Source: a virus
DNA: 28,754 nucleotides
Reading direction: 5' to 3' (one strand)
IMG/VR virus record: IMGVR_UViG_3300044846_002405
Coordinates: 1-28,754 of that record
A program made the translations under genes and the position numbers. The notes under the pieces are model-generated. The model did not search any database. It was not told where the DNA came from and was given only the letters and a program-made list of their open reading frames with translations. Positions 1 through 28,754 of this stretch are shown here, piece after piece (positions within the stretch are counted from its first letter, which is position 1; each line of letters opens with the position of its first letter).

Positions 1-2
1 CT

Positions 3-242
3 AACACCATTTTAGGTGCAGTTACGGTGGCTTTTAGTAATCACCCTCTACATAGAGTAGCATTTGTTACAGCTATAGGTGGTAGATTAGTATGTAACAA
101 AGACACTATGAAACAGTTTAAACTATTATGCAAACAACGGGGCGCCACCATATTACAAGCGTATGGCAGAGAGTCTACTATAAGGCTTTGGAAGCGCTAT
201 AATTTTGAACCTCGTAATACTTTGGTGGAAACGCTTTTATGA
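3..242 (+). CDS. Partial small protein, possibly GNAT acyltransferase-like (5' end outside window)
   Basis: The reading frame is open to the left edge, so the true start lies outside the window; an internal GTG at 27 is not needed as a start. About 79 codons are visible. The C-terminal part has a GRLVCNK segment, then a lone Arg-rich stretch (YGRESTIRLWKRYNFEP) that resembles the 'R..W.r.GF' end of small GNAT-like proteins often placed among phage head and tail genes. This is a weak resemblance, seen by eye only. The stop overlaps the next start as ATGA, so the two genes are probably translationally coupled within the structural operon. Confidence 0.55.
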   Translation, partial: NTILGAVTVAFSNHPLHRVAFVTAIGGRLVCNKDTMKQFKLLCKQRGATILQAYGRESTIRLWKRYNFEPRNTLVETLL

Positions 243-1468
243 TTATTTCACAATGGAAAAAACTCTTTTTTACCCATGTCGTACCCACATTTATGTTTGG
301 TGGTGACAGTAATACCCCAACACAAACCACATCGACAGTAACGCAAAATAATATCCCTGATTGGTTACGCCCTCAAACTGAGTCAATTATCGGTGCAGCT
401 ACACAGAACACATTTAACACGACACCTAATGCTTCTGGTGGGTTGGATATTACTGGCGTAAGACCTTATGTTCCTTACAGCACTAATCCGTCAGATTATG
501 TCGCTTCGTTTAGCCCTATGCAGCAGCAGTCATACCAAGGTGTAGCGAATATGGCGCTTCCGGGGCAGTACGGTGTAGGTACTAATATGGCTTATGAGGG
601 CGGTATTGGCGGGTTAAACAGCGCAAACACTGCACTTAATTATGGAACTCAAGGTGCAGGCTATGGTGCTGCCGCAGCAAACGCAGGGCAAAACTACGTC
701 AATCAAGCGACAAACCCAGCATCTGTACAGGCGTATATGTCACCTTACATGCAAGCTGTCACTGAACAAGCTAAGCAAGGCGCTATCCGTGATTACAACG
801 TATTGCAAACTCAACGTAATGCTAATGCAACTAAAGCCGGCGCTTTTGGTGGTTCACGTTCAGCCGTCGAAAACTCTGAAGCCCAACGAGCTCTAGGTAC
901 ACAACTTCAAGGTATTCAAGCATCTGGTTTACAGAATGCGTTTACTAATGCTCAACAAGCGCAACAATATGGCGCAGGCTTAGGGTTGCAAGGTTTACAG
1001 ACGGGTATTACCGGTGCAAATGCAGGGTTGGCCGGTGTTCAGCAAGCGCAAGCAGGTTATGGTTTAGGAGCAAATGCTGGTGCGACATTATCCAATATAG
1101 GTACAGCGCAACAAGCGGCCCAGCAAGGTATCTATGGGTTACAGAACACTTACGGTCAGCAGCAAACGCAACAGCAACAAGATATTATCAACAACGCTAT
1201 CAACAATTACGCGATGGCACAGCAATATCCTCAGCAGCAGTTGTCATTCCTCAACTCTATAGTTCGGGGTTACGCTACACCAACTACCTCAAAACAAGAC
1301 TATGCAGCAGCACCAAGCGCTCTATCTCAGTTCGGTGGCTTGGCGGCAGCGGGGTTAGGTGCGTATATGGCAGCTAAGAAAGAAGGCGGTAAGATTGAAG
1401 AACCTAAAAAGTATGCCGGTGGGGGTCTAGTAGATTTAGCAATTGCAAATGCGATGGAAGGGGTATAA
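239..1468 (+). CDS. Gln/Ala/Gly-rich phage virion protein (structural, probably internal or tail-associated)
   Basis: 409 residues, starting at an ATG that overlaps the preceding stop. After a short N-terminal part with a WLRPQTESI segment, most of the protein is Gln-, Ala-, Gly- and Asn-rich. Roughly residues 165-235 contain SPYMQAV and GAFGGSRSAVENSEAQR, a pattern I associate with a conserved virion protein family of aquatic podoviruses. The C-terminus ends in a Lys/Glu stretch followed by YAGGGLVDLA. No enzyme motif is seen. It sits just before two other probable virion genes, which supports a structural role. The family link is from memory of similar sequences, not from a search. Confidence 0.7.
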   Translation: MIISQWKKLFFTHVVPTFMFGGDSNTPTQTTSTVTQNNIPDWLRPQTESIIGAATQNTFNTTPNASGGLDITGVRPYVPYSTNPSDYVASFSPMQQQSYQGVANMALPGQYGVGTNMAYEGGIGGLNSANTALNYGTQGAGYGAAAANAGQNYVNQATNPASVQAYMSPYMQAVTEQAKQGAIRDYNVLQTQRNANATKAGAFGGSRSAVENSEAQRALGTQLQGIQASGLQNAFTNAQQAQQYGAGLGLQGLQTGITGANAGLAGVQQAQAGYGLGANAGATLSNIGTAQQAAQQGIYGLQNTYGQQQTQQQQDIINNAINNYAMAQQYPQQQLSFLNSIVRGYATPTTSKQDYAAAPSALSQFGGLAAAGLGAYMAAKKEGGKIEEPKKYAGGGLVDLAIANAMEGV

Positions 1469-1470
1469 AA

Positions 1471-2937
1471 ATGAGCGATATGAAATCGGCTTTGGCCGCT
1501 CAGATTCAAAAGATAGGCGCTGATTTACAGAGCGGAGTGATTCCTTCTACTACTCAAAATATAATACACTTAATGGACTTAAAGTCTAAGCTCGATAAAG
1601 CCAAAGCTTTAGAAAGTTCACAAGCCGCACAACAGCTGCATAAACCTACAGTTAAAGACCAGATTGTGGGTAGTGCAGTACAAGAAGCTCACCAAGCTTC
1701 TGTCGAAGATATGATGCGCGAACGCGCTCGTATGATGCAAGATGAGGTGGGGCAGACGGGCGGTATCTCTGATTTCCTACCTAAACATACTGAAGAAGCT
1801 TATGCAAAGGGTGGTCCGATTGCTTTTGCTGCGAGAGGCCTTGTTCCGGGCGAGACTATGGCGGAGCAGCTAGAACGCTTATTAGCTGAACAAAAAGCTC
1901 CCGATGCCTATGTCGGTGCGTCAGAAAGAGTAGCGCCTAAAACGCAAAGCATTCAAGCACCATTAGCTGCAACAGAATTACCACAGGGTTTTAGAAATAT
2001 GGCGTCTAGAATAGCTGCTGGTATACAAGCACCTAGAGCTTCGTTCGACTTTGCTAACCCAAACCAAGCGGCTCAAGCTCCAGCACAATCACAAGGTTTA
2101 GCCGCTTTATATGATGAAGCTATCGGTCAAAACCCAATAACCACGGCAGAGCAAGCGCGACAACAACGCGAAGCATATCTTGGTCCTAACACTGGTATTG
2201 CATCTCTGCGTGAGGACATTGGTAAAATGAAGTCTGAAGCAGCTGAAGATAAAGAACGTGCACCTGGGATGGCTTTAATGAAAGCAGGCTTAGCTACGAT
2301 GGCTGGCACATCACCATTAGCGCTTACTAATATTGCTAAAGGTATTCAAGAAGGTGATGCTGATTATAGGGCAGCGCAGAAAGATTACAGACAAGCACAA
2401 GAAAAACAATTAGAGCTTAATGCAAAGCTTGATGCTGCTGAACGTCAAGAAAAAATTGATGCATATAAATTCGGTGAAGATAGTGAAAAAGCGTCTCGCT
2501 CAGCAAATACTGCTTTGAAAATTGCTAAAGCCACTGCTGAAAATAAAGCTGAGTTAGACCGCGCTGAGTTAGACCTTAAAAAAGAGAGTAATAGTATTAT
2601 GCGGCAGCATTATGCTGACTTAAATGATAAATATGACACTGCAGCTTCTGGTGCAGCTTCTGGGTTACGTGGTGATATTAATAATAAAAATGAGCTAAAA
2701 GCCCTTGACCAATCTCTAGATTCTGATCTAAAAGATCTGAGAGAGCAGTACAAAACAGGGACTTTAATAGGGCAAGATATAAGGCAGGATGAGAGATATA
2801 TAGACATAATGAATAAAAAAAATGCTGTGCAGCAAAAATTAGCAGCACTTGCAGGTATAGGTAAGGAGATACAGACTGCGCCGCCACCAGCAAAAGACTA
2901 TTCATTAGCCGATAAATTATCTGGATATGGACGATAA
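1471..2937 (+). CDS. Phage virion-associated protein with coiled-coil C-terminal half
   Basis: 488 residues, starting two bases after the previous stop. The N-terminal third is Ala/Gln-rich and contains YAKGGPIAFAARGLVPG at about residues 111-127, a Gly-rich segment like those recurring in internal virion proteins of uncultured phages. Residues about 225-455 are rich in Ala, Glu, Lys and Asp with a heptad-like pattern, predicting long helices or a coiled coil. No catalytic motif is apparent. Its position between the Gln-rich virion gene and the large LPD38 protein suggests an internal core or ejection protein. Function is inferred from position and composition only. Confidence 0.65.
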   Translation: MSDMKSALAAQIQKIGADLQSGVIPSTTQNIIHLMDLKSKLDKAKALESSQAAQQLHKPTVKDQIVGSAVQEAHQASVEDMMRERARMMQDEVGQTGGISDFLPKHTEEAYAKGGPIAFAARGLVPGETMAEQLERLLAEQKAPDAYVGASERVAPKTQSIQAPLAATELPQGFRNMASRIAAGIQAPRASFDFANPNQAAQAPAQSQGLAALYDEAIGQNPITTAEQARQQREAYLGPNTGIASLREDIGKMKSEAAEDKERAPGMALMKAGLATMAGTSPLALTNIAKGIQEGDADYRAAQKDYRQAQEKQLELNAKLDAAERQEKIDAYKFGEDSEKASRSANTALKIAKATAENKAELDRAELDLKKESNSIMRQHYADLNDKYDTAASGAASGLRGDINNKNELKALDQSLDSDLKDLREQYKTGTLIGQDIRQDERYIDIMNKKNAVQQKLAALAGIGKEIQTAPPPAKDYSLADKLSGYGR

Positions 2938-2939
2938 CC

Positions 2940-5900
2940 ATGAGCCGTTTAGACCACTATGCTGAATGGTTGATAGCCAACCAGAATCTTAAAGGTACTC
3001 CAAATTTTGAGGCTGTTGCCAGTGCCTATAGAGACCTGAGAGCCACGCCAGAAGAACCTGAGGAAATGCCTGCACCGCAAATGCAACCTCAACCTGAAGA
3101 AACTCCTGAACCACAAGGACAGTTAGGTGCAGCTGCTAAACGCGGTGTGCATGCATTAAGTGAACAAGCGGCAGGTATTGGGTTAGGGTTAGAGTCAGCT
3201 TTTGGCAAACAAGAAGCTGCACAAAAGCAAATGGAAGCTATTAAAGCTGACCAAGCGAAATCCGCGCAGGGCGTAAAGTCTACCCAGTTCAAAGATATTG
3301 AAGATATTTATGGAAAAGAAGGATTGATAGCTGCAGCTAAAGAAGTGCCGGGATACATAGCGGAAAAAGCCTTGGAGTCTGCCCCTAGCGCAGCTGCTCC
3401 GTTAGGTGTTGGTCTTGCTGCGGCATCAGTGACTGGGCCTGTTGGTGGTACTATTGCAGGTGCTACTACCGCGGTTGTCCAAATGTTTGGTGAAATGATG
3501 CAACGCCAAGCACAAGAGAAGCACAATGCGGGTGAGTTAGAACCGGGTAAAGCTGCTGGTGCAGCTGTCCCTGCTGGTTTATTAGATTACGTCGTTGATC
3601 GTGTCACATTGGGTATGGCAAATCCTTTCAAGCAAGCGGTTAAAGAAGCCGCTGAGCAAGAAATTAAAAAATCTGTACTGGGTGCTGTTGCTAAACGTGC
3701 AGCTATAAGCGCGCCATTAGGTGCCGCTACTGAAATTGGGCAAAAGGCACTAGAACTAACACAAGCAGGATTGCCTATATATGACGAAGCAGCTAAACAG
3801 GAATATAAAGAAGCAGGTATTGCCGGAGGTTTGTTAGAAGGATTCGCTGGGGGAGCAGGCGCTGCATATAGAACTCAAGCACAAAATCAAGAAGCGCCTG
3901 CTGCAGAAGAAACCCGTTCTCCTCAACCTGAAGTTGCAACAGAAGAACCTATTAACCAACCAGAACCTATAGCGCAAGATGAAACAGAAACAACAGCTGA
4001 AGTCCCATCATATGACCGCGGAACAATTGAGACAGGAAATGCGCCTGAGGTGGAACCTAGTGAAACACCTACCGCAGTATCAAACAAAGAAGAAGTAACT
4101 GCCGCAGAACAAGCGCCACCTATAGAAGAAGTAACCTCTGCAGAAGATGTTATTCCTGAACCTGAACAAAAAGTGCTAGATGAGCAACCAGATGCTATTA
4201 AAGATTTTGTTGGAAGAGAAACCCAGCATACTGCATTAAAGGCTAAGCCGAGTGTCATAAAAGATACCATCGAGGCATTTAAGAACTTTGATGCTGACAG
4301 AGCAGCCCAAATGCTTGTTAGACCAGCAGCGCCTGTCAGTACTGAGCTTAAAGAACGAGGCATCTTTGAGGACGATAAGTTGCGTGGTGATAGCATCATC
4401 CATGCTAATAAACAGATAGGTAATGTCATTCAAGCTGCATCTGAGTCGGGTCCTGCGGTACCTGCAGGTGACGGAACATTGAAAGCTTCGGTAAATCCAC
4501 GCCTTGCGCCTATTAATATCTTTAGAAACGTTGTAGATACAGGTAAAAAATATGGGTTTGATGGCACACAGCAACTAGCTGAAGCTTATCGTATTAGTTG
4601 GGGTGAGGAGACTTTGGCTGAAGATGCCAAAATGAAAGCTAAGGCACAAGAGCTAAAAACCCAAGCTAAAGACTATGAAGACATAGCTAATGACATGGCT
4701 AAAAAAGGCAACGCCAAAGTTAATGAGATTACAGCGGCAAAAGCTAAAGCGCAGGCATTAAAGAACAAAGCTGATGCACTTGAAGACATCTATCGAGAAC
4801 GCACTGTTACGCCTGAGGATATTAAAAAGAAAGATGCATTCTTAAAAGCTGCTCCTGAGATGAAGCAGCATATTCAGGACTTACGGGATTTAATCCGTGC
4901 GAATGTAGACCTATGGTACGAGACTGGGCGTATAGATAAAGAAACACGCGATCAGTGGAACAGCAAAAAATACTATATGCCTATGCAGGTATTCTCAGAA
5001 GCGAAAGGAACATTCGATGATGTGCCAGAAAGTTGGGGTGTAGGTGCAGGCGCCAGATCAGTTGCAGGTATGGAGAAGCGTAAAGGGCACAGCCAAGCGG
5101 TTAATCTATGGGATAACTTGCAAAAACAACAAGCGTTTATGACTGCTATTGCCGGCCAAAACCTTGCGAGAAACGAAGCACTAACCCAGTTAGAAAAATA
5201 CGGCAGTGCTAAAAAAGCGGCAGACCAATCGGATAGTAACAAGAAAGGCAACTATGTTGTATCGTACGTAGATGGTAAAAAGACGTGGTGGGAAGTTAAG
5301 AATCCTGCGTTAGTTGATGCGTTTCAAAACTTTAATTATCAGTTAAGCCCGCTGATGAAGATTGCCCAAAAAGGCGCTCAAGTTCTACGGACAACCGCAT
5401 TAGTACAGCCATACTATTGGTATAAACAATTAGTAATTGACCCTATTCATGCGTCGTTTGTCGGTGGAGTTGGTAACCTTACACCACTTCATTCGTTCAC
5501 AGAGTTTGCCAAAATATTAACTAATACGTCTAAAGCAGTTCCTGTATTGCGTAGGCATGGTGTTATAGGGCCTGTCGATGTAATTCACGATGCTGATGCT
5601 GTTAAAGACCAGATAGGCTATGCAATGCAAGCCAAACCTATTAGTGTATCTAAATTAGCTCATGCGCTCACAAAGATACATGAGGCAGCTGACGCATCAA
5701 CAAGAGCTGCGGCCTATAACAAGGCCTTGGCTATGGCTAAACAGCAGGGGTTAACTGGTGATGCTGCTGAGAACTTTGCGGTTAATAAAGCTAGAGAGTT
5801 AATCAACTTCTCAGTGCATGGGATTTCCTCATCAGTGAATACCATGCGGAATATGGTGCCATTCTTCTCAGCGGCATTGAACAGCTTAGATACTACGTAT

Positions 5901-6938
5901 CGAGCAGCTACAGGGCATAACCTTAATGCTAAAGAAGCAGCTAAAGCTAGAGCAGATTTTAGAAACGCTGCTGCCTTGACGTTCACCCTAACATCAATTT
6001 ACACATTGATGATGCTCCAAGACCAAGACTATCTAGATGCTAAAGGAATTGATAAAGACGGTAACTGGCTAGTCCCATTGCCTGATGATGAAAATGGTCG
6101 GCATGGGTTTTTAAAAATACCAGCACCTCATGAGATTGGGTTCTTGTTCAAAACACTACCTGAACTATTAATCAGAGGCATGATGGATGACGCAACTACT
6201 AAGGAAATTCTGACGTCTATTGGAGAAGGCGTATCAAGAAACACACCTCCTCTTATGCCTATGGCACAGATAGTAAAACCTACAGTAGATGTTACTAGAA
6301 ACTACAATGCTTTGACTGGCGCCCCGATAGAAAGCACAGGTCAGCAACGGTTACCCGTTGAACGTCGTGGTGAAGCTTCAGCATCTGAGATAGCTAAATT
6401 TGCTAGTGATGATTTAAAAGCTAAAAACATTAACCTGTCACCTGCCAAAATAGACTACTTAATTCGTGGGTATTTTGCTGAATGGGGTGCTATGGGTTCA
6501 GCATTGGCAGACTCTATGATTCGCACTTACAAAGGTGAAGATAAAACACCTACTAAAGATTGGTTGAATTCTAAAGAAAACCCCATGCGGTCTATGTTCA
6601 CCAATCCTATATCTTCCAGAAGCAAAGCTCAGTTATATGAGCTATTTGAAAGCTCACAACAGATTGTTAATTCAGTTACAGATTACCAGAAACAAGGCAA
6701 TGTAGAGAAAATAAAAGAGCTGATGGCTGATCCAGAAACTAAAAAACAATATGCCACTGCAGCGGGGATGAAAGCTTTTATAGATAAAGAAGCTGAGTTT
6801 AATAGACAAATTAAGATCATATCTAATAGACCAGACACACCTGCTAATAGGGCGTTGATTAAGTCTTTACAGCGTAAAAGTAATGATAATGCTAGTAAGG
6901 CTATAGCAGTTGCCAAAAAACTAGGACTGCCCTACTAA
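2940..6938 (+). CDS. Large internal virion protein with LPD38-like C-terminal region
   Basis: 1332 residues; the ATG lies three bases after the previous stop TAA. An N-terminal Pro/Glu/Gln linker is followed by Ala/Gly-rich hydrophobic segments (about residues 150-185 and 290-315), an acidic Glu/Pro/Thr-rich stretch (about 320-425) and a helical coiled region (about 550-630). The C-terminal part (about 780-1250) has the features of large polyvalent protein-associated domain 38: TTALVQPYYWYKQLVIDP near 815, a hydrophobic helix near 1020 (TSIYTLMML) and KIPAPHEIGFLF near 1060. In podoviruses such proteins are internal virion proteins ejected with the DNA. No lytic transglycosylase motif was recognised. 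The gene is last in the + strand operon. Confidence 0.75.
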   Translation: MSRLDHYAEWLIANQNLKGTPNFEAVASAYRDLRATPEEPEEMPAPQMQPQPEETPEPQGQLGAAAKRGVHALSEQAAGIGLGLESAFGKQEAAQKQMEAIKADQAKSAQGVKSTQFKDIEDIYGKEGLIAAAKEVPGYIAEKALESAPSAAAPLGVGLAAASVTGPVGGTIAGATTAVVQMFGEMMQRQAQEKHNAGELEPGKAAGAAVPAGLLDYVVDRVTLGMANPFKQAVKEAAEQEIKKSVLGAVAKRAAISAPLGAATEIGQKALELTQAGLPIYDEAAKQEYKEAGIAGGLLEGFAGGAGAAYRTQAQNQEAPAAEETRSPQPEVATEEPINQPEPIAQDETETTAEVPSYDRGTIETGNAPEVEPSETPTAVSNKEEVTAAEQAPPIEEVTSAEDVIPEPEQKVLDEQPDAIKDFVGRETQHTALKAKPSVIKDTIEAFKNFDADRAAQMLVRPAAPVSTELKERGIFEDDKLRGDSIIHANKQIGNVIQAASESGPAVPAGDGTLKASVNPRLAPINIFRNVVDTGKKYGFDGTQQLAEAYRISWGEETLAEDAKMKAKAQELKTQAKDYEDIANDMAKKGNAKVNEITAAKAKAQALKNKADALEDIYRERTVTPEDIKKKDAFLKAAPEMKQHIQDLRDLIRANVDLWYETGRIDKETRDQWNSKKYYMPMQVFSEAKGTFDDVPESWGVGAGARSVAGMEKRKGHSQAVNLWDNLQKQQAFMTAIAGQNLARNEALTQLEKYGSAKKAADQSDSNKKGNYVVSYVDGKKTWWEVKNPALVDAFQNFNYQLSPLMKIAQKGAQVLRTTALVQPYYWYKQLVIDPIHASFVGGVGNLTPLHSFTEFAKILTNTSKAVPVLRRHGVIGPVDVIHDADAVKDQIGYAMQAKPISVSKLAHALTKIHEAADASTRAAAYNKALAMAKQQGLTGDAAENFAVNKARELINFSVHGISSSVNTMRNMVPFFSAALNSLDTTYRAATGHNLNAKEAAKARADFRNAAALTFTLTSIYTLMMLQDQDYLDAKGIDKDGNWLVPLPDDENGRHGFLKIPAPHEIGFLFKTLPELLIRGMMDDATTKEILTSIGEGVSRNTPPLMPMAQIVKPTVDVTRNYNALTGAPIESTGQQRLPVERRGEASASEIAKFASDDLKAKNINLSPAKIDYLIRGYFAEWGAMGSALADSMIRTYKGEDKTPTKDWLNSKENPMRSMFTNPISSRSKAQLYELFESSQQIVNSVTDYQKQGNVEKIKELMADPETKKQYATAAGMKAFIDKEAEFNRQIKIISNRPDTPANRALIKSLQRKSNDNASKAIAVAKKLGLPY

Positions 6939-6945
6939 AATTAAA

Positions 6946-6965
6946 CCCCTGAAAAGGGGCTTTTT
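6946..6965. terminator. Rho-independent terminator between convergent operons, probably bidirectional
   Basis: The arms CCCCT (6946-6950) and AGGGG (6955-6959) enclose a GAAA tetraloop, followed by C and five T on the + strand. On the - strand the same hairpin is followed by the T-rich TTTAATTTT. It lies 7 bases after the virion operon stop and 5 bases before the last base of the converging primase-helicase gene. Confidence 0.85.
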
Positions 6966-6970
6966 CTTAT

Positions 6971-9787
6971 TTACTGTATTGGTGTGTCTGGAATAAACCC
7001 TGTAATGTCTTCCATTATAAATTGCTCAACACGAACATTTACCGCGGTACGTCCAAACCCATACATTAATCTGCCTGCTGTAGAGCCTACGTACATACCC
7101 TCTGTTGTTAAGTTATCAATAAAGCCTTTATAGGGTAGCTGCTTCTTAGCACACCACTTGCGTAGCGCACTGCTAGCAATAGACAGAATTTTAGTATCCG
7201 CATCAAATCGCGCGAGAACTTCCCTAGAAGGCACCAATAACGGTGGTTGCTCAAGACCTTCAGAAAGATTCGCATACCCTACGAAAATACTACCATTACA
7301 TTCATTCAAGAACTCACCGAGTGAATTCTCCCTGCAATCACTTTCATCGTGCAGTGCGGTAGTTACCTTGCCTATGTTGGCCAACGCCCAAGTGGTAATT
7401 TTCTTAACGTCTATATTATGCAAGTTACAACGATGAGCTATCTCTAACCCCGCAAGCGCTACAGCACAAGCTGCTGAATAGAACCTATGCTTTTGCGAGA
7501 AGCTAGCCTTTGTATCGAATTCACGACGAATGTCTCTAAACAACTCAATGCATTCTTCTTTATTGTTGATGATGTACTTAATAACTATTTCCCCAGCCAT
7601 TCCATAATTGCTATACAGGTGGTCGGTAAAGATAGTGTCTGACTCGTCCTTCGTTAAGGTCTTATCATGGTCTACATAAATTTCCAGTACCCGCATCATC
7701 TCGCCCTCTGGTCTTGATTTGTAAGACATAAGAACATCGTAGATGCTGTTGTTACCTGAGGTGATGCAGGGTAGCTGCCATGTGGTGCGGTTCTTTCTTA
7801 ATGCATTGTGCTGTGACTGCATACGGTCGCGGCCTTTACCTTGGGAAATCATATAGGCGATGTTGCCTATCTCTTCAGGTGTTAAGTCTGTAACCTCATC
7901 AATGCACATAGGCATATTCTTAATCACACCCATTGCTAACTGTCTGGCTAAAGGCTTGTCATCAAACGTCATTAAACCTGCTTCTGGATGCCCCCAGATG
8001 CTGTTAGCCATTAACTGGATAGTGGTCTTACCCACACCAGACTTTTCATTTGTCAGGTGCAAAATAAAACCTTTAATTCCAGAGAATCTAACTAAAGGCG
8101 AACCGAAGCTTACCCCTAAAGCAAACGCACGTGCTTCGTTGCCGGGTTTACCATACAGGTTAGCTATCTTAATCCACTCAGGCAAATGCCCTAGATGAGA
8201 ATACTTTGGTGCGAACTCTGCTGTACTTGTAGATGGTGGGCTGTACTTAACACCATCCATGCTAATCAGTCTTGTGCCTATAATGAATGACTCATCATCG
8301 TCATGCCAACCGAACTGTGACCTAGCAATTTCAGCAACATCTGTGTTCTGTAGGCAGTGAACGTAGTGTGCCAGATATGCCATAATGCCTGTCATCTTAG
8401 CGTCCATAGCGGAAACCCCTTTAGATGCTAGAAGCGTACGCGCTTTATCTTTAGACAGAATATCCTGTAGCGGAGCAACAAACTCTTCTACACCGTCTCT
8501 AGGCATATGCAGTTTAATAAGCGCCATTTCACCGTATTCTTCATCTTTCAGCCGTTTCTCAATATACAGATCGTTTTCATAGATGAGTACATCGGTCTCC
8601 ATTTGGTCACCCTCTGGGTTATCCTTGGCTAACGGAGATACTTTCTTCAAATACACACCACCATTAATGCCTCTGAAATAAGGTTTAGGATATGCAGGGA
8701 TAATCAGGGTTGTTTCTTCACCAAGACCTTTATGCCTTACTGTAACGATATTGTCTTCTGGGGTAGCCTCTGGGACATATACACCTAGTTTAATAGGTGA
8801 ATTGATACTACCTTTATGAATACACGTAAGGCATCGTTCCTCACCAAAAACCTTTTGGAACTCTTTGCATGTATGTACCCCAGTTTTGCATCCGTTGGCT
8901 TTTTGCTCTGTGGAATAAGGGTCATAGTCATCATGCTGGCGTGACATTAAATGAATAGCTTTATCACGGTCTTCGCAGTATTGAGGAACCGACAACGCAG
9001 AACGCCACATGGGTTCTGACATTTCATTTTGGTGCGTGTACGCATAAACTAATTGGTGGCAGCCGTTTCCTTTTAGGCTGAGCTTCATAATGCGCGAGAA
9101 GTTAGCAACAACACCTTTAGCTAAACGCTCAGTAATATCATCTTCTTCTTTAACCCCGAACGAATAAACTCCGGACGAACCTTCAAAGTTAATAGCGGTT
9201 TTTAACGCTGAGAACGCTATAGCCTCAGCAAACTCGATCACCTTTACTTCTTTCTTGTTAGTAGGTGACTTGTAATTAAATGTATCTGGCACCCGTAGGA
9301 TTCTTGCTGCATCTGCAGTTACGCTAGGGTCTGCTTTCAAACCATGCAGTACGCAGGTTTGTTTTAAATGATCTGCGACTGGTTTCCAGTCGTTGTATGA
9401 AATCTCTTCGGTTAACACCCAATAGCAGTGCAAGCCATTACCTGAGTCTACGACAGTAGGGAAAGAAAGACCTAACTCACTGCAAAATCTTTCGAGTTCA
9501 CTTAAACCTGTCTCTTTATCTAAATAGTCTTTCTTCGGGCCACAATCTATATCGAGCCAAAACGACTTAAAATACTTGGCGTTCGTAGCAAGTCTGTTTT
9601 CATTAGTTCGAAACTTAGTGCATCCAAAATATATGTCGTACTCTTGAGCCGCTAACGTGCCGCAGTATGAGACTGCATCATCGAGATTATCGAAAAACCT
9701 AGACTGGGGTTGACCTCTTTTTAAGCCAAGTATGCAGTAATAACCCTGCTTGGCAGTGACGTGTTCTAAGAAATCGCGCTTATCCAT
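6971..9787 (-). CDS. Primase-helicase: AEP-type primase domain plus P-loop helicase
   Basis: 938 residues from the ATG at 9787; a TTG two codons upstream is possible but has no better ribosome site. The N-terminal region shows archaeo-eukaryotic primase (PrimPol-like) signatures: DID at about residues 79-81 within FWLDIDCG, SGNGLHCYWVL at about 115-125 and DAARILRVPDTFNY at about 159-172. A Cys cluster (CKTGVHTCKEF..., CLTC) lies near 310-335. The C-terminal half has a Walker A motif (EKSGVGKTT, about 580-590) and a Walker B motif (MCIDEVTD, about 630), like the helicase part of DUF927/plasmid-type primases. It probably primes and unwinds phage DNA. The start is only 23 bases beyond a strong terminator and has no clear Shine-Dalgarno, so expression may be low. 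Confidence 0.85.
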   Translation of the reverse strand: MDKRDFLEHVTAKQGYYCILGLKRGQPQSRFFDNLDDAVSYCGTLAAQEYDIYFGCTKFRTNENRLATNAKYFKSFWLDIDCGPKKDYLDKETGLSELERFCSELGLSFPTVVDSGNGLHCYWVLTEEISYNDWKPVADHLKQTCVLHGLKADPSVTADAARILRVPDTFNYKSPTNKKEVKVIEFAEAIAFSALKTAINFEGSSGVYSFGVKEEDDITERLAKGVVANFSRIMKLSLKGNGCHQLVYAYTHQNEMSEPMWRSALSVPQYCEDRDKAIHLMSRQHDDYDPYSTEQKANGCKTGVHTCKEFQKVFGEERCLTCIHKGSINSPIKLGVYVPEATPEDNIVTVRHKGLGEETTLIIPAYPKPYFRGINGGVYLKKVSPLAKDNPEGDQMETDVLIYENDLYIEKRLKDEEYGEMALIKLHMPRDGVEEFVAPLQDILSKDKARTLLASKGVSAMDAKMTGIMAYLAHYVHCLQNTDVAEIARSQFGWHDDDESFIIGTRLISMDGVKYSPPSTSTAEFAPKYSHLGHLPEWIKIANLYGKPGNEARAFALGVSFGSPLVRFSGIKGFILHLTNEKSGVGKTTIQLMANSIWGHPEAGLMTFDDKPLARQLAMGVIKNMPMCIDEVTDLTPEEIGNIAYMISQGKGRDRMQSQHNALRKNRTTWQLPCITSGNNSIYDVLMSYKSRPEGEMMRVLEIYVDHDKTLTKDESDTIFTDHLYSNYGMAGEIVIKYIINNKEECIELFRDIRREFDTKASFSQKHRFYSAACAVALAGLEIAHRCNLHNIDVKKITTWALANIGKVTTALHDESDCRENSLGEFLNECNGSIFVGYANLSEGLEQPPLLVPSREVLARFDADTKILSIASSALRKWCAKKQLPYKGFIDNLTTEGMYVGSTAGRLMYGFGRTAVNVRVEQFIMEDITGFIPDTPIQ

Positions 9788-9809
9788 AACCAACCCAAAA
9801 TAAAGGGGT

Positions 9810-9835
9810 AAAAAAGGGCGGTACTAAGACCGCCC
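9810..9835 (-). terminator. Rho-independent terminator between SSB-like and primase-helicase genes
   Basis: On the - strand the arms GGGCGGT and ACCGCCC (7 perfect bp; + strand 9816-9822 and 9829-9835) enclose a 6-nt loop and are followed directly by six T (A tract 9810-9815 on +). It follows the SSB-like stop at 9862 and precedes the primase-helicase ATG at 9787. No promoter is visible in the small gap after it, so it probably acts as an attenuator. Confidence 0.88.
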
Positions 9836-9861
9836 CGCTTAATCAAAAAAGGGAGAGTATC

Positions 9862-10773
9862 TTAATCGTCCCACTCTCCCAGTAAGCTATCAATATCGGC
9901 TGGTGCAGCTACTGCCTCTGCTTTTTTAGCTGTGACTGCTTTCTTAGGTTCAGCCGGCGCTTCTTCCTTAACAAACTCAACTACGTCTTCATCTTTAGCT
10001 TTAGCTGCACTTGGTCTAGTTACTGCGGTTTGTACTTTCGGTGCATCTGCTAAATCAATTGATGCAGGGTCAAAACTAATAGCATTAATTGCTTCAATGG
10101 TTTTACCTTTCTCTTTAGCAAAGTAGTATTCTTCTTCTGTTAAAGGTCGTACTGCACGGAAAGTAATTTTTGGGGTAGATGAGCTAGTATCAAATCTAGC
10201 TTCTGTTACTACACCTGTCACCTGCACGCCATTCGCTTTCAAGAACTGAGCGTACGCTGTCAAAGGTAATTTGCCATTTTCGCCTGTACCAAATAGTGAT
10301 TGGGCTGGTATAACTAGCTGGTATACGCTTGCTTCGTCACTTAAATCGTTTTCTAAAACAACAGCAAGCCTACGGCTATAACGGCAAGCACGAGCTCCAT
10401 TAGCGCCAGAACCAGCAATATTTTGCGGGCATGCCGCGCATGTTGATGCTTGAGGATTTTTGATGGAAGCATCAGGTTTATCTCCGTTTAAGCTAGTGCA
10501 GTCTGGGCGAAGTGCTTCACCCTCTACAAAAGTTTTACCATAAAACGTACGGCTGTTGTTAGGCGCAGCTGCAACGATAATCATATTCATCGCACGGTCT
10601 TCGTTCTGTGCTACTTCTTTACCGCTAACAATCATGCGCCATACAGAACCCCTAACTGAAATGCGTTTGTATGTAGACGAACCGCCTGCTAATGCACTGG
10701 TTGCATCATCTTGATCGTTACGCAAATAAGCTGGAACACTAGCACCGTTTGAAAATAAAGCTAATTGACTCAT
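9862..10773 (-). CDS. Single-stranded DNA-binding protein-like, with acidic C-terminal tail
   Basis: 303 residues. The body contains a conserved-looking Cys segment: RPDC, then STCAACPQNIAGSG and ARACRYSRRLAVV (about residues 90-140). These Cys residues could bind zinc. The C-terminal 70 residues are a Lys/Ala/Glu linker ending in the acidic IDSLLGEWDD, the layout of phage and bacterial SSBs whose acidic tips bind partner proteins. It lies between a small helix-turn-helix gene and the primase-helicase, in the replication block. Start ATG overlaps the upstream stop by 4 bases. SSB assignment rests on tail, context and general pattern; an OB fold cannot be confirmed by eye. Confidence 0.65.
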   Translation of the reverse strand: MSQLALFSNGASVPAYLRNDQDDATSALAGGSSTYKRISVRGSVWRMIVSGKEVAQNEDRAMNMIIVAAAPNNSRTFYGKTFVEGEALRPDCTSLNGDKPDASIKNPQASTCAACPQNIAGSGANGARACRYSRRLAVVLENDLSDEASVYQLVIPAQSLFGTGENGKLPLTAYAQFLKANGVQVTGVVTEARFDTSSSTPKITFRAVRPLTEEEYYFAKEKGKTIEAINAISFDPASIDLADAPKVQTAVTRPSAAKAKDEDVVEFVKEEAPAEPKKAVTAKKAEAVAAPADIDSLLGEWDD

Positions 10774-11003
10774 AAGTATTCTCCGTAAATTTCTGAAGTT
10801 TCTGTTTCTGTTTCTGTTTCTGGTTGGGTGGTAGCGCTACGTGCTTCTAAGAAGGTGTCTACTTGTTCCTTAGAAAACCTAATGTGTCTACTACCCAGTC
10901 TTGTGCATTCCAGCTCGCCTGAACGAGTGTATCTGCGTATGGTTTCTACACTAACTTGTAAAAAGTTAGCCAGCTGCTCTGCTGTTAATAATTGCTCGGT
11001 CAT
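10770..11003 (-). CDS. Small helix-turn-helix (excisionase/MerR-like, HTH_17) DNA-binding protein
   Basis: 77 residues. Residues 4-54 match the HTH_17 pattern: LLTAEQLANFLQVSVETIRR (helix-turn-helix), then the Arg/Gly wing LGSRHIRFSKEQVDTFLEA. This fold is typical of excisionases and small phage regulators. The C-terminal tail carries a TETETETE run encoded by four copies of a TTTCTG-type hexamer (10799-10823), which is in frame and so cannot cause frameshift phase variation. The stop overlaps the SSB-like start and the start overlaps the stop of the upstream gene, so it is co-translated with both. It probably regulates transcription or assists recombination; no integrase is in the window. 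Confidence 0.75.
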   Translation of the reverse strand: MTEQLLTAEQLANFLQVSVETIRRYTRSGELECTRLGSRHIRFSKEQVDTFLEARSATTQPETETETETSEIYGEYL

Positions 11004-11395
11004 CGTGCTCTCACTACTCTTATTGTGTATCGACTATCGGAGTTAAGCCCCTTTGGAACTTCTCCCTCGTTATCTGCCAAAAAGGTTTTTAAATTGCCTT
11101 GATGGATTCTTTGTTCAAGCAAATTAATCGCATTATGCTCTCTAATAAAGTCATACATAGACGACCAATCAGATGTCCAATACCGAGTGGTAACAGACCT
11201 AGATATAGTACCAGCAGATGTTTTCATACCATCCACACCTGTATCGCGACACATATCCAGTAACTTATTAGTTACGAGTTCTAATTGCTCCTTTAATCTA
11301 TTGTCCTCTTTTTCATACTCCTGTTGCAACAAAGATCGTTTGTCCCGTATCTTCACATACGTCGCTACTAGCTTATCTGCTGTAATTTCAGCCAT
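11000..11395 (-). CDS. Conserved phage protein of unknown function with N-terminal coiled coil
   Basis: 131 residues with a good ribosome site (AGGAG, 7 bases before ATG). Residues about 10-50 are highly charged and helical (IRDKRSLLQQEYEKEDNRL), predicting a coiled coil. The C-terminal half has SRSVTTRYWTSDWSSMYDFI and ends with EVPKGLNSDSRYTIRVVRAR. I recall similar short proteins next to SSB or recombination genes in aquatic phages but cannot assign a function. The gene starts the set SSB-like/HTH/this protein, all linked by 4-base overlaps. Confidence 0.7.
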   Translation of the reverse strand: MAEITADKLVATYVKIRDKRSLLQQEYEKEDNRLKEQLELVTNKLLDMCRDTGVDGMKTSAGTISRSVTTRYWTSDWSSMYDFIREHNAINLLEQRIHQGNLKTFLADNEGEVPKGLNSDSRYTIRVVRAR

Positions 11396-11467
11396 GACTA
11401 TCTCCTATAACTAAACACCACTTATACCGTGCGGGAACCGTACTACATATACTAACACAACTTAATA

Positions 11468-11587
11468 CTACTTATCGACTTCTTCGTCTAGCATAGCGTC
11501 AAATAACGCATCTATAAAAGTAACAAACAGCGCTACCAAAGCCGCCACCCCAACTAACATAACCCCAAAAAATCTTAACACATGCAT
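11468..11587 (-). CDS. Small membrane protein, 39 residues
   Basis: A near-consensus Shine-Dalgarno AGGAGGG ends 3-4 bases before the ATG at 11587. The peptide begins MHVLRFFGVMLVGVAALVAL and continues hydrophobic to about residue 25, a single membrane helix, followed by an acidic tail ending LDEEVDK. Positive residue before and acidic residues after the helix suggest the C-terminus faces away from the cytoplasm or sits at the surface. It lies alone between the hairpin-rich non-coding region and the 131-residue gene. Function is unknown; small phage membrane peptides include lysis regulators and exclusion factors. Confidence 0.6.
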   Translation of the reverse strand: MHVLRFFGVMLVGVAALVALFVTFIDALFDAMLDEEVDK

Positions 11588-11600
11588 ACGCCCTCCTGAT

Positions 11601-12366
11601 TAAACCATCAAGTGAATACCACTACGACCACGTTTCCGCACTCCAACCTGTCCTTCTATTTACAGGTAGTGGTATTCCTTCATAGTGCTTGTCTTTCTAA
11701 GCTGTCATGATAGAGGCAGGTGCTGTGTCCTTCCTGCATGATCCAGATATGTCGCACTACCCTAGTGTTGCCACCGATAGATTAACTTCAGCGTGTGTAG
11801 CGTCCTACACTCTCTCGATTGACGCTTGCGTATCAGCCTACGCATTAACCATCACGGCTGGCGACCATTCCGGTGCTGATCGACTCTCATGGTGTTCGTC
11901 TAGCTTACTAACCAATTCCTAGTGTCCGGTGCTTACGTTGTCTATAATCGCCATGCGTGATGGTGCTGGCCTTTAACATCGCCAGCGCGGATGTGATTAT
12001 GCTCGGAATTGCTAAACCAACATAACCAAACACCAATCTTTGCCCAGAGGGTCTTTACTGCTCACCTTTTAACTCGCAGGATGAGGACTGCGTGGTGTTA
12101 TTTTCAAGCTCAAGAACACTAATAGTCTGATGGCTACTAGACAGAATCTCAGTAGTCGAGCCACATCGTTCACCGTTATAGCTGGTTACGTTATCCAGCA
12201 GTTAATTCTCTGACAAATTAACTCGTAAATACAACCGCCATCGTGTGCATGGAAATCATTTAAAAAACCATACGAGGAGCAAGTTCACTATGTAAGACTT
12301 GGATAGCTTTGTATTCTCGGATTTTGTAGGCCAATAACCGATAACCGCCTGATAACACCCACAGGG
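11601..12366 (-). ncRNA. Gene-free, hairpin-rich region: candidate large structured non-coding RNA
   Basis: This is the only stretch over 300 bases with no credible protein gene. No open frame on either strand has a ribosome site. Perfect or near-perfect hairpins (+ coordinates): 12200-12223 (8 bp), 12181-12199 (5 bp), 12075-12092 (5 bp), 11963-11988 (8 bp with one G-T), 11795-11810 (6 bp), 11828-11843 (5 bp) and the branched element at 11614-11677. The loop at 11833-11838 can also pair with 11875-11879 or 11856-11860, as in a pseudoknot. Flanking genes are both on the - strand, so a - strand RNA is most likely. No promoter was identified. It could instead be a replication origin or degenerate DNA; no known RNA family was matched. 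Confidence 0.35.
11614..11677. repeat. 12-bp perfect inverted repeat enclosing further hairpins
   Basis: GAATACCACTAC (11614-11625) is perfectly inverted at 11666-11677. The 40-nt interior, read on the - strand, holds a second hairpin (CCTGT/ACAGG) and a small stem closed by a GAAA loop, so the whole can fold as a branched element. There is no T tract after it, so it does not look like a terminator. It ends 26 bases upstream (- strand sense) of the small membrane protein start. Confidence 0.7.
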
Positions 12367-13920
12367 TTAAAGCTCTAAAATATCTTTGTATAAGTCCATA
12401 ATAGAATCCAACATTTTACCTTTCTGTTCAAGGGCTTTATAGAATCTTTCTTCAACCGGACTACCTGTTAAATGCACAACTGTGCACGGTGCATCTTGTC
12501 CTGCCCTATGGATCCTATCGTTAGCTTGAATATATGTTTCGTAGCTCGTTGTAGGATTCCACCAAACAATTGTATTGGCTGCCGTTAATGTTACGCCATG
12601 ACTGGCGCTTCGTGGCTGAATTATCAATACCCTTGGGTCAGGTGTAGTCTGGAACCTGTCAAAAATATCTGTTCGTTTTGATACAGGCACTTTACCGTTA
12701 ATGTTGTCTACTGTCAAGCCCTTTTTTGTTAAGTAGTCATTTATCATATCAATATTGTGTCTAAACGTAGCAAACACAATAACTTTCTTGCTAGACTCTT
12801 CGATAATTTCCTCAAGCACACTTAGCCTGCTGCTACAGTCAAACTCAATAACCTCTTTGTTATCCGCATAGACTGTGCCTGATGCAATTTGCAGGAGCTT
12901 GCCCAGATTAACCGCGGCATTAACCGCGCTAATATCTTCCCCAGCTGCTTGGATTAACATCTCTTCTTTCAGTAATTTGTAGTATTTCTTTTGCTGTGCT
13001 GTCATAGGCACATCACGCGTAATGTATGTGCGTGGTGGTAAATCTAAGCACTCTTCTTTCGTGAACCTAATCGCAGGTTGTAGTAGCTTATGCACATAGG
13101 CATTTGCCCCCGGCTTCGGGGTGTATTTAAACTGCGTGATCTTGTACATAACCTCATCACGAAAGGCATTGAAGTACTTAGGCACTGAGTTAGGGTTCAT
13201 CAACTTGGCCAGTCCATATGCATCAAGTGGTGATTGAGACGCAGGGGATCCTGTTAAACCCCAAAGCCATGTATTAGCTGTTATGAGTGTATTCATCACT
13301 TTCCAGCGGGTAGTCTGGGGATTTTTATAGGCGTTGTACTCATCTATGATAATTAGGTCAAAGCCGCCCTTAGCAATAGTATCAGCAACGGTTTCTACCC
13401 CATCAAAGTTAATCACTACAATATCTGCTCCACTATTGATAATATCAATGCGCTTTGTTTTTGCCCCGTGCGCCACATCTACAGTTCTATGCATAACACT
13501 CTTAAACGCATCGCCACGCCATGCGGAACTCATAATAGATAGTGGGCAAACCACAAGAATGCGGTTAATAATTCCATGTGTCATTAAGTAATCAGCAGCC
13601 CACAGGACACTACTTGTTTTGCCGCTGCCCATTTCGTTGAAACAATACGCGCGTTTATGTAACGTAAGAAACCCAGCTGTTTCCCGTTGGTGGTCATAGG
13701 GTTTATACAGCCCATGCCAAGGGTAGTCTTTCATAATGGGAGAGGGTATGTCTTTAATGCCGAGGTTTTTCAGCACCATGCACTCTTCTAAACCCCAATG
13801 CACAACCACCTCAGATATATCACCTATCTGTCCTACTACTTTGCTTTTGGGTATAACTTCAGTAACCCTATCAGGTTTGCGCAGGCGCAGCTTGAGTGCT
13901 TTGTTATTTACGATTTCCAT
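12367..13920 (-). CDS. SNF2-type superfamily 2 DNA helicase/translocase
   Basis: 517 residues with GGAG 6 bases before the ATG. Helicase motifs are complete: Q-motif-like region YKPYDHQRETAGFL (about 72-85), Walker A EMGSGKTSS (96-104), DEYN box in IIIDEYNAYKNP (about 190), motif III LTGSPAS (about 221), and motif VI NDRIHRAGQ (about 466) with motif V (SHGVTLTAANTIVWW) before it. The HRAGQ form of motif VI is typical of SNF2/SWI-type proteins. Many phages encode such proteins beside family A polymerases, probably for replication or recombination fork processing. No accessory DNA-binding domain is seen, which is normal for the phage form. Confidence 0.9.
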   Translation of the reverse strand: MEIVNNKALKLRLRKPDRVTEVIPKSKVVGQIGDISEVVVHWGLEECMVLKNLGIKDIPSPIMKDYPWHGLYKPYDHQRETAGFLTLHKRAYCFNEMGSGKTSSVLWAADYLMTHGIINRILVVCPLSIMSSAWRGDAFKSVMHRTVDVAHGAKTKRIDIINSGADIVVINFDGVETVADTIAKGGFDLIIIDEYNAYKNPQTTRWKVMNTLITANTWLWGLTGSPASQSPLDAYGLAKLMNPNSVPKYFNAFRDEVMYKITQFKYTPKPGANAYVHKLLQPAIRFTKEECLDLPPRTYITRDVPMTAQQKKYYKLLKEEMLIQAAGEDISAVNAAVNLGKLLQIASGTVYADNKEVIEFDCSSRLSVLEEIIEESSKKVIVFATFRHNIDMINDYLTKKGLTVDNINGKVPVSKRTDIFDRFQTTPDPRVLIIQPRSASHGVTLTAANTIVWWNPTTSYETYIQANDRIHRAGQDAPCTVVHLTGSPVEERFYKALEQKGKMLDSIMDLYKDILEL

Positions 13921-13953
13921 ATTGCTCCAGTAACGCTGCTTAAGGCAGCGAAT

Positions 13954-14178
13954 CTAAACGGTTTCTTCTGTTATTTCTTCAAGCACATCAAACAAAGCAG
14001 GGCGGTTCAAACTCTTGTCAAAATACCAAGACCGAATAGCTTGTTTACAGATCTTTCTTTCTCGTTTGGCTATAAGCAAAGCTAACGTAGCAAAGCTATC
14101 GCTATGCCGTTCTATAATTGAATCAGGGATACCTGCTTCGTTAGCTAATCTAGTTACACCTCGTGTCGTTACGCGCAT
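13954..14178 (-). CDS. Small protein of unknown function
   Basis: 74 residues. The ATG overlaps the upstream stop as TAATG. The sequence is basic in the middle (AKRERKICKQAIRSWYFDK) and acidic at the end (FDVLEEITEETV). The N-terminal segment TTRGVTRLANEAGIPDSII resembles a helix-turn-helix, which would suggest DNA binding, but this is not certain. It lies between the HNH-like small gene and the SNF2 helicase. Confidence 0.6.
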   Translation of the reverse strand: MRVTTRGVTRLANEAGIPDSIIERHSDSFATLALLIAKRERKICKQAIRSWYFDKSLNRPALFDVLEEITEETV

Positions 14179-14456
14179 TATTTTTTCCGGTCATATGTGC
14201 GCTTAGGCTTGTGATCGCTGTCACGAGCATAGCTTTGGTTTTTCTTAGAATCCCCGACGAAGTATCCGTCTGAGTTAGACCCACCTTTAGACAATGCTTT
14301 AACATGACATACGTCTTTGCCTTTACGGGCAACACCTTTCTTATCTAAAGTTCGTCTCGCTCGTTGTCTTTCCATTCGTGCTTCGTGGGCACCGGGTCTT
14401 GCTTTCTCTAATTTTGTTTCGTGAGCGTAATCGCGGTTTTCTTTCTTGATAGGCAT
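14178..14456 (-). CDS. Small basic HNH-like protein
   Basis: 92 residues, very basic. The core GKDVCHVKALSKGGSN followed by KKNQSYAR and a Lys/Arg-rich tail fits the small phage HNH-like proteins of the form 'DV.H..pLskGGsN...N....sk NrSf.R', in which the His of the first strand and the later Asn residues form the beta-beta-alpha metal site. The usual second Asp/His of that motif (D-H) is here CH, so activity is uncertain. It lies between the RecB-like nuclease and an unknown gene in the replication block; a role in DNA processing or as a reduced homing-type nuclease is inferred. Confidence 0.6.
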   Translation of the reverse strand: MPIKKENRDYAHETKLEKARPGAHEARMERQRARRTLDKKGVARKGKDVCHVKALSKGGSNSDGYFVGDSKKNQSYARDSDHKPKRTYDRKK

Positions 14457-14467
14457 GGCAGCTCCAG

Positions 14468-15145
14468 TTATTGCTTCCCGTTATGAGGACATGATAATAC
14501 GTCACACCATTTCTTGCATAGCCCATTAGGTTTAGGGTTCCATACGTTAGTCTCGTATGATGCTTCTAGCTGTCTTAGTGGGGCATCAAGCTTTGCAAAA
14601 ATATCAAATCGACGCTCAAAAGTGTAATCTTCTTTAACAAAGCTGTTACACACGACAAATAGCAATCCTGCTTTAATAGACTTAACTTCAGGATACATCA
14701 GGAATACAGCAGCAGCCATTAAAGCCAGCTGTTTAGTATCCGCATACTTCGCACTTTTGCCTGTTTTGTAGTCTAGGATACGTGCAGTATCCCCATTAAT
14801 AATAACAAGGTCAGCTACTCCTCTGAACCATACGTCTGGTGCAAAGAAATCACAGGCTTCTAATTTACCATCGCGTCTAGCGATGCCTACTTTTAACTCA
14901 CAATGCTTCTCACCGGGATAGGCATTAAGTTTATCTAGCAAAGGCTGAATAAATTTAAACTGGGTAGGGATGGGTTTACCATCCCTAATGTATTCCTCAG
15001 CGGCAAGATGCAGATCTTTGCCATATATAGTGGCCTCAGAATCAGTAAACTTAACTTCTTTTGTAACCTTCTCGCCTTCATATTTTTTAGGGCAAGTGAT
15101 GTACGTTGAAATTGAGCTGTAGCTCCACGCTGGAATAGAATACAT
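14468..15145 (-). CDS. PD-(D/E)XK nuclease, RecB/Cas4-like, with probable Fe-S cluster
   Basis: 225 residues. The N-terminal WSYSSISTYITCPKKYE is the signature of RecB/Cas4-family nucleases. Catalytic residues: His46 (YGKDLHLAAEE), Asp112 (GVADLVI), Asp125 and Lys127 in ILDYKTGK, and Gln139 (motif QLALMAAA). Four Cys are placed as in Fe-S nucleases: Cys18 near the N-terminus and Cys210, Cys214, Cys219 at the C-terminus (LCKKWCDVLSCP). It is probably a 5'-3' or end-processing exonuclease working with the polymerase and SNF2 helicase, filling the role of T7 gp6. Start ATG has only a weak ribosome site; it follows the polymerase C fragment by 12 bases. Confidence 0.85.
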   Translation of the reverse strand: MYSIPAWSYSSISTYITCPKKYEGEKVTKEVKFTDSEATIYGKDLHLAAEEYIRDGKPIPTQFKFIQPLLDKLNAYPGEKHCELKVGIARRDGKLEACDFFAPDVWFRGVADLVIINGDTARILDYKTGKSAKYADTKQLALMAAAVFLMYPEVKSIKAGLLFVVCNSFVKEDYTFERRFDIFAKLDAPLRQLEASYETNVWNPKPNGLCKKWCDVLSCPHNGKQ

Positions 15146-15157
15146 TGATACCCGTTC

Positions 15158-16123
15158 TTATTTAATTTTCCCCATTTTAAAATCCAAGCTAGGCCCGTAA
15201 CCACCCTCTGCATCTAATGGAATATCTGGCATCCAAGCAGGGGGTATTCGTAACTGTTCAATCACAAAACGTAATACTGAATCAGCCTCATTTTCAGGGG
15301 CTAATAGATACACTGCGTCATGGATCGTAAGCAGGATACGATGTTTCTTTTCAATGCGTAGCATGGCTTCTGCAATAATACATCTGGCCATTGCTTGTGT
15401 CAGGCCTTGAAATACTTTGCTGCCATACAGTTTATCACGTTCGCGTCTATTTTTCAGAACCGACCATTCCATGCGTGGGCCTTTAGTAGTTTGAACTGCT
15501 GTTTGCTTTAAGTCTGGGTACCGCATATGCAGACCCGATGGCAACATCGCGCCTTCTGACCCATATATTTCAATGATATTGTCCCGTCCCATCCGCATAT
15601 ACTGATTATCACGTACTGCGTACAGTACCTGTTCACCTTGCTCCCATGTGTTTACTACGTGGGTGTACTCGTTTCGATATAGATTAACCATACGTTTAGC
15701 TTCCGCTTCACCTATATCAATTCCGCTCATTTGTTTAGTCTGTTGCCGTAATTTTTTGTGTCCTGTCCCGTAAATTAGTGACAATTGGGCTGTTTTTCCC
15801 ATAAATCGCTGTGTGTCATTAATCTCGTCATAGGGTACGTTATAAACAGTAGATGCAAAGTCTTTGTACAAATCAACACCCCGCCCCAGCGCTGCTACCT
15901 TATCCATCTGGCCTCCAAATGCTAGGCCTAACCGTAATTCGATAGCTGATAAGTCAGCACCTACAATCACATAACCTTCAGGAGCGATAATTGCGCTTTT
16001 CAGTTTAGACTTGCGAGGAAGATTTTGTAGATTTACGCGATCACAGTTGTGTATAAGTTTGCCATTTGCCACATACCTATGCCTAGGCCCACAGTTTTTA
16101 ATGTCATATACTGGTTCTAGCAT
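15158..16123 (-). CDS. polA: DNA polymerase family A, C-terminal fragment preceded by C-intein
   Basis: 321 residues. The first 26 are the C-terminal intein half (VYDIKNCGPRHRY...LIHN); Cys27 is the +1 extein residue. The extein then reads DRVNLQNLPR, the conserved NLQN motif of family A. Motif A is GADLSAIELR with Asp57; motif B is R106-F-M-G-K110-T-A-Q-L114-S-L-I-Y118-G; motif C is TIHDAVY with His268 and Asp269. Leu114 stands where E. coli Pol I has Phe762, and Ala follows the motif C Asp in place of the usual Glu. It has its own strong Shine-Dalgarno inside the end of the HNH gene, which it overlaps by 20 bases. It needs trans-splicing with the N fragment to make an active polymerase. Confidence 0.9.
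   Translation of the reverse strand: MLEPVYDIKNCGPRHRYVANGKLIHNCDRVNLQNLPRKSKLKSAIIAPEGYVIVGADLSAIELRLGLAFGGQMDKVAALGRGVDLYKDFASTVYNVPYDEINDTQRFMGKTAQLSLIYGTGHKKLRQQTKQMSGIDIGEAEAKRMVNLYRNEYTHVVNTWEQGEQVLYAVRDNQYMRMGRDNIIEIYGSEGAMLPSGLHMRYPDLKQTAVQTTKGPRMEWSVLKNRRERDKLYGSKVFQGLTQAMARCIIAEAMLRIEKKHRILLTIHDAVYLLAPENEADSVLRFVIEQLRIPPAWMPDIPLDAEGGYGPSLDFKMGKIK
16046..16123 (-). other. C-terminal split-intein segment (IntC, 26 residues)
   Basis: Translation begins MLEP and continues VYDIKNCGPRHRYV (intein block F) and NGKLIHN (block G), ending in the catalytic His25-Asn26, followed by Cys +1 encoded at 16043-16045. Both the penultimate His and terminal Asn needed for Asn cyclisation are present. 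The segment resembles the C-terminal end of phage PolA mini-inteins. Confidence 0.9.
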
Positions 16124-16865
16124 ACTTTCTCCTATTTATAATATCTTCTTCTGACAATCCGCTTTTAAGCCATGCCCGTACGCATTCGTACGTCAAATCA
16201 GTACGTATGCTTAAAACTCTCCGTATGACTTCTCCATTAGCGGAGCGTTTGTATGCACGTTTATTTCTTGCTTGCTCTGATCTTGTAGCCCACCGCAAAT
16301 TACCGGGCTCATAATGCCTATCATTGTCTATCCTATCTATCGAATAGCTTGCATCGGGACGCACACCTATATTGTCTAGCACCCATTTAGTGGCATCTGT
16401 TGGAGAGGAAAACTTAAACTGGGTACCTCTACCTCCATAATTGTGATACCCCTCAGAGTTAGGGTTATTGCATCTTGCGCACGCACCGTTCATAACGGCG
16501 TAAACTCTCTCTACTTCTGCAAGGTCGTGAGGTGCCCAAAACTTAATTCTTATTTGTGCTTTGGCTTTGTGCCCTAATTCAGCGCGTCTTTTTAACTCTG
16601 CTAATGGAATTGCTTTAGCATTATCCATACACTTATCTGCACATTTACGGCACTGCATAGACCTATTAGATAGTAAGTCTTTTACCCTAATTCTTGATTG
16701 CGACCCGCATACGCACTGGCAATGTAGTTTATGTTTGGTTGGTACTGCTAAGCTTTCTAGCGGCGTCCACCGCGTCTTGGGTAACTGCTCCCGCAACTTT
16801 AATTCTACATTCTGCCTGCATTGCGCTATGTAGGCTTCTCTCCCCATCTTCGGTGAATATGACAT
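16104..16865 (-). CDS. HNH homing endonuclease nested between the two polymerase fragments
   Basis: 253 residues from the ATG at 16865; ATGs at 16889 and 16847 are also in frame and no ribosome site decides. Numbering from 16889, residues 57-83 form a Cys-rich zinc-ribbon-like unit (LHCQCVCGSQ ... MQCRKC). The HNH core runs from CARCNNP (137-143) through YGGRG to SIDRIDNDRHYEPGNLRWAT (183-202) and EQARNKR. A helical C-terminus (TDLTYECVRAWLKSGLSEED) could bind DNA. The gene is in a different frame from both polymerase pieces, overlapping the N fragment by about 137 bases and the C fragment by 20. It replaces the endonuclease domain normally inside an intein and probably mobilises the locus. 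Confidence 0.88.
   Translation of the reverse strand: MSYSPKMGREAYIAQCRQNVELKLREQLPKTRWTPLESLAVPTKHKLHCQCVCGSQSRIRVKDLLSNRSMQCRKCADKCMDNAKAIPLAELKRRAELGHKAKAQIRIKFWAPHDLAEVERVYAVMNGACARCNNPNSEGYHNYGGRGTQFKFSSPTDATKWVLDNIGVRPDASYSIDRIDNDRHYEPGNLRWATRSEQARNKRAYKRSANGEVIRRVLSIRTDLTYECVRAWLKSGLSEEDIINRRKYARTSI
16129..16133 (-). promoter_or_regulatory. Shine-Dalgarno for the polymerase C fragment
   Basis: AGGAG on the - strand, 5 bases before the ATG at 16123 and located inside the last codons of the HNH gene. It shows that the C fragment is initiated independently rather than by readthrough or frameshift. Confidence 0.85.
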
Positions 16866-18015
16866 GATCTTCTGTCCCCGTGATTCCATCCCATGTTATG
16901 ACTTCGGCAAAGCCATTAAATACAACACCTTCGTGCTGAACAAATGCTTCCCCATCCCAGATAAGGTCATCTAGTAACACATCAACAATGCGTTTTTCGA
17001 CAACACCATCAACTGCATCATACACAGTTAGCCGTGTATCGGCAACTACACACGCACTCCAACGACCTGTTCTGGCTCCGTAATACAACAAAGGTACAGG
17101 TAATAAGCTACTTCTGTTGGGGCGTTCAGCAATTGCGATAAACCGCTGACTGCGGGTCTCTTCAAGTGTAGATCTAGTGCCCAGCCTAGCTGCAACAATC
17201 GCTTGTACCCTAGGGTCATCATGTTCAGCTAAAGCTTTAAATCCTTCATCAGTCTTGGCAAAGGCATAAGTCTCTACGCCTTTACTATTATGCTTCATCG
17301 GAGGTTCAACACCAAACATATCAAGCACTGAAGCAAACTTCTGGTTAGACATTAAGTCTTCTTTACTGACCCCGCAGTCTATTAGCAACTGTTCTTTTTG
17401 CTGCTGTACATCTGCTAAGTGAGCTTCTAATACATCTCTATCTAATAACAGCTGCGGGTCGGTGTACATCCTAATGGTTATATCAATTAGCTTTAATTCT
17501 GCTGTTGTGAACTTAGGACGCATTGCCATAAACAGTTTATACGTCAGCTCTACGTCATTGGTGCAATACCCAGCATATGCCTCGATTTCAGCTTCAGAGA
17601 AATCAGCTCTTCGCATACCAATAGCGTTATGTACTTCGATACCTTTCTTACCTAACTCATAATACTCGGCTAATGCAGCTAAACTACCACCTACTGATAC
17701 TGCGTGTAACGCACGTGCCATACTCAGAGTACATACAATTGCCTTAGGGTGAATACCGAATCGCCAACCAAGAATAGCACCATCAAACATGGCATTGTGA
17801 GCAACAACCATACTATTAGCCCAATCAAACTGAGATAACCACTGCTTAGTAGCTTCAAAAGACCCAGTAAACCATTGGGTCTTCTCGTTATTTTTCTTTA
17901 CAGCAATACCGATAGCTTCAAAGCGAAAGTCATTTACATATGCTTCCGTAGTCATCTTAGACAACGAGTATTCTTTTGAGTAAAAAGATTCAAAGTCGAG
18001 TGTTAGAAGGTTCAT
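16729..18015 (-). CDS. polA: DNA polymerase family A, N-terminal fragment (3'-5' exonuclease, start of polymerase domain) followed by N-intein
   Basis: 428 residues from MNLLTLDFES; upstream in-frame codons lack this conserved start and would run far into the preceding gene, whereas this ATG overlaps its stop as ATGA. Exonuclease motifs: Exo I LDFES (Asp7, Glu9), Exo II VVAHNAMFDGAIL (about 93-105), Exo III YAGYCTNDVELT (about 168-179). The polymerase domain begins before LLYYGARTGRWSA, the conserved TGR-S motif, which is cut after Ala321. Residues 322-428 are the N-terminal intein half, Cys322 being intein residue 1. The C-terminal tail after about residue 410 overlaps the HNH gene. After splicing, 321 plus 295 residues would give a 616-residue polymerase of normal phage length. 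Confidence 0.9.
   Translation of the reverse strand: MNLLTLDFESFYSKEYSLSKMTTEAYVNDFRFEAIGIAVKKNNEKTQWFTGSFEATKQWLSQFDWANSMVVAHNAMFDGAILGWRFGIHPKAIVCTLSMARALHAVSVGGSLAALAEYYELGKKGIEVHNAIGMRRADFSEAEIEAYAGYCTNDVELTYKLFMAMRPKFTTAELKLIDITIRMYTDPQLLLDRDVLEAHLADVQQQKEQLLIDCGVSKEDLMSNQKFASVLDMFGVEPPMKHNSKGVETYAFAKTDEGFKALAEHDDPRVQAIVAARLGTRSTLEETRSQRFIAIAERPNRSSLLPVPLLYYGARTGRWSACVVADTRLTVYDAVDGVVEKRIVDVLLDDLIWDGEAFVQHEGVVFNGFAEVITWDGITGTEDHVIFTEDGERSLHSAMQAECRIKVAGAVTQDAVDAARKLSSTNQT
16732..17052 (-). other. N-terminal split-intein segment (IntN, 107 residues)
   Basis: It begins with Cys at 17050-17052 directly after TGRWSA. Block A is CVVADTRLTVYD; the middle has LIWDGEAFVQHEGVVFNG; block B is ITGTEDHVIFTEDG with the T-x-x-H core (Thr60, His63). 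The order and spacing match phage PolA mini-inteins. The segment stops after 107 residues with no block F or G, which are found on the separate C fragment about 600 bases downstream. Confidence 0.9.
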
Positions 18016-18260
18016 CCAAAATACCCCAAGACACGAGCTGCCCACAATGCATTTGTGGTAATATGCCCTGCAAACCAAAATCTTATAATCCTTCGCATCA
18101 CTAAGATTTGCCCAACTGCTTGGCCTATTAAGTCTTTATCCCCCTCATCAATGCAATTAGCAGACTCTCTGTAACCTAACAAACACATAACTAATATGTG
18201 TGCTGGTATAGATGGGTCGTACCTAAGAGGTATTGTTTTGAAACCATCAGTCTCTTTCAT
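18012..18260 (-). CDS. Small protein of unknown function
   Basis: 82 residues. The stop overlaps the polymerase N-fragment start as ATGA, and the start overlaps the upstream gene by 14 bases, so it is part of the translated operon. It contains CLLGYRESANCIDEGDKDLI and a hydrophobic, Arg-rich C-terminus (MRRIIRFWFAGHITTNALWA). No family was recognised. Confidence 0.6.
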   Translation of the reverse strand: MKETDGFKTIPLRYDPSIPAHILVMCLLGYRESANCIDEGDKDLIGQAVGQILVMRRIIRFWFAGHITTNALWAARVLGYFG

Positions 18261-18459
18261 CTTTTATCCCCTCTAAGTACTTATCTGCCATTTGTGTTGC
18301 CACCTCTTCACTAATCAAAGCGGAAATATCTTCGCCTTTATGCCTAACCGCTTCTACCCAGCACTCCTCTGGGTTCCCCGGGTCTGACGAAGTCTGTGCC
18401 TCAGGTGCTTCATAATAAAAGTCTACGTCTAACTCAATACCTTCAAATGTGAAATTCAT
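18247..18459 (-). CDS. Small acidic protein of unknown function
   Basis: 70 residues, strongly acidic, starting MNFTFEGIELDVDFYYEA and containing NPEECWVEAV. The start overlaps the VRR-NUC stop by 17 bases. The opening beta-strand-like pattern (F-x-F-x-G-x-x-x-x-V-x-F) recalls small conserved phage proteins that begin with 'v.v.g....V.ydy.p', often found next to phage nucleases. No function can be assigned. Confidence 0.65.
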   Translation of the reverse strand: MNFTFEGIELDVDFYYEAPEAQTSSDPGNPEECWVEAVRHKGEDISALISEEVATQMADKYLEGIKDERD

Positions 18460-18751
18460 TTTTCATCTCCTTCAGAACTTGTTTAAGTTCATCTAAGTTA
18501 TGCTCATTAACCACTAGTGATATACCACCAGCTTCTTTTATTCGATTCAACTCCCTATCTTGGAGTGCCGTTGTTTTGCCTTTTCCTGCTTTAGCTTCTA
18601 TACCTATAAACTTACCGTTTAAACACCCTATGAAGTCTGGAACACCTATCTTGGAGTACATCCCACCAATAGGCATAAAGTAATAAACACCATATTCTTT
18701 TAATAGCTTGGTTATCTTATCTTTAACCAAGCCCTCTGGCGTTTTCGCCAT
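18443..18751 (-). CDS. VRR-NUC domain nuclease
   Basis: 102 residues, with AGGAGG before the ATG. It is a single VRR-NUC (PD-(D/E)XK) domain: GVPDFIG (Pro38-Asp39), FIGIEAKAGKGK with the catalytic Glu52-x-Lys54, then Gln64 in LQDRELNRI and AGGISLVV. Stand-alone VRR-NUC proteins of this size are common in phages and are thought to resolve branched DNA structures. It lies upstream of the polymerase and downstream of thyX in the replication operon. Full domain length is present and no residue is missing. Confidence 0.88.
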   Translation of the reverse strand: MAKTPEGLVKDKITKLLKEYGVYYFMPIGGMYSKIGVPDFIGCLNGKFIGIEAKAGKGKTTALQDRELNRIKEAGGISLVVNEHNLDELKQVLKEMKNEFHI

Positions 18752-18875
18752 AATGCCTCCTCTTGGACTCTAATGTCCGTTCAGTATTTAGCACTCTTGC
18801 GCAAACGGTGTGGTATAGCTTGGTTGGATAGGCTGTTTCAAATTGCTCTCCGCAGTACCCACAAGTTTTAGTCAT
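18723..18875 (-). CDS. Small zinc-finger-like protein, 50 residues
   Basis: The start at MTKTCGYCG is preferred because it precedes the zinc motif and avoids the overlap with thyX; a longer form from 18929 is possible. CGYCGEQF and, 14 residues later, HTVCAR give a C-x2-C...H-x2-C pattern that could bind zinc. The rest is basic (TLESKRRHYGE). It overlaps the VRR-NUC start by 29 bases. No specific family was recognised. Confidence 0.55.
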   Translation of the reverse strand: MTKTCGYCGEQFETAYPTKLYHTVCARVLNTERTLESKRRHYGENARGLG

Positions 18876-18912
18876 CTTAGGCTTTAAGCTTTTCCTAAGC
18901 AGTAGTCGTGCT

Positions 18913-19491
18913 TCATAAGATAGAGGCATCGGGTTCACCAAAAATAATTGGCGCAATCTCTTGCAATTGTCTTTCAATCTCTGCTGCTACATCACGCACT
19001 TCTTTCTGCGCGTGTTTAGTGTTGCGAAGTTCAATAAAATCTTTCCATGCTTGGTAGTTACCAGCTACATATAGTTCAGTTGCTTGTGCTTGGGGTAACC
19101 AGAACCGTGCATCTTGTTTAGACATTCCGGAACCGCGCAATTCGTTGTACAGCTCTCTGGCTTCTTGTTCAAACAAAATAATAGAGTCTTTCGTATCACT
19201 ATTTAATTTATCAAACCCCGGCGGTCTTATGAATTCCGCATCAGATTCATCGCAATAGCGACTAGACCGTACAAGATAATCAAGATGCTTACTACGAGTA
19301 AGTTGAGCGAGGCATACTCTACTAATGCCTTCAACTTTAAATACGACATGACCAAACCGTAAAACACTAAGATGTCCGACACTAATAATATGAGCCAATC
19401 GAGTATCATCATTCCCTTCTCTCCCGTAGCATATTCCTGAATATTTCCCTATCAACATAGGGTCCGTATAATTTTCTAGCGTAACTTTCAT
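18913..19491 (-). CDS. thyX: Flavin-dependent thymidylate synthase ThyX
   Basis: 192 residues. It makes dTMP from dUMP using FAD, NADPH and methylene-tetrahydrofolate. Visible family features are SVGHLSVLRFGHVVFKVEGI, SRVCLAQL, the ThyX motif region at residues 66-76, SSRYCDES, and the C-terminal WKDFIELRNTKHAQKEVRD helix (LR....AQ.E.R). The ThyX motif, normally R-H-R-x7-S, reads R66-S67-K68-x7-S76. The ATG overlaps the stop of the inserted HNH gene as ATGA. A second, broken copy of the first ten codons lies at 20041-20088, upstream of that HNH gene. It supplies dTMP for phage DNA synthesis. Confidence 0.88.
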   Translation of the reverse strand: MKVTLENYTDPMLIGKYSGICYGREGNDDTRLAHIISVGHLSVLRFGHVVFKVEGISRVCLAQLTRSKHLDYLVRSSRYCDESDAEFIRPPGFDKLNSDTKDSIILFEQEARELYNELRGSGMSKQDARFWLPQAQATELYVAGNYQAWKDFIELRNTKHAQKEVRDVAAEIERQLQEIAPIIFGEPDASIL

Positions 19492-19493
19492 AA
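19481..19493 (-). repeat. Direct repeat, copy 1: functional thyX 5' end
   Basis: TTATGAAAGTTAC on the - strand, identical to 20078-20090. The similarity continues for 22 more bases with 7 differences, all but two codon-silent. Confidence 0.85.
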
Positions 19494-19985
19494 ATCATCC
19501 TCGATGTGATATTTTTTCTTGCCATCAAGATAGGCTTTGTGAGCTTCAGCAGGATCATGGTATGTGCCTAAACTTTTATTTTTGCCATCAACCCTGATCC
19601 TAGCCCACCATCTTTTTAATTGTGGGTGCCATGAAACACCGGCGTACCCAGATTTGTTGTTTTTGTTTAGCTTAGTTCTGTTTCTCCCATTTAATCTATC
19701 TGTGGCTAAACGTAAATTTGATATTCTATTATCGTCTCGGTTTCCATTTATGTGGTCTATTATGGTTTTAGGAAACTCTCCATTTACATATAGCCAAGCT
19801 AATCTATGTGCTTTATATGAAATACTATCAATACTAATTAGTCGATACCCTTCATTGTTAGTGCCTCCAGCTATTACTCCTTGTTTAGCCAAACCACTTC
19901 TGTCGTTCCTCCACACAAAAATCCCTGTATCTTGGCTATATTCAAGTAACTCTTTTAGTCTTTCATGGCTAACTTTATCTCGCAT
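19488..19985 (-). CDS. HNH endonuclease with C-terminal AP2 DNA-binding domain (homing type), inserted at the thyX start
   Basis: 165 residues. The HNH core runs from His60 (YKAHRLAWLYVNGEFPK) through IIDHINGNRDDNRISNLR (Asp77-His78, Asn81, Asn90) to the later Asn residues near 99-102. The AP2-type DNA-binding domain follows: KSGYAGVSWHPQLKRWWARI ... LGTYHDPAEAHKAY (111-154). This order is that of free-standing phage homing endonucleases. It has its own promoter and ribosome site (GTGAGG, 8 bases before ATG). The stop overlaps the thyX start, recreating the same TTATGA junction seen at the relic start upstream. No key residue is missing, so it may be active. Confidence 0.9.
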   Translation of the reverse strand: MRDKVSHERLKELLEYSQDTGIFVWRNDRSGLAKQGVIAGGTNNEGYRLISIDSISYKAHRLAWLYVNGEFPKTIIDHINGNRDDNRISNLRLATDRLNGRNRTKLNKNNKSGYAGVSWHPQLKRWWARIRVDGKNKSLGTYHDPAEAHKAYLDGKKKYHIEDDL

Positions 19986-20016
19986 AAAAATACCTCACTT
20001 CTAATTTGTTATAGGT

Positions 20017-20044
20017 ATAATACGCTTTTATTTTGTTATGTCAA
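20017..20044 (-). promoter_or_regulatory. Sigma70-type promoter of the inserted HNH gene
   Basis: TTGACA (20044-20039) and TATTAT (20022-20017) are separated by 16 bases on the - strand. The -35 box overlaps the TGA that ends the thyX relic. Transcription should start near 20010 and read the HNH gene and thyX. Confidence 0.7.
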
Positions 20045-20088
20045 CTCAAGTTAGACGGGTCTGTGTATTGTTCTAATGTAACTTTCAT
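20041..20088 (-). pseudogene. thyX: Relic of the thyX 5' end (15 codons)
   Basis: It reads MKVTLEQYTDP and then SNLS before a stop, against MKVTLENYTDP in the intact gene: 10 of 11 residues are the same, with mostly synonymous base changes. Its ATG overlaps the stop of the upstream membrane-protein gene as ATGA, the coupling thyX itself would have had before the HNH insertion. It is separated from the intact start by 597 bases. Confidence 0.85.
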
Positions 20089-20090
20089 AA
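20078..20090 (-). repeat. Direct repeat, copy 2: relic thyX 5' end
   Basis: TTATGAAAGTTAC on the - strand, identical to 19481-19493. The two copies bracket the HNH gene. Confidence 0.85.
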
Positions 20091-20360
20091 CCCTAAAAAA
20101 CTCCATTCAATTAACTTACCAACAGCCAAGCCCATCATTGTCATGATGATGAAAAACATCGCAGTAACTCTACCTCGTAGGTGTACAACTAAGCTACGTT
20201 CCTCCCATTTCCTTTCTTGTTCTTCTTTGTACATGTCGTACATTAGTTTCTCTTGCGCTTTGTAATCATCAAGTAGCTGTTTAGCCTCTTCATACCGAAC
20301 AAACTCACCTTGCTCTGACTCTTTCATGCGCCAAAAATGTTTTGTGCTGTATCTTTGCAT
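20085..20360 (-). CDS. Small protein with coiled coil and C-terminal membrane helix
   Basis: 91 residues from the ATG at 20360, which overlaps the preceding stop as TGATG; a TTG two codons upstream is less likely. The first 60 residues are charged and helical (MKESEQGEFVRYEEAKQLLD, then EEQERKWEERS). Residues about 66-85 are hydrophobic (TAMFFIIMTMMGLAVGKLI), a single C-terminal membrane segment. This tail-anchored layout occurs in phage proteins of unknown function, including some lysis accessory proteins. The GGAGG ribosome site is well placed. It was probably the gene directly upstream of thyX before the HNH insertion. Confidence 0.7.
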   Translation of the reverse strand: MQRYSTKHFWRMKESEQGEFVRYEEAKQLLDDYKAQEKLMYDMYKEEQERKWEERSLVVHLRGRVTAMFFIIMTMMGLAVGKLIEWSFLGL

Positions 20361-20533
20361 CACCAAACCTCCGTTCCAACCGTATGTTTATTGTTTGCTT
20401 GTATCCGTCTCTTCCAACTCAGATGAGATTCTCTGTTACTTACCATCGGTACAAATTTTCTGCGATTCAATCGCGCCTCTGATAGCGCTATGCTTAATGT
20501 GCTGTTGGCTATTCTGTATTCTTTTCTAATCAT
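20360..20533 (-). CDS. Small basic protein, 57 residues
   Basis: Begins MIRKEYRIANSTLSIALSEA and ends TVGTEVW; basic and Ser/Arg/Asn-rich. The ATG overlaps the end of the upstream gene (ATGATTAG) and the stop overlaps the next ATG as TGATG, so it fills an otherwise empty 160-base gap with tight coupling at both ends. No family was recognised. The overlap pattern is the main evidence that it is real. Confidence 0.55.
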   Translation of the reverse strand: MIRKEYRIANSTLSIALSEARLNRRKFVPMVSNRESHLSWKRRIQANNKHTVGTEVW

Positions 20534-20735
20534 TAATCACCCCCAGGGTGTGTAGTTCACCAAGCTTTATTAAGAACAACGCTTGCTCTCTTGTCATGCG
20601 TGACGATCTCACCGCTAACGTATCGTTTTCATCGTAACCTAGTATGAGTACATCATTTAAGTTCATTTGCTTAGCATCATCTAATGCTTGCTCTACCGTG
20701 TAAGTGGTTGCTGCAGGTAACTTACTTACCTTCAT
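20526..20735 (-). CDS. Small conserved phage protein of unknown function
   Basis: 69 residues from MKVSKLPAATTYTVEQAL, chosen because GGGAG lies about 8 bases upstream and the preceding in-frame codons overlap the upstream gene in an unlikely composition. It contains DVLILGYDENDTLAVRSS and RMTREQALFLIKLGELHTLG, a pattern I recall from short phage proteins (a beta hairpin followed by a helix). It overlaps the upstream stop by 14 bases. Function unknown. Confidence 0.65.
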   Translation of the reverse strand: MKVSKLPAATTYTVEQALDDAKQMNLNDVLILGYDENDTLAVRSSRMTREQALFLIKLGELHTLGVIND

Positions 20736-20928
20736 TCGTTTTCTCCCGTTCTGCAAGCATGGCATCTGCCATCGCATAACAATCTTTCGCAATTTCAAAG
20801 CGCGTGTCGTATGGTCCAACAATCCATGGCCTTGTGTTTAAGGCCTTAGCCGCAAAATAATCGCGCAAGGTAATTCCTGTTTGACCATCAGAATCTGGAA
20901 ACGCTGGCCCACCGTTTTTATTATTCAT
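20722..20928 (-). CDS. Small conserved phage protein (NGGPAFP family)
   Basis: 68 residues: NGGPAFPDSD, then TGITLRDYFAAKAL and CYAMADAMLAERE. This combination is a recurrent short protein of phages and prophages with no established role. The start overlaps the upstream stop as ATGA. It belongs to the run of small coupled genes at 20085-21847. Confidence 0.75.
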   Translation of the reverse strand: MNNKNGGPAFPDSDGQTGITLRDYFAAKALNTRPWIVGPYDTRFEIAKDCYAMADAMLAEREKTNEGK

Positions 20929-21293
20929 CCGTTTTCTCCTTTAGCTTTACCAATTTCAGCAGCGGCTCTTACGATTGCTCGCCTTGTTGCGGCGTAAGGG
21001 TCGTCACCGTGAGTTTCTGGATGTATGCCAGTTAATTTTTGTTTAGTGTGCCAAGGAGTTGTTACGTCGGTGACTGCACCCCAATGGCAAAACCCACCTA
21101 TATTAATTGTCATATTAAGTTTCACCGCCAGTCTTAGCGCGTCTGCATCAGAGTTAAGAGGATTCCAACCATGTGTATCACCGGGGATCTTGTAGTAGTA
21201 ATAGATAAACCCGCCCTCATCCTTCCACTCCTCGGATAAAAGTTCAATCCCAACCGCCTTAGCTGCAAGTTCTAATAGCTCTTTGTCGTTCAT
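20925..21293 (-). CDS. Small conserved phage protein, Phage ABA sandwich-like
   Basis: 122 residues from the ATG at 21293, which overlaps the upstream stop as ATGA; an in-frame start nine codons earlier is less likely. It contains DTHGWNPLNSDADALRLAVK and a C-terminal ATRRAIVRAAAEIGKAK. WNPL..D.DA.RLA together with RRAIVRAAAEIG is the signature I associate with the phage ABA sandwich domain, found in many phage genomes without known function. Confidence 0.7.
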   Translation of the reverse strand: MNDKELLELAAKAVGIELLSEEWKDEGGFIYYYYKIPGDTHGWNPLNSDADALRLAVKLNMTINIGGFCHWGAVTDVTTPWHTKQKLTGIHPETHGDDPYAATRRAIVRAAAEIGKAKGENG

Positions 21294-21847
21294 CGTATTT
21301 TTCCCGTTTGTTTTACCCATTCGTTTTCTCCCTTAGCTTTAGCAATTGCCCGAAGTGCATCACCTAAAACGCCTTTTTTGTCGGCGTAGTAGCTCATGGG
21401 AAGCTCGTCGCCGGTGTGAAGTTTTGGTAGGGCGTTGATTAATGCTTGAAGCAACTCATCCCGTTGTGAAGCTTTTATTTGCAATTCTGTCAGCTTATTT
21501 TCTGGCACTGTAACCGTGCTAAATTTACGCTCATAACCTTCCGGTGGTGTGCAGGTATGTACCCAATCTGGGTTACCTGATAATCGTTTTCCACACCGTG
21601 GGCAGAAGTTAAACCTTACCGCTTGCTCTTGGTCTGCCTGTCCTTGTATCCCCGCACCTTCAACATGCTCTCGAAGTTTGCTTTCTCGTTGTCGTCCATC
21701 GCTTTCGGCAGTATGAACCCCTTCATCCAATTCGACCCTTTCTTCGGTGGCTTTTTTGTTAAATATAGCTTCGTAATTTTCATCGAATCGTCTCTTGTTT
21801 GTTGGGCGTGGGGTGCTACCCTTGCCGCCGTGTGTTTGGCCTTTCAT
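21290..21847 (-). CDS. Phage protein with zinc-ribbon-like motif
   Basis: 185 residues. The N-terminus MKGQTHGGKGSTPRP is a conserved opening of short phage proteins. The middle (about 45-75) is acidic and charged. Residues 82-99 form a zinc-ribbon-like unit (CPRCGKRL ... HTC). The C-terminal half resembles short helical phage proteins (ELQIKASQRDELLQALINAL, ALRAIAKAKGE). It looks like a fusion of two small phage modules. GGAG lies 8 bases before the ATG. Function unknown. Confidence 0.65.
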   Translation of the reverse strand: MKGQTHGGKGSTPRPTNKRRFDENYEAIFNKKATEERVELDEGVHTAESDGRQRESKLREHVEGAGIQGQADQEQAVRFNFCPRCGKRLSGNPDWVHTCTPPEGYERKFSTVTVPENKLTELQIKASQRDELLQALINALPKLHTGDELPMSYYADKKGVLGDALRAIAKAKGENEWVKQTGKIR

Positions 21848-21850
21848 TTC

Positions 21851-22432
21851 TTATTCTCCATATCTATGCATCTCTGGCAGTGTTATTCTCGCAAACACTC
21901 GATGGACATCATCATTTACAGGCAATGACTCATGGATAAAATGATTGTTGCCATAATAGACGGTGTTACGCTTCAGTATGAACGGAGAATTTAGTTTTAT
22001 CTTTGAACAATCCCCGCCAACATCTGGCAGGCCATCAAATTCACCTTGCCAACCTAAGCATGATTCATAGTTTGAGGCTAAAATGATGCCACCCGTCTCT
22101 GCGTTATATGATCTTTGGTGAAATTGCGACGTAATAGCTGGACCGTTTTCCCCCACTTTCCACCCACTACCCCAATCTAATGTGTCAGCATCGTAGTTAC
22201 CATCCGTATGAGGGCCTCCACGCCTTAACGTCTCTCCTTTGTGTAACTTTTTCCCGTGGATAGTTAAAAACCCTACCCCACTGGCATTGATACCGACTAA
22301 CAATTGCTTAGCCACCCCTTTAAACAAATCGTTTAACCCTTCCAAGGTCAAAAGATCAAATGGGATCATTTGGTATTCACCTTCTATTAAAGGTAACTCT
22401 ATTGTGTTTGTCATAGTAACTATACTTTTCAT
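21851..22432 (-). CDS. 2-oxoglutarate/Fe(II) oxygenase-like protein
   Basis: 193 residues. RRGGPHTDGNY gives the H-x-D metal pair (His75, Asp77), NNHFIHESLP the distal His167, and VHRVFARITLP an Arg suitable for 2-oxoglutarate binding (Arg178 or Arg182). Residues between are strand-rich (TGGIILASNYESCLGW), as expected for a double-stranded beta helix. I recall closely similar proteins in aquatic phages. Substrate is unknown: a nucleic acid base, a protein or a small molecule. The ATG overlaps the upstream stop as ATGA. Membership of the fold is inferred from the H-x-D...H...R layout. Confidence 0.65.
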   Translation of the reverse strand: MKSIVTMTNTIELPLIEGEYQMIPFDLLTLEGLNDLFKGVAKQLLVGINASGVGFLTIHGKKLHKGETLRRGGPHTDGNYDADTLDWGSGWKVGENGPAITSQFHQRSYNAETGGIILASNYESCLGWQGEFDGLPDVGGDCSKIKLNSPFILKRNTVYYGNNHFIHESLPVNDDVHRVFARITLPEMHRYGE

Positions 22433-23007
22433 TTCTTAACCTCAATTAACACATCTTTAACTTCCATCGTACGACTAGCCTTTAACTCGTTTAGATATTC
22501 TTGTAACCATTTAATTCGATTCTCCCTATTACGAACCTCTGGGTATTTTATTAAGTCTAACGCCTCACCTAACTTAGCTATAAAATTACTTCTATCAGTA
22601 CCCCTTTTAGCCGCATACTGATTTATCTCAGCGTTACCCGATAATTCTGCCATCCTAGCGAGACTATCTTTCAAGGTATCAATCTCGCTGTATAATTTAA
22701 GCATTTCATGTTGATGGCTTCCTACCAAATCGTGGTCGTTTATTAAGTCTAATCGCGCAGCACTTAGATCACTGATGTCTTTAACCAACTTCTTTATTAA
22801 CGCATCATTGTCCCGCTCTGCTTGCTCGTAACCCTTCAGATACCCTGTTCTATATCCTTCGCTTAGTTCTTCAGGCGTGTAGTCTTTTATCTTATCCCCC
22901 TCGTCATCATAACCATGCGATTTAAGTATCAATGTGATTGCTTCATGGAACCATTCTGCTAAATGCTCAGGCACTCTACGTTCTACCCATGTATGTTCTT
23001 CGTTCAT
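22429..23007 (-). CDS. Coiled-coil protein of unknown function
   Basis: 192 residues, mostly charged helices. An N-terminal part (RRVPEHLAEWFHEAITLILK) is followed by YTPEELSEGYRTGYLKGYEQ and a long heptad-like stretch (about 85-120, LYSEIDTLKDSLARMAELS). No catalytic motif. Both ends overlap neighbours by 4 bases (ATGA), so it is part of the translated operon. Such proteins are common accessory genes in phages. Confidence 0.65.
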   Translation of the reverse strand: MNEEHTWVERRVPEHLAEWFHEAITLILKSHGYDDEGDKIKDYTPEELSEGYRTGYLKGYEQAERDNDALIKKLVKDISDLSAARLDLINDHDLVGSHQHEMLKLYSEIDTLKDSLARMAELSGNAEINQYAAKRGTDRSNFIAKLGEALDLIKYPEVRNRENRIKWLQEYLNELKASRTMEVKDVLIEVKK

Positions 23008-23807
23008 CTTATTCTCCCCGTTTCTTTAATTTGTTTCTCGGCCTCACGTCTTACTGCAATGGCTTCCTCTAACGTTTTAAACGTGCCTAAGTTGTAGTCG
23101 ATGCTCTTACACTTCATACGTGCTACGTATGTACCGTTTGGTCTAAGTTGGACGCCCTTCGGTAAACCTTTTTTAGCCACTGAGACAGCATTACTTAACT
23201 TGCCGTTATCCCTGAGTTCTTCTTCAGCCGCAACTCGGGCATCAATAGCTTTACTTAACGATTCGAATGACCCAAGGTTGTACTCGACCTTGTTAAACTT
23301 AATCTTCACCCTATAGGTTTCATGTGGCGTTTTATGCACCCCAGTTGGTAATCCGTTAGCGCCAATCACAGCAAGTCTAACGCGTCCTTTACTACGACCG
23401 TCTTCGCAGGGTTTCATCGACCACTCAGACTCAATCGTCATACGTGTTGTCTTCGGTTTGTTACGCTTAGCTATTGCCATCATTGCTTCGCGCTTGGTCT
23501 GTGCCTCCTGCGGTAGATATGCACCTTTCAGAAACGTTGATGCCATCTTATTGAAGGTTGGTTTAGCGTCACCTTGGTTCGGGTACACACCATGCTTATC
23601 AAAGTACCGCTCTGCCGCTACCAATGCCGCTACGTTATGATCTAGCATGAATTCTTCATATTCACGTTTACTGAACAACGCTGGCTGTGTGCCTGATGTA
23701 ACAACGACAGGTTCTGGCGCTCCGATACGCTTTCTAAATGCACGGAGGGTTGTATAGGGAAGCTTGAGTAACTCAGCGGCTTCCGCGTAGGTGATACGGT
23801 CAGTCAT
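23004..23807 (-). CDS. Helix-turn-helix protein with two tandem AP2 domains
   Basis: 267 residues. Residues 4-35 (ITYAEAAELLKLPYTTLRAF) look like a helix-turn-helix. Two AP2-type DNA-binding repeats follow: GLPTGVHKT...YRVKIKF...YNLGSFES (about 152-197) and GLPKGVQLR...YVARMKC...YNLGTFKT (about 213-258). Phage AP2 domains normally accompany an HNH nuclease; none is present here. It could be a transcriptional regulator of the operon or a homing endonuclease descendant that lost its nuclease. It overlaps both neighbours by 4 bases. Confidence 0.8.
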   Translation of the reverse strand: MTDRITYAEAAELLKLPYTTLRAFRKRIGAPEPVVVTSGTQPALFSKREYEEFMLDHNVAALVAAERYFDKHGVYPNQGDAKPTFNKMASTFLKGAYLPQEAQTKREAMMAIAKRNKPKTTRMTIESEWSMKPCEDGRSKGRVRLAVIGANGLPTGVHKTPHETYRVKIKFNKVEYNLGSFESLSKAIDARVAAEEELRDNGKLSNAVSVAKKGLPKGVQLRPNGTYVARMKCKSIDYNLGTFKTLEEAIAVRREAEKQIKETGRIR

Positions 23808-24055
23808 CGTTTATCCTCTATACCAAACAGCACATTCCCCCAAAAATCTAATTTTACTGGGTGTAAATCGTGAATAAGCCTACTTGATTCTGGTAGCTTA
23901 GTAATGTAAGCCCTTGCATCGTCTTCACACTGAAACGCTGGGGATAACTGACCTTCACGCCATAGCCCTTCTTGGTTAAGCTCAATAGTCTTTTCGGTTT
24001 GGTTCCACCCACAACTATGTTCTTTATAGATAGCTATTACCCATACACTATTCAT
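23804..24055 (-). CDS. Small protein of unknown function
   Basis: 83 residues: VWVIAIYKEHSCGWNQT near the start, FQCEDDARAYITKLPES in the middle and FWGNVLFGIEDKR at the end. The pattern (short strand, acidic loop, 'A..Yi..lp') fits the many small phage host-interaction genes but is not diagnostic. The stop overlaps the AP2 gene start, and the start overlaps the upstream stop by 8 bases. Confidence 0.6.
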   Translation of the reverse strand: MNSVWVIAIYKEHSCGWNQTEKTIELNQEGLWREGQLSPAFQCEDDARAYITKLPESSRLIHDLHPVKLDFWGNVLFGIEDKR

Positions 24056-24233
24056 CGTTATCCCTCACTGCATACCCTGCTTTAAAACCTTCGTAGTGAT
24101 ACAGCCACATATTGGCGTGTTGCTCTCGGCTAAACGGTTGCTCTCCAATCGTTGCACGATGCTCTTCGGATTCGTTACAAACCCTGCTCGCATAATTACT
24201 GGCTTTTATATGGAGTTCTTCTGCTTCGGTCAT
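24048..24233 (-). CDS. Small protein of unknown function
   Basis: 61 residues with AGGAGAG directly before the ATG, the ribosome site partly formed by the stop codon of the preceding zinc-ribbon gene. Acidic and His-rich (HIKASNYASRVCNESEEHRA, HANMWLYHYEGFKAGY). The 'Y.GF.AGY' end is shared with other small phage proteins. Function unknown. Confidence 0.6.
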   Translation of the reverse strand: MTEAEELHIKASNYASRVCNESEEHRATIGEQPFSREQHANMWLYHYEGFKAGYAVRDNDE

Positions 24234-24238
24234 CTCTC

Positions 24239-24385
24239 CTACCTCTGATGTTTAATTAAAGATTGCTGTCCTTCGTCCAGCTCCCACGGGTACTTCGTAC
24301 CACAGTCGATGCACCACTTCATTCTCAAAGAATAAAATAGTCCCATCCCGACCTTGCATTTAGGGCATATGTTTTTTGGGTTCAT
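24239..24385 (-). CDS. Small zinc-ribbon protein, 48 residues
   Basis: GGAGAG lies 5 bases before the ATG. CPKC (7-10) and CIDC (25-28) are spaced as in a zinc ribbon, with the aromatic YSLRMKW between and a Trp/Glu tail (KYPWELDEGQQ). It overlaps the membrane-protein gene upstream by 26 bases in another frame. Zinc binding is inferred from the four Cys. Confidence 0.65.
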   Translation of the reverse strand: MNPKNICPKCKVGMGLFYSLRMKWCIDCGTKYPWELDEGQQSLIKHQR

Positions 24386-24494
24386 ACTTGCTCTCCATCT
24401 TAGGTATGTCATCTATCCACTCGTCAGTTAAGTAGATGCCGTATAAAGCGAGTAGCCAGAAGACTAAAAGCAATCCGTTCATTATGTTACTCAT
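24360..24494 (-). CDS. Small membrane protein, 44 residues, next to the lysin
   Basis: GGAG lies 6 bases before the ATG. Residues about 7-22 are strongly hydrophobic (GLLLVFWLLALYGIYL), a single membrane helix with the N-terminus short and the acidic/basic tail (DEWIDDIPKMESKYEPKK) probably cytoplasmic. It follows the SleB-type lysin by 31 bases, a position often taken by holins or lysis regulators, but that is inference from neighbourhood. Confidence 0.6.
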   Translation of the reverse strand: MSNIMNGLLLVFWLLALYGIYLTDEWIDDIPKMESKYEPKKHMP

Positions 24495-24525
24495 CTCATT
24501 CTCCAGCCCCTTCAGGGAGCGACTC

Positions 24526-24867
24526 TTAATAAAATACTAGATGTCCTGATTTAATCAGTCTTTTAGGTGTTGCATACCTACGCAACATTTTCTTCTCGTT
24601 GAAGTACATATAACCAGTAAGCGTAGGCTTACGAATCTCTCTCACAGCTAGAACCTCGAAGGGTTTCAGCGAATCTTTAGCAACTGCGTTTGGTTTTTTG
24701 TCCCAGTACCACGAGTAGGCTCTTGGCTTTCTCATACTACTACATAGGGATACTTGCTCCTGCTTGGCGCGTTCGATGGCTACTGATGCAACATACCGTT
24801 GCGTGATTACAGGTTCGCCTCGACTTTCAAAAAACACTATCATCGCCAGACAGGTAGCGGACATCAT
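24526..24867 (-). CDS. Cell wall hydrolase, SleB-like (probable endolysin)
   Basis: 113 residues, a single Hydrolase_2/SleB-type domain. MIVFFESRGEP (Glu14 as catalytic candidate) is the family's conserved E-x-R-G motif; VASVAIERA replaces the usual 'V..VvlNR'; YSWYWD (51-56) and the C-terminal GYMYFNEKK...SGHLVFY complete the fold. SleB-type enzymes cleave peptidoglycan glycan strands. The N-terminus has no clear signal peptide, so release may need a holin; a small membrane protein lies just downstream. AGAGG is 7 bases before the ATG. Confidence 0.8.
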   Translation of the reverse strand: MMSATCLAMIVFFESRGEPVITQRYVASVAIERAKQEQVSLCSSMRKPRAYSWYWDKKPNAVAKDSLKPFEVLAVREIRKPTLTGYMYFNEKKMLRRYATPKRLIKSGHLVFY

Positions 24868-24891
24868 CCGTTACCTCTACACATCATTACC

Positions 24892-25185
24892 TCACATAAT
24901 ACCTTTTAATACTGCCTGTTTTAAACTGACACATGGTCGCAGTTTAACACGCTTGCTTGGCGGTATGTCAATCGGTTCGTTGGTATTTAAGTCTCTGCCT
25001 TTCTTAGCAGGGGTGTCAAGCACGAGGATAGTGCCTATATCTTTAACGGATACACTACGTCCTTTTGCTAGTGACTCAACAATCATATCGGTGTACCTGT
25101 CCAGTATATGCTCTATCTGGCGCTGTGCTACGCCTGTCTGTTCACTGAGCTTCTTCGTTATCTCTCTGTGTGCTAGCGGGCTCAT
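24892..25185 (-). CDS. HU/IHF-family DNA-binding protein
   Basis: 97 residues. The helical N-terminus (REITKKLSEQTGVAQRQIEH) is followed by the HU-type segment SVSVKDIGTILVLDTPAKKG, and RDLNTNEPIDIPPSKRVKL, the beta-arm with its Pro. The end (CVSLKQAVL) matches the closing helix. Length is normal for the family. HU/IHF proteins bend DNA and may support phage DNA packaging, replication or transcription. It has a good ribosome site (AGGAG, 7 bases) and overlaps a 54-residue gene. Confidence 0.85.
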   Translation of the reverse strand: MSPLAHREITKKLSEQTGVAQRQIEHILDRYTDMIVESLAKGRSVSVKDIGTILVLDTPAKKGRDLNTNEPIDIPPSKRVKLRPCVSLKQAVLKGIM

Positions 25186-25306
25186 TGTATTCTCCTAATT
25201 GTCGTTTCCAGTTTTCGTATGCAGTCTTAGGACTCTTGGCAATGCCTGACCTGTTTCGCCCTTTGCACCACCAATAACCCTGTTGTTTAGTCAGTCTCGG
25301 TTTCAT
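25142..25306 (-). CDS. Small conserved basic phage protein, 54 residues
   Basis: Starts MKPRLTKQQGYWWCKGRNRS and continues GIAKSPKTAYENWKRQLGE. The 'YWwCkG.gRsG.a.sPk.AYenWKr' pattern is typical of tiny phage proteins of unknown role. The ATG overlaps the upstream stop as ATGA and its end overlaps the HU-like gene by 44 bases in another frame. Confidence 0.65.
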   Translation of the reverse strand: MKPRLTKQQGYWWCKGRNRSGIAKSPKTAYENWKRQLGEYNEPASTQRDNEEAQ

Positions 25307-25437
25307 CGTTTCTTCTTAATCTCTTCATAGCGTTCTGTCACATTGGCAAACGTCCACTTGTTATGCCTCGGATTTACTGAGCGTGGGGTTACCTTCTGCC
25401 ACGGCAGAGTCCAGAGATTAATCGGTGGTATCTTCAT
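25303..25437 (-). CDS. Small basic protein, 44 residues
   Basis: MKIPPINLWTLPWQKVTPRS then KWTFANVTERYEEIKKKR. The ATG lies inside the end of the dNTP pyrophosphohydrolase-like gene (20-base overlap) and the stop overlaps the next start as ATGA. No ribosome site is clear, so translation may depend on coupling. Function unknown; reality is supported by the overlap and by filling the gap to the next gene. Confidence 0.5.
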   Translation of the reverse strand: MKIPPINLWTLPWQKVTPRSVNPRHNKWTFANVTERYEEIKKKR

Positions 25438-25717
25438 CACCAAACCAAAGCAAAAATATCAGACAGCAAATCACATGAGCGGCATGGGGTAATTTACTTT
25501 CACAATCTAGCCACTCCCCATCCGAAAGGGCATTTAAATGCCTGTGTGCGGCTGCTCTATATCTACGCCTTGCGTCTGGAACGTGCTTCCAATTGTCTTT
25601 ACCATATCCTTTGGTGAAAGCACCGAACATCAACACCTTGACCACCTCATCCATCGGTTTCCACGGGACTAGCGAGTAGTCCAGTTTGTCACTATCGAAC
25701 TTCTTACCTTCACTCAT
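25418..25717 (-). CDS. dNTP pyrophosphohydrolase-like protein (DUF5664 type)
   Basis: 99 residues: KFDSDKLDYSLVPWKPMDEV, GAFTKGYGKDNWKHVPDARR, RHLNALSDGEWLD and ESKLPHAAHVICCLIFLLW. This order (KYD.L.P, G..KYG..NW, RH..A...GE..D.ESG.pH..H) is that of the DUF5664 family, annotated as dATP/dGTP diphosphohydrolase-like with an all-alpha fold related to MazG. It may adjust dNTP pools together with ThyX. The assignment is from motif recall. It overlaps the small gene on each side. Confidence 0.7.
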   Translation of the reverse strand: MSEGKKFDSDKLDYSLVPWKPMDEVVKVLMFGAFTKGYGKDNWKHVPDARRRYRAAAHRHLNALSDGEWLDCESKLPHAAHVICCLIFLLWFGDEDTTD

Positions 25718-25908
25718 CGTTTACCCCATATATCTTCAAGTGCTACTCGCCTAGCATCCGTGGTTAGCATTCCCTTTGTGCTTATTAACTCCCATACCTT
25801 GTCACAGAAGTCATCGACCTGTGTGTTTGTTGGTTTAATCTTTTTAGCATCTAGCCTAGCGTATAGCCAGTTTTCATCTTCGTCTGCTTGATTGGCTTGT
25901 TCAGCCAT
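25714..25908 (-). CDS. Small acidic protein of unknown function
   Basis: 64 residues with a strong AGGAGG site 4 bases before the ATG. Acidic start (AEQANQADEDENWLY) and a helical body (TNTQVDDFCDKVWELISTKG). It is the first gene after the terminator at 25930-25958. Its stop overlaps the next start as ATGA. No family recognised. Confidence 0.6.
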   Translation of the reverse strand: MAEQANQADEDENWLYARLDAKKIKPTNTQVDDFCDKVWELISTKGMLTTDARRVALEDIWGKR

Positions 25909-25929
25909 ACTGCCTCCTACGTAGTAACC

Positions 25930-25958
25930 AAAAAAATGCCCGCCTGACTTCGACGGGC
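25930..25958 (-). terminator. Rho-independent terminator inside the - strand gene series
   Basis: Arms at 25938-25944 and 25952-25958 (7 bp with one G-T) enclose a 7-nt loop; on the - strand seven T follow after one A (A tract 25930-25936). It ends 21 bases before the next ATG at 25908 with no visible promoter between, so it should set the expression of the following operon. Confidence 0.82.
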
Positions 25959-25969
25959 TAGCGGAGTTT

Positions 25970-25982
25970 ACACATGATGTGT
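25970..25982. promoter_or_regulatory. Short palindrome, possible operator
   Basis: ACACAT-G-ATGTGT is a perfect 6-bp inverted repeat with one central base, in the 82-nt gap upstream (- strand) of the terminator. A regulatory site is possible, but no promoter is seen near it. Confidence 0.25.
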
Positions 25983-26040
25983 TATTGAGCGCGATGACAT
26001 TATGCCACCATGCGAAAATCTAAAGAAGAAACCCGTTCCT

Positions 26041-26304
26041 CTAATATGTATAGACGTAGAACACCGTATCACTTATCTTAACGCCAACAGAATTCTCCTC
26101 AAACTCTGTGATTTTTTCTTGTAAGTATTTTAGCCTATCTCGTAGCCAATAGGGAAGCTTACGTTGAGCGCATCGAATTGCGGGGATACTGTAATCTACA
26201 AAACTTAAAGATAAATAGCCATCGTCATCTATCTCAACCCTTATCCTATCTACATCGGGAAGCTCGACCTTCCTATAGTCGAGCATATTTATAATTGCTC
26301 CCAT
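26041..26304 (-). CDS. Small protein of unknown function
   Basis: 87 residues: VELPDVDRIRVEIDDDGYLS, then SIPAIRCAQRKLPYWLRDRLKYLQ and a short strand end (SDTVFYVYTY). A beta-strand start followed by a helix and a strand. The start overlaps the upstream stop by 1 base. It is the last gene before the terminator region. No family recognised. Confidence 0.6.
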   Translation of the reverse strand: MGAIINMLDYRKVELPDVDRIRVEIDDDGYLSLSFVDYSIPAIRCAQRKLPYWLRDRLKYLQEKITEFEENSVGVKISDTVFYVYTY

Positions 26305-26543
26305 CAGACACCATATGCCTCATGTTTAATGAGGTCTAGCATAAGTCTATCTGCCCTTTGGTTCTCATCAATTGCATCAAGTGCGGCATCTAGTATCTTT
26401 ACGAGGTAATCTCTATTTAGCATAGGCAGTATGTCAACACCACGCAGGTAGATAGCATTAAGGTCTACACTTTTTAAGGTCTCGACGTCTTTGTAGTAAT
26501 CAACGTCATACTCAATATCATTTATCACTACTGTAATAATCAT
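26304..26543 (-). CDS. Small acidic protein of unknown function
   Basis: 79 residues: MIITVVINDIEYDVDYYKDV at the start, then YLRGVDILPMLNRDYLVKIL and DAALDAIDENQRADRLMLD. The opening beta pattern recalls the 70-residue protein at 18247-18459, another small phage protein that starts with short strands and Tyr-rich acidic turns. Overlaps the membrane protein stop as TAATG. No function known. Confidence 0.6.
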   Translation of the reverse strand: MIITVVINDIEYDVDYYKDVETLKSVDLNAIYLRGVDILPMLNRDYLVKILDAALDAIDENQRADRLMLDLIKHEAYGV

Positions 26544-26719
26544 TAGCAGCCCCTTGCTCTAACTAGAGTGGATACAATCAAAGCGACAAACGCTAATCCT
26601 GATGTAATACGCATCACCCATAACTCATTGCGTAATGCCTTAGCTTCATCGACCATACGGTTGAGTGCTTCGCTTCTGGCCTTAGCTTCAGCGTCTATTA
26701 TCTGTTGTATTTTCATCAT
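26543..26719 (-). CDS. Small coiled-coil membrane protein, 58 residues
   Basis: AGGAGG lies 6 bases before the first of two tandem ATGs, overlapping the peptidase stop. Residues about 3-32 are a charged coil (QQIIDAEAKARSEALNRMVD), followed by a hydrophobic helix (about 38-52, TSGLAFVALIVSTLV) and a short RARGC tail. A C-terminally anchored membrane protein of unknown role; start-stop coupling on both sides. Confidence 0.65.
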   Translation of the reverse strand: MMKIQQIIDAEAKARSEALNRMVDEAKALRNELWVMRITSGLAFVALIVSTLVRARGC

Positions 26720-27639
26720 ATCTCCTCCTCGCTTACTACGTAGGAATCATATTCGTTCTTGTATTGATGCAAGTCAGCCAAAGTCAGGCCATACTCTTGC
26801 AATAGTTCAGACACAACCCACGGGTTGTCATAAACAAAGTCCTCTATATCATTAGACTCATTACGCGCAGGTATCCCACCCCACTTAACAGATCCACCTC
26901 CGTACCATCTGTCGTCATAGTCAAACTCAACTTTCTTAGGGTCACGCTCAGCAGGTAACGCTGCCCAGTCCATTGCGATACAGGCATCGACTAACAATTC
27001 AAGAAACGACAAATCTTGACGCTCATTCTTAGTATGCTGGTCGTAATACCCTACGCTGAGATTGATACACTCTGGCACAGTCTCGAAGAACGAATAGCTG
27101 TCAGTAAACGAACCTGTCGGATCTTTCTTATAGGGTAAGGCAAACGATTCTATGAAGGCATCAGCAAACGCATCGCTACACCCACGCTCAGACATCTGAT
27201 GCGTGATGAGATTGTCAGTACCCTTACGGTCGAACGACACGCAGTGTTTGATATGCTTAGGCATCGTATATGCTGATGACCCGATACGACCCTGCTCTTC
27301 AGTAGCAAAGAATACATACAACCCCGGCACTTGCACCTGAATCATGCGAATCATCACATACATACCTGACCCACAGTCAGCACCGAGTACCCCACCACCT
27401 ACGACTGACACGGTGTTGTTCTTGATAGCTAATATGTTAGTGCCTAGCTTGTTATCGACTGTGTCTGTATGCGCTGTGAAGCAAGTAACCCCGCCTAGGT
27501 CTACGGTGACATTGTTATGCCCGTCTACTACGTAGGAAACGCGCAGTTCTTTGAGCAATGTTGTTGTTACAGCAAGGTTCTGCTGTGGGTTATTAGTCGG
27601 ACGTTTAGTCTCAAGAATTGTTTTTAGTATTGGGTTCAT
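26716..27639 (-). CDS. Zinc metallopeptidase, M20/M28-like
   Basis: 307 residues. The co-catalytic two-zinc signature is complete: FTAHTDTVD (His57, Asp59), GADCGSGMYV (Asp88), ATEEQGRIGSSA (Glu114 base and Glu115), SFDRKG (Asp137), and YYDQHTKNE (His202). Order and spacing are those of M20/M28 aminopeptidase- or deacylase-like enzymes, without an obvious lid/dimerisation domain. The C-terminal 80 residues (from about 225) are acidic and not recognised. AGGAGG precedes the ATG by about 8 bases. Substrate is unknown: host peptides or an acylated small molecule are possibilities. Such a gene is unusual in a phage early region. Confidence 0.8.
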   Translation of the reverse strand: MNPILKTILETKRPTNNPQQNLAVTTTLLKELRVSYVVDGHNNVTVDLGGVTCFTAHTDTVDNKLGTNILAIKNNTVSVVGGGVLGADCGSGMYVMIRMIQVQVPGLYVFFATEEQGRIGSSAYTMPKHIKHCVSFDRKGTDNLITHQMSERGCSDAFADAFIESFALPYKKDPTGSFTDSYSFFETVPECINLSVGYYDQHTKNERQDLSFLELLVDACIAMDWAALPAERDPKKVEFDYDDRWYGGGSVKWGGIPARNESNDIEDFVYDNPWVVSELLQEYGLTLADLHQYKNEYDSYVVSEEEI

Positions 27640-28751
27640 GCCGCTTCCTCCTGTTCAGCCGCGGCTCTACGGTCACGTTCGCATATGGATATATAGCCTT
27701 CCTCGTATTTGTTGGCATCGTACTCCCCGTCATGCTGGATTACTACATAGGAATCAAACACATTTACTTGTGTACAGCACGCACCGCTACGATCTATGTC
27801 CCGCTTATAGTCTATATAAGGCATGAGTAATTCTGCATCGCAGATGTCGTTATCGTATAGGTCAATCTCACTACGCGGTGTACTGCCTTGATAGAACTTA
27901 ATCTTTCGTATCTTAGCGCCACATAACGAGGCGTGTACAAACCCAGCATTATCTAATGCTACCTTCATTTTCTCCCATTGCCCGTATATCATCGGGTAGT
28001 GCTTATTGCGTTTGTTATAGAGCGCACGAGCAACAGGTTTACCCTCACAAAACAACACAACCAACTCAACATCTGAGTCGTGATACACCATGAGCGGGTG
28101 GACATTCCCCCAATTATCTTTCGACATACAGGACGACACGATGCCGTCATAGTCTAGCCTTTTATAGATCAGCAGTATATCTGACCAGTCACTAAAGAAC
28201 TTAAGCTCAGCAGGTGCCATGATAGCGGCTTTCTGTCTAACCCAATCGTTAGACATTGTGGGAAAGTACTTACGCAGGAACCTACCGGGCTTTATTTGTT
28301 GTGCTTTGTCATTGATGATATGCCTATCGGTTGGGTAGTATGCAATTAGGTTGAGGTCTTGGGTACTACGATGAGCGCCTAGCTTAGGGACTGTTGGGAA
28401 TCCTTCAGGTAGTGGTTGATACTCGCCTGACTTGATACGTTCTGCCGTCCTACGCTCTGCTAAACCTTCCCAGTTTGCTATTCTATTGGTAGTGGTGGCA
28501 GGACTATTGAACCTGTGCATGACACCGTTTACAAGCACACCGCGGTTACGCTGGTGCTGTGGTTTTTCATAGCGAAACGTACGTTTCGCATAGTCGTTGT
28601 AGTATCTAAGTAAATCTGCTTCAGAGTCGCGCTCCAATAAGCGCTCTATCTCACTATCTGAACCACCTGCCACATTGTACAGCCAGTAAGCGGGGGTGTG
28701 CTTGATGTCTACATCAACTCTATTTCTGATTAATTCTTTTATCATGGCCAT
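27636..28751 (-). CDS. Conserved phage protein of unknown function (start may lie outside window)
   Basis: 371 residues from the first visible ATG, three bases from the edge; an upstream start cannot be excluded. Segments that look conserved: PGRFLRKYFPTMSNDWVRQK (about 155-173), IVSSCMSKDNWGNVHPLMVY (about 205-224), ELVVLFCEGKPVARALY, and YPMIYGQWEKMKVALDNAGF. The C-terminal part has Cys-rich LCGAKIRK and GACCTQ and ends in a Glu/Ala tail. I recall the SCM...HP...Y pattern in large phage proteins of unknown function. No catalytic motif is apparent. The stop overlaps the peptidase start as ATGA, so they may act together. Confidence 0.65.
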   Translation of the reverse strand: MAMIKELIRNRVDVDIKHTPAYWLYNVAGGSDSEIERLLERDSEADLLRYYNDYAKRTFRYEKPQHQRNRGVLVNGVMHRFNSPATTTNRIANWEGLAERRTAERIKSGEYQPLPEGFPTVPKLGAHRSTQDLNLIAYYPTDRHIINDKAQQIKPGRFLRKYFPTMSNDWVRQKAAIMAPAELKFFSDWSDILLIYKRLDYDGIVSSCMSKDNWGNVHPLMVYHDSDVELVVLFCEGKPVARALYNKRNKHYPMIYGQWEKMKVALDNAGFVHASLCGAKIRKIKFYQGSTPRSEIDLYDNDICDAELLMPYIDYKRDIDRSGACCTQVNVFDSYVVIQHDGEYDANKYEEGYISICERDRRAAAEQEEAA

Positions 28752-28754
28752 CTC

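Follow-up and report, generated by a model that had tools for sequence, protein, structure and literature searches.

The window, by which we mean the whole 28,754-base phage record that was analyzed, carries on its minus strand a thyX locus in which the 5' end of the gene is present twice, with an HNH endonuclease gene between the two copies. From upstream to downstream, the features of the locus are the following.

20085..20366, minus strand: small gene, the original upstream neighbor of thyX, with a membrane-like terminal segment (...GKLIEWSFLGL); its TGA overlaps the ATG of the relic.
20041..20088, minus strand: relic of the resident thyX 5' end, MKVTLEQYTDPSNLS*, homologous to resident thyX over 42 nt (20088-20047).
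20017..20044, minus strand: site resembling a promoter, TTGACA-16-TATTAT, a short way into the insert and before the HNH gene, with 11 of 12 consensus matches (sites of at least 9/12 also arise by chance in shuffles, at a mean of 3.5 per kb).
19488..19985, minus strand: HNH-AP2 endonuclease gene, 165 aa (Pfam HNH_3, E 2e-18; PHROG 99, HNH endonuclease, E 9e-64).
19440..19491, minus strand: carried, foreign thyX 5' end, nt 1-52, which completes the working gene; its ATG lies on the HNH stop.
18913..19491, minus strand: thyX, flavin-dependent thymidylate synthase, intact, 192 aa, with the carried 5' end joined to the resident body (Pfam Thy1, E 1.9e-40).

A sequence-only reading of this DNA had described two thyX 5' copies 597 bases apart, the upstream one ending early, with an HNH gene between them, and this description holds. 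The working start at 19491 (minus strand) reads MKVTLENYTDP..., and the second start, at 20088 (minus strand) and exactly 597 bases upstream, reads MKVTLEQYTDPSNLS*, a 15-codon scrap attached to the old neighbor gene. The 13-base repeat reported to open both copies is there, as TTATGAAAGTTAC, and the ATG of each copy overlaps the stop of the gene before it as ATGA, the preceding genes being the small gene (20366-20085) and the HNH gene (19985-19488), respectively. That the differences are mostly silent is true of codons 1-11, of which 5 agree, 5 have silent differences only and 1 is altered (Q7N), while codons 12-14, which adjoin the junction, are all changed. The similarity of the two copies is beyond chance, since the upstream/downstream flank similarity score of the window, 53, exceeds the maximum of 45 (99th percentile, 36) in a null of mismatched pairs from HNH loci scanned alongside. 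Alignment of the working gene shows the family-invariant N-terminal residues and the reading frame to be preserved, in keeping with the earlier proposal that the carried end keeps thyX whole.

The gene between the copies has the attributes of a free-standing HNH homing endonuclease, an HNH domain with a DNA-binding module and a position outside any intron or intein, although the AP2 match is weak (E 2e-6, 28.4 bits, under the Pfam cut-off of 33.3). An Rfam search of the window returned no RNA family and therefore no known intron family. Read downstream from the 42 nt of resident relic, the insert consists of the promoter-like site, the HNH gene and the carried thyX start. The small upstream gene has no Pfam or PHROG match.

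Two further loci in the window bear on inteins and AP2 proteins. The DNA polymerase A gene at 15158-18078 (minus strand) is split: the N-terminal part (18078-16729) closes, after GRWSA, with what resembles the start of an intein, a distinct gene for an HNH-endonuclease-like protein lies between the halves at 16889-16104 (minus strand), and the C-terminal part (16123-15158, minus strand) begins with an intein-like end (VANGKLIHNC) before DRVNLQNLPRKSK. The arrangement looks like an intein that is fractured and split, its halves separated by a free-standing endonuclease gene. Contig L001 (5414-8311), a relative of the window, has polA as one continuous frame with no intein-like insert at the window's site and an intein-like insert elsewhere, after QRFMGKT and ending VSNC|QLSLIYG. 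At 23004-23807 (minus strand) the window also encodes a protein with two AP2-like repeats, recognized by eye, and with no recognizable nuclease domain or Pfam match, which is possibly a domesticated relative of the HNH-AP2 genes.

A ThyX-based scan of IMG/VR yielded 23 related loci, and these allowed HNH-less relatives to be compared at the junction, as had been suggested. One relative, L001, has no HNH gene and shares 94.8 to 94.9% identity with the window on either side of the site (window 20746-20044 and 19494-18255); its upstream gene runs straight into thyX with the same ATGA overlap, so that the endonuclease gene is polymorphic for presence at an orthologous site. Of the 42 nt that open thyX in L001, 41 agree with the window relic and only 27 with the working start. 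Single thyX starts of the relic type occur in other HNH-less relatives as well (41/42 in L005, 40/42 in L004, 38/42 in L002), and the window's small upstream gene stands directly before thyX, with the same overlap, in L001, L002, L005, L007 and L008; it is absent from L004, and L007 and L008 combine the same empty neighborhood with other thyX starts. Between the window and L001, 23 differences fall in thyX nt 1-52 and 30 in the remaining 524 nt (Fisher p 6e-13), with a sharp switch in identity at nt 52, which is the comparison of the 5' end with the rest of the gene that the earlier reading had called for. Because the L001 start matches the relic and the differences are concentrated in nt 1-52, we read the upstream copy as the resident thyX 5' end, still coupled to its old neighbor as had been proposed, and the working 5' end as foreign, having arrived with the endonuclease. 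Foreign origin was one part of the earlier claim that the endonuclease brought its own recoded 5' end, and this part stands (27/42 to L001). The other part, recoding by selection, is not required, as the carried end is nearest to natural alleles of distant relatives (44/51 in L225, 42/51 in L224) and itself looks like a divergent natural allele. Both 5' copies without the HNH gene, an observation that would have spoken against the proposal, were seen in none of the thyX relatives.

An exact pattern search for the carried thyX peptide start in IMG/VR found no second copy, the window element thus being known from one contig, and a DNA search of the locus in INPHARED gave no match. HNH-AP2 genes are present near thyX in L010, L012, L021 and L225; no thyX relic was recognized in L010, L012 or L225. 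The leaders of three of these genes (L021:3181-3360, L010:3260-3362, L012:890-1000) share a GTGGC...GCCAC-type stem and a second stem pairing the loop with downstream sequence (TTAAGC/GCTTAA in L021, GAGCG/CGCTC in L012). Read by eye, they form a possible conserved pseudoknot with paired changes, for which Rfam held no match.

The layout of resident 5' scrap, HNH gene and divergent carried 5' end recurs in three other genes. A flank-similarity scan of HNH-AP2 loci placed L100 (62) and L088 (61) with the window (53) above the null maximum of 45, all others scoring at most 34; a second set comprised L257 (88), L258 (86) and L259 (74) together with L255 (identical to L100) and L256 (identical to L088). 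In these five contigs, L255 to L259, the target is a structural gene starting MxKNK(V/I)SE, and the overlap between HNH stop and carried start reads CATGGCTAA in each of them. In L255 through L258 the relic leads without a frame change into the HNH reading frame; the relic of L259 ends at a stop codon a little upstream of the HNH start. Compared with HNH-less contigs, the relics of L255 to L259 match at 41, 40, 42, 38 and 37 of 42 nt and the carried ends at 33, 33, 42, 34 and 37 of 42 nt, respectively, where the 42/42 of the L257 carried end is to L198 only and L259 is a tie. The carried ends of L255 and L256 agree at 41/42 nt, with relics at 37/42 and unrelated upstream sequence. In the case of L257, the start of the structural gene in HNH-less L198 (L198:426, L257:2482) would represent the allele from which the carried start came or, alternatively, one that has been cured and is possibly resistant; the L257 carried end is identical to this natural allele, and its "recoding" may only reflect origin in a divergent lineage.

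A weaker case is a small open reading frame in L021, where MRILTKKR* follows the upstream gene, as compared with MKNSTKKRFTPPH in L020, and a different, intact copy follows the HNH gene; it rests on 8 codons. Self-comparison, which detects only long relics, gave no relic at most HNH-AP2 loci, and the relic layout is one outcome among these loci rather than the rule. High self-similarity in L297 to L299 is due only to two tandem HNH genes, and that of L062 and other HNH loci falls within the null; these were set aside. Contigs L122, L125 and L126, in which the start of the MxKNK(V/I)SE structural gene is uninterrupted, carry a second and more distant HNH gene at its 3' end (about 2340-2920), a possible 3' counterpart of the 5' arrangement.

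A tblastn search of INPHARED found relatives of the window HNH in 3,474 records, and among cultured phages the layout was found at the endolysin gene, as a host-type relic fused to the HNH gene and followed by a carried start, in four Salmonella Jerseyviruses (STP03, AG11, S4lw and S111) and in the E. coli Kagunavirus BUCT825. STP03 and AG11 have MPNRNISDNGL fused to the HNH, and the endolysin after it starts MRNISNNGIKFTAAFE, a layout that S4lw shares; in LP31 and Jersey the endolysin is uninterrupted, with the empty starts MPNRNISDNGLHFTAAFE and MSNRNISDNGLHFTAAFE, respectively. In S111 the same site is occupied by an HNH gene whose body differs (54% identity), with the carried start MRSMSDNGLKFTAAWEDFRG and an MSNRN-type relic, and since the beginning of the HNH is common to both, the S111 and STP03 elements have probably recombined. 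Between STP03 and BUCT825 the HNH DNA is identical at 494 of 504 nt and the first 60 nt of the carried start at 55, falling to 45/60 and 39/60 in the next two 60-nt blocks of the endolysin. The relics and the downstream endolysin are of the respective host type, those of BUCT825 being Kagunavirus-like. As both HNH and carried start are shared while the flanks are host-type, we conclude from this comparison that the two have moved together, as a single unit, from one genus to another, and in L255 and L256 the nuclease gene and its rescue segment are likewise inherited jointly.

The STP03 locus matched 337 records, only 15 of them covering at least 80%, and in most of the 337 the endolysin site is unfilled. 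Kagunaviruses and their relatives show four endolysin states: empty (P AB-2017); occupied (BUCT825); decayed (Bas73), in which the HNH gene has a 417-nt in-frame deletion and the relic and the carried end both persist; and collapsed (Bas71), where the HNH gene is gone and the resident start is joined to carried sequence. These states fit the cycle of invasion, decay and loss expected of homing genes, and the collapsed Bas71-type allele may be resistant to cutting. Only here, as a derived state in Bas73, is the possession of both 5' copies without an intact HNH gene approached. Inspection of the HNH loci of Bas80, Pel53, PdC23 and rutana revealed no clear relic.

The annotation of STP03 (L332, KY176369.1) is shifted, such that "endolysin" denotes the HNH gene, "HNH endonuclease" a holin-like gene and "hypothetical" the real endolysin, and the HNH label has been copied onto the holin-like gene of LP31. 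The Skatevirus-type terL loci of LPST10, YX3973 and IME207 were considered as a further case and not counted, as they have no terL relic; in them the HNH gene replaces a small upstream gene, and the terL 5' end is divergent. Across Skatevirus and related terL loci (L331, L338, L340), different HNH genes (LPST10, IME207) precede nearly the same divergent terL 5' end, ATGGCTAGAAAAAGACTCTCAAGT versus ATGGCTCGTAAACGCCTCTCCGCT in empty relatives. These loci possibly follow the same strategy without a relic.

In a quick FastTree run, the relic-bearing HNH proteins (thyX, PHKC, KNK and endolysin types) fell on several separate branches, and identity between the types is 36 to 52%, which would mean either that the layout arose more than once or that targets have changed. 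The endonuclease gene probably also supplies translation initiation for the carried gene from its 3' end. HNH proteins of the structural-gene and terL groups end in ...EF(A/C)NHG*, spelled ...GGGGAGTTTGCAAATCATGGCTAR or close to it; this spelling contains a GGAG resembling a Shine-Dalgarno sequence as well as the ATG GCT with which the next gene begins, and in all 11 distinct HNHs ending in HG a long downstream frame starts at that ATG. In the window, a GAGG inside the HNH gene precedes the thyX ATG.

Taken as a whole, the explanation that we consider probable is that a free-standing HNH-AP2 homing gene inserted within thyX and brought a replacement 5' end with it. The insertion point would lie inside the thyX coding sequence, about 14 to 17 codons from the start, and the inserted unit would comprise the promoter-like site, the HNH gene and the divergent first ~17 codons of thyX. 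Joined in frame to the resident body, the carried copy would give a full thyX restarted on the HNH stop through the ATGA overlap, leaving the displaced resident 5' end upstream as a scrap on the old neighbor. As we infer the order of events, an active HNH nuclease would cut uninvaded thyX near codons 14 to 17, and donor-templated repair would copy in the HNH gene and the carried end, guided on the right side by homology in the thyX body and on the left by the upstream gene and relic homology, with end joining as the alternative when the element was first founded. Its divergence would make the carried end unfit for cutting or homology, which would let the gene survive and render the occupied allele immune. 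Such resistance of the carried segment to the element's own nuclease is suggested by the divergence near the junction and by Bas71, which keeps carried sequence after loss of the HNH gene.

A neutral origin, in which one-sided break recombination dragged the HNH gene and the neighboring thyX 5' end in from a divergent phage with no selected rescue role, strikes us as possible but rather unlikely. The resemblance of the carried end to natural alleles (L225), the identity of the L257 carried end with the HNH-less L198 allele and the HNH-AP2 genes that do adjoin the thyX region in L010, L012, L021 and L225 all sit well with a by-product of this kind, yet a compact unit of HNH gene and carried end recurs together across genera (494/504 and 55/60), several independent targets are involved, and an insertion that brought no carried end would leave its target broken.

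A tandem duplication at the locus itself, copying the thyX 5' end, with later entry of the HNH gene between the copies and drift of one of them, would also leave two copies flanking one HNH gene. We rejected it as very improbable because the conserved copy is the nonfunctional one: the upstream copy is unchanged relative to L001 and the functional copy divergent, whereas the thyX body beside that divergent copy is resident (30/524 differences), and in STP03 and BUCT825 the carried end goes with the HNH gene and not with the host body. Least credible of all, to the point of being almost negligible, is that the arrangement is an assembly chimera or that a short, unrelated leader peptide accounts for the upstream copy. 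The relic is only 15 codons long and the window is a metagenome contig, but the match of 41/42 nt is to the empty orthologous site, in the same place in the genome, the same layout occurs in independently sequenced cultured phages, and nothing was found in support of a leader peptide, which the sequence-only reading had named as a possible refutation. Insertion of a homing gene with its own replacement 5' end is thus the reading that we retain.

Free-standing homing endonucleases cannot splice out of genes and are expected mainly between genes. A unit equipped with a replacement 5' end is able to settle in conserved coding sequence instead, with its stable targets and the high cost of loss, the same logic that underlies the engineers' choice for home-and-rescue gene drives. 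Units of this kind would explain gene-start duplications, short N termini fused to HNH genes and misannotated lysis cassettes in phage genomes, and would show how the 5' ends of phage genes become mosaic. The occupied, decayed, collapsed and empty endolysin alleles in cultured E. coli phages, including Bas71 and Bas73, make both the homing cycle and the carried resistance directly testable in the laboratory.

In the open-access literature searched, we found no precedent in phages for a relic combined with carried gene ends, nor did a text search of recent papers on phage HNH or homing endonucleases turn up relics or carried ends. Intronless homing by the Seg and Mob enzymes of T4 is alike in having a free-standing endonuclease gene near its presumed target and in spreading by break repair with flank co-conversion, recipients being thought to lose the cleavable sequence (PMC2988022). 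There the cut site is distant from the insertion site (PMC2988022), whereas the elements described here insert within the gene and leave a relic and a replacement 5' end. The AP2-associated HNH (IPA-HNH) endonucleases of phages likewise combine HNH and AP2, and their genes cluster near essential phage genes; the passages of that source on duplicated, truncated, fused or recoded sequences describe no relic or carried 5' end, and the IPA-HNH domains of ICP1 are described as too divergent to be picked up by the Pfam HNH_3 profile (PMC10448857), to which the window protein gives a good match.

The closest parallel is found in fungal mitochondria, where mobile open reading frames replace the C termini of genes, as in atp6, atp9, cox2 and nad3 of Glomus sp. 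(PMC3630166) and, as cited there, in atp6 of Allomyces macrogynus. Like the phage elements, these place an endonuclease gene in coding sequence together with a foreign, largely silently substituted, in-frame gene end, and displace the native end as a remnant resembling uninvaded relatives (PMC3630166). The displaced native terminus matches uninvaded relatives in the window (41/42) and in the five structural-gene cases (37 to 42 of 42), and the carried terminus is divergent, in frame and preserves the protein (27/42 to L001). The fungal elements differ in using the 3' (C-terminal) end, LAGLIDADG or GIY-YIG enzymes and mitochondria (PMC3630166), as opposed to the 5' end of phage genes, HNH-AP2 enzymes and a gene restarted on the endonuclease stop codon. 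The window element appears to work like these fungal elements in mirror image without being a member of the group.

Engineered HomeR drives also place a homing cassette within an essential gene and restore that gene by a recoded, cleavage-resistant stretch, in a synthetic Cas9 system in insects (PMC7968924); the phage elements are natural and protein guided. In these respects HNH-AP2 elements seem to behave like natural home-and-rescue elements. On balance we lean towards the broader view that phage HNH-AP2 genes include a widespread, repeatedly evolved home-and-rescue class, one that would insert at the 5' end of thyX, endolysin, a structural gene and perhaps terminase, start a cleavage-resistant carried end on the 3' end of the endonuclease gene, move between genera as a unit and pass through a cycle of empty, occupied, decayed and lost states that leaves resistant alleles behind.
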